Assembly: GCF_000152945.2 (NCBI RefSeq)
Contig: NC_020830.1
Coordinates: 806,001 to 870,000, forward strand
Reading direction: 5' to 3'
Length of the DNA stretch: 64,000 nucleotides
DNA from: Polaribacter sp. MED152
GTDB taxonomy: Bacteria > Bacteroidota > Bacteroidia > Flavobacteriales > Flavobacteriaceae
Program-made: the position numbers and the translations under genes
Notes under the pieces: generated by a model
What the model was told of the DNA's origin: nothing
Databases searched by the model: none
What the model saw: only the letters and a program-made list of their open reading frames with translations
In this document: positions 1 to 64,000 of the stretch, in pieces
Layout of the letters: each line of letters starts with the position of its first letter
Position numbering within the stretch: position 1 is the stretch's first letter

Positions 1-2
1 GG

Positions 3-1922
3 TTTTTCTTACAAGGTGATCCTGAAGCAGTTTTAATGCTAGAAGTTGCTGCAGAAACATTACCAGAGGCAGAATTATTGGCAGATGAATTAATTGCAGA
101 TTTAGCTAAAAATAAATTCGGTTATCATCATCCAAAAGTATATGGTAAGGATATTGCAAAGGTACATTACTTAAGAAAAGCAGGTTTGGGAGCTTTAGGA
201 AATATGGTTGGAGATCAAAAAGCAGTGGCATGTATCGAAGATACAGCTGTAGCTTTAGAAGATTTACCAAATTATATTGAAGAATTTACTCAAATTATGG
301 CAAAATATCAGCAAAATGCAGTGTATTATGCACATGCAGGAGCTGGAGAATTACATTTAAGACCAATTCTAAACCTAAAGAAAAAAGCCGATGTTGTACT
401 TTTTAGGAAAATTACCACAGAAACAGCAGAACTTGTAAAAAAATACAAAGGTTCTTTTTCTGGTGAGCATGGAGATGGAATTGTTCGTGCAGAATTTATT
501 CCTTTAATGATTGGCGATAAAAATTACCAGTTGTTAAGAAGAATCAAAAAAGCTTTTGACGCAAATAATGTTTTCAATAAAGGTAAAGTAACTGATGCTT
601 TTGCCATGGACGAAAATTTACGTTATGAGGTAGATCGTAAAGAACCAGAAATTGATACTATTCAAGATTTTTCGGATAGTAAAGGTATTCTAAGAATGGC
701 TGAGAAATGCAATGGTTCAGGTGATTGTAGAAAACCTGTTGAAGCAGGTGGAACAATGTGCCCAAGTTATAGAGCAACCAAAGATGAGAAAGATACAACC
801 AGAGCAAGAGCAAATACTTTACGTGAAGTTTTAACGAACAACAAAGAACAAAATAAATTTAATTCTAGAGAATTAAAAGAAGTGTTGAGTTTATGCTTAA
901 GTTGTAAAGCGTGTGCTTCTGAATGCCCAAGTAATGTGGATGTAGCTACAATGAAAGCTGAATTTCTTTATCAATATCAAGAAGAAAATGGCTATTCTTT
1001 TAGAAACAAACTTTTTGCCAACAATGTTAAGTACAATAAACTAGGTAGTATAGCTCCTGCAATTACAAATTTAGTTTTAAATACCTCGTTAACTAAAGCT
1101 ATTATGGGAGTCGCTCAACATAGAAGCGTACCAAAGTTAGCTCCTAAAACCTTAAAGAAATGGTATGCTAAACAATCATTTACTTCTAAAACTTACAAAA
1201 AAACAGTTTACTTGTTTTGTGATGAGTTTAGTAACTATTATGATGTAGAAATTGGAAAAGATGCCTTTATATTACTTCATAAACTTGGCTATGATTTAAA
1301 AATGATAAATCATGCAGAATCAGGGAGAAGTTTTATTTCTAAAGGATTTTTAAAGGAGGCAAAAGCAGTATGTAATTTAAATATTGATTATTTTAAAGAT
1401 ATTGTAACTGCGGATACACCTTTAATTGGCATTGAACCCTCAGCAATTTTAACGTTTAGAGATGAGTATTTACGTTTGGCTGATGATAAAAAAGCTGCTG
1501 AAAAAATTGCTAAAAACACCTTTACTTTCGAAGAATTTTTAGCCAATGAAATAAAAGAAGGTAATATTAATGATAAGTTGTTTACTCAAGAAGAAAAGCA
1601 ACTAAAGATTCATGGACATTGTCATCAAAAAGCATTATCAGGAACAAGTTCTAGCTTTCAAATTATGAATTTACCTAAAAATTATAAGGTAACAATCATG
1701 AATACAGGATGTTGTGGAATGGCTGGTTCTTTTGGTTATGAGAAAGAACATTATGATGTTTCAATGCAAGTTGGTGAAGACACATTGTTTCCAAAAGTTA
1801 GAAATTGTAGTTCAGATACCGAAATTGTTGCTGCAGGTACAAGTTGTAGACATCAAATTTATGATGGTACTAACAGAATTGCAAAACACCCAATTACAAT
1901 TTTAAAAGAAGCCTTAATTTAA
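3..1922 (+). CDS. FAD-linked oxidase / Fe-S 2-hydroxyacid dehydrogenase, 5' truncated
   Basis: This is the C-terminal part of a large FAD plus Fe-S oxidoreductase of the D-lactate/D-2-hydroxyglutarate dehydrogenase type (YdiJ/GlcD-GlpC fusion), which oxidises a 2-hydroxyacid and passes electrons to the quinone pool. The frame is open through the window edge, so the ATG at 36 is internal. Numbering from that Met, the FAD-oxidase C-terminal domain carries GEHGDGIVR near residue 142. Two ferredoxin-type clusters follow: CNGSGDC...CPS near 225 and CLSCKACASECP near 286. The CCG domain then carries HGHCHQKAL (about 525) and NTGCCGMAGSFGYE (about 555). An MFS carrier follows, which suggests uptake plus oxidation of a small acid. 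The exact substrate is not readable from sequence. Confidence 0.88.
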   Translation, partial: FFLQGDPEAVLMLEVAAETLPEAELLADELIADLAKNKFGYHHPKVYGKDIAKVHYLRKAGLGALGNMVGDQKAVACIEDTAVALEDLPNYIEEFTQIMAKYQQNAVYYAHAGAGELHLRPILNLKKKADVVLFRKITTETAELVKKYKGSFSGEHGDGIVRAEFIPLMIGDKNYQLLRRIKKAFDANNVFNKGKVTDAFAMDENLRYEVDRKEPEIDTIQDFSDSKGILRMAEKCNGSGDCRKPVEAGGTMCPSYRATKDEKDTTRARANTLREVLTNNKEQNKFNSRELKEVLSLCLSCKACASECPSNVDVATMKAEFLYQYQEENGYSFRNKLFANNVKYNKLGSIAPAITNLVLNTSLTKAIMGVAQHRSVPKLAPKTLKKWYAKQSFTSKTYKKTVYLFCDEFSNYYDVEIGKDAFILLHKLGYDLKMINHAESGRSFISKGFLKEAKAVCNLNIDYFKDIVTADTPLIGIEPSAILTFRDEYLRLADDKKAAEKIAKNTFTFEEFLANEIKEGNINDKLFTQEEKQLKIHGHCHQKALSGTSSSFQIMNLPKNYKVTIMNTGCCGMAGSFGYEKEHYDVSMQVGEDTLFPKVRNCSSDTEIVAAGTSCRHQIYDGTNRIAKHPITILKEALI

Positions 1923-1935
1923 TTAAAGTCAGTTC

Positions 1936-1943
1936 TATTTTTG
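1936..1943 (+). promoter_or_regulatory. putative -7 box TATTTTTG
   Basis: TATTTTTG matches the Bacteroidetes TAnnTTTG -7 consensus and lies about 28 nt before the TTG start of the MFS gene. No clear TTG -33 element was found. It suggests the carrier can be transcribed separately from the dehydrogenase. Confidence 0.4.
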
Positions 1944-1970
1944 TATTTTTAAAGTCTAACCTAGAAAACT

Positions 1971-3242
1971 TTGATACAAAAGAAAAAAATTGCATCCATG
2001 TTCTCCTTAATCATAGCAGGAGAAGCCATTTTTCTATTACCTTTTATTTTAATGCGTGTTTTTAAACCTGTAATTAGAGACGCCTTTTTAATTTCTGATG
2101 CTCAAATAGGTGAAGCACAAGCCCTATATGGAATTACTGCTGTTGCTTCTTATTTTTTTGGTGGATTTATTGCAGACAAATATGAACCTAGAAAATTACT
2201 AACACTCTCGTTAATCCTTACTGCTTTAGGTGGATTTTGGTTAACCTTAATGCCATCTATCATTGGTTTAAAAGCACTTTATGCATTTTGGGGAGTATCT
2301 ACCATACTTTTATTTTGGTCTTCCTTAATAAAGGCAACTAGACAATGGGGTAACCAGAATAACCAAGGTATTTCTTTTGGTTTATTAGATGGTGGAAGAG
2401 GTTTTTTTGCTGCAACCATTGCTTTATCTGGAGCAGGAATTCTAACTTATTTTTTTCCAGAAAAAGGAGTTGAAATTACTTTTGAACATAAAGTAGAAAC
2501 ATTGCAATACATTATTGGATCTATAACAACTATTGTTTTTTTAATAGCTTTATTAGTTTGGCTATTTATTCCAAAAGGAAAATCAGAATTTAAAGAGAGT
2601 AAAGAATTTCAATTTGACTTTAAAAAGGGATTTAGTTTAATGAAGCAGAAAAAAGTAATTTATCATTCTATAATAATATTTTGTGCTTATTGTTCTTATA
2701 AATTAACAGGCGTTTATGGCACATATGCCAAAGATGTTTGGAATTACAGCCTAGAAGAAGCTACTTATTTTGCAGTTCTTATTCAATATATTAGACCAAT
2801 AGCAGCAATAACAATTGGTTGGATTGCAGACAAGTATATGCCTTCAAAAATTATAATTCCAAGTTTTTCTTTACTTATTATTGCTTCTTTACTATTAGGA
2901 TTGGGTTTATTTAATACCTTACCAATAGCTTTATCTTTCAGCACATTTATAATGATGGCATTAGGTACGTATGCCTTAAGAGGATTGTATTTTGCTATTA
3001 TCGAAGAAACCAAAACTCCAATTCAATTTACAGGTACATTAGTTGGTATTATTTCTGTAGTTGGTTTTACTCCTGATATTTTTATGTCTTTGTTTAACGG
3101 TTATATGTTAGGCGAAAATCCAACAATTGTTGAATATCAGCATTTATTTACAACATTTACCATTATTCCTATTGTTGGTTTATTGGCTACATTAGGGTTT
3201 AGAAAAGCCATCAAAACCACTAAAAACCAACATATTAAATAA
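1971..3242 (+). CDS. MFS transporter
   Basis: A 423-residue major facilitator superfamily permease with about twelve hydrophobic segments and the typical inter-helix 2-3 loop GGFIADKYEPRK near residue 65, repeated in its C-half counterpart GWIADKYMPSK. The start is a TTG. An in-frame ATG ten codons downstream (1998) is an alternative, but the basic N-terminus (MIQKKK) before the first helix favours the TTG. It follows the 2-hydroxyacid dehydrogenase by 48 nt, so transport of lactate or a related acid is plausible. The substrate is inference only. Confidence 0.82.
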   Translation: MIQKKKIASMFSLIIAGEAIFLLPFILMRVFKPVIRDAFLISDAQIGEAQALYGITAVASYFFGGFIADKYEPRKLLTLSLILTALGGFWLTLMPSIIGLKALYAFWGVSTILLFWSSLIKATRQWGNQNNQGISFGLLDGGRGFFAATIALSGAGILTYFFPEKGVEITFEHKVETLQYIIGSITTIVFLIALLVWLFIPKGKSEFKESKEFQFDFKKGFSLMKQKKVIYHSIIIFCAYCSYKLTGVYGTYAKDVWNYSLEEATYFAVLIQYIRPIAAITIGWIADKYMPSKIIIPSFSLLIIASLLLGLGLFNTLPIALSFSTFIMMALGTYALRGLYFAIIEETKTPIQFTGTLVGIISVVGFTPDIFMSLFNGYMLGENPTIVEYQHLFTTFTIIPIVGLLATLGFRKAIKTTKNQHIK

Positions 3243-3349
3243 TAAATTCTTGTATTATTTTATTTTTAAGAAGTAAAAAAACAAAGCCCAATTTTTATCT
3301 TTAAATGTAGTTTTAGACTTTCTTTAAGACAGTTTTGTTAAAATTTAAC

Positions 3350-3357
3350 TATTTTTG
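3350..3357 (+). promoter_or_regulatory. putative -7 box TATTTTTG
   Basis: TATTTTTG matches TAnnTTTG and lies 31 nt upstream of the ATG at 3388. It fits a separate promoter for the small membrane protein. Confidence 0.45.
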
Positions 3358-3387
3358 TTTAAAGATTAACTAAAAACTATAAACACT

Positions 3388-3834
3388 ATGTCAAAAGAAA
3401 AAATTATATTCAAAAATGCAATATTAATCGTCTTAATGATTGGAGGATTCTTTTTCCTATCTAAAGCTTTAGGCTTAGAGGGTAATCCTTATTTAAGATT
3501 TGTAAATTTAATATTTGTATTGGTTGGTATTAGACAAGCTGTTAAAACAAATATTGAAACAAACAACATGACTGGTTATGCCAAGAATGCAGGTGTTGCT
3601 TTTGGTACTTCTATTATAGGAGTGTTATTATCTACAGTAGGAGTTTTAGTATATATTGAATTTATAAATCCTGAATTTTTAAGTACAATGAATAATTCAT
3701 TTTTAATAGGAGGAGATTTATCTATATACGAATTGTTATTTACCCTTGTAATAGAAGGTATTGCTTCATCTGTAGTAGGTTCATTAATTGTAATGCAGTT
3801 TTACAAAAATCATGGAAAATCTGATGATATATAA
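3388..3834 (+). CDS. four-helix membrane protein (DUF4199-like)
   Basis: A 148-residue inner-membrane protein with four predicted helices (about residues 10-30, 36-54, 68-92 and 112-135) and short charged loops. Size and topology resemble the DUF4199 family of Bacteroidetes, but I see no diagnostic motif. It has its own TAnnTTTG promoter upstream and a bidirectional terminator downstream, so it is probably monocistronic. The function is unknown. Confidence 0.65.
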   Translation: MSKEKIIFKNAILIVLMIGGFFFLSKALGLEGNPYLRFVNLIFVLVGIRQAVKTNIETNNMTGYAKNAGVAFGTSIIGVLLSTVGVLVYIEFINPEFLSTMNNSFLIGGDLSIYELLFTLVIEGIASSVVGSLIVMQFYKNHGKSDDI

Positions 3835-3852
3835 AATATCATTATTATAAAT

Positions 3853-3886
3853 AAAAAAAACACTCCAAATTGGAGTGTTTTTTTTT
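3853..3886. terminator. bidirectional intrinsic terminator
   Basis: A perfect CACTCCA/TGGAGTG stem with an AAT loop is flanked by an A-run on the left and a T-run of nine on the right. It lies between convergent genes and can end transcription from both sides. Confidence 0.85.
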
Positions 3887-3905
3887 GACCTATTTTTTGT
3901 TAACG

Positions 3906-4745
3906 TTACTTTTCGCTATTTAAAAGTGCAAAAAACTTATTAATATTAGGTAGAATAACAATTCTAGTTCTTCTATTTTTCGCTCTATTTTCAGAGGATG
4001 TATTTGGCAATAAAGGCACAGTATCTCCTCTACCAGAAGCAATTAACCTACTACCATCAATCTTAAATTTATTTTGCAATAAACGAACAATTGAAGTGGC
4101 TCTTTTTACACTTAAATCCCAATTGTCTTGAACTGTTGCATTGCTAATTGATTGAGAGTCTGTATGCCCTTCAATCATTATATCAATACTTGGCTCAGAC
4201 TCTGCAATATCAGCAATTTTAGTAATTAAAGATAGTGCACTTTCTTTAACTCGATAACTACCTGTGTTAAACAATAGTTTATCTGAAACAGAAATCATAA
4301 CCACTGTTTCATCTATATCAATGTCTAGTTCATCTGAGTTTAATAGTTCTGCTTCACCCAAAGTTTGAGTAATAATATTATAAGATAAAGCTAGATTTAG
4401 TGAATCTTTTAAAGTTTTTGCTTCTGCTAATTTTTTAGGATCCACCTTAGCTAGAGTTGCATCCATAATTGCTCTGCCTTTATCAGAAATAACAATATTA
4501 TCGCTATTTACATCAAATTTTAAAGCATTTTCTTCTTCTAAATTTGCATTATCGTCTTTTAAAGAATTGATTTTATCATAATACATTTCAACTCTTCTGT
4601 CTATTTCTTCTTGCTTTAATTGTAGCTTTTGAAGATTGCCTTTAGCATCTGTATATTTATTTTCTAACTCAACATATTTCTTTTTAGAAACACAGGAAGT
4701 CATCATTAACATACAAATTGATACTGGTAAAATTAAATTTCTCAT
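3906..4745 (-). CDS. OmpA-family peptidoglycan-associated lipoprotein
   Basis: A 279-residue envelope protein. The N-terminus has a lipoprotein signal (hydrophobic stretch then MMTSC, Cys 17), followed by a charged coiled-coil-like region (about 25-75) and a C-terminal OmpA-like domain (about 150-270). That domain contains IEGHTDSQ and ENRAKNRRTRIVI, the peptidoglycan-binding signature. It probably links the outer membrane to the cell wall. It is convergent with the preceding membrane protein and lies 60 nt downstream of valS on the same strand. Confidence 0.88.
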   Translation of the reverse strand: MRNLILPVSICMLMMTSCVSKKKYVELENKYTDAKGNLQKLQLKQEEIDRRVEMYYDKINSLKDDNANLEEENALKFDVNSDNIVISDKGRAIMDATLAKVDPKKLAEAKTLKDSLNLALSYNIITQTLGEAELLNSDELDIDIDETVVMISVSDKLLFNTGSYRVKESALSLITKIADIAESEPSIDIMIEGHTDSQSISNATVQDNWDLSVKRATSIVRLLQNKFKIDGSRLIASGRGDTVPLLPNTSSENRAKNRRTRIVILPNINKFFALLNSEK

Positions 4746-4805
4746 TTCGTTTTATTTTTAGGAGAAATTAAATATAACCAATTTATTATGGATGGCTAAA
4801 AGATT

Positions 4806-7442
4806 TTATTTTAAAGAATTTAAACTACCAATAATGGTTTCTATTTTAGCTAGAGTATCTGCCTCTTTCTTGCGTTCTAAAGTAATTACCTTTTCTGGTG
4901 CATTAGCAACAAAACGTTCGTTAGATAATTTCTTTTGAATACCTACTAAAAAGCCTTGGGCTCTTTTTAATTCTGCAGATAATTTTTCAATTTCAGCTTC
5001 AACATCAATATTGGCAGCAGAAATAGGCACAAAATATTCGTTAGATTTTACTCTAAAAGATGCTCCATCAACTTTTTCTGACACATAATTTATAGTTGAC
5101 GTATTTGTAAGTTTTTGAATTATACTATCAAATTTAACAGATGTATTAGCGTTATTAACCACATACAATTCTACTGCATCTTTAAACGCAATATTCTTAT
5201 CTTTTCTAATAGTTCTAATACCAGAAATTACGCCTGTTGCAAATTCAAACTCATTAATAATATCTGCATCAAACTCATTTTGAACAGGATATTTTGCAAT
5301 AATTAAGGCTTCTTCAGAAGTTCTTTCTGCAATAAATTGCCAAATTTCTTCAGTTAAGAATGGCATAAATGGATGCAGAACTTTTAAATTGTTTTCTAAA
5401 ACTTCAATAATTGCATCAAAGGTTACTTGATCTATTGGGTGTTGATAAGCTGGCTTCACAATTTCTAATAACCATGATGAAAAATCATCATTTATTAGTT
5501 TATAAATGGCCATTAAAGCATCAGACAGTCTATATTTAGAAAAGTGATCTTCAATTTCTGCTAAAGCTTTTTGAAACTTAGCTTCATACCAAGATAAACC
5601 AATTTTTGCAGTTTCTGGCTGCTCTAAACTGGCATCTACCTCCCATCCTTTTATCAAACGAAAAGCATTCCAAATTTTATTGGCAAAACCTTTTCCTTGC
5701 TGACATAAGTCTTCATCGAATAAAATATCATTTCCTGCAGGCGCACTTAATAACAATCCAACTCTTACACCATCTGCACCATAATCATCAATTAATTTCA
5801 ATGCATCTGGTGAGTTCCCTAAAGACTTAGACATTTTACGTCTTTGTTTGTCTCTAACCAAACCTGTTAGATAAACATTTTCAAATGGTTTTGCGTCTTT
5901 ATATTCATAACCTGCAACAATCATTCTTGCTACCCAGAAAAATAAAATATCTGGTCCTGTAACTAAATCGTTTGTTGGGTAATAGTATTTAATTTCTTCA
6001 TTTTCAGGATTTCTAATTCCGTCAAAAACAGACATTGGCCATAACCAAGAAGAAAACCAAGTATCTAAAGCATCTTCATCTTGTTTTAAATCAGACGTTG
6101 CTAATGCTTTATTTCCTGTTTTTTCTTTTGCTAAAACTAAAGCTTCTTCTATATTTTCTGCTACAACAAAATCTTCTTTTCCATCTCCATAGAAAAAAGC
6201 GGGTATTTGCTGACCCCACCAAAGTTGACGAGAAATGTTCCAATCACGAACATTTTCCATCCAATGACGATAGGTGTTTTCGAATTTCTTAGGTACTAAG
6301 TTAATTTCAGTATCATCACCTAAAACAGCATCTATTGCAGGTTTTGCCAAATCTGTCATTTTTAAAAACCATTGATCTGATAACCTTGGCTCAATAACAG
6401 CTTTTGTTCTTTCTGATGTACCAACTTTATTCGTATGTACTTCAGTTTTTACTAAGATTCCTTTTTCTTCTAATTCCTTGGCTATCTCTTTACGAACTAC
6501 AAAACGATCTTTACCTTGATAATGCAACCCAAAAGAGTTTAAAGAAGCATCATCATTAAAAATATCTATTACTTCTAACTGATGTTTATCTCCTAAATTT
6601 TTATCATTTTCATCATGAGCAGGAGTTACTTTTAAGCAACCTGTACCAAATTCTAAATCTACATATTCATCTTCAATAATAGGTATTACTCTATCACATA
6701 AAGGCACAATTGCCTTTTTCCCTTTTAAATGAGTAAAACGTTCATCGTTTGGATTGATACAAATTGCAGTATCTCCAAAGATGGTTTCTGGTCTTGTTGT
6801 TGCAATAGTTAAAGTGTCTTCTGAACCTTCAATTTTATATTGTAAATAATATAAATTACCTTGTCTTTCCTCATGAATTACTTCTTCATCAGACAATGTA
6901 GTTTTGGCTTCAGGATCCCAATTTACCATTCTATAACCTCTGTAGATTAAACCTTTGTTGTATAAATCTACAAAAACCTTAATTACAGATTCAGACATTT
7001 CTGGGTCCATCGTAAAAGCGGTTCTTTCCCAATCGCAAGAAGCACCTAACTTTTTAAGTTGTTCTAAGATAATTCCACCATATTCATCTTTCCAATCAAA
7101 TGCATGTTGTAAAAACTCTTCTCGAGTTAAATCGCTTTTAGCAATACCTTGCTCTTTTAATTTAGCTACAACTTTAGCTTCTGTAGCAATAGATGCATGG
7201 TCTGTTCCTGGCACCCAACAAGCATTTTTACCTTGTAAACGTGCACGTCTAATTAATACATCTTGAATTGTATTATTAAGCATATGACCCATATGCAAAA
7301 CCCCTGTAACATTTGGTGGAGGAATTACAATAGTATAAGGTTCTCTTTCATCTGGAGTTGAATGAAAATAATTATTTTTCATCCAATAAGAATACCACTT
7401 ATCTTCTACCTTACTTGCATCATATTTAGATGGAATTGCCAT
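4806..7442 (-). CDS. valS: valine--tRNA ligase
   Basis: Class I aminoacyl-tRNA synthetase charging tRNA-Val. The HIGH signature appears as [16 protein letters not shown] near residue 35 and the KMSKS loop as [12 protein letters not shown] in the second half. The CP1 editing domain lies between them, and a C-terminal coiled arm of the ValRS type ends the protein. The start was placed at 7442 ([16 protein letters not shown]) because the upstream in-frame ATG at 7475 overlaps a TAnnTTTG box at 7473-7480 and adds eleven residues unlike the family. The resulting 878 residues match the usual length. Confidence 0.97.
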
Positions 7443-7472
7443 ACTTTGGAATCGTTTTTGATATATAGTTGG

Positions 7473-7480
7473 CAAAAATA
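7473..7480 (-). promoter_or_regulatory. putative valS -7 box
   Basis: On the minus strand this reads TATTTTTG (TAnnTTTG), 30 nt before the chosen valS ATG. It overlaps the longer possible start codon and therefore argues against it. Confidence 0.5.
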
Positions 7481-7566
7481 CAATTCTCTTTTTTGTAGAG
7501 AAAATTAGCCATTGATTTTTTAAAATAAAATATAAACCCTAATTTTACAGTATTAAACCCTTAGTT

Positions 7567-7974
7567 ATGAAAGTATTCGGATCTTTTTTAGTTGTTTTTT
7601 TAATTTCTTTTTCCATAAATGCTCAAGAATTTAAGTTTGAAAAAGAAACTATAGATTATGGTAAAGTGAATAAAGGTTCTAATGGCGAGAGTACTTTTGT
7701 GTTTACAAATGTGGGTGATGCTCCTTTAATAATTAAAAATGTAAGATCTACTTGTGGTTGTACAGTACCTAAAAAACCAGAAAAGCCAATTATGCCTGGA
7801 GAAAAAGGAGAAATTAAAGTTTCTTATGATACCAATAGAATTGGTGGTTTTTCTAAGTCGATTAATATTTTTTCGAACGCTAAGAATGCTAGAAAAGTAA
7901 TTCGAATTAAAGGCGTTGTTCTAACAGGAGTTTCTATGGAGAAAGAAAAAAGTATTGTTTCTGATTCTCAATAA
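7567..7974 (+). CDS. DUF1573 domain secreted protein
   Basis: A 135-residue exported protein with a signal peptide (about residues 1-19, ending SINAQ) and one DUF1573 domain, an ASH/MSP-like immunoglobulin fold. The family signatures are FTNVGDAPLIIKNVRSTCGC (about 52-71) and a later PGEKGEIKVSYDTNR. Such proteins are common in Bacteroidetes and are thought to act in the periplasm or envelope, but no biochemical role is established. The stop codon directly abuts that of the convergent protease gene with no spacer. Confidence 0.85.
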   Translation: MKVFGSFLVVFLISFSINAQEFKFEKETIDYGKVNKGSNGESTFVFTNVGDAPLIIKNVRSTCGCTVPKKPEKPIMPGEKGEIKVSYDTNRIGGFSKSINIFSNAKNARKVIRIKGVVLTGVSMEKEKSIVSDSQ

Positions 7975-9312
7975 TTAGATTTTTTTCTCTAGAAAAAATT
8001 CAAACTTCATTTTTTGCTCATTTCTTAAAACGGTTATCCTTATTCGTTTTTTGTCTCTTTCTTGAAATTTCTGATTGATAGATTCCAGTGTTAAATCTGC
8101 AGCATTTGCATTATTTAGCTTTAAAATGATATCACCTTTTTGAAGACCTGCAACATGACTTGGTGAACCTTTAACCACATTTCTTATTTTAAAGGATGGC
8201 TTAAACTTATAAGAAAAACCGCTAATAAAATTAATTGTTTTACTGTTTTCAGATCCTTTGCTAATAGGAGTTGAAACTATGGTTTGTCTTTCTTTTACCA
8301 ATTGTTTTCCACTGTAAATAACATCTAAGCCACTCATATTGTAATCAAAACCATTAGTTAAAGAACCATTTTTTTTCAACATTAATTTCTGATTAGCATA
8401 ATCAAACCAAACAATGAATCGCTTTAAAATACCAGCACCTATACTTCCATTTCTATCTTTTACACTCCTTGCGTTTTTGGTGGATACTGAATCTAGAAAA
8501 GATACAGTTGGCTCTTTAACCATATAATTACCTAATTGTACAGCTGGTATTCTACTTCTTTTGCCATAAATAGTACCACTTAAACCTTCACCTAATATAT
8601 CTGTAAAAAAACGATTTGGCGTTTGAATATTGTATTTGGAATTTTCGAACAACCAAAGTGCATCACTGCCTCCTGTGTCTATCAATAATTTAACTTTGGT
8701 AAGTTTATTACCAATAGTGTCTAACTTTATATCTGTATTTATATAAGGTTTCTTTCGATGAAATGTTAACGGAAAAACTTCGCAATTTCTGCAGGCTTTG
8801 AGTTTAACTTTTTTAGGGTTGTAAAAGTGAATATACTTTGTTTTGTAATTGATTTTAACAATAAAATTTTTAAGTAAATCATAACCCAAAATCCCATGGA
8901 TTGTAATTCCCATTTTACCGGATAAATCAAAATAATCTCTTAGAATTACATATACAGATTCATCATTACTTTGAATATTTTCTACAGAAATTTTATTGCT
9001 TTTAGACATTAATGCTTCTACAGCATCACCTTTACCTAAGCCTTGAAGTTTAATTTTCTCTAAATTATTTAAACCTAAACTATCATTTTTGGTGATGTTA
9101 AAAAGAATGGTTTTAGTAACACCAGAATCTAAAATAAACGATACCTTTTTATCATTAATTTTAAGAGGTACAACTATTAAATTATTTATCAATTTAAACT
9201 TAACACTAACTTTCTTTTTCTTCTGATTCAAAAACCGAAAACCTTCTTGTGCTTCTGTATTGATAAACCAGAATATGAAAAGTAAAATAAATATGGATTT
9301 TCTATGTTTCAA
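7975..9312 (-). CDS. retropepsin-like aspartyl protease with PDZ domain
   Basis: A 445-residue exported protein with a signal peptide (about 1-21), two aspartyl-protease half-domains and a C-terminal PDZ domain. The candidate catalytic motifs are FILDSGVTKT (about residue 60) and LLIDTGGSDALW (about 210), so both D-[ST]-G halves are on one chain. The PDZ segment starts near 365 (VVKGSPSHVAGLQKGDII). The start codon is TTG, and no in-frame ATG lies close upstream. A periplasmic protease or peptide-binding role is expected, but the substrate is unknown. Confidence 0.82.
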   Translation of the reverse strand: MKHRKSIFILLFIFWFINTEAQEGFRFLNQKKKKVSVKFKLINNLIVVPLKINDKKVSFILDSGVTKTILFNITKNDSLGLNNLEKIKLQGLGKGDAVEALMSKSNKISVENIQSNDESVYVILRDYFDLSGKMGITIHGILGYDLLKNFIVKINYKTKYIHFYNPKKVKLKACRNCEVFPLTFHRKKPYINTDIKLDTIGNKLTKVKLLIDTGGSDALWLFENSKYNIQTPNRFFTDILGEGLSGTIYGKRSRIPAVQLGNYMVKEPTVSFLDSVSTKNARSVKDRNGSIGAGILKRFIVWFDYANQKLMLKKNGSLTNGFDYNMSGLDVIYSGKQLVKERQTIVSTPISKGSENSKTINFISGFSYKFKPSFKIRNVVKGSPSHVAGLQKGDIILKLNNANAADLTLESINQKFQERDKKRIRITVLRNEQKMKFEFFLEKKI

Positions 9313-9463
9313 ATGTTTCTTTTAACTTATCTATTTAAATATACAAATTATGATTTGCTTTATTAAAAAAATGAGCGGGAAACCTTTTAAAGATTATGAA
9401 ATTTAACAAGACTTTTAAAATTAATTTCGCAAATTTGCAGGAAAATTTAAGTAAAAAATTATT

Positions 9464-10654
9464 ATGCCTTCAATATCTATCAAAGGACTTCATATGCCAG
9501 AATCACCAATTAGAAAATTGGTGCCATTTGCTGAAAATGCGAAAAAGAGAGGAACTAAGGTTTATCATTTAAATATTGGTCAGCCAGATATTAAAACACC
9601 TCAAATAGCTTTAGATGCTGTTAAAAACAACACTATAGAAACCTTATCTTATGCACGCTCTGAAGGTTCTGAAGAATACAGAACTAAATTGGCAAACTAT
9701 TATGCAAACCATAATGTGAATGTATCTGCAGATAATATAATTGTTACTACAGGTGGTTCAGAAGCCTTACTTTTTACTATTGGTAGTATAACAGATGCAG
9801 GTGATGAAATAATTATTCCTGAACCTTTTTACGCAAATTATAATGGGTTTTCTACAGCTTCTGGAGTAACAGTTGTACCTGTAATTTCAAAAATTGAAGA
9901 TAATTTTGCTTTACCAAAAATTGAAGATTTTGAGAAGCTAATTACAAAAAATACAAAAGCTATTTTAATTTGTAATCCTGGAAATCCTACAGGATACATG
10001 TACTCTAAAGAAGAGATTCTAAAATTAAAAGAAATTGTTTTAAAACATGATCTTTTTCTTATTGCAGACGAAGTTTATAGAGAATTTGCTTATGATGGTT
10101 TAGAGCATACCTCAGTAATGGCTATAGAAGGTTTAGAAGATAATGCTATTGTAATAGATTCAGTTTCTAAAAGATATAGCATGTGTGGTGCAAGAATTGG
10201 TTGTATTGTTTCTAAAAATGAAGCATTTATAGCAACAGCTATAAAATTTGCACAAGCAAGATTAAGCCCACCCACTTATGCTTTAATTGCTAGTGAAGCT
10301 GCTTTAGATACACCTCAAAGTTATTTTGATGATGTAAAAGCGGAATATGTTCAAAGAAGAGATACTTTAGTTGCTGAATTACAAAAAATAAAAGGTGTAA
10401 AAGTAGCCATACCAAAAGGTGCTTTTTATTGTGTTGCTGAATTACCAGTTGCAGATACAGATGATTTTGCAAAGTGGATGTTAGAAAGCTTTAACTACAA
10501 TAACGAAACTGTAATGGTTGCACCAGCAAGCGGATTTTATTCTACTGAAGGCGAAGGAAAAAATCAAATTAGAATGGCATATGTTTTAAAGAAAGAAGAT
10601 TTAATTAAATCTGTAGAAATTCTTAAGAATGCCCTAGAAGCTTATCAAGCATAA
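9464..10654 (+). CDS. class I/II PLP-dependent aminotransferase
   Basis: A 396-residue fold-type I aminotransferase of the aspartate aminotransferase group. Visible signatures are YARSEGSEEYR near residue 65, the NPGNPTG segment near 170, the DEVYREFAYDG cofactor-binding stretch near 203, and the PLP lysine in DSVSKRYSMCGARIGC near 238. The C-terminal Arg (NQIRMAY) that binds the substrate carboxylate is present. It is probably an aspartate or broad 2-oxoacid transaminase. The murB start codon immediately follows its stop, so the two are co-transcribed. Confidence 0.88.
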   Translation: MPSISIKGLHMPESPIRKLVPFAENAKKRGTKVYHLNIGQPDIKTPQIALDAVKNNTIETLSYARSEGSEEYRTKLANYYANHNVNVSADNIIVTTGGSEALLFTIGSITDAGDEIIIPEPFYANYNGFSTASGVTVVPVISKIEDNFALPKIEDFEKLITKNTKAILICNPGNPTGYMYSKEEILKLKEIVLKHDLFLIADEVYREFAYDGLEHTSVMAIEGLEDNAIVIDSVSKRYSMCGARIGCIVSKNEAFIATAIKFAQARLSPPTYALIASEAALDTPQSYFDDVKAEYVQRRDTLVAELQKIKGVKVAIPKGAFYCVAELPVADTDDFAKWMLESFNYNNETVMVAPASGFYSTEGEGKNQIRMAYVLKKEDLIKSVEILKNALEAYQA

Positions 10655-11665
10655 TTGAATATCAAAGAAAACATATCATTAAAGGAGTACAATACTTTTG
10701 GTATTGATGTAAATGCAAAACGATTTGTAAGTGTAAATTCAGTTTACCAACTACAACAATTACTTAAAGCAGAAAAAAATGTATTTCTAATTTCTGGAGG
10801 TAGCAACATGCTACTTACCAAAGATATTGACAAACTAGTTGTACATATTGATTTTAAAGGAATATCAATAGACAAAGAGGATGATGATTTTGTTTATTTA
10901 ACAGTAAACGCAGGAGAAAATTGGCATGATTTTGTTTTGTATTGTGTAGCTCAAAATTATGGAGGATTAGAGAATTTAGCCTTAATACCTGGTAATGTTG
11001 GTACTTGCCCAATACAAAATATTGGGGCATATGGTGTGGAAGTTAAAGACACCATAACAAAACTAGAAGCTGTTAATCTAGAAACTACAAAGTTAGAATC
11101 ATTTTCTAATGAAGATTGCAATTTTGGCTATAGAAATTCAATTTTCAAAAACTCAGTAAAGGGGAAATATGTAATTACTTCAGTTGCGTTTAAATTAACC
11201 AAAAGAAATCATAATTTAAATACTTCTTATGGTGCTATTGAAACTGAATTGGCTTCTAAACAAATTACTGAACCAACTTTAAAAGATATTTCAGATGCAG
11301 TTATTGCAATTCGAAAATCAAAATTACCTGATCCAAAAGAAATAGGAAATAGTGGAAGTTTTTTTAAAAATCCAGTGATTTCTAAATCACACTTTTTAGA
11401 ACTTCAAAAAGAGTATCCTAATATACCAAATTATATCATTTCTGAAAATGAAATAAAAGTACCTGCTGGCTGGTTGATAGAAACTGCAGGGTTTAAAGGT
11501 AAGCGTTTTGGAAATTATGGAGTTCATGAAAAACAAGCTTTGGTGCTTGTAAATTATGGCAATGCTTCTGGAAAAGAAATTTATGCTCTTGCTGAAAAAA
11601 TTCAAAAAGAAATTCTCACTCAATTTAAGATTGATTTAGAAATTGAGGTAAATATTATAAAATAA
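10655..11665 (+). CDS. murB: UDP-N-acetylenolpyruvoylglucosamine reductase
   Basis: FAD-dependent MurB, which reduces UDP-GlcNAc-enolpyruvate to UDP-MurNAc in peptidoglycan synthesis. Motifs seen are NTFGIDVNA near residue 13, SGGSNMLLT near 46, PGNVGTCPIQNIGAYG near 110 and YRNSIFK near 166. The proton-donor loop NSGSFFKNP lies near 232, and a C-terminal GxHEKQALV segment is typical of type I MurB. The TTG start directly follows the aminotransferase TAA. The length (336) is normal. Confidence 0.95.
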   Translation: MNIKENISLKEYNTFGIDVNAKRFVSVNSVYQLQQLLKAEKNVFLISGGSNMLLTKDIDKLVVHIDFKGISIDKEDDDFVYLTVNAGENWHDFVLYCVAQNYGGLENLALIPGNVGTCPIQNIGAYGVEVKDTITKLEAVNLETTKLESFSNEDCNFGYRNSIFKNSVKGKYVITSVAFKLTKRNHNLNTSYGAIETELASKQITEPTLKDISDAVIAIRKSKLPDPKEIGNSGSFFKNPVISKSHFLELQKEYPNIPNYIISENEIKVPAGWLIETAGFKGKRFGNYGVHEKQALVLVNYGNASGKEIYALAEKIQKEILTQFKIDLEIEVNIIK

Positions 11666-11666
11666 A

Positions 11667-11695
11667 AAACCTTGTAATAAATACAAGGTTTCTTC
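11667..11695. terminator. intrinsic terminator after murB, also facing the SCO1 operon
   Basis: A nine-base-pair stem AACCTTGTA/TACAAGGTT with an ATAAA loop. Reading minus it is followed by a strong T-run, and reading plus by TTTCTTCT. It can serve the minus-strand SCO1 operon as well as murB. Confidence 0.75.
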
Positions 11696-11700
11696 TGTAA

Positions 11701-11716
11701 GTATTCCCCCAAATAC
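11701..11716 (-). other. GTATT-TGGGGG-AATAC hairpin in SCO1 3' UTR
   Basis: On the minus strand this is a five-base-pair stem whose loop is TGGGGG, placed directly before the terminator at 11667-11695. A stem with a G5 loop followed by a terminator is also the design of the repeats at 21.2-22.0 kb. The stem is short, so the fold is tentative. Confidence 0.4.
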
Positions 11717-11721
11717 AAACA

Positions 11722-12393
11722 TTAACTTTTTTGAAGCGTTTTTATATCAGCAATTAACTGCTTTACCGAATTTTTATTCAGACCATTATAAATGCCTCTT
11801 ATGTGTTTGTTCTTATCTATTAAAATAAAGTTTTCTGTGTGCAGAAAATCGTCTATTCCTTTTGGTTCACCTAAATCATTTTCTACAAAATAAGATGATC
11901 TTCCTAAATCATAAATTTCTTGTTTCTTTCCTGTAACCAGATGCCAATTATTTCCAATATTTTTTTCTATGGCATAATTCTTTAATTGAGCTACAGAATC
12001 AATTGACGGTGTTACTGAGTGCGAAAGCATTAAAACAGAATTATCTTCTTTAAAAGCTTCTTGTACCAAATGCATATTTTTAGTCATTAAAGGGCAAATT
12101 CCTGGACAAGTAGTAAAGAAAAAATCAGTTACATAAATTTTATTCTTAAAAGTATCTTGTGTTACTTGCTCTCCATGTTGATTTGTAAATTCAAAATCAG
12201 GAATTTTATGAAAATCTTTTAATTCTTTATCATTAGATGCAATCCATTTTGGCGTAAATGAAGCTTCGTTATAATAAGGCAAAGCCTCTACTCTACTTGA
12301 TAACGTATTCTTTTTCTGTTTTTTACAACTAAAAATTAAAAGCGCTGTAAAAAATAAAATACTATATGCTTTTACGTTCTTCAATTTTTTCAT
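11722..12393 (-). CDS. SCO1/SenC-family copper chaperone lipoprotein
   Basis: A thioredoxin-fold SCO protein that handles copper for cytochrome oxidase or redox sensing in the periplasm. A lipoprotein signal ends at IFSC. The copper and redox motif is FFTTCPGICPLMTKN, with Cys 96 and Cys 100 when the ATG at 12393 is used. The conserved distal His lies in the segment FLHTENFILID. The start at 12393 was preferred over 12456 because the longer form puts 21 unrelated residues before the signal peptide. It overlaps the MORN lipoprotein gene by 32 nt, indicating one operon. Confidence 0.9.
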   Translation of the reverse strand: MKKLKNVKAYSILFFTALLIFSCKKQKKNTLSSRVEALPYYNEASFTPKWIASNDKELKDFHKIPDFEFTNQHGEQVTQDTFKNKIYVTDFFFTTCPGICPLMTKNMHLVQEAFKEDNSVLMLSHSVTPSIDSVAQLKNYAIEKNIGNNWHLVTGKKQEIYDLGRSSYFVENDLGEPKGIDDFLHTENFILIDKNKHIRGIYNGLNKNSVKQLIADIKTLQKS

Positions 12394-12970
12394 TTTTAAG
12401 TTGATAGCACAAATTGGCTCTTTGCATCCCGAAAATTCGCCCATTTTTCGCTTCATAATTCACATAAATAGTTCCATTTTCTAGCCAAGCTTGTTGTAAT
12501 CCATCTTCTTTACCCTGAGTAAGGTTTCTTTTTTTAGCTAATTGACCACTAGAATACCATACTTTCTGAACACCTTCTAGTTTACCATTTACATAATTAG
12601 ATGCTGCTATAAGATTTCCTTCTTTATCGTAATTCAACTTTTTACCATGCAATTGATTGTTTACATAAAAGGCTTTTCTTTTTATGCCTCCATTTTTAAA
12701 GAACATAAAATTATCACCTTCTCTTTTACCATTGTAAAACGTTGTTTTTTCTGATATACTGTCATTCGCATATCGTTTTACGCTATAACCATTAAAGGGC
12801 TTATTATTATAAAACCACTTCCCTTTTAATGGATCTAACTTTAGTTGACTTTTATCAACAAAAACATTTTTAATTACCTTTTTAGAATGCAAAATAAGCT
12901 CTTGATTCTCCTGCTTTTGACAAGCAAGAAAAATAAAAATAGCAATTATGTAATATTTAGTTAATCGCAT
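12362..12970 (-). CDS. MORN-repeat (YwqK-like) lipoprotein
   Basis: A small lipoprotein (signal ends IFLAC) with about four MORN_2/YwqK-type repeats such as FYNGKREGDNFMFFKNG, NQLHGKKLNYDKEG and GKLEGVQKVWYSSGQ. Such repeats form beta-hairpin stacks, and the function is unknown. The start at 12970 (MRLTKYY) gives a proper signal peptide and overlaps the upstream YHYH gene by 14 nt. A longer start at 12997 is possible. The gene also overlaps the SCO1 gene downstream, so translation is probably coupled. Confidence 0.8.
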   Translation of the reverse strand: MRLTKYYIIAIFIFLACQKQENQELILHSKKVIKNVFVDKSQLKLDPLKGKWFYNNKPFNGYSVKRYANDSISEKTTFYNGKREGDNFMFFKNGGIKRKAFYVNNQLHGKKLNYDKEGNLIAASNYVNGKLEGVQKVWYSSGQLAKKRNLTQGKEDGLQQAWLENGTIYVNYEAKNGRIFGMQRANLCYQLKNEKIEERKSI

Positions 12971-13751
12971 TTGGTGTACCTTGGTAAGGCCCTGCAAACG
13001 CTAAGTACCTACCTGTTGTAGAATATAAATCGTTAATAATATGATAGTGATAAAGCTCTTCAGTAGAATGTTGTGTTGTACTTGTATGCCCTCCAGAAGC
13101 ATCTAATCCTGTTGGGTAAGTTCCTGTTGAACTACATTTTCTACCATAGATAAAAAATCCGTCAGAAATAATACCTACTAATTTATCATCATCATCTGTA
13201 AAAGCTAAAGGCTCTAAATGATAGTGATACTGAGAAGGACCAATATGAGCACCAGCATAATCTAAACTACCAGCTGCACTATCTAAAGGCCCATTACCTT
13301 CTTGATCATTGTAAATGTATGCACCACTAACTGCAATACCAATGGCCCCTAAACTCGTTGCTGTTGTTGAGCTTGCAACAGAAGCAGAAGCAGATACAGT
13401 TAAAGAACCAGATAAATCTCTGCCAGAAGTATCAATTCTTGTTGGTGTCATGTTTGCTTCAGATGTAACAGTTGGAGCTACATATAATGGATGACTCTCA
13501 CTCCAATATGGAGTTGTATGATTTGGCAAACCTGTTGTTTCTATGGTGATTGAAGTTCCATTTCCAGAAATATAGATATCTGTTTCATCTTCATCAAATT
13601 CTTCGAAAGCAGTTGGTAATTCTGTAATTACATCTGCGTTAGTAGTATCATCAATAATGGTATCTACTTCATCATCATTAGAACTACATGCTATAAAAGC
13701 ACTTATAGAAACTGCTGCAAATACTATTGATTTTAAAAATTTAGTTTTCAT
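12957..13751 (-). CDS. YHYH-domain lipoprotein
   Basis: A 264-residue exported protein with a lipoprotein signal (ISAFIACSS), an acidic low-complexity linker (about 25-55) and a YHYH domain. The name-giving histidine motifs appear as SQYHYHLEP near residue 172 and ELYHYHIIND near 235, with SDGFFIYGRKC between them. YHYH proteins are exported proteins of unknown function with a probable metal site. Here one sits between an EF-hand protein and a copper chaperone, downstream of a heme peroxidase. It is part of the operon read from 14064. Confidence 0.85.
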   Translation of the reverse strand: MKTKFLKSIVFAAVSISAFIACSSNDDEVDTIIDDTTNADVITELPTAFEEFDEDETDIYISGNGTSITIETTGLPNHTTPYWSESHPLYVAPTVTSEANMTPTRIDTSGRDLSGSLTVSASASVASSTTATSLGAIGIAVSGAYIYNDQEGNGPLDSAAGSLDYAGAHIGPSQYHYHLEPLAFTDDDDKLVGIISDGFFIYGRKCSSTGTYPTGLDASGGHTSTTQHSTEELYHYHIINDLYSTTGRYLAFAGPYQGTPNAIN

Positions 13752-13770
13752 AATTGTTTGGCTTATTGGT

Positions 13771-14064
13771 TTAATTGTCTTCTCTTCTTTCTGGTCTCTC
13801 TGGTCTTTTAGGCTTTGGTGCCTTTTTTAATTCTTCTTTAGAAATAAAACCATCTTTATTGGTATCAATCTTTTTAAAATCTTGTTTTAATGGGCCTTTT
13901 GCTTCTTTCAAAGAAATTTTTCCATCTTCATTTGTGTCTAAATCTTTAAAAATCTTTTTTATTGATGGTGGTCCTTGTCTTTTTTCATTTTCTCTGTTTT
14001 CTTGACCAGAAGTGGTTAACACTCCAAGTGCAACAATTAATATGGTTAAAATTGATTTTTTCAT
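13771..14064 (-). CDS. secreted EF-hand protein
   Basis: A 97-residue protein with a signal peptide (about 1-20) and two canonical EF-hand loops, DTNEDGKISLKE (about 43-54) and DTNKDGFISKEE (about 67-78). The C-terminus is rich in Lys, Pro and Arg. It should bind calcium in the periplasm or outside the cell. It is the first gene after a copy of the GCAAGT-N15-CATCT promoter (14089-14117) and is followed by the YHYH, MORN and SCO1 genes. Confidence 0.88.
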   Translation of the reverse strand: MKKSILTILIVALGVLTTSGQENRENEKRQGPPSIKKIFKDLDTNEDGKISLKEAKGPLKQDFKKIDTNKDGFISKEELKKAPKPKRPERPERREDN

Positions 14065-14088
14065 GATTATGTTTTAATGTTCTATTAG

Positions 14089-14117
14089 TTAAGATGTGCT
14101 TATTTTAAAATACTTGC
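14089..14117 (-). promoter_or_regulatory. putative ECF-sigma promoter, copy A
   Basis: On the minus strand it reads GCAAGT, 15 nt, CATCTTAAC, about 25 nt before the EF-hand ATG. The same two blocks with the same 15-nt spacing occur at 15370-15398 and 16265-16293, all next to genes of this cluster. The layout fits -35 and -10 boxes of an ECF sigma factor. It has no TAnnTTTG box. Confidence 0.6.
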
Positions 14118-14145
14118 GCTCTTAACTTTTTTTTAACTTTATCAT

Positions 14146-15303
14146 TTACTCATTATTAATGAAAGGATCTGAAAACTTCTCATCAAAAATAAACTCTTCA
14201 TCTGTTAAAGTTCTTAAGAAATTTACCAACGCCTGTTTTTCTGTGTCTGTTAGATTAAGTCTTCTTACTCCATTTCCTTGACGTAATCTACCATCTAACT
14301 CTGCACTATTTTGCACACCTGAATTGTAATGTTCAATCACCTCTTCTAAAGTTGAAAAACGACCATCATGCATAAATGGTGCTGTTAATTCTATATTTCT
14401 TAAAGAAGGTACTTTAAATTCACCATCATTTCTACCTTCATCAGTTAAAACTGCATCTAAACCATTATTTCTTGCTCTATCTCCAACAAAGGCATTTGTA
14501 TCATGACAATCTGAACAACGAGTTCTATTACTGAAAAACAAGTTTTTTCCTAAGTTTTCTGATGCTGTAAAGTTTGGAAAATTCGCATTTTGATTGTTCG
14601 TCTGTGCTAAACCTTCATCATACTTTGATTGATAAGAAACCATAGATCTTACAAATTGTGCCAAGGCTAAAGCAATTCGTTCGCTAGAAATTTCATCATC
14701 TCCAAAAGCTCTAGTAAATAAGACTGAATAATAGGCTTCGTTTTGCAATTTACTCTCCAATTCATCTAATGTTAAACCCATTTCCACAGCGTCTTGAATA
14801 GGTAATAATACTTGCTCTTCTAAACTCTCTGCTCTTTCATCCCAAAAGAAACGACCATTATCATAAAATTTGGCGTTGGCTAAACCCATTGAATTTCTTG
14901 CAGTTAGCTCTCCGTTAAAACCTACACTTAAAGTATTTACATCAGAAAAACCTGTAGATTGATCGTGACATGAAGCACAACTCACAGCATTATTTACAGA
15001 CAATTGCTTATCGTAAAACAAAACCCTACCTAAAGTAGCACCTTCATCCGTAATTGGATTATTATTAGGTGTATTGTCTTCTTGGGCAGTGCCATTTGCC
15101 AAAAAATGATTTGGTAGAATTACATTTTCGTAATTGAAAGAATTGGCAGGTAAATTTAAAGTTTCAGCTAAAATATCTAAGTCTGAATTTGAATCTATAT
15201 CTATAGTAACATCATCTGTTAATTCTAAATATTCATTCTCTGATGAGCAAGACAGGAAACTTACAACTAAAAGAAGCGTAAGAAATTTGTGGGTAAAAGT
15301 CAT
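14146..15303 (-). CDS. di-heme cytochrome c peroxidase / MauG family lipoprotein
   Basis: A 385-residue periplasmic di-heme protein. A lipoprotein signal ends at FLSC. Two c-type heme sites are present: CASCH (Cys 109, Cys 112, His 113) and CSDCH (Cys 263, Cys 266, His 267). The family signatures LGRVLFYDKQLS and FMHDGRFSTLEEVIEHYN are also seen. The family reduces hydrogen peroxide with electrons from small cytochromes or modifies proteins (MauG), and this sequence does not decide between them. It is preceded by copy B of the putative ECF promoter and followed 81 nt later by the EF-hand operon. Confidence 0.92.
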   Translation of the reverse strand: MTFTHKFLTLLLVVSFLSCSSENEYLELTDDVTIDIDSNSDLDILAETLNLPANSFNYENVILPNHFLANGTAQEDNTPNNNPITDEGATLGRVLFYDKQLSVNNAVSCASCHDQSTGFSDVNTLSVGFNGELTARNSMGLANAKFYDNGRFFWDERAESLEEQVLLPIQDAVEMGLTLDELESKLQNEAYYSVLFTRAFGDDEISSERIALALAQFVRSMVSYQSKYDEGLAQTNNQNANFPNFTASENLGKNLFFSNRTRCSDCHDTNAFVGDRARNNGLDAVLTDEGRNDGEFKVPSLRNIELTAPFMHDGRFSTLEEVIEHYNSGVQNSAELDGRLRQGNGVRRLNLTDTEKQALVNFLRTLTDEEFIFDEKFSDPFINNE

Positions 15304-15369
15304 AATTTTAAAATTTAAGTAAATAAAAAGTAAAATTGCTCCATATATCTAATTTTTGGTTGATATATG

Positions 15370-15398
15370 TTTAGATGACTTCTTGTTAAAAAACTTGC
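15370..15398 (-). promoter_or_regulatory. putative ECF-sigma promoter, copy B
   Basis: Minus strand GCAAGT, 15 nt, CATCTAAAC, in the gap between the Spy-like gene and the di-heme peroxidase. Copies A and B agree at 22 of 30 positions. It predicts a leader of roughly 65 nt for the peroxidase mRNA. Confidence 0.6.
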
Positions 15399-15417
15399 AA
15401 AAAAAAGTTAAAATAAA

Positions 15418-15912
15418 TTATCTAGGTGGTGGAGGCATTCTTCTTTTAGGAGGAAAACCATTGCCATTTCTATTGGGTGGCCCAGGTCTTTTACCTCTTA
15501 ATGCTTGTTTAATTATTTTATCAAATTTAACCTTCTGCTCCTCAGTACATATGGCTCTAACTTGTTTAAAAAATTCGAAAACCTCTAACTCTTTTTCTAC
15601 TTCTAACCTGCTTGTTCTTTCTATTATATCTCTTGTATTTACATTGCTGTCATTCGTTTGAAAAGAACTAAAAAGAGCATCTTTTTGATGAGTAATTTGT
15701 CTTTCAAAATGTTGCATTTTATCTTTATGCTCTTCATCTAACTCAGTAAAAGTTTTCTTTTGAGCTTCAGTAAAATCTAGTTGATTTATTAGAAAATTTC
15801 TTGCTGGAGGTTTATTATTTCTTTGATGAGGCTTAGCAACCAACATAAATATTAAAACTCCATTTAATATCACCAAAACCGTTATTAAAACTACAAGTAA
15901 TTTTGTTTTCAT
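15418..15912 (-). CDS. Spy/CpxP-like periplasmic stress protein
   Basis: A 164-residue membrane-anchored protein with one N-terminal helix (about 5-26), a long helical charged region, then a Pro/Arg-rich tail. The motif LDFTEAQKKTFTELDEEHK resembles the LTxxQ repeat of Spy/CpxP/heavy-metal sensor proteins, which are periplasmic chaperones or repressors. The gene follows the anti-sigma-like gene by 5 nt, so the two share a promoter (16265-16293). A role as periplasmic sensor or chaperone of the same ECF circuit is inference. Confidence 0.72.
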   Translation of the reverse strand: MKTKLLVVLITVLVILNGVLIFMLVAKPHQRNNKPPARNFLINQLDFTEAQKKTFTELDEEHKDKMQHFERQITHQKDALFSSFQTNDSNVNTRDIIERTSRLEVEKELEVFEFFKQVRAICTEEQKVKFDKIIKQALRGKRPGPPNRNGNGFPPKRRMPPPPR

Positions 15913-15917
15913 ACGTT

Positions 15918-16226
15918 TTAATTTAATAAACTAGTTTGCGATTGCAAATTATACTCTTGAGCAAAACCTTCTATATTATTAGGGTTTGAAGTTTGTTCTT
16001 CTATATTAAAAGCATAATAGAAAGCTGAAACATTTATACACAATACAATTGCTAAAACTGCCCATTGTAATTTAGGTGTAAACCAACTGTAAACTTTGGA
16101 ATCCTTTTCTTTTTCTTGCTCTATTTTTTGCAAGACTTTATGCTTAAAAAAATGATTTACTTTCACTTCTTTAATAGAATCTAAGACCTCTAAATGTTGT
16201 TCTAAATTGTTGTTTCTCTTTTGCAT
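15918..16226 (-). CDS. probable anti-sigma factor
   Basis: A 102-residue protein with a cytoplasmic N-terminal part (about 1-50), one transmembrane helix (about 53-70) and a short outer tail. The N-part contains HFFKHKVLQKIEQEKE, typical of small membrane-bound anti-sigma factors, but there is no zinc-binding HxxxCxxC motif. It lies directly after an ECF sigma gene on the same strand, and copy C of the putative ECF promoter lies between the two. It probably holds the sigma factor at the membrane. The assignment rests on context and topology. Confidence 0.6.
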   Translation of the reverse strand: MQKRNNNLEQHLEVLDSIKEVKVNHFFKHKVLQKIEQEKEKDSKVYSWFTPKLQWAVLAIVLCINVSAFYYAFNIEEQTSNPNNIEGFAQEYNLQSQTSLLN

Positions 16227-16264
16227 TTTATTTCTTTTGACTGCTCAAAATAATTTTATAATTA

Positions 16265-16293
16265 TTTAGATGTATTCTATTTTTAAAACTTGC
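16265..16293 (-). promoter_or_regulatory. putative ECF-sigma promoter, copy C
   Basis: Minus strand GCAAGT, 15 nt, CATCTAAAT, between the sigma gene stop and the anti-sigma start. If it is the sigma factor's own promoter, the system drives its own inhibitor (negative feedback). Confidence 0.6.
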
Positions 16294-16342
16294 GGAAATT
16301 TTTAAATTATTTTTTAAAAACCTCTTTTTCAAATAATTAAAC

Positions 16343-16948
16343 TTACCTATTTTTATTTAAGTTACTTAATTTCTCTTTTAAATTTTTCTTTGCTCTAAAC
16401 ATAATAGATTCTACAGAAGATAAACTTTTACTAGTTATTTCCACAATTTCTTGGTAACTTTTACCATCAATTTTAGCCAATGTAAACACCACTCTTTGTG
16501 ATTCTGGCAATGTATTTATTGCTTTAAATATAGTTGCAGCTTGTTCTTTATTTTCTAAAATAATTCCTGGGTGCTTAAACTCTGTAAAGTAATTTGTTTT
16601 ATCAATCGGAATTGCATTACCCACTATAGATTGCATAAAGGCAAATCTCTTTTTAGTATTTTTTTTCCGAATAAATTCTAGACTCTTATTCGTGGCTATT
16701 CTATATATCCATGTAGAGAGTTTAGAATTACCTTTAAATTTATGTATAGATCTAAAAACCTCCAAAAACACTTCTTGGGCAATATCTTCTGCATCTTCTT
16801 TATTGGGTACAAAAGACATACAAGTATTAAATACTTTCTGCTCGTAATCATTTAACAATATGCCAAATGCAGAAGATTTACCCTCTTGTAATTCTTTTAT
16901 AAAATCTAGTTCGCTCAATGATAATTGCCTAAAAAAGTAAACATACAA
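16343..16948 (-). CDS. ECF RNA polymerase sigma factor (first)
   Basis: A 201-residue sigma-70 family ECF factor. Region 2 includes NKEDAEDIAQEVFLEVFRSI and FKGNSKLSTWIYRIATNKS (about 50-95). Region 4 includes LPESQRVVFTLAKIDGKSYQEI and the recognition helix SSVESIMFRAKKNLKEKL (about 140-195). It lies upstream of a membrane anti-sigma candidate, a Spy-like protein and a di-heme peroxidase cluster. Three nearby promoters share one motif and are its likely targets. An in-frame TTG ten codons downstream of the ATG is an alternative start. Confidence 0.93.
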   Translation of the reverse strand: MYVYFFRQLSLSELDFIKELQEGKSSAFGILLNDYEQKVFNTCMSFVPNKEDAEDIAQEVFLEVFRSIHKFKGNSKLSTWIYRIATNKSLEFIRKKNTKKRFAFMQSIVGNAIPIDKTNYFTEFKHPGIILENKEQAATIFKAINTLPESQRVVFTLAKIDGKSYQEIVEITSKSLSSVESIMFRAKKNLKEKLSNLNKNR

Positions 16949-17007
16949 AAAAGTTAAAACTATACTACATAAGTAGATATCTATTTCACTTTTAATTCTA
17001 TAATTTG

Positions 17008-17015
17008 TAACTTTG
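17008..17015 (+). promoter_or_regulatory. putative -7 box TAACTTTG, almost leaderless
   Basis: TAACTTTG fits TAnnTTTG and ends only four nucleotides before the ATG at 17020. With a start site about 7 nt downstream of the box, the mRNA would be leaderless or nearly so. Confidence 0.5.
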
Positions 17016-17019
17016 CAGT

Positions 17020-17223
17020 ATGAAATTATTATTACTTACTTTAGGGCTTTTAGCATTAGGTGTTGCTGGTATTGCTATTAAAATTTGGGCTAAAAAAAAT
17101 GGTGAATTTGCAGGTACTTGTGCTAGCCAAAACCCAATGTTAAATCAAGAAGGTGAAGCCTGTGGTTTTTGTGGTAAAACTCCAGATCAATTCAGTACCT
17201 GTGCTGAACCAGAACATAAATAA
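17020..17223 (+). CDS. small membrane-anchored four-Cys protein (NqrM-like?)
   Basis: A 67-residue protein with one N-terminal helix (about 3-23), a short basic stretch, then a Cys region with Cys 34 (GTCASQNP), Cys 48 and Cys 51 (ACGFC), and Cys 61. One helix followed by K..FAGTC and a CxxC pair resembles NqrM (DUF539), the maturation factor that supplies iron to Na+-translocating NADH:quinone reductase. The resemblance is by eye only. It precedes a GT2 and an ECF sigma gene in a tight plus-strand run, and no nqr gene is in the window. Confidence 0.6.
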   Translation: MKLLLLTLGLLALGVAGIAIKIWAKKNGEFAGTCASQNPMLNQEGEACGFCGKTPDQFSTCAEPEHK

Positions 17224-17235
17224 GCCATTTTAGCA

Positions 17236-18333
17236 ATGCTACTAACTGTACTTTTCTACGCTTTTGTAGTTGTTACAGGAATTCAAATTATTTATTATCT
17301 TTTATTTGCTACCATTTTAGGTAAAAAGAAAAAAGAGGTTGTAAATTCTAAAGAATATCCAATAACTGTTATTGTCTATAACAAGAATAATGGTAATACA
17401 TTGGTTGAAAACCTTCCTAGTCTTTTAAATCAAAATTACGCTAAGTTTGAAATACTTATCGTTGATAATAATTCTAACGATAATACTCTTGATAGTGTTG
17501 AAGGTTTGGTTGAAAAGCACAACCATTTAAAAATAATTCAAGTAGAAAACAACGAAGCCTTTTGGGGTAATAAAAAGTATGCACTTACGCTTGGAATTAA
17601 AGCTGCAAAATACGATCATTTATTATTTACAGATTCGCAAACTAAAATATTAAGTACGAATTGGATTTCTGAAATGAGCTCAAAATTTTCTGATACAAAG
17701 ACCATCAATTTAGGATATAGAAAATTTACAAAAAACTCAACGTTTTTAAACTTATTGGCTCGTTTCGAAAACTTAATAAAAGCTTTACAATGTTTTTCTT
17801 ACATTAAAATCAATAGCCCTTTTATGGCTTTTGGAAAAAATTTGGCTTATGAGAGACAAGAGTTTTTTAAAGTAAAGGGTTTTATTTATCATATTAAAAT
17901 TAATAATGGTGAAGATGATCTTTTTATAAGAGATGCAGCAACGAAAGAAAATATTACTTATACTATTTCATCTGATAGTTTTGTAGAAACTGAATCTCCA
18001 AAATCGTTAAGTGAATGGTTTGCAACATTAAAATCCAATAGGTCACTTCAAAAACATTATAAATTCAAACAACAGTTACTTCTGCATCTATTTACAATTT
18101 CTAAGGTGTTATTTTACGTTTTGGGTACATCAGTATTTTTCTTTTTTTCTTGGAAAATAATACTACCAATTGTTTTAGTTTATTTCTTAACGCTATGGAT
18201 TGTTGTTGGAGTTTCTAGCAAAAAATTAGAAGAAGCTCAACTCGTTTTCTTTTTACCAATTCTAGAAATTTCTTTAGTATTGATTCAAATTAGTATATTT
18301 ATTGCTAATTCATTTTCAAAATCAAATCGTTGA
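17236..18333 (+). CDS. GT2-family glycosyltransferase, membrane-bound
   Basis: A 365-residue protein with an N-terminal helix (about 3-28), a GT-A glycosyltransferase domain and two or three C-terminal helices (about 285-360). The nucleotide-binding start is PITVIVYNKNNGNTL with LIVDNNSNDNT near residue 75. LLFTDSQTK stands where most GT2 enzymes have DxD. It probably transfers a sugar to a lipid or envelope glycan, but the substrate cannot be told. Its stop overlaps the TTG start of the next sigma gene by 4 nt, so translation is coupled. Confidence 0.8.
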   Translation: MLLTVLFYAFVVVTGIQIIYYLLFATILGKKKKEVVNSKEYPITVIVYNKNNGNTLVENLPSLLNQNYAKFEILIVDNNSNDNTLDSVEGLVEKHNHLKIIQVENNEAFWGNKKYALTLGIKAAKYDHLLFTDSQTKILSTNWISEMSSKFSDTKTINLGYRKFTKNSTFLNLLARFENLIKALQCFSYIKINSPFMAFGKNLAYERQEFFKVKGFIYHIKINNGEDDLFIRDAATKENITYTISSDSFVETESPKSLSEWFATLKSNRSLQKHYKFKQQLLLHLFTISKVLFYVLGTSVFFFFSWKIILPIVLVYFLTLWIVVGVSSKKLEEAQLVFFLPILEISLVLIQISIFIANSFSKSNR

Positions 18334-18893
18334 GCAAAGAAGATTTAGTACTTAGAGAAAATATTGCTAAAGCTAAAGAAGGCAATCAAGCCGCTTTTCG
18401 ATATTTATTGAACCTTTATTGGGTAGAAGTTTATGGTTTTTTACTAAAAAGAATTAATAATGAAAATGAAGCAGAAGATATAGCCATACAAGCCTTTTCT
18501 AAAGCTTTCGACAAAATAACCACCTTTGACGATAATTATACTTTTAAGACTTGGCTAATTACCATTTCTAAAAATGTACATATAGATTTAGTTCGTAAAA
18601 AGAAAATATCTGTTGCTACAGAAACAACCAAAGACCAAGAAGAGAAAGTTTATTTGGTTGCTGATGAAAACCCTACACCAGAAGATAAAATTATTAGAGA
18701 ACAGAATTTAGCAAAGCTTTTGAGAGATATTAGACAATTAAAACCTAAATATCAAGAAGTGATTCAGTTAAGGTATTTTCAAGAACTTAGTTATAAAGAA
18801 ATTGCACAGCAAACCAACGAACCAATGAATAATGTAAAAGTTAAGTTGTTACGTGCTAAAAAATTACTGGCAGAAATCATCAAGAAGTCTTAG
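18330..18893 (+). CDS. ECF RNA polymerase sigma factor (second)
   Basis: A 187-residue sigma-70 family factor. Region 2 shows NENEAEDIAIQAFSKAFDKI and FKTWLITISKNVHIDLVRKK (about 45-92). Region 4 shows LKPKYQEVIQLRYFQELSYKEI with the helix NNVKVKLLRAKKLL (about 130-180). It starts at a TTG inside the GT2 stop. Unlike the first sigma factor it has no anti-sigma gene next to it; the next gene is an Nramp-like carrier. Its targets are unknown. Confidence 0.9.
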   Translation: MSKEDLVLRENIAKAKEGNQAAFRYLLNLYWVEVYGFLLKRINNENEAEDIAIQAFSKAFDKITTFDDNYTFKTWLITISKNVHIDLVRKKKISVATETTKDQEEKVYLVADENPTPEDKIIREQNLAKLLRDIRQLKPKYQEVIQLRYFQELSYKEIAQQTNEPMNNVKVKLLRAKKLLAEIIKKS

Positions 18894-18946
18894 CTTTTAT
18901 TAAGGCCTAATTCGACTTTAATTCTGCATATAAAGCACAAAACCTC

Positions 18947-20167
18947 ATGAAGAAATCATTCTTGCAATCTTTAGGACCAGGCCTTTTATTTGCTGGTGCT
19001 GCAATAGGCGTTTCTCATCTTGTACAGTCCACAAGAGCTGGTGCAGATTTTGGTTTTGGTTTACTTTGGGCACTTCTATTGGTAAATTTATTTAAGTATC
19101 CCTTTTTTCAATTTGGCCCAAGATATGCAGCTGCAACAGGCGAAACATTACTTGATGGTTACAAAAAATTAGGAAAATGGGTTTTAGTACTTTACTATAT
19201 TATCAACTTTGCTACTATGTTTACAATACAGGCTGCAGTTACCATTGTTACTGCAGGCTTAGCGTCTCAATTATTTGGCTTAACTGATAATCTTGTAGTA
19301 TGGTCACTTATCATTATGTCAATCAGTATTCTGTTACTGATAATTGGTAAATACAAATTATTAGATAATATGATGAAATTTATCATTATCATTTTATCTA
19401 TAAGCACAGTTGCTGCAGTAATAATAGCACTTAATAATTCTTCGGATGCTTTTGATGTAACTCAAATTATACCTTCAGGCACTGTAGAATTAACCTTTTT
19501 AATTGCCTTTTTAGGATGGATGCCTGCACCTTTAGACATTTCTATATGGCACTCAATTTGGTCTGTAGAAAAAAGAAAAGTAAATAACATTGTTATAAAA
19601 CCAAAAGATGCCATTTTTGATTTTAATGTGGGTTATGTTGGCACTATTATTTTAGGAGTTTGCTTTGTTTTATTGGGGGCTTTAGTTATGTATAAATCTT
19701 CAGAAACATTTTCTAATAAAGGTGGAGAGTTTGCCTCTCAGTTAATAAACTTATACACAAAAAACTTAGGTGCTAAATCGTACATTTTTATTGCTATTGC
19801 TGCCTTTACAACTATGTTTAGCACAACCATAACTACTTTAGATGCATCTCCTAGAGCCATGAATTTAAGTACAAATTTAATCTTCAATAAAAAATTTAAG
19901 TTTGGTTATTGGTTTTGGCTAGGGTTATTATTTATTGGAACTTTATTAATACTACAGTTTTACATTGCAAATATGGGAGTTTTGGTTAAAATAGCAACAA
20001 TTTTATCTTTTTTAACGGCCCCTTTCTATGCAATTTTAAATTATATTTTAATAACAGGAAAGCACACACCAAAAGAGCATCAACCAAAAATTTTTACCAA
20101 GATTTTAAGTTTAATCGGAATTGTATTTTTAATTGGATTTAGCCTGTGGTTTTTAACTAATATTTAA
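18947..20167 (+). CDS. divergent Nramp-family transporter
   Basis: A 406-residue protein with eleven or so helices and an Nramp/LeuT-like pattern beginning SLGPGLLFAGAAIGVSHLVQ. In true Nramp metal carriers the TM1 metal site is DPGN and the TM6 site is MPH. Here the aligned positions read GVSH (about residues 21-24) and MPAP (in GWMPAPLDISIWHS, about 187-200). Loss of both metal ligands resembles Nramp-related Mg2+ or other atypical clades, so Mn/Fe transport should not be assumed. The gene stands between the second ECF sigma gene and lipA. Confidence 0.8.
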   Translation: MKKSFLQSLGPGLLFAGAAIGVSHLVQSTRAGADFGFGLLWALLLVNLFKYPFFQFGPRYAAATGETLLDGYKKLGKWVLVLYYIINFATMFTIQAAVTIVTAGLASQLFGLTDNLVVWSLIIMSISILLLIIGKYKLLDNMMKFIIIILSISTVAAVIIALNNSSDAFDVTQIIPSGTVELTFLIAFLGWMPAPLDISIWHSIWSVEKRKVNNIVIKPKDAIFDFNVGYVGTIILGVCFVLLGALVMYKSSETFSNKGGEFASQLINLYTKNLGAKSYIFIAIAAFTTMFSTTITTLDASPRAMNLSTNLIFNKKFKFGYWFWLGLLFIGTLLILQFYIANMGVLVKIATILSFLTAPFYAILNYILITGKHTPKEHQPKIFTKILSLIGIVFLIGFSLWFLTNI

Positions 20168-20179
20168 ATCTTTTCTTCG

Positions 20180-20187
20180 TAAATTTG
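20180..20187 (+). promoter_or_regulatory. putative lipA -7 box TAAATTTG
   Basis: A perfect TAnnTTTG, 15 nt before the first lipA ATG. Confidence 0.5.
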
Positions 20188-20201
20188 CATTCTAATCTAG
20201 A

Positions 20202-21077
20202 ATGATAATGGCAATAGAAACTGCAGTACTTCCAGAAAGACCAAAAAAACCAAAATGGTTACGTGTAAAACTACCTGTTGGTAAGAAATATACAGAATTA
20301 AGAGGTTTAGTAGATAAATACAAACTAAATACCATCTGTACAAGTGGTAGTTGTCCAAACATGGGCGAATGTTGGGGAGAAGGAACTGCAACCTTTATGA
20401 TATTAGGAAATATTTGTACACGTTCTTGTGGGTTTTGTGGTGTCAAAACTGGTAGACCAGACACAGTTGAATGGGATGAGCCAGAAAAAGTAGCAAGATC
20501 TATTAAGTTAATGGGCATTAAGCATGCTGTAATTACCTCTGTAGATAGAGATGATTTAAAAGATGGTGGTTCTATCATTTGGGCAGAAACTGTAGATGCT
20601 ATTCGCAGAGCAAACCCAAATACAACTTTAGAAACCCTTATTCCCGATTTTCAAGGTAACACTAAACAAATAGATAGAATTATAGAAGTTGCTCCTGAAG
20701 TAGTTTCTCATAATATGGAAACAGTTCGCAGATTAACTAGAGAAGTGAGAATACAAGCTAAATATGATAGAAGTTTAGGTGTTTTAAAATACTTGAAAGA
20801 AAATGGTATGAGAACCAAAACTGGTTTAATGCTAGGTTTGGGTGAAAAGGAAGAGGAAGTAATACAAACAATGAAAGATTTAAGAGCTGTAAATTGTGAT
20901 ATAGTTACTATTGGTCAATACCTACAGCCTACAAAAAAACATCTTCCAGTGAAAGAGTTTATTACTCCAGAACAATTTAAAAAATATGAAACTTTAGGTT
21001 TAGAAATGGGCTTTATGTATGTAGAAAGTGGTGCTTTAGTGCGTTCTTCTTACAAAGCTCATAAACATGCTAAATAA
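20202..21077 (+). CDS. lipA: lipoyl synthase
   Basis: Radical SAM enzyme that inserts two sulfurs into protein-bound octanoyl groups to make lipoyl cofactor. The auxiliary cluster is Cys 46, Cys 51 and Cys 57 ([12 protein letters not shown]), and the SAM cluster is Cys 72, Cys 76 and Cys 79 (CTRSCGFC). The C-terminal Ser ligand region is [11 protein letters not shown]. Starts at 20202 and 20208 are both in frame and indistinguishable. The window also holds a dihydrolipoamide dehydrogenase (31240), a downstream user of lipoyl groups. Confidence 0.96.
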
Positions 21078-21106
21078 TTAGCAAAAAAATTAAATTCAAA
21101 TAAAGT

Positions 21107-21123
21107 TTGGCACAGAGTTTGAA
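21107..21123 (+). promoter_or_regulatory. possible sigma-54 type site TTGGCAC-N7-TGA
   Basis: TTGGCACAGAGTTTGAA has GG and the -12 G at the exact spacing of the -24/-12 consensus, although GC is GA here. It lies 30 nt after lipA. A transcript from about 21133 would end at the terminator at 21191-21222, giving a small RNA of about 90 nt. It overlaps the left arm of an imperfect long hairpin (21093-21104 pairs with 21170-21181). Confidence 0.3.
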
Positions 21124-21190
21124 TATAATAAAATGAAAGCAACGTAGTAAACTGTTTTCATTGTGTAAATTTATTTGAATTAGTTGATTT

Positions 21191-21222
21191 AAAAAACCAC
21201 CTTAAAAGGTGGTTTTTTTTTT
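21191..21222. terminator. strong bidirectional terminator after lipA
   Basis: AAAACCACCTT/AAGGTGGTTTT stem with a short AA loop and a ten-T run; the A-run on the left also makes it usable from the minus strand. Confidence 0.88.
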
Positions 21223-21236
21223 GTGTAATTAAAGCG

Positions 21237-21405
21237 AAAAAAAAATCGCCTATCTTTTAAATTCTAGACGATTTTTTATAACATATTATAAATCCCCCAA
21301 TTCGTAATAGTTATGAAACAAATAAACAACTTTATTGAGTTTTTCGTCAAAATAGCCGATGAACGACTCTTAAGTGTCGACGAATGACATTTTACCTTCG
21401 ATAAT
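21237..21405 (-). repeat. structured repeat, unit 1 (divergent)
   Basis: The most diverged of three units. It keeps the invariant core TAAATCCCCCAATTCG (21289-21304) inside an imperfect stem (ATAAC...GTTAT plus TATTA...TAATA, one bulge), the AACAACTTTATT block and GACGAAT. Its flanking hairpin (AATCGCCTA...TAGACGATT, 21243-21273) has a different sequence from the other units, yet is in the same place and has a T-run on the minus strand. The TAAATTTG-like promoter is not preserved here. Confidence 0.7.
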
Positions 21406-21458
21406 CATTTTTAGAAAACTTTAACACTTTTTAAATAATAACTATCTTAAAACAAAAA

Positions 21459-21574
21459 AACACCTAAAAAAAATTTAGGTGCATTTTGATAACTTAATAT
21501 AAATCCCCCAATTCGCAAAAGTTATCTGATTCAAAGAAACAACTTTATTAAGTTTAAAAATGTAAGTGCTCGCC
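21459..21574 (-). ncRNA. candidate small RNA, unit 2
   Basis: Predicted transcript from about seven nt after TAAATTTG to the minus-strand T-run, roughly 115-125 nt. It holds a hairpin with an invariant G5 loop (21488-21526) and then an intrinsic terminator. No credible reading frame is conserved with unit 3. Strand choice rests on the promoter box and on the T-runs, which are much better on the minus strand. Expression is not shown. Confidence 0.5.
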
Positions 21575-21579
21575 TATAA

Positions 21580-21587
21580 CAAATTTA
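21580..21587 (-). promoter_or_regulatory. putative -7 box of repeat unit 2
   Basis: The minus strand reads TAAATTTG, a perfect TAnnTTTG. Unit 3 has TAAATCTG at the same place (21880-21887), one base off, so unit 2 may be the stronger promoter. No TTG -33 element is evident. Confidence 0.4.
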
Positions 21588-21642
21588 CTATAGACGAATG
21601 GAAAATAAGTTTCGACTACCTTTATTTACAGAAAGTATATAA

Positions 21643-21671
21643 CAAAAAAACGTCTAAATATAATTTAGACG
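21643..21671 (-). terminator. hairpin terminator at the upstream edge of unit 2
   Basis: CGTCTAAAT/ATTTAGACG (nine pairs, ATA loop) followed on the minus strand by seven T. It would insulate unit 2 from transcription coming from unit 3. Confidence 0.65.
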
Positions 21672-21757
21672 TTTAATTTTTGCTCATCCAATGGATGTTT
21701 TATTTTTTAGGTTAGTTTTATTAAATTATATTGTTTAAGAACTTTTTTAAAATAAAA

Positions 21758-21874
21758 AACACCTAAAATAAATTTTAGGTGCATTTTGATAACTTATTAT
21801 AAATCCCCCAATTCGTAAAAGTTATCTGGTTCAAAGAAACAACTTTATTGTGTTTAAAAATTTACGTGTTCGCC
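21758..21874 (-). ncRNA. candidate small RNA, unit 3
   Basis: Predicted minus-strand RNA equivalent to that of unit 2, with the same G5 loop hairpin and terminator. Its promoter box TAAATCTG deviates by one base from TAnnTTTG, so expression may be weaker or may rely on read-through. Confidence 0.42.
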
Positions 21875-21942
21875 TATAACAGATTTACTGTAGACGAATA
21901 GAAAGTAAGTTTCGACTACCACTATTTACAGAAAGTATAAAA

Positions 21943-21972
21943 CAAAAAAAACGTCTAAATATAATTTAGACG
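21943..21972 (-). terminator. hairpin terminator between CBS gene and unit 3
   Basis: CGTCTAAAT/ATTTAGACG stem with an ATA loop, followed on the minus strand by eight T. It is placed about 140 nt past the stop of the CBS-domain gene. Confidence 0.65.
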
Positions 21973-22108
21973 TTCCGTTTTTGCATCTCTAAAATGCATC
22001 TTCTACTTTTTAACCTTGTTCAAATTTATGACATTTAACGATGTTAAAAATCATTTATTCGACCATCAGCATCTAATTATCGACCAAGGGTATAATTATC
22101 GAGATTTA

Positions 22109-23479
22109 CTAAATTGAACTAATTACATCGTACTTTGTTACAATGTGATAATTACCATTTTCTAAATCTACCAATACTGCTTCATTTTCTTTAGAAATCA
22201 GTTTAGATATTGCATCTATCTTTGCAGATTTCTTAACTATTGGATATGGTTTACCCATAATGTCTTTAATAGGTTTATCTGCAATCTCTTTATCTGTAAT
22301 GAAACTTCTTAATAAATCTGTTTCATCTATTGAGCCTACAAAACCTTCTGCGTCTTTCACTGGAATTTGAGAAATCTTAAATTCCTTCATTCTTTCTATA
22401 GCATGCGAAACCAATTCTTCTGTTTGTGCAGTTACTAAAGGTTTATTTTCATGATTTTTAATTAAATCAGCTGCTGTTTTTACCTCTTCTTCCAAAAATC
22501 CACGATCACGCATCCAATCATCATTAAACATTTTACCTACATATCTACTTCCATGATCATGAAATAAAACAACCACAACATCATCTTTGGTAAAATTATC
22601 TTTTAATTGTAATAAACCTTTTATGGCTGCTCCAGCTGAATTACCCAAAAACATGCCTTCTTCTTTTGCTAATTTCTGTGTGTAAATTGCAGCATCTTTG
22701 TCTGTAACTTTTGTAAAACCATCAATAACATCAAAGTTCACATTTTTTGGTAAAATATCCTCACCTATACCTTCTGTGATGTAAGGGTAAATTTCATTTT
22801 CATCGAAAATTCCTGTTTCATGGTATTTTTTAAATACAGAACCATATGTATCTATCCCCCAAACTTTAACTGTTGTACCAGCTTCTTTGGCTTTCATCTT
22901 TAAATAAGAACCTACACCAGAAATTGTACCTCCTGTACCAACACCAACTACAAAATGGGTTACTTTACCTTCTGTTTGTTCCCAAATTTCTGGACCTGTA
23001 CTTTGAAAGTGGGCTTTACAGTTGCTTGGATTATCATATTGATTTACGTACCAAGAATTAGGAGTTTCTTCTCCCAATCTTTTAGAAACAGAATAATAAG
23101 ATCTTGGATCTGATGGATCTACATTTGTAGGACAAACTACAACCTCTGCTCCTACAGCTCTTAAAATATCCATCTTTTCTTTAGACTGCTTATCAGACAT
23201 AACAAAAACACATTTGTAACCTCTAACTATTGCTGCTAAAGCCAAACCCATACCTGTATTTCCAGAAGTACCTTCTATAATGGTTCCTCCAGGTTTTAAC
23301 CTTCCATCTGCTTCTGCATCTAAAATCATTTGTAAGGCCATTCTATCTTTTACAGAATTTCCTGGATTAAAAGTTTCATATTTTGATAATACCAAACAAG
23401 GTAATTCCGCTGTTAATTTGTTCAACTTAACAAGTGGTGTATTTCCTATTGTTTCTAATATATTTTCTGCGTAATTCAT
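22109..23479 (-). CDS. cystathionine beta-synthase-type PLP enzyme with CBS domains
   Basis: A fold-type II PLP enzyme that condenses a serine-type substrate with a thiol (homocysteine or sulfide), fused to a C-terminal CBS-domain pair (about 335-455) that may sense a nucleotide. The PLP lysine is in NPGNSVKDRMA near residue 43. The phosphate and substrate loops are EGTSGNTGMGLA near 70 and GVGTGGTISGVG near 180. The ATG at 23479 is preferred over 23488 because the TAACTTTG-type box at 23497-23504 leaves too little leader for the latter. Cystathionine versus cysteine synthase activity is not settled by sequence. Confidence 0.9.
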   Translation of the reverse strand: MNYAENILETIGNTPLVKLNKLTAELPCLVLSKYETFNPGNSVKDRMALQMILDAEADGRLKPGGTIIEGTSGNTGMGLALAAIVRGYKCVFVMSDKQSKEKMDILRAVGAEVVVCPTNVDPSDPRSYYSVSKRLGEETPNSWYVNQYDNPSNCKAHFQSTGPEIWEQTEGKVTHFVVGVGTGGTISGVGSYLKMKAKEAGTTVKVWGIDTYGSVFKKYHETGIFDENEIYPYITEGIGEDILPKNVNFDVIDGFTKVTDKDAAIYTQKLAKEEGMFLGNSAGAAIKGLLQLKDNFTKDDVVVVLFHDHGSRYVGKMFNDDWMRDRGFLEEEVKTAADLIKNHENKPLVTAQTEELVSHAIERMKEFKISQIPVKDAEGFVGSIDETDLLRSFITDKEIADKPIKDIMGKPYPIVKKSAKIDAISKLISKENEAVLVDLENGNYHIVTKYDVISSI

Positions 23480-23496
23480 CTTATTCATTTATAGAA

Positions 23497-23504
23497 CAAA
23501 GGTA
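23497..23504 (-). promoter_or_regulatory. putative -7 box TACCTTTG for the CBS-domain gene
   Basis: The minus strand reads TACCTTTG, matching TAnnTTTG, 17 nt before the ATG at 23479. Confidence 0.5.
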
Positions 23505-23564
23505 AATTATTTTTTATGCGCTAACGAAATGAGAGAAAAGAAATATTAACTAATCCTTACTTTT

Positions 23565-23613
23565 AATAGCCTTACGATTATCTTATTTAAATTTTAATAA
23601 TCGTAAAGCTATT
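23565..23613 (-). other. long 3' UTR hairpin after sbtA
   Basis: Arms 23565-23581 and 23597-23613 pair over 17 positions. The single irregular position is a U-G pair in minus-strand RNA but a C-A mismatch in plus-strand RNA, so the structure belongs to the sbtA transcript. There is no T-run behind it on the minus strand, so it looks like an mRNA stabiliser or processing site rather than a plain terminator. Confidence 0.6.
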
Positions 23614-23646
23614 TTCTTTTAGAATTTGATAATATTTAAGAATTGA

Positions 23647-24609
23647 CTAGCATACACCTATAATACATAAATACAAAGGCATACCTATTGTAATATTAAA
23701 AGGGAAAGTTATGGCTAAAGCCATTGGTATATATAAACCTGGATTTGCTTTTGGAGCAGCCAACTTCATTGCAGCTGGTACTGCAATATAAGAAGCACTT
23801 GCTGCCAAAATAGACATTAGCAACCTGTTACCAATTTCCTCCATGAAAAATCCGCTTAATACTGCAACTATACAACCATTTATAATTGGAATAATAATAG
23901 CGAAGGAAACTGTAAACCATCCTTTCTTAAGTAAGGCTTTTAGTTTTTGACCACTTACAATACCCATATCTAATAAAAAAACGGCTAAAAATCCTTTAAA
24001 GATATCTGTGGTAAAAGGTTTTATACCTTCTGCTTGGGCATCATTCGTAAAATATCCCACTATTAAACTACCAATAATTAACACTACACTTCCATTGGTT
24101 AAAGAGTGATGTACAACACTTTTTAAAGAGCCTTTATTTTTTTTATTCGAGCTAAAAATGGCAATTAGCATCACTCCTACTATAATAGATGGTGCTTCCA
24201 TTAACGCCATTACAGCAACCATATGCCCACCAAAAGGGATGTTCGACATCTCTAAAAATGAAATAGTAGTTACAAAAGTTACTGCACTAACAGAACCATA
24301 TGCAGAGGCAATAGCACCAGAATTTTCTACACTTAATTTAATTCTTAAAATAAAGTAGCAGTAAATAGGTACAACTACTGCTAGTAAAATTCCAAATAAA
24401 AGTGCGTTAATAATCTCTGAAGTAATAACACTATGAGCCAATTCTTGACCACCTTTAAAACCAATAGCTAAAAGAAGGTATAATGATATAAATTTAGACG
24501 AGTTTTCTGGAATTCTTAAATCACTTTTAATATTAACCGCAACAAGGCCTAAAAAGAAAAATAATAGTGCTGGGTTGGTTAAATTATCTATTAAATAATG
24601 TAAATCCAT
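23647..24609 (-). CDS. sbtA: SbtA-family sodium-dependent bicarbonate transporter
   Basis: A 320-residue membrane protein with about ten helices in two inverted halves. It matches the SbtA (formerly DUF897) family of Na+-dependent bicarbonate carriers. Signatures are LLLAIGFKGGQELA near residue 50, YGSVSAVTFVTTISFLE near 104, ALMEAPSIIVGVML near 135 and SASYIAVPAAMKLA near 270. It would import bicarbonate for carboxylases. It is the last gene of a three-gene minus operon with two small partners, and a LysR regulator reads away from the operon. A possible attenuator lies just upstream (24627-24667). Confidence 0.9.
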   Translation of the reverse strand: MDLHYLIDNLTNPALLFFFLGLVAVNIKSDLRIPENSSKFISLYLLLAIGFKGGQELAHSVITSEIINALLFGILLAVVVPIYCYFILRIKLSVENSGAIASAYGSVSAVTFVTTISFLEMSNIPFGGHMVAVMALMEAPSIIVGVMLIAIFSSNKKNKGSLKSVVHHSLTNGSVVLIIGSLIVGYFTNDAQAEGIKPFTTDIFKGFLAVFLLDMGIVSGQKLKALLKKGWFTVSFAIIIPIINGCIVAVLSGFFMEEIGNRLLMSILAASASYIAVPAAMKLAAPKANPGLYIPMALAITFPFNITIGMPLYLCIIGVC

Positions 24610-24626
24610 AGGTTAAAATTTGGCAT

Positions 24627-24667
24627 AAAAAAAGTAGGAAAGCCTTTTACAAGTCAGTTCTCCTACT
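24627..24667 (-). terminator. terminator-like hairpin between the small gene and sbtA
   Basis: Minus strand AGTAGGA...TCCTACT (seven pairs, loop about 21 nt) followed by a T-run of seven, 18 nt before the sbtA start. Inside an operon this would act as a partial terminator or attenuator lowering sbtA relative to the two small genes. Confidence 0.6.
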
Positions 24668-24690
24668 CTAATATGTTGGTTGGTTGTATT

Positions 24691-24999
24691 TTACTCTTCT
24701 AATGTAATATTGATTGTACTAGAAATTTTAATGTTCTGACCTTTACTTTCTAGAGCTCTTAAAAAAGCTTTAGTTTCCTTTTTATCGGTCAATAATTCTG
24801 CAATTCTAGAATTGTCATAAAGACATTCATCATTAATGTTTCCTTCGGTTTTAGACAACCTTTGAATTTTGTGAAAGTTAATTTTTACGTTTAAAACATC
24901 ATTAATAATATTTAAAGCCTCTCCTTTAGTAAAAGTACCTTCTATTAGTTGAATACTTTTTTGCTTAGTTTCTGTTGATGTTACTGCAGATTCGTTCAT
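24691..24999 (-). CDS. small soluble protein, possible SbtA partner
   Basis: A 102-residue cytoplasmic protein without signal or membrane helix. The sequence opens with a polar tail, then KSIQLIEGTFTKGEALNIIN and KINFHKIQRLS, suggesting a strand-helix start. I do not recognise a named domain. It is not evidently a P-II/SbtB protein, which is the usual SbtA regulator. It lies 10 nt after the small membrane gene and 81 nt before sbtA. A regulatory role for SbtA is inference from position. Confidence 0.6.
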   Translation of the reverse strand: MNESAVTSTETKQKSIQLIEGTFTKGEALNIINDVLNVKINFHKIQRLSKTEGNINDECLYDNSRIAELLTDKKETKAFLRALESKGQNIKISSTINITLEE

Positions 25000-25009
25000 G
25001 ATTATTTAT

Positions 25010-25255
25010 TTATTTTTTGATTTTATTTGAATTAGAACTTTTAATGAAAAGAATCATTAAAATAATTATTTCGGAAATGAGCAATTCTTGAATAAACGGA
25101 CTTTCTAAATTAATCGCCAATAATGTAAAGCCTGAAAAAACAATAGCTGCCAAAACCATAATAATTGTACTTAATTGACTTTTAGTTATTTGCAATACAA
25201 CATCGTTATTAGAATTCTTTTTTTTCTGGGTCACATTTAAAGTTGCTAAATCCAT
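25010..25255 (-). CDS. small two-helix membrane protein of the sbtA operon
   Basis: An 81-residue protein with a polar N-terminus (about 1-28), two close hydrophobic helices (about 30-49 and 55-70) and a basic end SSNSNKIKK. There is no named family that I can recognise. As first gene of the sbtA operon it is expected to be made in at least the same amount as SbtA. A near-consensus -7 box (minus strand CACCTTTG, 25273-25280) precedes it. Confidence 0.6.
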   Translation of the reverse strand: MDLATLNVTQKKKNSNNDVVLQITKSQLSTIIMVLAAIVFSGFTLLAINLESPFIQELLISEIIILMILFIKSSNSNKIKK

Positions 25256-25272
25256 CGTTTTATTTTTTTACA

Positions 25273-25280
25273 AAGGTGCA
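25273..25280 (-). promoter_or_regulatory. near-consensus -7 box of the sbtA operon
   Basis: The minus strand reads CACCTTTG, one base from TAnnTTTG, 18 nt before the ATG at 25255. A non-ideal box fits a promoter that needs an activator. Confidence 0.35.
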
Positions 25281-25303
25281 ACACATTTTTAATATATTTT
25301 TAT

Positions 25304-25333
25304 ATATATTTATTATGTTATATATAAATATAT
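25304..25333. promoter_or_regulatory. possible LysR operator palindrome
   Basis: Perfect arms ATATATTTAT and ATAAATATAT separated by 10 nt, directly before the lysR ATG and within the divergent intergenic region. The position suits a LysR autoregulatory site, but the sequence is pure A/T, so chance is a real alternative. Confidence 0.35.
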
Positions 25334-25336
25334 TTT

Positions 25337-26260
25337 ATGAACTATACTTTACATCAACTTGAAATTTTTAAAAAGGTGGCAGAATTAAAAAGTGTTACCA
25401 AAGCTTCTGAGCAACTATTTATGTCTCAACCAGCAGTTTCTATTCAATTAAAAAACTTTCAAGATCAATTTAAACTACCACTTTTTGAGATTGTAGGTAG
25501 AAAATTATATATCACAGAATTTGGAAACGAAATAGCTGAAGCAGCTACTAAAATTTTAGATGAAGTATTGGCCATAAACTATAAGTCTAATTTATTTGAG
25601 GGTAAATTAGCTGGTAAGTTAAAATTATCTATTGTTTCTACAGCTAAATATGCAATGCCTTACTTCTTAACCGATTTTATAAAAAAGAACGATAGCGTAG
25701 ATGTTACTATGGATGTTACCAATAAAATGTCTGTAATTAGAGCTTTAGAAAATAACGAGTGTGATTTTGCCATGGTTTCTACAATTCCAAAAAAATTAAA
25801 GATTGACACCATTGAACTCATGAGTAATCAAATGTTTTTTGTGGCTGGCAAAGACTATAAAAACAATACTAAAGAGGTTAACTTAAAAGACTTAAATAAA
25901 TCTATTTTTTTATTCAGAGAAAAAGGTTCTGCAACTCGTTTAGCCATGGAACGTTTTTTAATAAAACATAAAATCGAAATTCAAAAAAAGATGGAACTTA
26001 CTTCTAATGAAGCTGTAAAACAAGCTGTAATTGCTGGTCTAGGAATTTCAATTATGCCAATTATTGGTATACAACAAGCCTTAAAAAACGGTGAATTACA
26101 AATTTTAAATATTAAAGGTTTACCCATAGAAACTACTTGGAATTTAATTTGGTTAAAAACCAAAAACTTATCTAATGTAGCTAAAGCTTTTAGAGATTAT
26201 ATTTCTGAAAATAAAAACGATATTATAAAAGAACAATTTCCAATACCGCAAATCAGCTAA
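25337..26260 (+). CDS. LysR-type regulator, CbbR/CmpR-like
   Basis: A 307-residue LysR protein. The winged helix-turn-helix is at about 1-62 (HQLEIFKKVAELKSVTKASE, then MSQPAVSIQLKNFQ), followed by a linker helix and a periplasmic-binding-like effector domain (about 92-295). The effector half, with TAKYAMPYFLTDFIKK and a run like VTNKMSVIRALENNECDFAM, resembles CbbR/CmpR/RbcR regulators of carbon fixation and bicarbonate uptake. It is divergent from the sbtA operon over an 81-bp A/T-rich gap and so probably controls it. The effector is unknown. Confidence 0.85.
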   Translation: MNYTLHQLEIFKKVAELKSVTKASEQLFMSQPAVSIQLKNFQDQFKLPLFEIVGRKLYITEFGNEIAEAATKILDEVLAINYKSNLFEGKLAGKLKLSIVSTAKYAMPYFLTDFIKKNDSVDVTMDVTNKMSVIRALENNECDFAMVSTIPKKLKIDTIELMSNQMFFVAGKDYKNNTKEVNLKDLNKSIFLFREKGSATRLAMERFLIKHKIEIQKKMELTSNEAVKQAVIAGLGISIMPIIGIQQALKNGELQILNIKGLPIETTWNLIWLKTKNLSNVAKAFRDYISENKNDIIKEQFPIPQIS

Positions 26261-26266
26261 TAAGGT

Positions 26267-27502
26267 TTAAGCAAACTTAATAGACTTTGAAGGATCTATT
26301 TTAGTGATAATAACTGAAGGAATTATCAACATTAAAAAACACAAAATGAGCGTACCTAAATTCAATAACAGAACTGCCCAAAAAGAAATATAGACTGGCA
26401 TTGTTGTTACATAATATGTATCTGGATTTAAAGTAATAATCTTAAAATAGTGCTGAATGAATATGATAGATAAACCAATGATATTTCCCCATAAAAGCCC
26501 TTTTAAAATTAGGTAAGACGCATTGTAAAGAAACACTTTTCGGATGCTTGTATTACTACTACCTAAGGCTTTTAAAATCCCTACCATTTGCACACGCTCC
26601 AATATTAAAACCAACAAAGCAGTAATCATGTTAATACCTGCTATAAAAATCATAATAGCAATAATAAACCACACATTATTATCAAATAATTTAATCCAAC
26701 CAAATACATTTGGGTAAGCCTCAATAATTGATTTGCTATTTAAAGTTACAGCAATTTCATTATTAATCTCCTCTCCCTTCTCAGTTATCGTATCGAATTC
26801 ATCTAATAAAACCTCAAAACCTCCAACTTCATTTTCAGTCCATTTATTCAACTTTTGTACCTCCCTAATATCACCAATCATCATATTTTTATCAAACTGA
26901 GCAAATCCAGAATTGTAGATACCAACAATTGTATATTTTCTATTAGAAGGTATTTTACTATTGGCAGTTTTAACAAATGTGGCAGTTATTGTATCATTTA
27001 ACTTTAACTGTAAACGGTTTATAATAGTTTGTGATAAAAGAACCCCTTTAGTTCGAGGTTGATTAAAATCTGGCAAGTTGCCTTCTACTAAATACTCTTT
27101 AAAAAAGGTCCAATCATAATCTGTAGAAACACCTTTAAAAACAATACCCTCAAAGTCTGAATCTGTTCTTAAAATCCCTACTTTATTCGCAAATACTTGC
27201 ACATTTTTAATACCTGAAATATCTTTAAATTCAGGATAGAAATCCTGGTTAACAGAAACTGGAGTTGTAGAAACATCAGAGTTATTATTATCGTAATTTA
27301 CAATTTGAATATGACCTTTAAATCCGGCCATTTTATCTCTAATTTTGTATTGCAAACCAGCACCTGTAGCAACAGCAATAAGCATAATTATAATACCCAA
27401 AGCAATTGCAGTTATCGCAATTTTTATTATTGGAGATGATATGCTATTTTTATACTTTTTGCCAGCAATAATGCGTTTTGCAATAAATAACTCGTAATTC
27501 AA
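26267..27502 (-). CDS. FtsX-like ABC transporter permease (LolC/E type)
   Basis: A 411-residue permease with one N-terminal helix (about 22-48), a large periplasmic domain (about 55-265) and three C-terminal helices that form the FtsX domain (LVLILERVQMVGILKALGSS near 300). This is the MacB/LolCE topology; lipoprotein release from the inner membrane is the likely role. No ATPase gene is adjacent. The start codon is TTG and faces the NamZ ATG with only four nucleotides between them. It converges with the lysR gene six nt away. Confidence 0.82.
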   Translation of the reverse strand: MNYELFIAKRIIAGKKYKNSISSPIIKIAITAIALGIIIMLIAVATGAGLQYKIRDKMAGFKGHIQIVNYDNNNSDVSTTPVSVNQDFYPEFKDISGIKNVQVFANKVGILRTDSDFEGIVFKGVSTDYDWTFFKEYLVEGNLPDFNQPRTKGVLLSQTIINRLQLKLNDTITATFVKTANSKIPSNRKYTIVGIYNSGFAQFDKNMMIGDIREVQKLNKWTENEVGGFEVLLDEFDTITEKGEEINNEIAVTLNSKSIIEAYPNVFGWIKLFDNNVWFIIAIMIFIAGINMITALLVLILERVQMVGILKALGSSNTSIRKVFLYNASYLILKGLLWGNIIGLSIIFIQHYFKIITLNPDTYYVTTMPVYISFWAVLLLNLGTLILCFLMLIIPSVIITKIDPSKSIKFA

Positions 27503-27506
27503 ATTA

Positions 27507-28775
27507 ATGATTCTTTTAAAACTTCGTAAAAGTACCTATTTATTTTTGTTTTTGCTGATGAATTTTCAGCTGATTTCTTGTGCTCAAAAAGTACAAAACA
27601 AGAAAATTGAGCAAAAAAACACAGCCAAAGAAATAGTAGAAATAATTCCTGCAGCAAGCAGATTTAATCTTTATACGGATTTATTAAAAGATAAAAATGT
27701 TGCAATTGTAGCCAATCAAACCTCTGTTGTTCAAATACTACAAAGAGCAGAAGTGGCTCCAAATATTATGGGTTCTAAAAAAATTACTCAACATTTGGTT
27801 GATTATTTAAACAGTAAAAAAAACATCAATGTTCAAAAAGTATTTGCACCTGAACATGGCTTTAGAGGTAAAGCAGATGCAGCAGAATTTGTTAAGGATG
27901 GTAAAGATGCTAAAACAGATTTACCTATAATTTCTTTGTATGGTAAAAACAAAAAACCAACAGCAACACAATTAAAAAATATAGATGTCGTAGTTTTTGA
28001 CATTCAAGATGTTGGTGTTCGATTTTATACATATATATCAACCTTACATTATGTTATGGAGGCTTGTGCAGAAGCAGCAATCCCAGTTATAATTCTAGAC
28101 AGGCCAAATCCAAATGCACATTATATAGATGGCCCAACCTTAGAAATGGAGCACACCAGCTTTGTTGGTAAACATCCTGTTCCTGTAGTTTATGGATTGA
28201 CAATTGGTGAATATGGTAAAATGATTAATGGTGAAAAATGGCTAAAAAACGGAATTCAATGTGATTTAACTGTAATTCCTATTGAAAATTACAACCATGA
28301 TTCTGAATATCATTTAGCTGTAAGACCTTCGCCAAATTTACCAAATGACAAATCTATAAACCTATACCCTAGCTTAGGTTTTTTTGAAGGCACAACTATT
28401 AATGCAGGAAGAGGAACTGAGTTTCAATTTCAAAGATATGGAGCTCCTTTTTTCCAAAAAACAGACTTTAGTTATACTCCAAAACCAAATTTTGGGGCTA
28501 AATATCCAAAACATAGAAACCAATTATGTTATGGTGTAGATTTATCTCATACAAAAAAAATATCAGCAATTAATTTAGAATGGTTGATTGACGCCTATCA
28601 AAAAACTCCTAAAACCGAAAAGTTCTTTGGCAGCACTTTTACCATTCATGCTGGTAACACTAAATTACAACAACAAATACAAGAAGGATTATCAGCTAAG
28701 GAAATTCGAAAAACGTGGAAAAAAGATTTAGAAAGCTTTCAGCAAATAAGAGTAAATTATTTAATTTACGATTAA
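27507..28775 (+). CDS. exo-beta-N-acetylmuramidase NamZ family (DUF1343) lipoprotein
   Basis: A 422-residue exported protein with a lipoprotein-type signal (LISC, Cys 25) and one DUF1343/GH171 domain. Typical segments are DKNVAIVANQTSVV near residue 62, FAPEHGFRG near 112, VVFDIQDVGVRFYTYISTL near 162, LDRPNPN near 195 and RPSPNLPNDKSINLYPSLGF near 272. NamZ removes terminal MurNAc from peptidoglycan fragments, so a role in cell-wall recycling is expected. The start lies four nt from the divergent permease start, and both promoters must sit inside the opposite gene. Confidence 0.88.
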   Translation: MILLKLRKSTYLFLFLLMNFQLISCAQKVQNKKIEQKNTAKEIVEIIPAASRFNLYTDLLKDKNVAIVANQTSVVQILQRAEVAPNIMGSKKITQHLVDYLNSKKNINVQKVFAPEHGFRGKADAAEFVKDGKDAKTDLPIISLYGKNKKPTATQLKNIDVVVFDIQDVGVRFYTYISTLHYVMEACAEAAIPVIILDRPNPNAHYIDGPTLEMEHTSFVGKHPVPVVYGLTIGEYGKMINGEKWLKNGIQCDLTVIPIENYNHDSEYHLAVRPSPNLPNDKSINLYPSLGFFEGTTINAGRGTEFQFQRYGAPFFQKTDFSYTPKPNFGAKYPKHRNQLCYGVDLSHTKKISAINLEWLIDAYQKTPKTEKFFGSTFTIHAGNTKLQQQIQEGLSAKEIRKTWKKDLESFQQIRVNYLIYD

Positions 28776-28776
28776 A

Positions 28777-29301
28777 TTATTTCCTACGTTTTTTCTCTTT
28801 ATACTCATAAGGCATTACGTTTTTTAAATTCTCAACAATATTATATGTAGCTGGACATACAAATGTATTGGCAATAGTTAAATCAGTAATTTGAATAAAT
28901 TTTCTTCTATCTGTGTGAGGATACTCTGCACAGGCTTTTGGGCGAACATCGTAGATAAAACAGCTATTATCACTTTCATCTAAAAAAGTACAAGGAGAAG
29001 ATTTTAAGACCATAAAATCATCTGTATCCCTCTCTAAATATTGCTCAATAAAATCTGTAACCTTCATTTTTAAGTGTTTAGAAATACGTTCTATATCCTT
29101 AACCGTAAAAATTGGGCTAGTAGTTTTACAACAATTACCACATTCTAAACAATCTGTTTTTGCAAATTCCTTATCATGCAAATCTTGCATAACGTAATCT
29201 AAATTTTTAGGTGTACGTTTTTTTAAATTTGCAAAATATTTCTTGTTTTCTTTAAGTGCTTCTTGAGCCAATTTTGGCAATTGTTCTAATCGTTTTTGCA
29301 T
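28777..29301 (-). CDS. YkgJ-family cysteine cluster protein
   Basis: A 174-residue protein with a CxxCxxCC cluster (CLECGNCCKT, near residue 55) and two later cysteines in CTFLDESDNSCFIYDVRPKAC (split around Cys 104, 112 and 122), the YkgJ/Fe-S or zinc cluster pattern. The function of this family is unknown. It is convergent with NamZ (one base between stops) and divergent from argS. Confidence 0.86.
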   Translation of the reverse strand: MQKRLEQLPKLAQEALKENKKYFANLKKRTPKNLDYVMQDLHDKEFAKTDCLECGNCCKTTSPIFTVKDIERISKHLKMKVTDFIEQYLERDTDDFMVLKSSPCTFLDESDNSCFIYDVRPKACAEYPHTDRRKFIQITDLTIANTFVCPATYNIVENLKNVMPYEYKEKKRRK

Positions 29302-29377
29302 TTGCGAAAATTACGATATTTCCCTTTAAAAATATGCTTATTTTGTGTATTTTCGCGACTTAATTTTTTAGGGGTTT

Positions 29378-31153
29378 ATGAATATTCAGCATATAATAGA
29401 AAGCAATGTTAAAAAAGGTTTTTCAACCTTGTATAATACAGAAATTCCTTCTGTAGAGTTTCAAACAACTCGCAAAGAATTTGAAGGTGATATTACTGTT
29501 GTTGTTTTCCCAATGTTACGATTTAAGAAAGGAAATCCTGTTCAAATTGGTGAAGATTTAGGAAAGTATTTAGTAGAACACGTTTCAGAAATTACAAATT
29601 ACAATGTTGTAAAAGGATTTTTAAACCTAGTAATTTCAGACGCTTTTTACTTAGATTTTTTCAACTCGATTTATAAGGATGAAAATTTTGGCACAGCAGC
29701 CGCTAAAGAAGATGAGAAAGCTATTATGGTTGAATACTCATCACCAAACACAAATAAACCACTTCATTTAGGTCATGTACGTAATAATTTACTTGGTTTT
29801 TCTGTTTCAGAAATTATAAAGGCCGCAGGTAAAAAGGTTTACAAAACACAAATAATTAACGATAGAGGTATCCATATTTGTAAATCTATGTTGGCTTGGC
29901 AAAAATTTGGAGAAGGTGAAACACCAACTTCTACTGGTTTAAAAGGAGATAAATTAGTTGGTAATTATTACGTAAAATTCGATCAAGAATATAAAAAAGA
30001 AATTGCAAATTTAATTGCAGAAGGTAAAACTGAAGAAGAGGCTAAAAAAGAAGCACCATTACTTTTAGAAGCACAAGAAATGCTGAGAAAATGGGAAGCT
30101 GGAGATGATGAAGTAGTTTCACTTTGGAAAGAAATGAATGGTTGGGTGTATGATGGCTTTGAAACTACATACAAAAATATGGGTGTTGATTTTGATACTT
30201 TGTACTATGAAAGTGATACTTACCTCTTAGGTAAAGATGTAGTAGCCAAAGGCTTAGAAAAAGGTGTTTTTTATAAAAAAGAAGATGGTTCTGTTTGGTG
30301 CGATTTAACTGATGAAGGTTTAGACGAAAAAATTGTTTTACGTTCAGATGGCACAGCAGTTTACATGACTCAAGATATTGGTACAGCCATACAAAGAGTA
30401 AAAGATTTTCCAGATGTTGGTGGTATGGTTTATACTGTAGGTAATGAACAAGATTACCATTTTCAAGTGCTATTTTTAATCCTGAAAAAATTAGGATTTG
30501 ATTGGGCGAAACAATTGCATCATTTAAGTTATGGAATGGTAGATTTACCTTCTGGAAAAATGAAATCTAGAGAAGGTACAGTTGTAGATGCAGATGATTT
30601 AATGGTGGAAATGACCACAACTGCTAAAGAAATTTCTGAGGAGTTAGGAAAATTAGATGGCTATTCTGATGATGAGAAAAACGAACTGTATAAAACCATT
30701 GGTTTAGGAGCATTAAAATACTTTGTTTTAAAGGTAGACCCTAAGAAAAGAATATTATTCGATCCAAAATCTTCGGTAGACTTTCAAGGAAATACAGGCC
30801 CTTTTATACAGTACACTTATGCCAGAATTCAATCAATTATTAGAAAAGCTGAATTTGATTATTCCAATTCAGTAACTATTGATTTGCATGAAAAAGAAAA
30901 AGAATTACTAAAACAATTGGCTTTATTTCCAGAAACTATACAACAAGCTGCTTCAAATTATTCACCTGCAGTCATAGCGAATTACACTTACGATTTGGTA
31001 AAAGAGTTCAATTCTTTTTATCAAAATGTATCAATTTTAGGGGAAGAAAATCAAGATAAAAAAATATTTAGAGTACAGTTATCTAAAAAAGTAGCAGATA
31101 CTATAAAAATAGCGTTCTCTCTATTGGGTATTCAAGTACCTGAAAGAATGTAA
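29378..31153 (+). CDS. argS: arginine--tRNA ligase
   Basis: Class I synthetase charging tRNA-Arg. The HIGH motif lies in SSPNTNKPLHLGHVRNN near residue 123. The KMSKS-equivalent is KMKSREGTVV near 388, with the ArgRS-type tail rather than KMSKS. The N-terminal ADD1 domain and C-terminal DALR anticodon domain (PFIQYTYARIQSI near 475 onward, ending VPERM) are present. Length 591 is normal. The TATTTTCG 18-25 nt upstream resembles the -7 box with a TTCG ending. Confidence 0.97.
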   Translation: MNIQHIIESNVKKGFSTLYNTEIPSVEFQTTRKEFEGDITVVVFPMLRFKKGNPVQIGEDLGKYLVEHVSEITNYNVVKGFLNLVISDAFYLDFFNSIYKDENFGTAAAKEDEKAIMVEYSSPNTNKPLHLGHVRNNLLGFSVSEIIKAAGKKVYKTQIINDRGIHICKSMLAWQKFGEGETPTSTGLKGDKLVGNYYVKFDQEYKKEIANLIAEGKTEEEAKKEAPLLLEAQEMLRKWEAGDDEVVSLWKEMNGWVYDGFETTYKNMGVDFDTLYYESDTYLLGKDVVAKGLEKGVFYKKEDGSVWCDLTDEGLDEKIVLRSDGTAVYMTQDIGTAIQRVKDFPDVGGMVYTVGNEQDYHFQVLFLILKKLGFDWAKQLHHLSYGMVDLPSGKMKSREGTVVDADDLMVEMTTTAKEISEELGKLDGYSDDEKNELYKTIGLGALKYFVLKVDPKKRILFDPKSSVDFQGNTGPFIQYTYARIQSIIRKAEFDYSNSVTIDLHEKEKELLKQLALFPETIQQAASNYSPAVIANYTYDLVKEFNSFYQNVSILGEENQDKKIFRVQLSKKVADTIKIAFSLLGIQVPERM

Positions 31154-31194
31154 ACAATAAAGAGTTTAAACTTTTTATATTAACAATCATTGTT

Positions 31195-31202
31195 TAAATT
31201 TG
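31195..31202 (+). promoter_or_regulatory. putative lpd -7 box TAAATTTG
   Basis: A perfect TAnnTTTG, 38 nt before the lpd ATG. Confidence 0.5.
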
Positions 31203-31239
31203 CCTTTGGCAAAATCATCAATTAGAAAATAATAAAATC

Positions 31240-32628
31240 ATGAAATACGATATTATAATTATTGGAAGTGGACCTGGAGGTTATGTTACAGGAATTAGAG
31301 CTTCTCAATTAGGTTTTAAAGTTGCAATTGTAGAGAAAGAATCTTTAGGAGGAATCTGTCTTAACTGGGGTTGTATACCAACAAAAGCATTATTAAAATC
31401 GGCGCAAGTTTATGATTATTTAAAACATGTAGATCAATATGGTCTTAAAGCAGAAGCTATAGACAAAGATTTTGATGCTGTTATAAAACGTAGTAGAGGT
31501 GTTGCAGATGGAATGAGCAAAGGTGTTCAATTCTTAATGAAGAAAAACAAAATTGATGTAATTAATGGTTTTGGTAAAATCAAAACTGGTAAAAAAGTAG
31601 ATGTAACTGCAGAAGATGGTACTGTAACAGAATATTCTGCAGACAATATTATTATTGCAACTGGAGCTCGTTCTAGAGAATTACCAAACTTACCACAAGA
31701 TGGCGAAAAAGTAATTGGTTACAGAAAGGCAATGACTTTACATAAACAACCAAAATCTATGATTGTTGTAGGTTCTGGTGCTATTGGTGTAGAATTTGCA
31801 CACTTTTATAACACAATGGGTACAGAAGTAACTATTGTAGAATATATGCCAAACTTAGTTCCTGTAGAAGATATCGATATCTCAAAACAGTTCGAACGTT
31901 CAGTGAAAAAATCTGGAATAAAAGTGATGACAAACTCATCTGTAGAATCTGTAGATACTTCAGGTGAAGGTGTTGTTGCCACTGTTAAAACTAAAAAAGG
32001 AGAACAAAAATTAGAAGCTGATATTTTATTATCTGCAGTTGGAATAAAATCTAACATCGAAAATATTGGTTTAGAAGATGTTGGTATTATTGTAGATAGA
32101 GATAAAATTTTAGTAAACGATTACTACCAAACTAACATTCCTGGTTATTATGCTATTGGAGATGTTGTGCCTGGTCAAGCTTTAGCACACGTTGCTTCTG
32201 CAGAAGGTATTACTTGTGTAGAAAAATTAGCTGGTTTACATACAGAACCAATAGATTATGGGAATGTTCCTGGTTGTACTTATGCAACTCCAGAAATAGC
32301 ATCAGTAGGATTAACAGAAGCAAAAGCAAAAGAAGCAGGTTACGAATTAAAAGTTGGTAAATTCCCATTCTCTGCTTCAGGTAAAGCAAAAGCAGCAGGT
32401 ACACCTGATGGTTTCGTAAAAGTTATATTTGATGCTAAATATGGTGAGTGGTTAGGTTGCCACATGATAGGTGCTGGAGTTACTGATATGATTGCAGAAG
32501 CAGTACTTGGTCGTAAGCTAGAAACAACTGGTCATGAAGTGTTAAAAACCATACATCCTCACCCTACAATGAGTGAAGCTGTAATGGAAGCTGTGGCTGA
32601 TGCTTATGATGAGGTAATTCACCTATAA
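31240..32628 (+). CDS. lpd: dihydrolipoyl dehydrogenase
   Basis: E3 flavoprotein of 2-oxoacid dehydrogenase and glycine-cleavage complexes, re-oxidising dihydrolipoamide with NAD+. The FAD motif is IIIGSGPGGYVTGIRASQLG (residues about 5-24), the redox disulfide GGICLNWGCIPTK (Cys 41 and Cys 46), and the NAD site VVGSGAIGVEFA near 176. The catalytic HPHPTMSEA lies near 440. The length of 462 is typical. The 3' end is followed by a small ATATGAC/GTCATAT inverted repeat (32629-32659). Confidence 0.96.
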   Translation: MKYDIIIIGSGPGGYVTGIRASQLGFKVAIVEKESLGGICLNWGCIPTKALLKSAQVYDYLKHVDQYGLKAEAIDKDFDAVIKRSRGVADGMSKGVQFLMKKNKIDVINGFGKIKTGKKVDVTAEDGTVTEYSADNIIIATGARSRELPNLPQDGEKVIGYRKAMTLHKQPKSMIVVGSGAIGVEFAHFYNTMGTEVTIVEYMPNLVPVEDIDISKQFERSVKKSGIKVMTNSSVESVDTSGEGVVATVKTKKGEQKLEADILLSAVGIKSNIENIGLEDVGIIVDRDKILVNDYYQTNIPGYYAIGDVVPGQALAHVASAEGITCVEKLAGLHTEPIDYGNVPGCTYATPEIASVGLTEAKAKEAGYELKVGKFPFSASGKAKAAGTPDGFVKVIFDAKYGEWLGCHMIGAGVTDMIAEAVLGRKLETTGHEVLKTIHPHPTMSEAVMEAVADAYDEVIHL

Positions 32629-32676
32629 AATATGACAGTTCAAAGAAAAACGTCATATCAGAAGTAGCTTTTATAG

Positions 32677-32684
32677 TATTTTTG
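32677..32684 (+). promoter_or_regulatory. putative -7 box of the exopolysaccharide operon
   Basis: TATTTTTG fits TAnnTTTG. With the usual spacing the mRNA would start at about 32691, exactly at the TAAATCCCCCA motif. That leaves a 46-nt leader before the ATG at 32737. Confidence 0.5.
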
Positions 32685-32690
32685 GAGAAG

Positions 32691-32701
32691 TAAATCCCCC
32701 A
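32691..32701 (+). promoter_or_regulatory. TAAATCCCCCA leader motif
   Basis: An 11-nt sequence identical to the core in all three repeats at 21289, 21500 and 21800. As mRNA it is perfectly complementary to the G5 loop of the candidate minus-strand small RNAs. A shared protein-binding site is the main alternative reading. Confidence 0.5.
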
Positions 32702-32736
32702 CTAAAACGATTAAATTAAATTTAGAAAATCAATAA

Positions 32737-33876
32737 ATGGGTTTCGTTGAGTGGTTTCTTTCTTTTGTCTATAAGATAAAGACCTTCCCCTTAATAATAC
32801 AAATAACAATTGTATTAACAATTGTATTAACAATTGTATTCATTGTTGCAACCATTGCATTGATGATTACTATTGGTACAATTAGAAGAAGACATAACAG
32901 ATTACAGAAAACACTAAAAAATAGTGTTCCTGAAATTGTTAAATTGTTTTCAGAAATTTTGTTTACAGAAAAAGAATTTTCAGAACAAGAGATATTCTCA
33001 GATTTTGAAGAAGTTGTAGATGAGGTTAATAGGGAGTCTTTAGATATTGCTGTAGATGTTTTGGTCGAATTTAAAAACGACCATAGAGAATCAGAAAAAT
33101 ATCCTTTAATTATTAGTGCATTAGGCATTGTAGAACATTTGGAGCGTAAATTCGACTCACGTTCTAACAAAGAGAAAATTGACGCCTTTCAAGAAGCTTT
33201 TGTATTAGATTTAAATAAATTTGATTCAAAAGTATTACGTTATGCTTACAGTAAAAATAAAGTAATACGTAAAGAAGCAAGAAACTCTTACCTAGCACTT
33301 AGTTCTAATGATCCTTACCGATTTTTTGACGAATTTGATCGTGATTTAAGTAAGTGGGATGAAATAGAATTAATGCAATACCTTAAACTACAAAAAGAAA
33401 GAGGTAACTTAGAAGGGTTAGGTAAATGGATTAACTATTCTAAAAACGATTCTTTAGTAGTTTTTCTTATTAAAATGGTTGGTTATTTCAATCAAAAAGG
33501 TATTGACGAAATTTTGTTAGAAAAGCTAGAAGATGAAAATGCCTTGGTAAGAGCCCAGGCTATTTTAACATTAGGAGAATTGCATATTTCTGAAACAGAA
33601 CAAGATTTAATTGACAGATATTATACTGAGCCAGAAATTTGTCAAGTGGCTATTGTAAAAACCATTAGAAAATTTAATAGTGGTAAATCTTTAATGTTCT
33701 TAAATGAAATATTTAAAGAATCTAACAATACAGATACTAAGAAAATTATTGCTGAGGCAATCTTAAATTATAGTTATGAAGGTAAAATTGCCTTTCAAAA
33801 TTTAAAAAGTACACTAAAGGGTTTCGAACTTACCATTTTGAAACATGTAGAAACTCCGTTAATTAAATATAAATAG
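32737..33876 (+). CDS. membrane-anchored HEAT-repeat protein
   Basis: A 379-residue protein with one N-terminal helix (about 19-47) and a long cytoplasmic helical part with HEAT-like repeats. The clearest repeat is DENALVRAQAILTLGELHIS near residue 267. The membrane helix is coded in part by three copies of a 12-bp unit (32805-32840). The gene starts the operon and its stop abuts the ATG of the glycosyltransferase. It may scaffold the synthase, in the position that PgaD-like subunits hold in other systems; that role is inference. Confidence 0.75.
   Translation: MGFVEWFLSFVYKIKTFPLIIQITIVLTIVLTIVFIVATIALMITIGTIRRRHNRLQKTLKNSVPEIVKLFSEILFTEKEFSEQEIFSDFEEVVDEVNRESLDIAVDVLVEFKNDHRESEKYPLIISALGIVEHLERKFDSRSNKEKIDAFQEAFVLDLNKFDSKVLRYAYSKNKVIRKEARNSYLALSSNDPYRFFDEFDRDLSKWDEIELMQYLKLQKERGNLEGLGKWINYSKNDSLVVFLIKMVGYFNQKGIDEILLEKLEDENALVRAQAILTLGELHISETEQDLIDRYYTEPEICQVAIVKTIRKFNSGKSLMFLNEIFKESNNTDTKKIIAEAILNYSYEGKIAFQNLKSTLKGFELTILKHVETPLIKYK
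32805..32840 (+). repeat. three perfect 12-bp tandem repeats
   Basis: The unit AACAATTGTATT occurs three times in a row inside the membrane-helix coding region and is read as repeated Thr-Ile-Val-Leu. Unit loss or gain keeps the frame and would change helix length by four residues (about one turn). Confidence 0.9.
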
Positions 33877-35373
33877 ATGTTTGAAATTTTTGTAAAAGTT
33901 TACGAGTATTTTATATTTTTCTATGCTACTGCATTAATTCTTAGCTACATAGTATTAGCTATCTTTTCTTTTATTGCCATCAACAGGTATAAAAGTTACA
34001 ATACAGATATAGATGATGAAGAATTATTAAGCTCTCACCTTGCACCAGGAATTTCGGTGATTGCACCTGCATATAATGAAGAAAAAACAATTATTGTAAA
34101 TGTAAAATCATTATTAACCTTAAACTACCCATTATTTGAGGTAATTATTGTTAATGATGGTAGTAAAGACAAAACATTAGATTTATTAATAGAGGAGTTC
34201 GATTTAGTAGAAGCACCATTTGCCTACACAGAAAAAATTAAAACAAAACCTTACAAAAGAACCTTTAAATCTACCAATCCAAAATACGACATTCTTACTA
34301 TTGTAGATAAACACAATGGTGGTACTAAAGCAGATGCCTTTAATGCAGGTTTAAATGCATCCGTATTTCCATATTATTTAAACACAGATGTAGACTGTAT
34401 TTTAGCAAGAAACACACTAACTAAAATGATTAAGCCCATTTTAAATGCAAAAGTTAGGGTAATTGCTGTAGGTGCAACTTTAAGAATGTCTAACAATTGT
34501 GAAATTGAAGAAGGTGTAATTACAAGAGTAAGACCACCAAAAGCTTTAATTCCACGTTTTCAAGAATTAGAATACATTCGTTCGTATTTGTTAGGAAAAA
34601 TGGGTTGGGAGTTAATTAACTCTGTACCTAATGTTTCTGGAGGATTAGGAATGTTTGATAAAGAAATAGCCATTAAAGCAGGTGGTTATGGTGCAGACTC
34701 TCATGCAGAAGACATGGATATGATGACACGTATGGCTGCACATATGATGAACAACAGACTTGATTATAAAATAGGATATATACCTCTTTCTTGTTGTTGG
34801 ACAGAAGGTCCACCAAATTTACAGATTTTAGGACGTCAACGAACAAGATGGGCCAGTGGATTATTTCAAATGTTTAGTGAACATAGAAAAATACTTTTTA
34901 ACCCAGGCTACAAAAGACTAGGTATGATCACATTTCCATACATTTTTATATTTGAGTTTTTAGCGCCAATTATAGAAGCATTTGGAATTTTATTCTCTAT
35001 ATTTTTATTATTCTATGGTTACGTAAACTGGACGTTTGCACCATTAATTTTATTATACTCATACACGTTTGCATTAATGATTTCATCAATTGTAATTATT
35101 TGGGATCAAATGACGTTTAAATATTACAACACAACAAGAGAAGTACTCACGCTGTTTTTAACAGCATTTATAGAACCCATAATTTATCATCCATTAATTA
35201 TGTTCTTCTCATTAAAAGGTTATTTCAGTTTTATTACATCTCAAGAACTTGCTTGGGGTACAATGACAAGAAAAGGATTTGACAATGATGACAAGAACAA
35301 AAAACAAGATGGAGATGGAAAGAGTTCAGGAGATAGCAGTGCTTCTAAAGATTTTGAACCAATAAAAACATAA
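33877..35373 (+). CDS. processive GT2 glycosyltransferase, PgaC/cellulose-synthase-like
   Basis: A 498-residue inner-membrane synthase with one N-terminal helix (about 8-35), a GT-A domain and about four C-terminal helices (about 350-455). All processive-GT2 marks are seen: VIAPAYNEEKT near residue 60, VNDGSKD near 92, the DxD in YLNTDVDC near 168, the catalytic HAEDMDM near 270 and the QxxRW motif in GRQRTRWASG near 320. It should polymerise a beta-linked glycan from UDP-sugar while passing it through the membrane. It resembles poly-GlcNAc and NfrB/YaiP synthases and sits directly before a TPR-YaiO outer-membrane protein. Confidence 0.88.
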   Translation: MFEIFVKVYEYFIFFYATALILSYIVLAIFSFIAINRYKSYNTDIDDEELLSSHLAPGISVIAPAYNEEKTIIVNVKSLLTLNYPLFEVIIVNDGSKDKTLDLLIEEFDLVEAPFAYTEKIKTKPYKRTFKSTNPKYDILTIVDKHNGGTKADAFNAGLNASVFPYYLNTDVDCILARNTLTKMIKPILNAKVRVIAVGATLRMSNNCEIEEGVITRVRPPKALIPRFQELEYIRSYLLGKMGWELINSVPNVSGGLGMFDKEIAIKAGGYGADSHAEDMDMMTRMAAHMMNNRLDYKIGYIPLSCCWTEGPPNLQILGRQRTRWASGLFQMFSEHRKILFNPGYKRLGMITFPYIFIFEFLAPIIEAFGILFSIFLLFYGYVNWTFAPLILLYSYTFALMISSIVIIWDQMTFKYYNTTREVLTLFLTAFIEPIIYHPLIMFFSLKGYFSFITSQELAWGTMTRKGFDNDDKNKKQDGDGKSSGDSSASKDFEPIKT

Positions 35374-35393
35374 GTTACATAGTTTATTCAATT

Positions 35394-38330
35394 ATGAAAA
35401 TAAATAAATCTATAGGTATTTTAATTGTGATGTTATTATCACAACTAAATATACAGGCCCAAGAAATATATGATTCTTCGGATTTATATTTTGAAAACGC
35501 AAAAGCCAGTATTGCCGAAGAAAATTTTACAAGAGCTGCCAAATTAAGTTGGAGAGGATTACAATTAGCACCTGATGATTTGGATTTAAAGACCCTTCTT
35601 GGTGCTGCAAATCTGCAATTGGGTAGATATGATACTGCTAGATGGGTATTAAGACAGGTATATGAAAAAAGACCAAAAAATACAGATATCTTAAAGTACT
35701 TAGTAAATATTGAACAAACTACGCAAAGATATTCTGATGCTATTTGTTTTGTGAACGAACTTTTAGAAATTACTCCATACTCTAGAGGTTGGCACAGGCG
35801 TAAAATTGCCATTTATAAAGAAATGGGTAATTTCGAAGAAGCAGAAAGAGCTTTAAAACGTATTTATCAAATTTACCCTAATGATAGTGAATTAAAAGAA
35901 GAATATAATTACATAATGATTGGTGATGGTGATGAAGCCATTAATAGTAAAAATTATGAAGAAGCCAGTGAAATTTATAAAACCATAATTACCAATACTC
36001 CAGAAAACAAAGATGCGTATATAGGTATAATTAGAAACGAAATGCAAAAGGGTAACCCTGAAGCAGCTTTACAATATACCAATAGATCATTATTAGAATT
36101 ACCTTTAGATAGAGAACTGGTTGAAAAGAAAATAGGTTTATTGGAAGCCTTAGGCAGGCATGAAGAGGCTATTGTTTATATAGAATCTAAACCAATCAAA
36201 GACGCTTTTCCTGATATTTATAAAAATACAAGACCTTATTTAATGCAGCAATCTGCAGATTTTAATGAGTATAATGATCCTTATGAAATCAATAAAAAAT
36301 TGGCAGAAACTGGTAATTCTGTTGCCCTAGATTATGTTATAAAAAATGCTTTAGGTAAGGGTTATTATGTAGATGCTGAGTATTTTTTAAATATCGCCTT
36401 AAAAAGAAGTCCAAACTCTAAAGACTATTTGATTAAACAAATGGAGCTTTATAAAGCTACTCTTAATACTGAAGAATACAACAAAGCAGTTTTAGAATTA
36501 CATGAAAAATTCCCAACAGATACAGATATTACTTATGCCTACAATAAGTTAATGTATGATACTGCTAAGAATTATGTAGCAAGCAATCAAGACCAATTAG
36601 CATTACCAATTTTTGAAGAGTTAGTGTCATCACCAGATTTTCAAAAAGAAGCTGAACAACAGATTTACGGTATTTATATTTCTCAACAAAAATATGATGA
36701 AGCTACAGATCAAATAGACAAATTAATAGGTTTAGACCCAAACAATCCAGATTTTCTAAGAAGAAAATCTACTTTGTATCAAGAAATGGAATTGTTTGAT
36801 GATGCCTTGGAAATCACTAGAAATTTAGAGCAAAACTATCCTTTAAATCAAACTTACCCAGCTTTATATGTAGATCAGATTGAAGCTTATGCCACTTATT
36901 TAATGAGAGAACAAAGGTATAGAGCTGTAATACCAGTTGTTGAAGATGGGTTATCTAGAGAAAATAATAACAAAAGATTATTAGATATAGCTATTAATGC
37001 TGCTTCTGCTATACCAGATTATGAAAAAGGAATCAATTATGGTTTAAGTGCTTTAAGTTTTTATCCTAACAACAAAAATTTTAAACTTAAATTATCTAAT
37101 TTATATTCTCAAAATCAAGAATATGCAAAAGCAAAAGGGGTTTTAGATACTTTAAGAACAACTTATATTTACGATAGAAAAATTAAAAATGCTTTAGCTG
37201 AAGTACTATTTTACAGAGCAAAAGCGCAGGAAGAAGATGGTTTGGTAGAAGAAGCTTTAGTAAATTACGATTCTGCTGTTTCTTTAAATCCAGATGATAG
37301 AGGTTCTTTAATGAGAATGGTTAATTTACATATTACTCAAAAACCTAGTAATGAATCTTTAGAATTTATAAATGAAAAATTAGAGGAAAGACCAGATGAT
37401 AATTTCCTAAAATATAAAAAAGGTATTGTTTTTGAATTGTTAAAAGAATACGATTCTGCTTACTACTATCAGAAATTTAGAGAAATAGACAATCCTTTTG
37501 AAAAGCAAGAATGGAACTTAGTTCTAGAAACACTTAGAGCTGCACAACTTAAAAATCAAATTGCTGCAACCTACTTGCAAGCAACCTCAGATTCTATTGC
37601 ATTTAGTACCTCTTTAGCCAGTTTAAACTATAGTAGGGAATACACTAAAATGACTTATGGTGCAGACATTAATTATGCTGCAAGAACCTCAGGAGTTGGT
37701 GTTCAAGGTGGAGTAAATGTATCAAGAATTTTTACGGAAACTATTTACGCTGACGTTGGTTTATTAGTAGGAACACGTTTTTTTCCGAAGTTTAAACTAT
37801 ATGGAAATGCGTATAAAGGTTTCAAATCTGGCTATGAAGCTCAAGTTGGGCTAAGTTTTGCAAGATTACAGAATGATCAGAACTATTTAACCTTAAGTCT
37901 TGGAGGCTCTAGAACTTGGGAAGATATTTGGGTACAAGCAAGGCTCTCCTTCTCTCCTACTTCTGTTCCTTTTGTAGACAACACAACCATACCATCTACA
38001 ACCACATTTCAAAGCTTTCTCTATACCAATGTTATGGTTCAAGCACGGATAAATGTAAACGCAAGAAAAGATTATTTCTCTGTAATTGTTTCAGGTGGTA
38101 GTGCTCCATTTGACCAGCAGTTAGAGTTTCAAGATAATACCTTCTTAAACTTTACAAATGTAATGGTTGGTGCTGGTTATATGTATCATATGACACCAAG
38201 ATCATCATTATTGGTAAATGGAACGTGGATTAACTTCTTAAGTAACCAAACTACAAGCAACCAAGTTGTATTAGATCAAATTTATACCAATCAATACAAT
38301 TTATCTGTTTCGTTTATTACTAGATTTTAA
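35394..38330 (+). CDS. TPR protein with C-terminal YaiO-type outer-membrane barrel
   Basis: A 978-residue exported protein with a signal peptide (about 1-22, ending IQAQE), some 15-20 TPR-like helical repeats (about 30-720) and a C-terminal beta-barrel of YaiO type. The barrel covers about residues 745-978 and ends in the aromatic FITRF. The layout matches PgaA and NfrA, in which TPRs guide a polysaccharide to an outer-membrane pore. It lies 20 nt after the GT2 gene. Export of the glycan made by that GT2 is the most likely task. Confidence 0.87.
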   Translation: MKINKSIGILIVMLLSQLNIQAQEIYDSSDLYFENAKASIAEENFTRAAKLSWRGLQLAPDDLDLKTLLGAANLQLGRYDTARWVLRQVYEKRPKNTDILKYLVNIEQTTQRYSDAICFVNELLEITPYSRGWHRRKIAIYKEMGNFEEAERALKRIYQIYPNDSELKEEYNYIMIGDGDEAINSKNYEEASEIYKTIITNTPENKDAYIGIIRNEMQKGNPEAALQYTNRSLLELPLDRELVEKKIGLLEALGRHEEAIVYIESKPIKDAFPDIYKNTRPYLMQQSADFNEYNDPYEINKKLAETGNSVALDYVIKNALGKGYYVDAEYFLNIALKRSPNSKDYLIKQMELYKATLNTEEYNKAVLELHEKFPTDTDITYAYNKLMYDTAKNYVASNQDQLALPIFEELVSSPDFQKEAEQQIYGIYISQQKYDEATDQIDKLIGLDPNNPDFLRRKSTLYQEMELFDDALEITRNLEQNYPLNQTYPALYVDQIEAYATYLMREQRYRAVIPVVEDGLSRENNNKRLLDIAINAASAIPDYEKGINYGLSALSFYPNNKNFKLKLSNLYSQNQEYAKAKGVLDTLRTTYIYDRKIKNALAEVLFYRAKAQEEDGLVEEALVNYDSAVSLNPDDRGSLMRMVNLHITQKPSNESLEFINEKLEERPDDNFLKYKKGIVFELLKEYDSAYYYQKFREIDNPFEKQEWNLVLETLRAAQLKNQIAATYLQATSDSIAFSTSLASLNYSREYTKMTYGADINYAARTSGVGVQGGVNVSRIFTETIYADVGLLVGTRFFPKFKLYGNAYKGFKSGYEAQVGLSFARLQNDQNYLTLSLGGSRTWEDIWVQARLSFSPTSVPFVDNTTIPSTTTFQSFLYTNVMVQARINVNARKDYFSVIVSGGSAPFDQQLEFQDNTFLNFTNVMVGAGYMYHMTPRSSLLVNGTWINFLSNQTTSNQVVLDQIYTNQYNLSVSFITRF

Positions 38331-38356
38331 GTTCATCTCTAAATTTAAAACAGCTA

Positions 38357-40534
38357 ATGTTTAAAAAATACATCTTCTTAACCTTATGTTTTTTAAGCTT
38401 TATATCATGTGCGCAAAACAAAGTTACTTTGTACTCTAAACAACATAATATTGCTCCTAAAATTAGCATTCCACTTGCTGCTGATATTTTGGTGAGTAAT
38501 GCTGCCAATGATTTTAATGCAAAGTTTAAAAAAATTACTGGCCAAGCTTTACAAATTGAAAGGAGTAATAGTTTAAATAAAAACAGTAATTATATTTTAT
38601 TAAGAGTTAACCCTACTCAAAGAGATGCTTACTGTGTTTACAAAAGAGACAGAAACATTACAATACAAGGCACTACAGCTCAAAACTTATTTTATGGAAT
38701 TAGTGATTTCTTTAAAAGATACACCAACTTGAATTATGAAATTTTAGAAAATTCTTTAGAAGATTATCAGTTAACTTCAGATATCGAAATTCCTGAAGTT
38801 TTCAATCATTGTTCCTCTCCTACATTCGCATATCGTGAGCCTTACTATTCTCCTAATTTTAATCCTGATTTTAGAAATTGGTACAAAACAAATTACTTAG
38901 AATTAGAATGGGGTATTTGGGGTCATAACTTGCCTAAAATTTTAAAAGATTACGATTTACCTGAAACAGCTTATGCCAAAGTAGGTAAAAAACGTGTTGA
39001 AAGTCAGTTTTGTTTTACCAGTGATAGTCTTTTAAAGTTTACCAAAGAAAGTGTAAAACGTATTTATGATAGTGATCATGCATTGAATAAATTCATGATT
39101 TTACCAAATGACAACAGTTTAGTTTGTACTTGTAGTACTTGTACTGCAGTTGGTAATACAGCTAAAGATGCTGCACCTGCCGTTTTTAGTTTTATGAATA
39201 AACTAGCGCAAAGTAATAGAAAAGCAACTTTTTTTACTACTGCTTATGTTACTGTTAAAAATGTACCCAAATTTAAGCCAGAACCAAATACAGGCCTATT
39301 TTATAGTACTATAAGTATTCAAAAAGGTATTCCCATAGAAAAAAGTAAATATTTTGATCAGTTTGAGGCAGACATCAAAAAATGGAGAAATTACCTTCAA
39401 AACGTATACATTTGGGATTATACCGTAAATTTTGACAATTACTTTGATATCTATCCTACTTTAAAAGTTACCCAAGAAAATTTAAGGTTGTACAACAAAT
39501 TAGGAGTTAATGGTGTTTTCTTACATGGTAGTGAGTATAACTACAGCACATTTCAAAAATTAAAAGCATCTGTTTTAGCCAAATTACTTTGGAACCCTAA
39601 TTTAGACATAAACCAAGAAGTAACCTCTTATTTTAATGCCAAGTATTCTAAAAAATTAGCAGAAGTTCTAGGTAACTATTACAAGTTTATAACTGAAGCT
39701 TTTTATTTAAGCAATAAAGAATTATCTATTTATAGTGGAATTCATGAAACCGCTAAAAAGTATTTAGACCCAAAAGTTTTCTTTGCTTTTTATGATGAGT
39801 TAGATACACATACACAAGCAAATAAATTTGATAAAGACTATCTCCAAATTGCAACAGCTTTAACCTTTTTAAAGTTAGAAATTATGAGAGATTATGGGTT
39901 TGGCCAATATGGCTTTGCTAATCTTAATGATAAAAATGAAATCATTGTAAAAAATGATGCTGCTATTTTATTAGATCATTTAACTGCCTATAGCAAATCT
40001 GCAAAACTAGATACGTATAATGAAGTGGGTTATCAACTAAAAGATTATATAGATAGCTGGAGAAAAACCATCTACAGAAATCATAAAAAGAAAAATTACT
40101 TCTTTAAAAAGCCTTTTGAAGTAATTTCTAAGATGGATGAAGATTACACAAATACAAAAGTGTTAAACGATGGTGCATTTGGGTTAAAAGATTACAATAC
40201 AAATTGGCATATTGCATCTATAGATAATTTAACTCTTAAAATAGAGAAAGAAACCATACAAAAATCAGAAAAAATAACGTTTACGTTTTTACAAGATATT
40301 AAACACAATATTTTTTTTCCAAGTTCTATTGAAATAATGGATGAAAAAATGAAAATCATAAAAAGATTAAGATTGCCTCTAGATGATATTAAATTAGACA
40401 CAAAAGAGGTTACTATAGATTTGCCAACATCTTTTGATAGAAAAGATTTGCCAGATACTTTTATTGTTAAAATCACTAAAAGCACTATAGAAGGTAAGAA
40501 TGCATTAGCATGTGATGAAATTATTTTTAATTAA
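38357..40534 (+). CDS. DUF4838 glycoside-hydrolase-like lipoprotein
   Basis: A 725-residue lipoprotein (signal ends FISC, Cys 16). The first part (about 35-130) resembles the N-terminal domain of alpha-glucuronidases. A DUF4838 domain follows (about 210-480), recognised by FMILPNDNSLVCTCSTC near residue 250 and VYIWDYTVNFDNYF near 350. The C-terminal part (about 600-725) looks like a beta-sandwich. In position it equals PgaB, the periplasmic modifier and hydrolase of PNAG, but shows no homology that I can see. Action on the operon's own glycan is inference. Confidence 0.78.
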   Translation: MFKKYIFLTLCFLSFISCAQNKVTLYSKQHNIAPKISIPLAADILVSNAANDFNAKFKKITGQALQIERSNSLNKNSNYILLRVNPTQRDAYCVYKRDRNITIQGTTAQNLFYGISDFFKRYTNLNYEILENSLEDYQLTSDIEIPEVFNHCSSPTFAYREPYYSPNFNPDFRNWYKTNYLELEWGIWGHNLPKILKDYDLPETAYAKVGKKRVESQFCFTSDSLLKFTKESVKRIYDSDHALNKFMILPNDNSLVCTCSTCTAVGNTAKDAAPAVFSFMNKLAQSNRKATFFTTAYVTVKNVPKFKPEPNTGLFYSTISIQKGIPIEKSKYFDQFEADIKKWRNYLQNVYIWDYTVNFDNYFDIYPTLKVTQENLRLYNKLGVNGVFLHGSEYNYSTFQKLKASVLAKLLWNPNLDINQEVTSYFNAKYSKKLAEVLGNYYKFITEAFYLSNKELSIYSGIHETAKKYLDPKVFFAFYDELDTHTQANKFDKDYLQIATALTFLKLEIMRDYGFGQYGFANLNDKNEIIVKNDAAILLDHLTAYSKSAKLDTYNEVGYQLKDYIDSWRKTIYRNHKKKNYFFKKPFEVISKMDEDYTNTKVLNDGAFGLKDYNTNWHIASIDNLTLKIEKETIQKSEKITFTFLQDIKHNIFFPSSIEIMDEKMKIIKRLRLPLDDIKLDTKEVTIDLPTSFDRKDLPDTFIVKITKSTIEGKNALACDEIIFN

Positions 40535-40551
40535 AAAAGATTAAATTTACA

Positions 40552-41079
40552 ATGATGAGAAAATTTATTTTACTTCTATTTATAGCAATCACCTCAATTT
40601 CTTGTGAATTAAGAAAACCAGATATAGATAACGTTCGTAAAACAAAAATGGAGATCATAGATCCTGAACGTCATTATTATCCTATTTTACGTGGTTCAGA
40701 AATTACAGCTACCTACAAGTTTTATAATAGAGGAAATGAGCCTCTAATTTTATATGATGTACAGGCCTCTTGTGGATGTATAGACATAGATTTCCCTAAA
40801 ACTTCTATTGGTAAAGATGATTTTGGATTTATTGTTTTAGATTATGACAGTGCTAAGAATATAGGTTATGTAGAATTTTACGTAACTATTTTAGCCAATA
40901 CAGAAAAAGATGTATTTACCACTATTAAGTTTGACTTAAATGTGGTTACCTCTCCTCATTACACACAAGACTATGAAGAAATCTATTTAAGAAGAAGAAA
41001 AGAGAAACTAGCAGGAGAAGTTGATGGTGATTTAACACAACAAGGTTATTACACAGACGAAGAAAGAACTATTAGATAA
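40552..41079 (+). CDS. DUF1573 lipoprotein
   Basis: A 175-residue lipoprotein (signal ends SISC) with one DUF1573 domain. The family segment is FYNRGNEPLILYDVQASCGC near residue 60, and the tail is charged (RRRKEKLAGEVDG). It is co-transcribed with the upstream glycan genes (17-nt gap). The conserved CGC motif is shared with the unrelated-context DUF1573 protein at 7567. Confidence 0.82.
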   Translation: MMRKFILLLFIAITSISCELRKPDIDNVRKTKMEIIDPERHYYPILRGSEITATYKFYNRGNEPLILYDVQASCGCIDIDFPKTSIGKDDFGFIVLDYDSAKNIGYVEFYVTILANTEKDVFTTIKFDLNVVTSPHYTQDYEEIYLRRRKEKLAGEVDGDLTQQGYYTDEERTIR

Positions 41080-41103
41080 TAGTTAAGAATTAACTAAAAT
41101 AAA

Positions 41104-41484
41104 ATGAATATGAAAGCAAAGTACCAGAGTGTATTAGATTTAGGAGAAAAATTAAACATCAAAAATGGAGATGTTAAAGAAGAAGATGGAAAATTAAAAA
41201 TTTGGGGGACTGCTCATACACAATATGAAAAAGACCTAATTTGGGATGAAATAAAATCTGTTGGAGGTGACAACCCAAGCGATTTAATGGCGGATATTAA
41301 GGTAGATGATAAATCTGTATATGCATATCATACTGTAGAAAAAGGAGAAACGTTAGGGAAAATAGCGAAACATTATTATGGTAATGCATCAAAATACACT
41401 GTAATCTTTGAAGCAAATACAGACCAATTAAAAAGTGCTGATCTAATTCATCCAGGTCATGAATTAAAAATTCCTAATCTTTAA
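41104..41484 (+). CDS. BON-LysM domain protein
   Basis: A 126-residue protein with no signal peptide. The first half resembles a BON-type domain (about 3-65), and the second half is one LysM domain (about 75-124: YHTVEKGETLGKIAKHYYG ... GHELKIPNL). The layout matches the YgaU/KbpA group, which binds peptidoglycan or potassium. ATG codons at 41104 and 41110 are both in frame. It is the last gene before a strong terminator. Confidence 0.85.
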   Translation: MNMKAKYQSVLDLGEKLNIKNGDVKEEDGKLKIWGTAHTQYEKDLIWDEIKSVGGDNPSDLMADIKVDDKSVYAYHTVEKGETLGKIAKHYYGNASKYTVIFEANTDQLKSADLIHPGHELKIPNL

Positions 41485-41502
41485 GATTTGAATTTTAAAA
41501 TT

Positions 41503-41535
41503 AAAAAACCGAAGTTTAAACTTCGGTTTTTTTTT
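41503..41535. terminator. bidirectional intrinsic terminator
   Basis: Perfect stem ACCGAAGTTT/AAACTTCGGT with flanking A- and T-runs, between the end of the plus-strand glycan operon and the convergent AsmA-like gene. Confidence 0.9.
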
Positions 41536-43021
41536 ATATCAATGAATTTTTTAAACCACTTTCTATATTAAGCCAAAAGTAATTCCAAAAAGATTTTGTT
41601 TGGTCTCGCTTTACTTCTTTTATTTCTGCATCAGCCAATCCTCTCCCAGATTCGTCTTTAACAAATAAATTTACTAGCCAGCTTATAACTTTCTTCTTAT
41701 GCTTCTCTTGATCTAAGATTCTTAATTTAAGATCTTCAAAATCCATTTGCATTTTACCATTAGAAATATAATTATTCCCTTCTATATCAAAATACATTTT
41801 ATGTATGGCACCCTCAACTTTTACATTCATAGTTGGTAATAAAAAAGAACTCATATCTTCAGATTTTAAATTAAATAAACTACCATTCAATCTAAAATCA
41901 TCTTCTTTATTATTTATATCAAAAGTCCATTTTATATTTAAAGGAGAATCTTTCATAAAACTAGCTTTAATTTCAGCTACAGTCATTTTCTCTTCTTTAA
42001 TATAAGAATTGTTAATGTTGGTAATATTTGCCTCTAAATCATTAAAAACAAGAATTCCAGCTTTATTTTCTTTCTTGGTTAATTCTTCATAAACTAACCT
42101 AGAGTTATTAATTTGTAACGTTTTTACATCTAACTTTAAAGGTAATTGTCTAAGACTTTTACTATACAAATTTTTATGTTTTCTAGAATGTTGCAGAACT
42201 GTAGCATCTAAGTATAGATCAAAATTAGTTTCATCAATTACAATTTCATCTACACCTAAAGACAAAGAATCTTGCTCTTCTATGCTGAAGTTTGAAACCT
42301 TTATTTTTTTTGTAAATAAATTTAATAACTCTTGCTCTTTCTCTACAAAATAAATGTATTCTTTTCTAGTCTTGGTAGGTTTTATAAATAAGCTATCAAT
42401 AACCAAATCGTTATTAGTGATTGAAATTTTACCAATTGAAAAATCTTGAACTTCAGATAATGTAGTTTCAAAATGATTAATTTCAGAAGTTATACTTTCT
42501 ACAGTAAATGGTATTTTTTTTGATGAATTTAAATCTAATTCAAAATCATCTAAAGAAACATATAACGATTGAATTTTAAGAGGATAATTATTTTTTTTCT
42601 CAATAGCTACCTCAATATTTTCGAGAGAAATATTATCAATATTCACAAGTGATAGTTCCTTACTTTTTGTAGAATCTATTTGAACTGTGTCTACTTCGTT
42701 TTCAATTAATATACCAACAATTTTAGCGTTCGAAATTTTAAAATCATTAAGATGAATTTCTTTTTTACTGAAATATTTATAGTAAGATAGGTCTTTAATG
42801 CTAATATTTTCAGCAGAAATTGTTAAGCTATCTTTTGCATAAAATACTTCTGCTAATTCTAGATTTCCACTAAGAAAACTAATATCTAAATCAGAATATG
42901 AAACGCCTTCAGACTTTAAATAAAAGGCAACTTTTTTTGCAGCATAATTATCTAAAACCTTAAAAATTACAAACAAAATTAATGCAACAATTAAAATTTT
43001 AAATGGCTTTTTTTTACCCAT
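41534..43021 (-). CDS. AsmA-like / DUF748-type membrane-anchored protein
   Basis: A 495-residue protein with one N-terminal helix (about 7-24) and a long periplasmic part made of repeating short strands, such as IEVAIEKKNNYPLKIQSLYV and LKLDVKTLQINNSRLVYEEL. This is the texture of AsmA/TamB-like and DUF748 proteins, which form grooves that shuttle lipids between membranes. No catalytic motif is seen. It is monocistronic by position, facing the terminator at 41503. Confidence 0.65.
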   Translation of the reverse strand: MGKKKPFKILIVALILFVIFKVLDNYAAKKVAFYLKSEGVSYSDLDISFLSGNLELAEVFYAKDSLTISAENISIKDLSYYKYFSKKEIHLNDFKISNAKIVGILIENEVDTVQIDSTKSKELSLVNIDNISLENIEVAIEKKNNYPLKIQSLYVSLDDFELDLNSSKKIPFTVESITSEINHFETTLSEVQDFSIGKISITNNDLVIDSLFIKPTKTRKEYIYFVEKEQELLNLFTKKIKVSNFSIEEQDSLSLGVDEIVIDETNFDLYLDATVLQHSRKHKNLYSKSLRQLPLKLDVKTLQINNSRLVYEELTKKENKAGILVFNDLEANITNINNSYIKEEKMTVAEIKASFMKDSPLNIKWTFDINNKEDDFRLNGSLFNLKSEDMSSFLLPTMNVKVEGAIHKMYFDIEGNNYISNGKMQMDFEDLKLRILDQEKHKKKVISWLVNLFVKDESGRGLADAEIKEVKRDQTKSFWNYFWLNIESGLKNSLI

Positions 43022-43158
43022 GATTTTTGGTTAATTAATCGTTTTAAAATATACTGCAAAAAAATGAATTGAAAAGCCAATTCTTAACTAAACAAAAAAA
43101 TGAGTTTTCAAAAGTCATATTTTATTTAAGATTGGTACTTTTACGCAAAATCTAAGCA

Positions 43159-43761
43159 TTGATTCTTAATACTAAAAAATTTACTAAAGAGTTTCTAAAG
43201 TCGCTTCTTAAGCTAATAATAGCAGGAGTTTTTATAGGTATACTTAAAAAATACGATGAATTAATTGCGTGTATTTTAATTTTAAAAATTATTCATAATA
43301 TCTATATAGAAATAGTATTACCAAAACAAAATAAGAATTGGATATTACTAATTGGTATGCTTTTAACTGGTTTTGGAGGTATTGTAGGCGAAACTTGGGG
43401 TGTTGTAAATGGTTATTGGGAATATCATGTGGTTACTAAAGCTATACCTTTATGGGTTCCCTTTGCATGGATGCTGGCCTTTCATTTCTTGTACAAACTA
43501 GAACGAAATTTAATTCCACTTTTAGAAGATCAATCACAGAAAAATAAAATTATTTTGGCAATAATTTTAGCTTTAATTTTACCTGCTTTTGGTGAAGTAG
43601 TTACTATTTATTTAGGAGTTTGGACCTATTATTGGCCTTATCAAATACTTGGTGTGCCTTTGTATGCTTTTTTATGCTTATTGTTTGTGCATATGCTAGT
43701 ATATGTAATATTACATTTTATTTGCAAGAGATATAAAATTAATGATATCGTTTATCATTAA
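43159..43761 (+). CDS. membrane protein with internal duplication
   Basis: A 200-residue protein with about six helices and a TTG start. Two halves carry the same pattern: GETWGVVNGYWEYH...IPLWVPFAW (about 76-105) and GEVVTIYLGVWTYYW...VPLYAFLC (about 141-173). The repeated GE...G.W.Y...PLW layout recalls the CruF/DUF422 carotenoid membrane family, but I cannot confirm this. The stop overlaps the convergent rlmF stop by 4 nt. Confidence 0.65.
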   Translation: MILNTKKFTKEFLKSLLKLIIAGVFIGILKKYDELIACILILKIIHNIYIEIVLPKQNKNWILLIGMLLTGFGGIVGETWGVVNGYWEYHVVTKAIPLWVPFAWMLAFHFLYKLERNLIPLLEDQSQKNKIILAIILALILPAFGEVVTIYLGVWTYYWPYQILGVPLYAFLCLLFVHMLVYVILHFICKRYKINDIVYH

Positions 43762-44612
43762 AATCTCCAACAAACAATTCGTGTAACCTTATTTCCTTGT
43801 TGCATTGGTATTGTTTTAAATTCTGTAACTCCCAATTTTTGAGAGGAAGCTTTTAAACTTTCTACATTTTCTTTTTTAGAAACCAAACTTGTAAACCATT
43901 TGCTCTTTTTTGGTTGCAAAGAACTTTCATATAAATAGGTATGTAAAAATGCTTTTTCACCTCCAACATACCAAAGTTCGTTATTATTACCAGAAAAATT
44001 ACGAACAGCGTTATTTCCTAAATTTCTACTTTTTCGTTTGTTAGCTCCTTGAGCTTCTTCTGCAGATTTGTAGAACGGAGGATTACACATGGTTGCTGAA
44101 AAGGAATCATCATCTTCTAAAATATCTTTAAGAATATGCTCTTCTTTAAATTGTTGACGTAATTCTATGTTATCAGTAAAATTATTATCATCAATATTAT
44201 CTTGAGCAGTATCTAAAGCATCTAAATCTATATCTGTAGCAACAAAACTCCAGTTGTATTCTGCAACTCCTAATAAAGGATAAATACAGGTTGCACCAGT
44301 ACCAATATCTAAAATCTTAATATTCTTTTCATTGCCCAACAAATCACTTAAATGATGAATATAATCCAATCTTCCTGGTATTGGAGGACATAAATTTTCA
44401 TCTGGAAAATCCCAAACAGAGATGTTTTTGTAAGTAAACAACAAAGCTTTGTTGAGTTCTTTTACAGCCTGTGGATTTGAAAAGTCGATAGTTATTGAAT
44501 TGTATTTATTGGTGATAATAAATTCTTCTAAAATTGGATTTTGTTTTACCAAAACATCAAAATCATATCCTTTATTAAATCTATTGTCTGGATGAAGGCC
44601 TTTATTTTTCAT
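43758..44612 (-). CDS. rlmF: 23S rRNA (adenine-1618 N6) methyltransferase
   Basis: A SAM-dependent methyltransferase of 284 residues matching RlmF, which makes m6A1618 in 23S rRNA. Family marks are LHPDNRFNKGYDF at the start, CPPIPGRLDYIHHLSDLL near residue 71, the SAM loop LDIGTGATCIYPLLG near 100 and the catalytic NPPFYKS near 176. The start abuts or overlaps the bshC stop by one base, so both are in one unit. Confidence 0.92.
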   Translation of the reverse strand: MKNKGLHPDNRFNKGYDFDVLVKQNPILEEFIITNKYNSITIDFSNPQAVKELNKALLFTYKNISVWDFPDENLCPPIPGRLDYIHHLSDLLGNEKNIKILDIGTGATCIYPLLGVAEYNWSFVATDIDLDALDTAQDNIDDNNFTDNIELRQQFKEEHILKDILEDDDSFSATMCNPPFYKSAEEAQGANKRKSRNLGNNAVRNFSGNNNELWYVGGEKAFLHTYLYESSLQPKKSKWFTSLVSKKENVESLKASSQKLGVTEFKTIPMQQGNKVTRIVCWRF

Positions 44613-46204
44613 TAAATTTCTAAGATTGTAAATTCTAAATGCAAAGGGTTTAATTCCTCTTTTAAAATGGTTAAAAATCTAGACCCAAATTCTAAATAAT
44701 AGTTCGAAAAATTTCGTTGACGCTCTTCTAAAGATTCGTTTGGTAATATCTCATTTTGCAATAGCGTAATTCTATCTACCAAATCTTTCTGTCTGCGTTT
44801 TTCTGCTCTGAGTAAACGTTTCTCAAGGTTTTCTAAACCTTTAACTTGCTTTCTTTCCTGAGCATTTACGGCATTTAAAAAAGTAACATCCGTTTTTTTG
44901 GCAACTTCTTTTAAATCTTTAAATTGATTTTTTAAGTATTCAATTTTATCAGAGAAATCAGTTTCAATATCAGTATTTGCTACTACTTTTGCTGAAATTA
45001 AATCAAACTGATTTAAGAAAATTTCCTTTTTAGAAATATTCAATTTTTCTAATTTACCTGCTTGTTTTTCCGAAATAACCTGCACAGAATTTCTTAATAA
45101 TAAAATTGGAAAAGGTATATGTACTTCATTAAAATACCCTTTTAACTCTAGCCAATAAGCCAATTCTCCTCCTCCACCAATATAACATAGATTGGGTAAA
45201 ATTACTTCTTGATATAAAGGTCTCATAATTACGTTAGGAGAAAATGCTAAAGGATTTCTCTCTACCTCCAACAAAATTTCCTCTTTTGTAAAAGAGTATT
45301 CTGTGTTAAGTACCTTAAAAAGTTCATCTTCAAATATAATGCGCTCCCTAAAACCTTCCCCTAAATAAAACAGATTTATTTCTCTAGGATTAACCTGAAT
45401 TTTATAGTTTTTTTCTAATTCATGAATTGATTTAGAAACGGCTTTAAATGATGATTCTTGTTGAAACTCTTGCTTTACAAATGGTGCAAATAAGGTTTTT
45501 AGTTGTGCATCATCTCCATCAACAATAACCAAACCATAAGCTTTAAAGATTTCATTAGCTATAAAACGAGTGGCATCAGCTAAATTATTATGTTCTAAAT
45601 ATCCTTTCGTAAATAAACTTTTTAAATAAATGGCATTTTTAGAATTACCTAAATGCTCAGAAAAAACATCAAAAACGTCTTTTAAACCTTCAGTAGAAAA
45701 CCTGCCTACTGCTCCACCATCTTTTCTATTCCAAGCTACTTTTTTACCATCAAAATTAAAATAATTAATTTCTTCAAAATCATGGTCTTCTGTAGCCATC
45801 CAATAAATAGGAACAAAATTTTTATCAGGAAATTCTTCAGACAGCTGTTCACATAAGTTTATGGTAGAAAATATTTTATATAAGAAATATAAAGGCCCTG
45901 TAAATAGGTTTAATTGATGACCTGTGGTTATTGTAAAAGTGTTCTCCTCTTTCAGTAATTCTATATTCGATTTCGTTTCTTCAGAAACCTGAAACATATC
46001 ATATTGTTCAGTTAATGCTGAAGCTAAAACCTTTCTGTTTTCTACTGGAAATGAGTTTTCTTTTTCTACTAATTGTTTCCTAAATCCTTCTAAATCAGGA
46101 AAATTATTATAAAATGGTTTAAGATTTTCATTTTGCTCTAAATAATGATGCATTATTTCTGAAAAAAAGCCGGTTTCTTGAAAAGGAATGTGTGTTACTT
46201 TCAT
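44612..46204 (-). CDS. bshC: bacillithiol biosynthesis cysteine-adding enzyme
   Basis: A 530-residue BshC, the last enzyme of bacillithiol synthesis, which adds cysteine to GlcN-malate. The core signature is TGHQLNLFTGPLYFLYKI near residue 97. Others are YWMATEDHDFEEIN near 130 and the C-terminal coiled-coil region (about 400-500). It implies bacillithiol as a low-molecular-weight thiol in this cell. It is followed by rlmF. No other bsh gene is in the window. Confidence 0.93.
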   Translation of the reverse strand: MKVTHIPFQETGFFSEIMHHYLEQNENLKPFYNNFPDLEGFRKQLVEKENSFPVENRKVLASALTEQYDMFQVSEETKSNIELLKEENTFTITTGHQLNLFTGPLYFLYKIFSTINLCEQLSEEFPDKNFVPIYWMATEDHDFEEINYFNFDGKKVAWNRKDGGAVGRFSTEGLKDVFDVFSEHLGNSKNAIYLKSLFTKGYLEHNNLADATRFIANEIFKAYGLVIVDGDDAQLKTLFAPFVKQEFQQESSFKAVSKSIHELEKNYKIQVNPREINLFYLGEGFRERIIFEDELFKVLNTEYSFTKEEILLEVERNPLAFSPNVIMRPLYQEVILPNLCYIGGGGELAYWLELKGYFNEVHIPFPILLLRNSVQVISEKQAGKLEKLNISKKEIFLNQFDLISAKVVANTDIETDFSDKIEYLKNQFKDLKEVAKKTDVTFLNAVNAQERKQVKGLENLEKRLLRAEKRRQKDLVDRITLLQNEILPNESLEERQRNFSNYYLEFGSRFLTILKEELNPLHLEFTILEI

Positions 46205-46378
46205 AATTAATAACGCCTTTTATTGCAACACTCAGAATCTAAAATAGAAATCATATAGTTTGGTTAAATTTTCGATAAAAATACAACTATTTTAAGCGAT
46301 GTTAAAAATTGTAAAACGCTCTAACATATTTTTAACTTCATCAGGAAAAGGTCACTACAATTAGTAAATTATATTGCT

Positions 46379-46386
46379 TACATTTG
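46379..46386 (+). promoter_or_regulatory. putative -7 box TACATTTG
   Basis: It matches TAnnTTTG and lies 22 nt before the ATG at 46408. It overlaps the TTG at 46384, which therefore cannot be the real start. Confidence 0.5.
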
Positions 46387-46407
46387 GAGAAATTCAAATT
46401 TAAATTC

Positions 46408-48882
46408 ATGAAAATTAAGGCGTTTTTCTTTTTATTTTTAATCTCATCAATTTCAGTTTTTGCACAATCAGTAAAATCTCCAGCAGAATACTTAGGTTAT
46501 GAAATTGGTAGTAGATTTACAAGACATCATCAAGTTGTAGATTACTTTAAATATGTAAGTAACACATTGTCAAATGTTAAATTAGAAAAATATGGTGAAA
46601 CCAATGAACATAGAGAGTTGTATGTTACCTATATCTCATCTCAAGAAAATATCAATAATTTAGAAACGATTAGAAAACAAAATTTATCTCAAACTAAAAA
46701 TAGCAATGCTAGTTCTAGTGATAAAGCTATTGTTTGGCTGAGTTATAACGTGCATGGAAATGAGGCCTCAAGTACTGAAGCTTCTATGTTAACACTTTTT
46801 GATTTAGTAACAAATAAGAAAGAATGGTTAGAAAATACTGTTGTTATTATAGATCCTTGTATAAATCCTGATGGAAGAGATCGTTATGTAAATTGGTACA
46901 ATCAAGTAAAAAGTACTCCTTTTGATATTGGGCAAGATGCCAAAGAACACCATGAACCATGGCCTGGAGGAAGACCAAATCATTATTTATTTGATTTAAA
47001 TAGAGATTGGGCTTGGGCTACACAAGTAGAAAGTCAGCAAAGAGTTAAAATTTATAATAAATGGATGCCTCATATTCATGTAGATTTTCATGAACAAGGT
47101 ATAAATAATCCTTATTATTTTGCGCCAGCAGCAGAACCATTTCATGAAATTATTACAGATTGGCAGCGTGATTTTCAAACCCAAATAGGAAAAAATCATG
47201 CTAAATATTTTGATAAAGAAGGTTGGTTATATTTTACTAAAGAGAGTTTTGATTTGTTATACCCAAGTTATGGAGATACCTACCCTACTTTTATGGGCGC
47301 AATTGGTATGACATATGAACAAGCTGGTCATGGAAGAGCTGGGTTGGGTATTGAGACAGATGAAGGTGAGGTATTAACTCTAAAAGATAGAGCCATTCAT
47401 CATAAAACGACAGGATTATCTACTGTTGAAATAGCATCTAAAAATGCCGAAAAATTAAATATTGAGTTTAAAAAATACTTTAATAATGATAATGTAAAGT
47501 ATAAAAGCTTTTTAATTAAGAATGAAAATCAGGATAAAATTAATCGCTTAAAATTACTATTAGATAAACACGAAATTAGTTACGAAACTGCTAAAGGAGG
47601 TACTGTAAAAGGGTATGACTTTTCAACACAAAAAGAAGCTAAATTTAATGCTTCTAATAACGATTTGGTAATCCATACAGATCAACCAAAAGGAAAGATG
47701 GTTAATGTACTTTTTGAACCTTCAGCAAAGTTGGTAGATTCTTTAACTTACGATATTACTGCTTGGTCATTACCTTATGCTCATGGTTTTAATGCAATTG
47801 CATCTAAATCAAAATTAGCCTCAAACACTTATAATGATAAAGATTTTACACCTAATAATACTATTGATAAAAATGCTTATGCCTTTATTTTTAAATGGAA
47901 TAGCTTAAATGACGCTACTTTTTTGGCAGATTTATTACAGCATAATATTATACCTCGTTTTTCTGAAAAACCATTTACTACAAGCGGAAAATCGTTTGAA
48001 AGAGGAACAATAATCGTATTAAAAAATGATAATAGAAATTCTAATTTTGCTGACAATCTTATAAATATTGCTAATAAGCATAAAAGACAAGTTACTACAA
48101 CATCAACAGGTTTTTCTGATGCTGGAGTAGATTTTGGTTCTTATTCTGTAAAACCAATCAATAAACAAAAAGTTGCTTTGCTTTCTGGTGAAGGCACATC
48201 TTCTTTAAGCTTTGGTGAAATTTGGCACTTTTTCGAAACAGAGTTAAAATACCCTTTAGTCATTATAGATTCAGATTATTTTGGAAGAACAGATTTCTCG
48301 AATTACGACGTTATTATACTTCCTAATGGATATTATAATAGTATTTTAAATAAATCTACTTTAGATAAATTAACTTCTTTTGCCAGATCTGGAGGTACAG
48401 TTATAGCAATAGGAAGTGCATTAAATAGTTTTGCTGATAAAAAAGGATTTAGCTTAACCAGAAAAAAACTTGAAGATAAAAAAGACAATAATCTATTGCC
48501 TTATGCAGCTCAAGAAAGAAATAATGTAGAAAATTTAATTACGGGAGCAATCTTTAAAAGTACCATAGACACTACGCATCCTTTAGGGTTTGGTTACAAG
48601 AGTGATTACTTTTCTTTAAAATTAAGTGGTAGTACTTTTAACTATTTAAATTCTGGCGTTAATGTTGGTTATTTTGATAAAAATGCCACAAATGTTTCCG
48701 GATTTGCTGGTAAAACAGCCTTGAAGAATGTACCTGAATCACTTTTATTTGGAGTAGATGAAAAAGGCAGAGGAAGTTTTGTATATATGGTTGACAACCC
48801 TTTATTTAGGTCTTTTTGGGATAATGGAAAGTTATTCTTAGCAAACGCCGTTTTTCTCTTAAATTCAGATCAATTAAAATAA
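46408..48882 (+). CDS. M14-family zinc carboxypeptidase, secreted
   Basis: An 824-residue exported metallopeptidase with a signal peptide (about 1-20, ending SVFAQS). The zinc motif HGNE (His 116, Glu 119) is followed by DPCINPDGRDRY near 153, a third ligand candidate in HVDFHEQG near 220, and the general-base Glu in TYEQAGHGRAG near 305. After residue 400 a second part carries a DJ-1/GATase-like stretch (KVALLSGEGTSSLSFGE near 587). The start at 46408 was chosen because of the promoter box and the signal peptide. Confidence 0.88.
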   Translation: MKIKAFFFLFLISSISVFAQSVKSPAEYLGYEIGSRFTRHHQVVDYFKYVSNTLSNVKLEKYGETNEHRELYVTYISSQENINNLETIRKQNLSQTKNSNASSSDKAIVWLSYNVHGNEASSTEASMLTLFDLVTNKKEWLENTVVIIDPCINPDGRDRYVNWYNQVKSTPFDIGQDAKEHHEPWPGGRPNHYLFDLNRDWAWATQVESQQRVKIYNKWMPHIHVDFHEQGINNPYYFAPAAEPFHEIITDWQRDFQTQIGKNHAKYFDKEGWLYFTKESFDLLYPSYGDTYPTFMGAIGMTYEQAGHGRAGLGIETDEGEVLTLKDRAIHHKTTGLSTVEIASKNAEKLNIEFKKYFNNDNVKYKSFLIKNENQDKINRLKLLLDKHEISYETAKGGTVKGYDFSTQKEAKFNASNNDLVIHTDQPKGKMVNVLFEPSAKLVDSLTYDITAWSLPYAHGFNAIASKSKLASNTYNDKDFTPNNTIDKNAYAFIFKWNSLNDATFLADLLQHNIIPRFSEKPFTTSGKSFERGTIIVLKNDNRNSNFADNLINIANKHKRQVTTTSTGFSDAGVDFGSYSVKPINKQKVALLSGEGTSSLSFGEIWHFFETELKYPLVIIDSDYFGRTDFSNYDVIILPNGYYNSILNKSTLDKLTSFARSGGTVIAIGSALNSFADKKGFSLTRKKLEDKKDNNLLPYAAQERNNVENLITGAIFKSTIDTTHPLGFGYKSDYFSLKLSGSTFNYLNSGVNVGYFDKNATNVSGFAGKTALKNVPESLLFGVDEKGRGSFVYMVDNPLFRSFWDNGKLFLANAVFLLNSDQLK

Positions 48883-48884
48883 AT

Positions 48885-48917
48885 AAAAAACCACTCTTAA
48901 TTTGAGTGGTTTTTTTT
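48885..48917. terminator. intrinsic terminator after the peptidase gene
   Basis: Stem AACCACTC/GAGTGGTT with a TTAATTT loop, A-run before and eight T after. It lies between the convergent peptidase and rimO genes. Confidence 0.88.
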
Positions 48918-48922
48918 ACTGT

Positions 48923-50278
48923 TTATTTTGTTCTTTTTTGATGCAAAGGTTGTGGTTTTTCTTGCTTCTTAACAGGTGTTCCATACAAATCATAATCTCC
49001 TGCTTCATAAATCTCTACATCTATAAATTCACCAATTTTAATATAATGCTCTCTAGCATCAACCAAAACATCATTATCTACATCTGGTGAATCAGATTCT
49101 GTACGTCCGTAAAAATATTCGCCATCTTTTCTATCAAACAAACATCTAAATGTTTTGCCTACTTTTTGTTGATTCAATTCCCACGAAATTTGAGATTGAA
49201 CTTCCATAATTTCATTTACTCTTTTAAACTTTACCTCTGCAGGAACATCATCTTCCAATACATAAGCCCCAGTATTTTCTTCATGCGAATACTCAAATGC
49301 ACCAAGTCTTTCAAAACGCATTTCTTCTACCCAATCTTTTAACTCTTGAAACATTTCTTCAGTTTCACCAGGATAACCTACAATAAGGGTAGTTCTGATT
49401 GCCATTTCTGGAACTGCTTCTCTAAATTTATGGATTAAAGCTGTTGTTTTTTCATGAGTTGTACCTCTTTTCATAGATTTTAACAACTCTGTATTGATGT
49501 GTTGTAAAGGTATATCTAGATAGTTACATACTTTAGGTTCACGTTTCATAACTTCTAAAACATCCATTGGAAAACCTGTAGGAAAAGCATAATGCATTCT
49601 AATCCATTCTATACCATCTACTTTTACAAGGGCTTCTAACAATTCAGCTAATGCACGTTTTTTATAGATATCTAAACCATAATAAGTTAAATCTTGTGCT
49701 ATAAGCATAATTTCTTTAATTCCTTTTTCTGCTAATTTTGTAGCTTCAGTAACTAAATCTTCAATTGGAGTAGATCTATGTTTGCCACGCATTAAAGGAA
49801 TTGCACAAAAAGAGCAAGGCCTATTACAACCTTCTGCTATTTTTAAATAGGCATAATGTTTTGGAGTAGTCGTTAAACGTTCACCAATTAACTCATGCTT
49901 ATAATCTGCTTCTAAAACCTTTAATAAATTGGGTAAATCATGAGTACCAAAATATTGATCTACATTCGGAATTTCTGCTTCTAAATCTGGTTTATATCGC
50001 TCACTTAAACAACCAGAAACAAAGACTTTATCAACTTCACCAGCCTCTTTTCTTTTTGCATAATGCAAAATAGTATCTATAGATTCTTCTTTTGCCTTAC
50101 CTATAAATCCACAAGTATTAATAACCACAATGTTTCCATCATCATTTACATCTTCATGAACCACGTTTTTACCATTGGCCTTTAATTGTCCCATTAAAAC
50201 TTCACTATCGTAAACGTTTTTAGAACATCCTAAAGTAACTACGTTAATTTTATTTTTCTTGATGGTTTTTGTACGCAT
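48923..50278 (-). CDS. rimO: ribosomal protein S12 methylthiotransferase
   Basis: Radical SAM enzyme that methylthiolates an Asp of ribosomal protein S12. The N-terminal MTTase domain has LGCSKNVYDSE near residue 17. The radical SAM core has CNRPCSFCAIPLMRGKHRS near 150, and a C-terminal TRAM domain begins near 370. The RimO-specific lengths (451) and VTLGCSKN start distinguish it from MiaB. It has its own -7 box upstream. Confidence 0.95.
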   Translation of the reverse strand: MRTKTIKKNKINVVTLGCSKNVYDSEVLMGQLKANGKNVVHEDVNDDGNIVVINTCGFIGKAKEESIDTILHYAKRKEAGEVDKVFVSGCLSERYKPDLEAEIPNVDQYFGTHDLPNLLKVLEADYKHELIGERLTTTPKHYAYLKIAEGCNRPCSFCAIPLMRGKHRSTPIEDLVTEATKLAEKGIKEIMLIAQDLTYYGLDIYKKRALAELLEALVKVDGIEWIRMHYAFPTGFPMDVLEVMKREPKVCNYLDIPLQHINTELLKSMKRGTTHEKTTALIHKFREAVPEMAIRTTLIVGYPGETEEMFQELKDWVEEMRFERLGAFEYSHEENTGAYVLEDDVPAEVKFKRVNEIMEVQSQISWELNQQKVGKTFRCLFDRKDGEYFYGRTESDSPDVDNDVLVDAREHYIKIGEFIDVEIYEAGDYDLYGTPVKKQEKPQPLHQKRTK

Positions 50279-50300
50279 TCCATTTTTATTTAAGCGAGTG

Positions 50301-50308
50301 CAAAAATA
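50301..50308 (-). promoter_or_regulatory. putative rimO -7 box
   Basis: The minus strand reads TATTTTTG, a perfect TAnnTTTG, 23 nt before the rimO ATG. Confidence 0.5.
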
Positions 50309-50335
50309 GTACTTTTTAAATGATTGATATTCTTT

Positions 50336-51982
50336 CTATTGATAGTTTTTAGGCATTTTTCTAGCTTTTGTTAATTGCTCAAAAGCATAGCCTAATTCTA
50401 ATAAATTTCTTTCCTCAAAAGGTTTACCCACAAAGGTTAAACTTATTGGTTCTCCAGAAGTTTTATACCCCATAGGAACAGTTAAAGTAGGATGAAATGA
50501 AACAGCTGCAATACCTGAATGATAATTGTTAATAGATAAAATAGCATCTAAATCCTCACTCTCTAAGGCTTGTAAATACTTATTTGCTTCTGTCTTTAGA
50601 TTTTCTTTAATGACTTCTAATTCTGCAATTGTGGTTTGATCTCTTTCTATACCTTCAAAAAGTTGCTGCCCATAAGGAGCTCTTAATAAAGAATCTTTTT
50701 TATTAAACTCAATTACATCTTTTACATTTTTAATGAATAATGATTTATCTGCATTTTCTGATAAATATTTAGGTAAATCATACTTCATATCAATATTCAA
50801 TAAAGTCACAAATCCGTTAAATGAAATTTCAGGTGGCGTAATTTCTACTATCTCTACACCCACTTTTCTCATTTTCTCAATATTCAAAGCATAAATTGAA
50901 TCTGTTAATAATGGTTTAAAAACACCTATTCTTTTACCCTTAAAACTATTTCGAAATCCGTTTTGAACATACTCTTCATCAATTTCTTTGGATTTGCTAT
51001 CATTTTGATCAAAGCCTCTCATTGCATTCATAAAGATGGCATTATCAATTACATTCTTGGTCATTGGTCCAGGCGTATCTAAAGTGCTAGAAATAGGCAC
51101 AATTCCTGTTCTACTCAAAACACCAATGGTAGGTTTTAAACCTACTACAGAATTCTGACTTGAAGGTGATGTAATAGATCCTGATGTTTCTGTACCCACA
51201 GCTGCTACTGCAAAATTTGCGGCTACAGCTACTCCACTTCCAGAAGAACTTCCTCCAGTTTCAAATTCAGCTCTTCCATAAGGATTTAAGGTTTGTCCAC
51301 CAATGGCTGAATAACCTAAAGGACACCCAGAACAAAAGAAATAAGCCCATTCACTTAAGTTTACTTTACCTAAAATAAGGGCTCCATTGGCTCTTAGTTT
51401 TTCAACTATAAAAGCATCACTTTTCGAATAATTTCTTTGCAAAGCCAATGCACCAGCAGTGGTAGGCATTTCTTTTGTATTAATATTATCCTTTAATAAA
51501 ACAGGCATACCATACATAGAAAATTCTGAAACGTTCGATTTATTTGCATCCTTTTCTCTAGCCTCTTTTAAGACATTAGGATTTAAAGCTATAATTGAAT
51601 TTAAAGATAAAGTAGAATCACTTTCGAACTTTCTAATTCTATATAAATAAAAAATTGTTAATTTTTCATAAGATAAAGTACCATCTTTTACATGACGTTG
51701 TAAAGTGGGAATATCTTGCTCCAAAATAAGAGGTTTCAAATTATTATATTCTTCATCAGAAAATTTCTTTAATTCAGACTGAAATGGTTTATAAACTTCA
51801 TTCATATCTAAAACTTTAGATTGAAAAAGTTTAAATTTCATTCTGCCATTTTTATGATTTCGCTGAGCTTCTAAAGCAGCAGTTTCATCATACTTTTTAA
51901 ATTGAAACTCAGTTTCATTTTCCTGGTTCTTACAAGAGATTAAAACCAGTGAAGCAAATAGAAATAAAAGTGATTTTTTCAT
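50336..51982 (-). CDS. amidase-signature-family lipoprotein
   Basis: A 548-residue exported amidase. The lipoprotein signal is MKKSLLFLFASLVLISC, which sets the start at 51982 rather than 52015. The amidase-signature triad is recognisable: Lys in PVLLKDNINTK, the Gly/Ser loop in GGSSSGSGVAVA, and the nucleophile Ser in TETSGSITSPSSQN. It hydrolyses an amide in the periplasm; peptides or amino-acid amides are possible substrates. It lies between ftsY and rimO on the same strand. Confidence 0.88.
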   Translation of the reverse strand: MKKSLLFLFASLVLISCKNQENETEFQFKKYDETAALEAQRNHKNGRMKFKLFQSKVLDMNEVYKPFQSELKKFSDEEYNNLKPLILEQDIPTLQRHVKDGTLSYEKLTIFYLYRIRKFESDSTLSLNSIIALNPNVLKEAREKDANKSNVSEFSMYGMPVLLKDNINTKEMPTTAGALALQRNYSKSDAFIVEKLRANGALILGKVNLSEWAYFFCSGCPLGYSAIGGQTLNPYGRAEFETGGSSSGSGVAVAANFAVAAVGTETSGSITSPSSQNSVVGLKPTIGVLSRTGIVPISSTLDTPGPMTKNVIDNAIFMNAMRGFDQNDSKSKEIDEEYVQNGFRNSFKGKRIGVFKPLLTDSIYALNIEKMRKVGVEIVEITPPEISFNGFVTLLNIDMKYDLPKYLSENADKSLFIKNVKDVIEFNKKDSLLRAPYGQQLFEGIERDQTTIAELEVIKENLKTEANKYLQALESEDLDAILSINNYHSGIAAVSFHPTLTVPMGYKTSGEPISLTFVGKPFEERNLLELGYAFEQLTKARKMPKNYQ

Positions 51983-52012
51983 TAGAGTAAATTTATAGTC
52001 AAATATAAGAAA

Positions 52013-52046
52013 CAAAAAACACCTTTTATGAAAAACATAAAAGGTG
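52013..52046 (-). terminator. ftsY terminator
   Basis: Stem CACCTTTTATG/CATAAAAGGTG, eleven pairs with an AAAAA loop; the minus strand continues with TTTTTTG. It separates ftsY from the amidase gene. Confidence 0.85.
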
Positions 52047-52072
52047 CCTTTATAATTTTAAGAAGTAAGCTT

Positions 52073-53044
52073 TTATTTAAAGAAAGAATCTACAAACTCT
52101 ACTTTATTAAAAACTTGTAAATCATCTATACCTTCGCCTACTCCAATATATTTTACAGGAATCTGAAATTGGTCTGATATACCAATAACAACTCCACCTT
52201 TTGCTGTACCATCTAATTTGGTAACTGCTAAACTAGTAACTTCTGTAGCTTTAGTAAACTGTTTGGCTTGCTCAAATGCATTTTGCCCTGTAGAACCATC
52301 TAAAACCAATAAAACATCATGAGGTGCATCAGAGACCACCTTCTGCATCACACGTTTTATCTTTGTTAACTCGTTCATTAAATTTACTTTATTGTGTAAA
52401 CGACCTGCAGTGTCTATAATAACAACATCTGCATCTTGTTTAACTGCAGATGTTAAAGTATCAAATGCTACAGATGCAGGATCTGAACCCATTTCTTGAC
52501 GAATTATTGGCACATCTGTTCTGTCTGCCCACACTTGTAATTGATCTATAGCTGCTGCTCTAAAAGTATCTGCAGCACCTAAAACAACTTTTAAACCTTG
52601 TTTTTTAAATTGACTTGCCAATTTACCAATAGTAGTAGTTTTACCTACACCATTTACACCCACTACCATCAAAACATAAGGCATTTTCTTACCCTCTTTT
52701 TTAGGGATTTCAGGTATGGTAAAATCGGTTTCGTTACCAACGTTTGTTTCAGAAAGCAAACCTGCTATTTCTTCACGAAGAATTGCATTTAACTCATCTG
52801 TACCTACATACTTATCTTTAGCAACTCTAGCTTCGATTCTGTCAATAACTTTTAAAGTGGTATTTACACCAACATCAGAAGCTACTAAAACCTCTTCTAA
52901 ATTATCTAAAACATCATCATCTACTTTAGATTTACCAGCAACAGCTTTAGATAGTTTACCAAAGAAACTTTCTTTAGTTTTTTCTAAACCTTTGTCTAAA
53001 GTTTCTTTTTTCTCTTTTGAAAATATATTTTTAAAAAAACTCAT
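52073..53044 (-). CDS. ftsY: signal recognition particle receptor
   Basis: SRP-type GTPase that receives ribosome-nascent chains at the inner membrane. The short N-region (about 1-40) is followed by the N domain and the NG GTPase core with G1 VGVNGVGKTTTIGKLA near residue 125, TFRAAAIDQLQ near 158, G3 DTAGRLHNK near 205 and TKLDGTAKGG near 265. The start at 53044 (MSFFKNIF) was preferred to 53068, which adds eight unrelated residues. It follows the ribosomal protein operon rpmB-rpmG-DUF4295. Confidence 0.95.
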   Translation of the reverse strand: MSFFKNIFSKEKKETLDKGLEKTKESFFGKLSKAVAGKSKVDDDVLDNLEEVLVASDVGVNTTLKVIDRIEARVAKDKYVGTDELNAILREEIAGLLSETNVGNETDFTIPEIPKKEGKKMPYVLMVVGVNGVGKTTTIGKLASQFKKQGLKVVLGAADTFRAAAIDQLQVWADRTDVPIIRQEMGSDPASVAFDTLTSAVKQDADVVIIDTAGRLHNKVNLMNELTKIKRVMQKVVSDAPHDVLLVLDGSTGQNAFEQAKQFTKATEVTSLAVTKLDGTAKGGVVIGISDQFQIPVKYIGVGEGIDDLQVFNKVEFVDSFFK

Positions 53045-53190
53045 ATCTTTTATTGATTTAAATATCAAGAATTAAAAAATATTGATATCTAATTTATTGT
53101 TGCTGTAATTGCTTATTAGACTGTTTCAAATATTTGATTCACAATCATACACAAAATACAGTGTATAAAAATACGTAATTATAAGGCATA

Positions 53191-53224
53191 AAAAAAACTA
53201 CTTTCTATTTCTAAAAAGTAGTTT
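53191..53224 (-). terminator. terminator of the rpmB-rpmG-DUF4295 unit
   Basis: Stem AAACTACTTT/AAAGTAGTTT; the minus strand continues with eight T. It stands between the DUF4295 gene and ftsY. Confidence 0.85.
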
Positions 53225-53244
53225 CTAAATTATATATAAGTTGA

Positions 53245-53397
53245 TTATTTTTTTGCTAAAAATTTATCAACTTCTGAAGGATCCATAATTGCTTCAACAA
53301 ACATGTAAGCTCCTGTTTTTGGAGACTTTACCATTTTTATTGCTTTACTTAATCTTTTTGATCCTGTTTGTAACGATGCTACTGATTTCTTTGCCAT
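53245..53397 (-). CDS. DUF4295 small basic protein
   Basis: A 50-residue Lys-rich protein translated MAKKSVASLQTG...SEVDKFLAKK, the DUF4295 family found beside rpmG and ftsY in Bacteroidetes. It is probably ribosome-associated, though no function has been shown. It follows rpmG by about 50 nt on the same strand. Confidence 0.85.
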   Translation of the reverse strand: MAKKSVASLQTGSKRLSKAIKMVKSPKTGAYMFVEAIMDPSEVDKFLAKK

Positions 53398-53450
53398 GTT
53401 AAAATGTTTTTAATCTATGTGCTCTATTCTGAGTTCTAGATTGTTTAGAA

Positions 53451-53633
53451 TTACTTAATTTCTTTGTGAACAGTCATTTTCTTTAAGATAGGATTAAATT
53501 TCTTAATCTCTAATCTATCTGGAGTGTTCTTTTTGTTCTTTGTAGTAATGTATCTAGAAGTACCTGCTTGACCAGATGCTTTGTGCTCTGTGCACTCTAA
53601 AATTACTTGAACTCTGTTTCCTTTTTTTGCCAT
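53451..53633 (-). CDS. rpmG: 50S ribosomal protein L33
   Basis: A 60-residue L33 ([18 protein letters not shown]...). Only one Cys is present, so it is a zinc-free type. It lies 30 nt after rpmB in the same operon. Confidence 0.95.
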
Positions 53634-53663
53634 CTCTGTATAATTTTATTAGCTAGAACCTAA

Positions 53664-53903
53664 TTATTTTGTTAAAAATCCGTTAGCTCTTGCTTCTTTG
53701 ATAACTGCAGAAATTCCTTTCTTGTTAATATTTTTTAAAGCAGACGCAGATACTTTTAAAGTTACCCATTTATCTTCTTCTGGAATATAAAAACGCTTGG
53801 TCATTAAATTAGCGTCAAATGTTCTTTTAGTTCTATTTAATGCTTTAGAAACATTGTTTCCAACCATTGCTTTTTTTCCTGTTAATTCACAAACTCTAGA
53901 CAT
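53664..53903 (-). CDS. rpmB: 50S ribosomal protein L28
   Basis: A 79-residue L28 with the family start MSRVCELTGKKAMVGNNVS and ALNRTKRTFDANL. The zinc CxxC pair is absent. It is the first gene of the unit behind a perfect -7 box. Confidence 0.95.
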   Translation of the reverse strand: MSRVCELTGKKAMVGNNVSKALNRTKRTFDANLMTKRFYIPEEDKWVTLKVSASALKNINKKGISAVIKEARANGFLTK

Positions 53904-53943
53904 CTTCTTAGACAGTTTTATAGTGTTATCTCTAAACGAGGTG

Positions 53944-53951
53944 CAAATCTA
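53944..53951 (-). promoter_or_regulatory. putative rpmB -7 box TAGATTTG
   Basis: The minus strand reads TAGATTTG, matching TAnnTTTG, 40 nt before the rpmB ATG. Confidence 0.5.
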
Positions 53952-53984
53952 CAAATAAATCTAATTCTGAACAAAACAATTTTG

Positions 53985-55229
53985 CTAATTTTTTAATATT
54001 TCTTTTTGCAGCATTTCTAATGCTTTATTTACAGTTTTATCGATAACCCTTCCTCTTGGTTTTCCAAAATTAAACTCTTCTACCAAAACTTCTTTTCCTG
54101 AAGCTATTGCAATAAAAACTACACCTACACTTTTATCATTATGATCTGTGGTTGGACCTGCATTACCAGTAACAGCAATTGCATAGTCTGTTTTTAGTTT
54201 TTCTTGTACTCCAACTACCATTTCTTTGGCTACCTCTTTACTTACAACTGTATTACTTTCTATGGTTGCTTTTGATACATTTAACAAACTTTGCTTCAAC
54301 TCTGCAGAGTATGCTACAATACTACCTTTAAAGTAGGCAGAAGAACCTGCCACAGAAACTATAGTAGCTGCAATTTTACCACCTGTTAAACTTTCTGCTG
54401 TTGCTAAAGTTTTATTCGAGTTTTTTAAAAGTGTTCCTATTTTATCTTCTAGCTTTCCTCCTTCATCAAAACCACTTATAATATCTGGAATTAATGTATA
54501 CAATTTTTCTATTTGTTCATCAATAGCCTTTTCTAAGGTTGATTTATCATCACCTTTAGCAGTTAAGCGTAAACGAACTCTACCATAATTAGGTAGGTAA
54601 GCCAATTTCACAAAAGATGGTAAATTATTTTCAAACTCTTCAATTCGTTCTGCAACCACACTTTCTCCTTGGCCATAAGTCATAATTGTTTTGTGGACAA
54701 TAAAAGGTAGTTTAAATTGTTTTTGAATTTTAGGCAACACTTCATACTTCATTAAACCTTTCATTTCATTTGGTACACCAGGTAAAGAAACAAATACTGT
54801 ATTGTTTTCGTAAAACCACATTCCAGGTGCTGTGCCATATAAGTTTTTTAGAACACTTGCTTTAGTAGGTAACATTCCCTGTAATCGATTAGATTCACCA
54901 AAAGGAATTTTATATTTCTGAAATAACTCCTTTATATGTGTTACAACATCATTATTCAGTTCTAAATGATCATCAAAATAAGAAGCTATAGTATGTTTTG
55001 TAATATCATCTTTTGTTGGCCCTAAGCCACCTGTAAGAATTACAATATCTACTCTTTGCTCAGCTTCTTTTAAAGCTGCTAAAATATGTTCTTTATCATC
55101 TTGAATGGAAGATATTTGATGCACAGATACACCAATCTTATTTAATTCTGTTCCTATCCACTGAGAATTGGTATCAACGATTTGCCCAATTAAAATTTCA
55201 TCTCCTATAGTAATTATCTCTGCTTTCAT
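53985..55229 (-). CDS. cinA: CinA-family nicotinamide-nucleotide amidase
   Basis: A 414-residue two-domain CinA. The N-terminal MoaB-like part (about 1-170) has ITIGDEILIGQIVDTNSQW and LTGGLGPTKDDITK. The C-terminal PncC part (about 255-410) has TAESLTGGKIAATIVSVAGS and AVTGNAGP. It recycles NMN and hydrolyses ADP-ribose derivatives. The start overlaps the preceding stop by 4 nt (ATGA), showing translational coupling in the menB-purU run. Confidence 0.93.
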   Translation of the reverse strand: MKAEIITIGDEILIGQIVDTNSQWIGTELNKIGVSVHQISSIQDDKEHILAALKEAEQRVDIVILTGGLGPTKDDITKHTIASYFDDHLELNNDVVTHIKELFQKYKIPFGESNRLQGMLPTKASVLKNLYGTAPGMWFYENNTVFVSLPGVPNEMKGLMKYEVLPKIQKQFKLPFIVHKTIMTYGQGESVVAERIEEFENNLPSFVKLAYLPNYGRVRLRLTAKGDDKSTLEKAIDEQIEKLYTLIPDIISGFDEGGKLEDKIGTLLKNSNKTLATAESLTGGKIAATIVSVAGSSAYFKGSIVAYSAELKQSLLNVSKATIESNTVVSKEVAKEMVVGVQEKLKTDYAIAVTGNAGPTTDHNDKSVGVVFIAIASGKEVLVEEFNFGKPRGRVIDKTVNKALEMLQKEILKN

Positions 55230-55543
55230 TGCGCTCCTATTTCATCTATTTCTAAGTTGGCTTTGCTCTTTTTTTCTAAAAACAACTTCATCAACCTAAA
55301 ACATATTATACTAATTATGATACTTAAAACTATTGATAAATTTCTGTGATAATCAAGATTTTGGTCTACTTTAAAATCAGTAAATAAACCATATAATACT
55401 AGGTAAATTATTCTTATTAATAAACTTATTACAAAACCAAGACAAAAATAGATTACATTATTTTTCTGATATCTTTTTGCTAGAAAAACAAAACATATGC
55501 CCATTAAAATACAGACAAATATTTGAAAAATAAAATTTATCAA
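55226..55543 (-). CDS. small three-helix membrane protein
   Basis: A 105-residue protein with three predicted helices (about 3-22, 29-53 and 68-88) and a charged C-terminus (EKKSKANLEIDEIGAQ). I do not recognise the family. It lies 4 nt after the FAH-family gene and overlaps cinA, so it is a true member of this operon. Confidence 0.65.
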   Translation of the reverse strand: MINFIFQIFVCILMGICFVFLAKRYQKNNVIYFCLGFVISLLIRIIYLVLYGLFTDFKVDQNLDYHRNLSIVLSIIISIICFRLMKLFLEKKSKANLEIDEIGAQ

Positions 55544-55547
55544 ACTG

Positions 55548-56156
55548 TTATTTTACTCTAATATTAAAAGATTCTTTACCTTCTATAACCCCTTTTAGGT
55601 TATCGTTTTCTACAACTTTTCCTACGCCAGCAGGTGTTCCTGTAAAAATTATATCCCCTTTTTTTAACGTGAAGTACTGAGAAACATAGGCAATTAATTC
55701 ATCTACTTTCCACAACATAGCAGCTGTATTTCCATTTTGTACTATTTCATCATTTTTAACCAATTGAAAATTTAAATCATTTATGTTAAAATTTTCTTTT
55801 GGATAAAACTCACCTATTACTGCACTGCCATCAAAAGCTTTTGCTTTTTCCCAAGGCAAGCCTTTTTCTTTACATTTTGCCTGTACATCTCTTGCAGTAA
55901 AATCTATACCTAGCCCAATTTCATCATAATATTTATGAGAAAACTTGGCATCTATATGCTTACCAACTTTATTAATTTTTACTAATACCTCTACTTCATA
56001 ATGTACGTCATCAGAAAATGGTGGAATAAAAAATGGATTTTTTCTTGGTAAAATAGCAGAATCAGGTTTTAAAAATACAACAGGATTTTCTGGTTTTTCA
56101 TTTTCTAACTCCTCTATATGTTTTGCGTAATTGCGCCCAATACAAATTATTTTCAT
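55548..56156 (-). CDS. fumarylacetoacetate hydrolase family protein
   Basis: A 202-residue FAH-fold enzyme with IGRNYAKHIEELENEKP near the start, the metal ligands in HYEVEVLVKI near residue 63, and GTPAGVGKV near 175. Size and layout fit oxaloacetate tautomerase/acylpyruvase (FAHD1-like) enzymes. The ATG at 56156 is preferred to 56189, which adds eleven odd residues and would overlap purU. The gene is preceded by purU (7-nt gap). Confidence 0.85.
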   Translation of the reverse strand: MKIICIGRNYAKHIEELENEKPENPVVFLKPDSAILPRKNPFFIPPFSDDVHYEVEVLVKINKVGKHIDAKFSHKYYDEIGLGIDFTARDVQAKCKEKGLPWEKAKAFDGSAVIGEFYPKENFNINDLNFQLVKNDEIVQNGNTAAMLWKVDELIAYVSQYFTLKKGDIIFTGTPAGVGKVVENDNLKGVIEGKESFNIRVK

Positions 56157-56163
56157 AATTGAA

Positions 56164-57033
56164 TTATTCTCCTGTTTCTGGAAATACAATTGCTCTATTT
56201 CCTGAAACTATAATTTGATTATTTAAATGATATTTTACTGCTCTTGCCAATACTAGCTTTTCTGTATCTGCACCAATTCTTTTAAGAGTTTTGGTGGTGC
56301 TTTCATGATTTACATGCTTTACATCTTGATCTATAATTGGCCCTTTATCTAAATCTTCTGTGGCATAATGAGCTGTTGCTCCAATTAGTTTAACTCCTCT
56401 TTGATAGGCTCTCTCATAAGGATTTGCTCCTTGAAATGCTGGTAATGAAGAATGATGAATATTTATAATTTTACCCTCATAATCGTTAATGAAACCAGAA
56501 GATAGCACTTGCATATACCTAGCCATAACAATTAAGTCTATATTATTCTCTTCTAATAATTCTCTTACCTGTGCTTCTTGCTGCAGCTTTGTATCTTTCG
56601 ATATTGGTAAATGATAATAAGGTATACCAAACATATCTGCTACATACCTTAATTTATCATGGTTACTTATTACTAATTTTACGTTACAATTTAAACCACC
56701 TTCTCTAGATCTTTCTAACAAATCGTATAAATTATGGCTTGTATGTGAAACCATTATAGCTACATTTTGCACTTCATCTCCATAATTAACAGACCATTTA
56801 AAATCTAAAGGCGTTGCAAGGTCTAAAAAGTCTTTTTCTAAAGAAGATTTAGAAATATCTGAACCCTCAGAGTTCAGGCGAATTCGCATAAAATACGTGT
56901 TCTCTAAAGCATTTACATATTGCTGACAACTTAGAATATTGAATCCTTTCTCAAAAAAGAAACTGGTAATTTTAGCTACCAAACCTTTTTGATCTGGACA
57001 TTGTATTAAAAAAGTTACGACTTGTGATTTCAT
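56164..57033 (-). CDS. purU: formyltetrahydrofolate deformylase
   Basis: A 289-residue PurU, which releases formate from 10-formyl-THF. An N-terminal ACT domain (about 5-85) starts FLIQCPDQKGLVAKITSFF. The formyltransferase-like domain has VMARYMQVLS near residue 185 and the catalytic stretch IINIHHSSLPAFQGANPY near 201. It lies 20 nt after menB on the same strand. Confidence 0.94.
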   Translation of the reverse strand: MKSQVVTFLIQCPDQKGLVAKITSFFFEKGFNILSCQQYVNALENTYFMRIRLNSEGSDISKSSLEKDFLDLATPLDFKWSVNYGDEVQNVAIMVSHTSHNLYDLLERSREGGLNCNVKLVISNHDKLRYVADMFGIPYYHLPISKDTKLQQEAQVRELLEENNIDLIVMARYMQVLSSGFINDYEGKIINIHHSSLPAFQGANPYERAYQRGVKLIGATAHYATEDLDKGPIIDQDVKHVNHESTTKTLKRIGADTEKLVLARAVKYHLNNQIIVSGNRAIVFPETGE

Positions 57034-57053
57034 TGTATTGAATTAGGATTGAA

Positions 57054-57893
57054 CTATGGAATCCATTTTTTAGGAAAGTTTGGTTTACGCTTTTCTAAAA
57101 ACGCATCTCTACCCTCTTTTGCTTCATCTGTCATATATGCTAAACGAGTAGCTTCACCTGCAAATACTTGCTGACCAACCATGCCATCGTCTGTTAAATT
57201 CATGGCAAACTTTAGCATTTTAATAGAAGTTGGACTTTTCTCTAAAATTTCTTGTGCCCACTCATAAGCTGTACTTTCTAACTCATCATGTGGAATAACT
57301 GCATTTACCATTCCCATTTCATAAGCTTCTTGTGCTGAATAATTTCTACCTAAAAAGAAAATTTCTCTTGCTTTTTTCTGACCTACCATTTTGGCTAAAT
57401 ACGCAGAACCATAACCACCATCAAAAGACGTTACATCTGCATCTGTTTGTTTAAAAATAGCGTGTTCTTTAGAAGCCAAAGTTAAATCGCAAACCACATG
57501 TAAACTATGGCCACCACCAACTGCCCAACCAGGAACAACAGCAATAACTGCTTTTGGCATAAAACGTATTAAACGTTGAACTTCTAATATATTTAATCTG
57601 TGATACCCATCATCACCCACATAACCTTGATGACCTCTTGCTTTTTGATCTCCTCCAGAACAAAAAGAATACACACCATCTTTGGTACTTGGTCCTTCTG
57701 CAGAAAGTAAAACTACCCCAATAGAAGTATCTTCACCTGCATCATAGAAAGCATCATATAATTCTTTTGTGGTTTTTGGTCTAAATGCATTTCTAACATT
57801 TGGTCTGTTAAATGCTATTCTTGCTACACCATTACATTTTTTATACGTAATGTCTTCATATTCTTTAGCAACTTTCCATTCAGGTTGTATCAT
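57054..57893 (-). CDS. menB: 1,4-dihydroxy-2-naphthoyl-CoA synthase
   Basis: A crotonase-fold enzyme closing the second ring in menaquinone synthesis. Marks are ARIAFNRPNVRNAFRPKT near residue 24, YSFCSGGDQKARGHQGY near 73 and GWAVGGGHSLHVVCDL near 121. The length of 279 is typical. It heads the run menB-purU-FAH-membrane protein-cinA, and menD of the same pathway is at 59603-61261 in its own unit. Confidence 0.95.
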   Translation of the reverse strand: MIQPEWKVAKEYEDITYKKCNGVARIAFNRPNVRNAFRPKTTKELYDAFYDAGEDTSIGVVLLSAEGPSTKDGVYSFCSGGDQKARGHQGYVGDDGYHRLNILEVQRLIRFMPKAVIAVVPGWAVGGGHSLHVVCDLTLASKEHAIFKQTDADVTSFDGGYGSAYLAKMVGQKKAREIFFLGRNYSAQEAYEMGMVNAVIPHDELESTAYEWAQEILEKSPTSIKMLKFAMNLTDDGMVGQQVFAGEATRLAYMTDEAKEGRDAFLEKRKPNFPKKWIP

Positions 57894-57941
57894 ATTTTTG
57901 TATTTTGTACGTTCTTGTTACCGTTAAAACTTCTTTGTTTA

Positions 57942-57949
57942 CAAAAATA
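57942..57949 (-). promoter_or_regulatory. putative menB -7 box
   Basis: The minus strand reads TATTTTTG, a perfect TAnnTTTG, 49 nt before the menB ATG, inside the divergent gap with the esterase gene. Confidence 0.45.
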
Positions 57950-57962
57950 AACATTCTAACTT

Positions 57963-59120
57963 ATGATTAAGAAATCACTATCACTTATATTTTTACTTTT
58001 TTGCTTTTCTGGTTTTTCTCAAAACATTATTACCAAGCAATTAGAATCTGACATATTAGAAACTACTAGAAATTTAAGAATTTATATCCCTGCAACTTAT
58101 GAGCAAGACAGTATTAAAAACTACCCCTTAACTATTGTTTTTGATGAAGAATATCTATTTGATACTTATGTTGGTAATGCAAAACTTTTTGCAAAGAAAG
58201 ACAAAGCTCCTCAACAAATTATTGTAGGTATTTCTATGGATGAAACAAGAAGTCAAGATATTTCTTTTGACAGAAATTCTGGAAGATTATCTACAACTGC
58301 GAACTACTTTTACGAATTTGTAAGAGATGAAGTGATTTTCTATATGGAAAGCACCTATAGAACATCGCCTTTTATAACTATTGTAGGTCAGGGCTATTCT
58401 GCAAATTTAGTAACACATTATTTAAAAGAAAATACAGCTTTTATCAATGCATTTGTATGTATAAACCCAAGTTTTTCTGATTTTATAGGGCAAGAACTAC
58501 AGAGATACAACTTGCCAAAATATCAAAAAGAAGACAACACTTTTTATTTTTACACGAATAATGCAACTTCTTTTTCTAGCCAAAAAAAAGTTAAAATAGA
58601 TCAAGTTCAAAAAGGTTTATCTGGTTTAGAAATTAAAAACTTTAATGTTGTTAATGATGTTATAGAAACACCAAGCGCAGTATCAGCAATGGGAGAAGCA
58701 ATACCAAGAGCATTAACCAAGATTTTTGAGGTTTACTCTGCAATATCGAAAGAAGAATATGAAAAGAATATTAAAGAGTTATCTCCTGAAGATGCCATTT
58801 ATTATTTAGAAAACAAGTATTTAGAAATCGAATTTTTATTTGGAACCAATTTAGGTATTAGAGAAAAAGATATTTATGCTATTGAAAACATTATTATAGA
58901 AAAAGAAAATGGAGATAAGTTAAGAGACTTTGGTAAAATGATCTTAAAGCTTTTTCCTTCATCGCCTTTAGGAGAGTATTATATAGGTAGATATTACGAA
59001 ACTGGTAAAATGTTTAAAAAAGCGCTAAAATATTATAAAATTGGGTATGGAAAAATGGATCCTGCAGATCCTAATTCTGATGCTTATTACGAAAATATTT
59101 TAAGACTTGGTGGTCAATAA
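57963..59120 (+). CDS. alpha/beta-hydrolase (esterase D-like), secreted
   Basis: A 385-residue exported protein with a signal peptide (about 1-19). The first 250 residues resemble the esterase D/IroE group (RNLRIYIPATYEQDSIKNYP near 32, LTIVFDEEYLF). The usual nucleophile elbow GxSxGG reads GQGYSANL (about residue 145), so the Ser is displaced and activity is doubtful. The C-terminal part (about 265-385) contains TPR-like helices. The gene is divergent from menB. Confidence 0.75.
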   Translation: MIKKSLSLIFLLFCFSGFSQNIITKQLESDILETTRNLRIYIPATYEQDSIKNYPLTIVFDEEYLFDTYVGNAKLFAKKDKAPQQIIVGISMDETRSQDISFDRNSGRLSTTANYFYEFVRDEVIFYMESTYRTSPFITIVGQGYSANLVTHYLKENTAFINAFVCINPSFSDFIGQELQRYNLPKYQKEDNTFYFYTNNATSFSSQKKVKIDQVQKGLSGLEIKNFNVVNDVIETPSAVSAMGEAIPRALTKIFEVYSAISKEEYEKNIKELSPEDAIYYLENKYLEIEFLFGTNLGIREKDIYAIENIIIEKENGDKLRDFGKMILKLFPSSPLGEYYIGRYYETGKMFKKALKYYKIGYGKMDPADPNSDAYYENILRLGGQ

Positions 59121-59180
59121 TATAAGTTGGCAGTACAAATTTTATTCAATAATAACTGCCAACTTTAAACTGTATTCTGA

Positions 59181-59603
59181 TTACTGATTTATAAGCTCTA
59201 TCCTATCTTCTTTAATAACTATTAATTTATTTTTATAAAGATTCCCTACAGCTTTTTTAAATGCTTTCTTACTCATTTTCATGTGAAAACGTATAGAATC
59301 TGGAGAGCTTTTATCTGTCAATAATAAAAAACCTTCTCTACTATCTTTTAACTTTTGTAAAACTTTTTCTACATCAGAATCAATTACATTTCTAAAACCT
59401 TGAGGACGTAAAGAAACATCTATTTTACCATCTTCTCTTATGTTTTTAATGTAGCCAGTAACCTCCATATTTTCTTCTAATGGCTGAAAAACTTCACTTC
59501 TAAAAAGTAAACCATCAAACTCTTCATTAATTAAAACTGTATAACCTAAACCTGTTTCAGTTTCAATTACTAACTGCACTTTATCTCCTTCTTGTAAATC
59601 CAT
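59181..59603 (-). CDS. S1-domain / winged-helix protein (CvfB C-terminal-like)
   Basis: A 140-residue protein with an S1-like OB domain (about 3-65, with VTGYIKNIREDGKIDVSLRP) and a C-terminal winged helix (about 85-138). It equals the last two domains of CvfB-type RNA-binding proteins, without their first S1 repeats. The start shares one base with the menD stop (TAATG), so the two genes are translationally coupled. Confidence 0.78.
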   Translation of the reverse strand: MDLQEGDKVQLVIETETGLGYTVLINEEFDGLLFRSEVFQPLEENMEVTGYIKNIREDGKIDVSLRPQGFRNVIDSDVEKVLQKLKDSREGFLLLTDKSSPDSIRFHMKMSKKAFKKAVGNLYKNKLIVIKEDRIELINQ

Positions 59604-61261
59604 TATTTAATATATTTAAAGTATTCTTTTAAAACTTTATCATTCTCTAAACTTGGTGTAAAGATTTCTAAAATTTTAGGTTGATTTGATTCTTTATAAA
59701 AATTTTCTAATTCTTTTTGAACAGAAATCGTAGAAAACGCTTTGCTATACTCAAAATTATGCATTTTACATAAATGCTCTGCTGTTAAACAATGAGGCGT
59801 TTCGAAATATTTTGTGGCGTTTGTAGTTTTAGGACCAGGAATAATTTTAAAAATTCCACCTCCTGAATTATTCACTAATATAATTCTAAAATTTGTTGGT
59901 ATATTCTTATTCCACAAACCATTACTATCATAGAAAAAACTTAAATCTCCAGTAATAAAAATAGTTTGTCTGTTACAGGCATAAGCTGCACCAATAGCTG
60001 TAGATGTGCTACCATCAATACCACTTGTACCTCTATTACAAAACACTTCTAAAGTACTGTCTATAGTAAACATTTGCCCATATCTAATAATAGCACTATT
60101 ACTAAATTGCAACTGACTATTTTTAGGGATACTTTCTAAAACTTGCTCAAAAACCTTTAAATCAGAATGTGCTATAGTTTCTAAATATTGAACATGTTTT
60201 TGCCTTCTCTCATTTCTTACAGCCAACCAATTTGGTTGATAATTACTCTGTTTTTTAGAAATGATGCTATTAAATTTACTAAAGAAATCTACAGGTTTTG
60301 TTTGTATAAATTCAGACAAGCAGAAAAAAGTATTGGTTGCTTTTTTCTCATCAATATTCCAGTGATGTTTAGGTTGATAATCTCTTAGAAAACGTTTAAT
60401 CCTTTTAGAAACTATCATGCCACCAAATGTGATAAGAATGTCTGGTTGTAACTCTTTAAATTCTTCTTCTCCCAAAGAAAAAATAAGTTGATCTATAGAG
60501 TTTATAGCTTTAGAATGATGCAGATTAGAAGTAGTTTCTGTTAACAAAATAACTGAATCATCTTCTGAATATAAATCCATCAATTTATGCAATTCTGTAT
60601 CTGGATGATTCACACCAATCACTAACATTTTCTTATCAGAACTGTTCCATATTTTAGCCAATTCATCATAATTGATATTAGAATTATCTAAAGAACTCAT
60701 ACTTATATGAGGAAAATGAAAATCTTCTAAATCGCTTACAGTATCATACAATGGCTCATCAAAAGGTACATTAATATGAACAGGACCTTTGTTTGAGTTT
60801 GCCAATTGTAAAGCCTCACCTATTAATTGGGCATTCCTAGTTTTAAACTTTGGATTTTCAATCAAGTTGGCAGAAAATAGAATGTGATTTTCAAACACAT
60901 TTTCCTGACGAATTGTTTGTCCATCACCAATATCTATAAGATGCTTTGGTCTATCAGCAGAAATAACAACTAAAGGTATATTACTATAAAACGCTTCTGC
61001 AATTGCAGGGTAATAATTTAGTAAGGCAGAACCAGAAGTACATAAAACTGCAACCGGTTTTTGAGTTTGCTGTGCAATACCTAGCGCAAAAAACGCAGCA
61101 CACCTTTCATCTACCACACTTAACGTTTCAATTTCTGGATGATTAGAAAAACCAATAGTTAAAGGCGCATTTCTAGAACCTGGAGAAATAACAACAGTAT
61201 CAACATTAAATTGATGACAAGCTGCTATAACTAATTGTGCAAGTTCTTTTTTTGGGTACAT
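59603..61261 (-). CDS. menD: menaquinone SEPHCHC synthase
   Basis: A 552-residue thiamine-diphosphate enzyme joining 2-oxoglutarate and isochorismate. Marks are VISPGSRNAPLTIGF near residue 24, SGSALLNYYPAIAEAFY near 75, SADRPKHLIDIGDGQTIRQ near 98 (part of the substrate site), and the ThDP/Mg segment GDLSFFYDSNGLWN near 435. It has a perfect -7 box upstream. Confidence 0.95.
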   Translation of the reverse strand: MYPKKELAQLVIAACHQFNVDTVVISPGSRNAPLTIGFSNHPEIETLSVVDERCAAFFALGIAQQTQKPVAVLCTSGSALLNYYPAIAEAFYSNIPLVVISADRPKHLIDIGDGQTIRQENVFENHILFSANLIENPKFKTRNAQLIGEALQLANSNKGPVHINVPFDEPLYDTVSDLEDFHFPHISMSSLDNSNINYDELAKIWNSSDKKMLVIGVNHPDTELHKLMDLYSEDDSVILLTETTSNLHHSKAINSIDQLIFSLGEEEFKELQPDILITFGGMIVSKRIKRFLRDYQPKHHWNIDEKKATNTFFCLSEFIQTKPVDFFSKFNSIISKKQSNYQPNWLAVRNERRQKHVQYLETIAHSDLKVFEQVLESIPKNSQLQFSNSAIIRYGQMFTIDSTLEVFCNRGTSGIDGSTSTAIGAAYACNRQTIFITGDLSFFYDSNGLWNKNIPTNFRIILVNNSGGGIFKIIPGPKTTNATKYFETPHCLTAEHLCKMHNFEYSKAFSTISVQKELENFYKESNQPKILEIFTPSLENDKVLKEYFKYIK

Positions 61262-61284
61262 AAAAATCTTTAGTGATTTAAATG

Positions 61285-61292
61285 CAAAGTTA
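61285..61292 (-). promoter_or_regulatory. putative menD -7 box TAACTTTG
   Basis: The minus strand reads TAACTTTG, a perfect TAnnTTTG, 23 nt before the menD ATG. Confidence 0.5.
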
Positions 61293-61317
61293 CGAAGAGA
61301 TAAAGATTTAAAAGAAA

Positions 61318-61357
61318 AAAAAGCCAGAAACTAAATTGAATTTAATTTCTGGCTTTT
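61318..61357 (-). terminator. terminator of the transaldolase-like gene
   Basis: Stem AAAAAGCCAGAAA/TTTCTGGCTTTTT, thirteen pairs; the minus strand continues with a T-run. It stands between the aldolase gene and the menD promoter. Confidence 0.88.
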
Positions 61358-61380
61358 TATATAATTTATTTGAAAAGAAA

Positions 61381-62034
61381 TTAGTTTCCTTTATTAAAAT
61401 CTGCTAAAAATTTAGCTAAACCTATGTCTGTTAATGGGTGCTTTAATAAACCTTCAATAGCACTTAAAGGTCCTGTCATAACATCTGCACCAATTTTAGC
61501 ACAATCAATAACGTGCATTGTATGTCTTACAGAAGCAGCTAAAATTTCAGTTTCAAAACCATAATTGTTATAAATAGTTCTAATTTCTGCAATTAGATTT
61601 AAACCATCTGTAGAAATATCATCTAATCTACCAATAAATGGTGACACATAAGTTGCACCAGCTTTTGCAGCCAATAATGCCTGACCTGCTGAAAATACTA
61701 AAGTTACATTTGTTTTAATTCCTTTAGATGAGAAGTATTTACAAGCTTTAATGCCATCTTTTATCATAGGTAATTTTACTACAATCTGAGGGTTCAATGC
61801 TGCCAAAGCTTCACCTTCTTTAACCATACCATCAAAATCTGTAGAAATAACCTCTGCAGAAACATCTCCATCTACTAATTCACAAATTGCTTTGTAATGA
61901 TTAATGATATTATCTTGACCAGTAATACCTTCTTTAGCCATTAATGATGGGTTTGTTGTTACACCATCTAAAACACCTAAAGCTTGTGCTTCTTTAATCT
62001 GCTCTAAATTAGCAGTATCTACGAAAAATTTCAT
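61381..62034 (-). CDS. fsa: transaldolase-like fructose-6-phosphate aldolase family
   Basis: A 217-residue short transaldolase (MipB/TalC/FSA group). It begins [17 protein letters not shown] with [14 protein letters not shown] near residue 23. The Schiff-base Lys is in [11 protein letters not shown] near 86, and [17 protein letters not shown] lies near 167. Aldolase versus transaldolase activity cannot be separated by eye. It has its own promoter and terminator. Confidence 0.92.
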
Positions 62035-62060
62035 GCGTTGAAAATTAAATTTATTTTCGT

Positions 62061-62068
62061 CAAAGATA
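62061..62068 (-). promoter_or_regulatory. putative -7 box TATCTTTG of the aldolase gene
   Basis: The minus strand reads TATCTTTG, a perfect TAnnTTTG, 26 nt before the ATG at 62034. Confidence 0.5.
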
Positions 62069-62187
62069 AAAAACTATCACTTTTCTAATGTCCATTACTC
62101 AATTATTTTTTACACATATTCGCTTAGATAAAAATGCTTAATTTTTGTTAAATAGTATCTCAATTCGTTTTTACTTTATAAAACCTT

Positions 62188-62195
62188 TACTTTTG
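62188..62195 (+). promoter_or_regulatory. putative -7 box TACTTTTG
   Basis: It matches TAnnTTTG and lies 16 nt before the TTG start of the lipoprotein gene at 62212. It supports that unusual start codon. Confidence 0.45.
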
Positions 62196-62211
62196 TAAAA
62201 AAGAGTCTATT

Positions 62212-63243
62212 TTGAATTTTATAAAAACGTTTGGTTTACTGCTAATTCTTTGTCTAGCAACATCTTGTTCTACAACTAGCTCATCAGAAATTATAGATCC
62301 TGTTACTCCTGAAATAGAAGAATGCGTTAATACTGATATTTCTATTTCTGAAGCAGATAATATTGTTGTTCCTCATGCTACAAACCCTGTTGTTTGGGAA
62401 GGTTCTTATAATGATGAAACAGTAACAATCAGCTTTACAACACCTGTTGGTACTGATGGAGAAACTGAAACTAAAGCTTTTATTTTTGATAAAAAAGATG
62501 ACTGCCTTACTAAAAATAGAGCTTACGAATATTATAATGGAGAAAATGTAGACGTTTCTGCTGTAACAGAGATGGAGGTATCAGAATTTTATATCAAAGA
62601 GTATATTGAAGATGAAAAATTTATAGGTTATGTTGTGTATACAGATCCTCATGATAAAATTACCTATTCAAAAAAATTCTATGTTGAATTTACCACAGAT
62701 GATTTTAAAGTAGACATTACCAATTTTCTACTTTTTGAAGATTGTTTATTAGACAAATTACCAATAGAAATAGACCTTAATTCTGATGGAATTGTTGATT
62801 TTAATTTAACTTATGAAGAAGTAAATGATGTTGGTAACAGACCAAGATACAATCAATACACCATTAAATTAACATCTACGTTTGAAGAGCAAAACAAGAT
62901 CTTATCTCCTATTAAAAATCAAGAGCCTTATTTTATTGTGCATGAACCGCCATTTACATCAGAAAATAAAACACAATATATTAATGGTGTAAAAGATGCT
63001 TTAGATATTTTTTACGAATATGAAGCTCCTTATCAAAACTTTAATTATTTCTTAGACAATACCTTAACCTATAGTAGTACTTTAAAGAACAATAAAGACG
63101 ATTACTATATAATTAGTATGTCTTTAAACAACGAAACCTATTATGGTTGGATTAAACTTACTGTAAATACTCAAAATTGTGAAGCTGCAATTTTAGATAC
63201 TTTTTTAAACACAACTGCAGATGAGCATGTAAGTGTGAATTAA
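62212..63243 (+). CDS. lipoprotein of unknown function with a calcium-loop-like motif
   Basis: A 343-residue exported protein (lipobox ATSC, Cys 19) with a TTG start. The sequence is acidic and strand-rich without a recognised domain. One segment, DLNSDGIVDF near residue 186, matches an EF-hand/dockerin-type calcium loop. It ends 4 nt into the convergent SDR gene. The function is unknown. Confidence 0.72.
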   Translation: MNFIKTFGLLLILCLATSCSTTSSSEIIDPVTPEIEECVNTDISISEADNIVVPHATNPVVWEGSYNDETVTISFTTPVGTDGETETKAFIFDKKDDCLTKNRAYEYYNGENVDVSAVTEMEVSEFYIKEYIEDEKFIGYVVYTDPHDKITYSKKFYVEFTTDDFKVDITNFLLFEDCLLDKLPIEIDLNSDGIVDFNLTYEEVNDVGNRPRYNQYTIKLTSTFEEQNKILSPIKNQEPYFIVHEPPFTSENKTQYINGVKDALDIFYEYEAPYQNFNYFLDNTLTYSSTLKNNKDDYYIISMSLNNETYYGWIKLTVNTQNCEAAILDTFLNTTADEHVSVN

Positions 63244-63998
63244 AGTTTGTAATGATTCATTAAAATTTTCTCATAAATTCTATCTGGAAGAATTCGTTTT
63301 AAAACAATCGAAAACTTTTCTAAAGTATTCCCTACTTTATAGTGTATTTTAGGATTTTTAGTGTTTGTGATTTTATAAATTACTTTAGCCATTTCAACAG
63401 GATCTTTTCCCCCATCAACATCTGCATCAATAATTTTTAAATTATTCTCATAATCTTCTTTGTAAGCAGAATTTTCAAAAACTGGTGTATGATATCTACC
63501 TGCTGCAATATTTGTTGCAAAATCACCAGGAGCAATACTTACTACATTTATACCAAAACCTTTTACCTCCATACTAACTCCTTCTGTAATCAATTCTAAA
63601 GCTCCTTTAGATGCTGAATACAAACTTCTAAATGGCAAACCCATATAACCAGCAATAGAAGTAATATTAACAATAGTACCAGAGTTCTGTTTTCTCATTT
63701 TTGGTAAAACAGCTTTCATAACATCAATAGCTCCGAATAAATTGGTGTCGAAAACAGATTTCATTTCATTAATAGGAGTGTCTTCAATAGCACCTGTAAT
63801 TCCCATTCCTGCATTATTTACCAAAACATCCAATCTTCCTTTCTCATTAATAATTTGATCTACAGCAGCTGTAATAGATTCATTTTTTAAAACGTCTAAT
63901 GCAATTAATTTAAAAGTAAAGTTTTCTTGGTTTTTAGGATTTCTGCTAGTTCCATAAACAAAATATCCTTTTTGTTGCAAATAAGTGGCTACAGCCTT
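63240..63998 (-). CDS. short-chain dehydrogenase/reductase, N-terminus outside the window
   Basis: The C-terminal 250 or so residues of an SDR oxidoreductase. The frame runs off the right edge (KAVATYLQQKGYFVYGTSRN), so the nucleotide-binding TGxxxGIG is missing from view. NNAGMG near residue 55 and the catalytic Tyr/Lys in YSASKGALEL (about 118 from the TTG at 63980) are seen. The substrate is unknown. It is convergent with the lipoprotein gene and overlaps its stop by 4 nt. Confidence 0.9.
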   Translation of the reverse strand, partial: KAVATYLQQKGYFVYGTSRNPKNQENFTFKLIALDVLKNESITAAVDQIINEKGRLDVLVNNAGMGITGAIEDTPINEMKSVFDTNLFGAIDVMKAVLPKMRKQNSGTIVNITSIAGYMGLPFRSLYSASKGALELITEGVSMEVKGFGINVVSIAPGDFATNIAAGRYHTPVFENSAYKEDYENNLKIIDADVDGGKDPVEMAKVIYKITNTKNPKIHYKVGNTLEKFSIVLKRILPDRIYEKILMNHYKL

Positions 63999-64000
63999 AC

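Follow-up and report, generated by a model that had tools for sequence, protein, structure and literature searches.

A tandem array of candidate small RNA genes with a shared G-rich loop in Polaribacter sp. MED152 and its putative LytTR control

Known multicopy sRNAs and the array next to lipA

The Qrr small RNAs (sRNAs) of Vibrio, of which there are several with the same loop, read out a single phosphorelay under the control of sigma-54 and LuxO. The csRNAs (Ccn RNAs) of Streptococcus pneumoniae are governed by CiaR, which is not a LytTR regulator, and carry seeds complementary to G-rich ribosome-binding sites. Five homologous csRNAs answer to this one response regulator (PMC4507080, PMC11478796). 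In Bacteroides thetaiotaomicron, FopS and GibS are multicopy paralogous sRNAs with a shared seed and their own terminators; the seed of the 14 FopS RNAs lies in a single-stranded 5′ stretch, and their promoters are of the canonical sigma-ABfr type, with no further regulator known (PMC11697453). For Rfp18 of Flavobacterium psychrophilum, the third stem-loop is the predicted pairing region (PMC9723704).

Here, we analysed a 64,000-nt stretch of the genome of Polaribacter sp. MED152 (the window; positions 806,001–870,000 of NC_020830.1), in which a three-unit array of candidate sRNA genes on the minus strand is flanked by lipA (20202–21077, plus strand) and a gene for a PALP-CBS protein (22109–23488, minus strand). 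The Polaribacter family to which these units belong resembles Qrr in comprising multiple sRNAs with the same loop, but Qrr control by sigma-54 and LuxO sets the two apart. As in the case of the csRNAs, several homologous sRNAs would stand under one response regulator; csRNA seeds, however, target G-rich sites, whereas in the Polaribacter family the RNA itself carries the G run. The Rfam csRNA model (RF02379), which has a gathering score of 57, reaches 28.7 bits, and does so at the lipA terminator rather than in the array. Unlike FopS, the Polaribacter units have a predicted seed in a closed hairpin loop and a 21-bp direct-repeat operator, and in all three window units the G run sits at the hairpin tip rather than at the seed position of FopS and GibS. 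Rfp18 is a flavobacterial sRNA that is likewise predicted to pair through a stem-loop. Finally, the promoters controlled by CoxC, RcoM and other LytTR regulators carry operators built, as here, of direct repeats with a distance of about two helical turns; in the cases described, they govern protein genes (PMC11347149), whereas the Polaribacter operators precede putative sRNA genes.

The lipA product scores above the Pfam cut-off for Radical_SAM and just below that for LIAS_N, and between lipA and the PALP-CBS gene there is no open reading frame of 60 aa or longer with an ATG, GTG or TTG start. The initial annotation had described a gene-free stretch with three tandem minus-strand units at 21237–21983, and the analysis of reading frames, repeats and folds bears this out. 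Units 2 and 3 recur with a period of exactly 300 bp and differ at 15 of 170 positions, as had been stated, their likeness being 88% across 215 nt. Unit 1 is indeed a diverged copy, which shares a 57-nt block with unit 2 at an offset of 211 bp. The core TAAATCCCCCAATTCG is present in all three, at 21289, 21500 and 21800.

On the minus strand, each unit forms a hairpin that bears the G run at the tip, followed by a terminator hairpin and a T-run, with minimum free energies (MFE) of −22.0, −20.7 and −19.1 kcal/mol for units 3, 2 and 1. The corresponding z-scores are −5.8 (21751–21827), −4.5 (21451–21527) and −5.3 (21237–21314), and none of 200 shuffles folded as well as any of the units. The seed hairpins occupy 21788–21826 in unit 3 (G5 at 21805–21809), 21488–21526 in unit 2 (G5 at 21505–21509) and 21278–21314 in unit 1 (G5 at 21294–21298); the hairpin model R1, described below, scores them at 54.5, 46.3 and 48.8 bits, respectively, all three being training rows of that model. 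An exposed G5 loop had been proposed, and four of the five G are unpaired in the MFE structures. The intrinsic terminators, recognized by sequence and fold, lie at 21752–21783 in unit 3 (CACCTAAAA..TTTTAGGTG and a T-run), 21452–21483 in unit 2 and 21237–21277 in unit 1. Folding thus confirms that a hairpin with a minus-strand T-run stands 3′ of every unit and that the unit 1 terminator, the stem sequence of which is unlike that of units 2 and 3, has kept its pairing. A T-run terminator directly 3′ of a structured RNA, the layout of Rho-independent sRNA genes, is found in the window as well as in relatives. Two further minus-strand hairpins resemble terminators: one 5′ of unit 3 (21945–21976, CGTCTAAAT..ATTTAGACG), noted by sequence reading and repeat comparison, which perhaps insulates unit 3 from the PALP-CBS gene, and its repeat between units 3 and 2 (21645–21675).

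The Bacteroidota −7 consensus is TAnnTTTG. Elements of this kind are read on the minus strand as GTTGTTTCTTTG in unit 3 (21832–21843), where the TTTG spacing recurs across related units, and in unit 2 (21532–21543), and as GTTGTTTATTTG in unit 1 (21319–21330). The annotation of the units as minus-strand small RNAs therefore holds with respect to kind, by sequence and fold, but not to the length of about 120 nt; because the spacing-conserved TTTG stands just before the hairpin, about 75 nt is more likely. Likewise, the promoter sequences TAAATTTG and TAAATCTG proposed for units 2 and 3 fall inside the operator repeats, and TAAATTTG is off the recurring distance. The absence of a described RNA family was corroborated, none of 4227 Rfam families reaching its gathering score across the whole window; in the interval 21080–22110, all 43 matches to Rfam 15 at E ≤ 10 were below the gathering score. 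Judged from their sequence, the three units are likely to be real, transcribed minus-strand sRNA genes.

A hairpin family dispersed in Polaribacter

Thirty-five hairpins could be aligned without gaps, and the resulting model R1 was limited to the hairpin because MAFFT alignment of hairpin plus terminator misregistered the terminators. The family hairpin consists of an inner stem of 8 bp, a single bulged base on the 3′ side and an outer stem; a search with the loop alone found the identical loop elsewhere in other stems. R1 matches 86 of 166 Polaribacter genomes at E ≤ 0.01 (table count) and 114 at E ≤ 0.5, with E calculated per genome, about two chance genomes expected among the 166 at the former threshold and chance matches expected at the latter. 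Five places were found in the MED152 genome itself, namely, the three window units, 2077992 (plus strand) and 1984931 (minus strand). The array is one site of this dispersed family of putative Polaribacter sRNAs.

R1 was also run against 397 sampled genomes of the bacterial family, at least three of which are from Polaribacter itself. No genome of another genus matched at E ≤ 0.01, whereas four did so at E ≤ 0.05; R1 runs over 40 genomes used stricter filters, with which weak members may be missed. Three of these four matches (L194, L195 and L197) look by eye like coding sequence and have no terminator on the 3′ side. The fourth, in a different genus of the family (L196, 1501–1542, minus strand), carries an isolated G5 hairpin with a terminator and may be a real member outside Polaribacter. 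Among named genomes, an exact 18-mer search returned two Polaribacter and five other records; the Hyunsoonleella match, inspected by eye, is without hairpin or terminator.

For the comparison of units, a set of 107 was assembled from 118 rows by removing five rows that repeated places already included (L163, L176), the four from other genera and two with identical upstream ends; the set is not a random one, many tandem loci having been chosen on purpose. Tandem arrays of two or three units, 174–316 bp apart, are found at 16 of the fetched loci. The loop TTGGGGGATT is exact in 96 of the 107 units, a constancy that is partly by construction because the loop had served to find the training rows of R1; even so, searching with the model recovered 11 units with variants such as TAGGGGATT or TGGGGAATT.

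Across changes in the stem, pairing is kept in 72.4% of 544 cells, compared to 60.6% in shuffled and 35–52% in slid alignments. Cells with changes on both sides number 85 versus 45.8 in shuffles, a count that none of 500 shuffles reached, and such changes affect 13 of the 16 pairs, although 29 of 500 shuffles equal the latter count. Pairing is weak in the outer part of the stem, where as many as 19 of 34 rows may be unpaired at a given position. Homologues that lose the pairing while keeping the sequence would speak against a structured RNA, and the opposite was observed, the loop being kept with other, still pairing stems, albeit among rows chosen for their stems. The MFE fold of the type D RNA of MED152 (L098; types are defined below) has the G run paired.

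Because the rows used for covariation had been picked for having stems, 94 sites that carry the loop sequence were put to two tests independent of the stem. In the first, the 52 strong-stem sites include 34 with a strict terminator on the 3′ side, and the 42 sites lacking such a stem include seven (p = 1.7e-6, a value that, like the one given below, is too small because sites from related genomes are not independent), with no such difference in the 5′ control zone (11 of 52 versus 8 of 42). The same counts bear on the strand. A functional transcript from the plus strand, whether a C-rich-loop RNA or an extension of lipA at its 3′ end, would be consistent with the good fold of that strand (z = −6.8) and with the T-run on both sides of unit 1. 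However, read on the G strand throughout, 34 of the 52 strong-stem sites have a terminator at the 3′ end compared to 11 in the 5′ zone, the operator, TTTG, hairpin and T-run of the window units share one direction, and lipA ends at its own strong terminator (21191–21222), so that a plus-strand function is very improbable.

Two- or three-unit arrays adjoin lipA and/or the PALP-CBS gene in nine further Polaribacter genomes (G024, G047, G123, G072, G009, G096, G090, G004 and G006). A DNA search of 58 Polaribacter genomes recovered three copies at the same locus in G024 and two in G047; G123 has two. Loci at this position (L204, L205, L207, L210, L212 and L229, compared with L001) hold two or three units, with stems that differ between species. 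Such variation in unit number, together with the divergence of the stems, suggests repeated tandem duplication or gene conversion. The many copies, tandem arrays and AT-rich intergenic sites would also fit a selfish or duplication-prone DNA repeat of the REP or MITE kind with no RNA function. Nevertheless, the stems and terminators vary in sequence between unit types around a constant loop, and synteny with LytTR genes or with the lipA/PALP-CBS position is kept, leaving the repeat explanation with the smallest probability of those considered here.

The interval between lipA and the array contains, on the plus strand (21086–21222), the sequence TTGGCAC-N4/5-TTG, which we take to be a sigma-54-like motif, together with conserved sequence around AACTGTTTTCATTGTGTAAATT and a strong terminator. 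These elements recur in six of the six genomes looked at, in more diverged form in L229, making the interval a candidate for a separate plus-strand sRNA.

Direct-repeat operators and neighbouring LytTR genes

LytTR regulators are common in Bacteroidota. Direct repeats with the half-sites 21 bp apart precede all three window units and many related ones, an arrangement expected of a LytTR-regulated promoter. On the minus strand of the window, the half-sites are at 21907–21922 and 21886–21901 for unit 3 (operator 21886–21922), 21607–21622 and 21586–21601 for unit 2 (21586–21622), and 21372–21387 and 21351–21366 for unit 1 (21351–21387). With the position weight matrix of the B class, these score 20.2, 21.9 and 30.2, respectively, values reached by none of 200 shuffles in each case, whereas the score of the A motif was reached by fractions of 0.86, 0.88 and 0.12 of the shuffles for units 3, 2 and 1. 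By eye, a third and weaker copy is present near 21865–21880 in unit 3 and near 21565–21580 in unit 2.

Four unit types were defined by neighbour and motif. Type A units carry ACCATTTATACA twice and are mostly divergent from a REC-LytTR gene; type B units, with two or three copies of CCATTCATCGAAACTT, lie 3′ of another REC-LytTR gene; type C comprises the units at the lipA/PALP-CBS position, with the B motif; and type D units, 3′ of a gene for a LytTR protein with a hydrophobic N-terminal part, carry TTCCCATTTATCCCAA and a looser copy about 30 bp on. The spacing of 21 bp was imposed in the EM motif fit, but the following counts are free of that: among the 107 upstream regions (180 nt each), 16 contain two copies of CCATT with a spacing of exactly 21 bp, compared to a mean of 0.03 in shuffles, and 21 contain CATT in the same arrangement, compared to a mean of 0.47. 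Offset 21 also gives the top self-match in the pooled B/C, the A and the unclassed groups, although not in the six group D units, and in the pooled B/C group identity peaks at offsets of both 21 and 42. In 33 of 34 A units, TTTG starts 27–30 nt past the operator; it does so at 27–30 or, one repeat more, 48–51 nt in 13 of 19 B units and 11 of 18 scored C units, six of the 24 C units having been left out of this count for a low operator score. These six score below 8 with the B motif, and there is no convincing repeat in L205 and L207.

A LytTR gene, recognized with a profile built from seven genes beside family units, is the nearest 5′ gene in 55 of the 107 units, which represent 51 of 85 loci; gene and unit share a strand in 30 cases and are divergent in 25. 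The nearest 5′ gene is not a LytTR gene in the other 52, including the three window units. All six neighbouring regulators examined match Pfam PF04397. In the second of the stem-independent tests, 17 of the 34 sites that have both hairpin and terminator have a LytTR gene no more than 1 kb away, compared to 4 of the 60 remaining sites (p = 2.6e-6, subject to the same non-independence) and none of 26 control loci. In MED152, a REC-LytTR gene precedes the type B sRNA, and ahead of this gene are reading frames that look HPt-like and REC-like by eye; the type D sRNA follows the gene for a LytTR protein of 293 aa.

The B motif, trained exclusively on 19 upstream regions of Polaribacter sRNAs, also recurs outside the genus: of 29 loci from other genera, 24 have it on the 3′ side of the orthologous LytTR gene, the 29 being the best-matching loci fetched out of 80 other-genus genomes with a match. 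With the paralogue of MED152 itself (498677–499384), which is followed by the motif as well, the total is 25 of 30 loci; the A motif passes in seven of the 30. In the other-genus loci read by eye, the B motif stands before apparent protein genes, which suggests that the sRNA genes may have taken over an older LytTR operator.

The absence of a LytTR neighbour in the window would be explained if another factor that binds direct repeats controlled real sRNAs and LytTR genes were merely frequent neighbours. Against this, LytTR genes of three types stand beside units of three types, each with its own repeat motif, one of these motifs follows the LytTR orthologue in other genera too, and the canonical LytTR site is a pair of 9-bp direct repeats with a spacing of 10–13 bp (PMC11347149). 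Control by an unrelated factor is therefore improbable, and LytTR control of the family sRNAs appears likely. For the window array, the most likely regulator, given its half-site class ATTCATCGA, would be the REC-LytTR protein encoded at 2077187–2077891 or its paralogue at 498677–499384.

Candidate targets and a model for the array

The window itself contains a candidate target. On its plus strand, at 32694–32701, the C-rich sequence ATCCCCCA lies in a 5′ UTR about 36 nt before an ATG at 32737, and was singled out by conservation and duplex prediction. Three genes follow (32737–38330, plus strand; Pfam and reading frames), encoding a TM-HEAT-like protein, a family-2 glycosyltransferase and a TPR/YaiO-barrel protein; the HEAT_2 match of the first is just under the Pfam cut-off. 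The spacing of the genes implies a single operon, which looks like one for polysaccharide synthesis and export. All 15 orthologous leaders, which remain of 17 protein hits after removal of two with 33–34% identity, have a C-rich site at about the same place, in the form UCCC[C/U]CA in 12, UCCCCAA in two and GCCCUCA in one. For the leader in the window, the duplex with the loop reaches −19.2 kcal/mol, which none of 200 shuffles matched; the duplex beats shuffles at 0.05 or better in 11 of the 15 leaders but not in the remaining four. Since a clear orthologue of the first gene occurs in only 15 of 88 Polaribacter genomes, this operon is neither a universal nor the sole target.

C-rich complements also precede a gene for an alpha/beta hydrolase (L087) and another whose small product carries a T9SS sorting domain (L102), and these two sites and that of the 32737 leader are all conserved in the close relative G024; for the site in L094, there is no counterpart among the 16 sites of G024. 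The number of GGGGGATT matches in the MED152 genome, 16 versus 12 for the reversed pattern, is uninformative as a count alone. Targeting of start codons as a general rule was rejected, since, across 166 genomes, the pattern AAATCCCCC-N4-14-ATG did not exceed its reversed control in frequency.

Elements with three C5 sites occur in five of 166 genomes and in none with the reversed control. That of MED152, near 2391709 (L100, 1431–1545, minus strand), holds the sites in a possible stem followed by a terminator-like hairpin, as does its conserved counterpart in G024 (L287), and is complementary to the G5 loop; in MED152, a gene for an ABC-type ATPase, identified by eye, comes next. The z-score of its fold is −2.7, with 2 of 200 shuffles folding as well. 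In G009 and G053, CCCCCA is repeated between genes for a NarL-type response regulator and a lipoprotein-like protein (L068, 1414–1545, minus strand; L074), and G096 (L067) has a similar triple. A different repeat, AAATCCCCCAAGGGATTTTCGTATG, is unrelated: it accounts for nearly all listed places among the 40 matches of the start-codon pattern in G008 (contigs C13 and C15) and for four among the matches listed for G052.

The constant loop could alternatively bind a protein. GGA in a hairpin loop is the CsrA motif. If the RNAs were real and LytTR-controlled but their loops bound a protein of the CsrA or RRM kind, the array would titrate it in the manner of CsrB-type RNAs, which accords with the GGA in the family loop, with the strong conservation, partly by construction, of the loop, its closing pairs and the 3′ bulge, and with the lack of enrichment of C-rich sites at start codons. 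By contrast, a titration role would not account for the C-rich site that is present in all 15 operon leaders and, in the single relative used for comparison, ahead of two more genes, or for the triple C5 elements that have no match in the reversed control. Titration is unlikely, if less so than the other alternatives above, and the sequences somewhat favour the loop as an antisense seed; that the array sRNAs act on the 32737 operon in particular is possible, at a level of confidence short of even.

Taken together, our reading, to which we assign a probability of about two in three, is that of a LytTR-driven array of sRNAs of about 75 nt that would act in trans via the shared G-rich loop. Each unit would consist, from 5′ to 3′, of a LytTR-type operator, the Bacteroidota TTTG element, a hairpin with UUGGGGGAUU at the tip and, last, an intrinsic terminator, and the three units would be separately promoted and terminated on the minus strand, each giving an RNA with an estimated length of about 75 nt. 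The structure, the family, the operator repeats, the adjacency to LytTR genes and the conservation of the C-rich site are computed results, whereas we infer transcription of the units, activation rather than repression, base-pairing and the direction of the effect on targets. A LytTR response regulator would most likely activate those copies whose operators it recognizes, and the G-rich loop would serve as a seed that pairs in trans with C-rich 5′ UTR sites such as UCCC[C/U]CA, for instance, in the leader of the polysaccharide-type operon at 32737. Tandem copies would raise the dose and the speed of the response.

A broader version, in which the seed is common to several pathways, is more tentative, and we rate it slightly below an even chance. 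At least three distinct LytTR pathways, namely, a REC-LytTR protein encoded divergently from the sRNA, a co-directional REC-LytTR protein and a LytTR protein with a hydrophobic N-terminal part, would each control an sRNA of its own. These sRNAs would differ in stem and operator yet share the G5 loop, so that separate signals would be brought together on a single group of C-rich leaders, and their genes would have taken over an older operator. In certain species, the complementary triple-C5 RNA, present in a stem and followed by a terminator, would be a target or decoy.

Multicopy sRNAs are already known, both under a response regulator, as in the case of the csRNAs (PMC4507080, PMC11478796), and in Bacteroides, as in the case of FopS (PMC11697453). 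A search of mainly open-access literature found no published link between LytTR regulators and sRNAs in Bacteroidota, the two closest papers included (PMC5395568, PMC10057207). Three features seem to be new: the connection to LytTR regulators, a G-rich seed within a hairpin, and a single loop on which LytTR regulators of different types would converge. The near-constant loop on varying stems separates the part under selection, the seed, from its scaffold. Gram-positive sRNAs use C-rich loops, and the mRNAs of Bacteroidota mostly lack a Shine-Dalgarno sequence, because of which G-rich seeds could be used freely in this phylum; the Polaribacter family, with its G-rich loop, mirrors the Gram-positive logic. 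It is also a ready system for study: copies are numerous, operators are clear, the seed hardly varies, and the window itself offers a candidate target. If the reading is true, several signals could act on common target genes.
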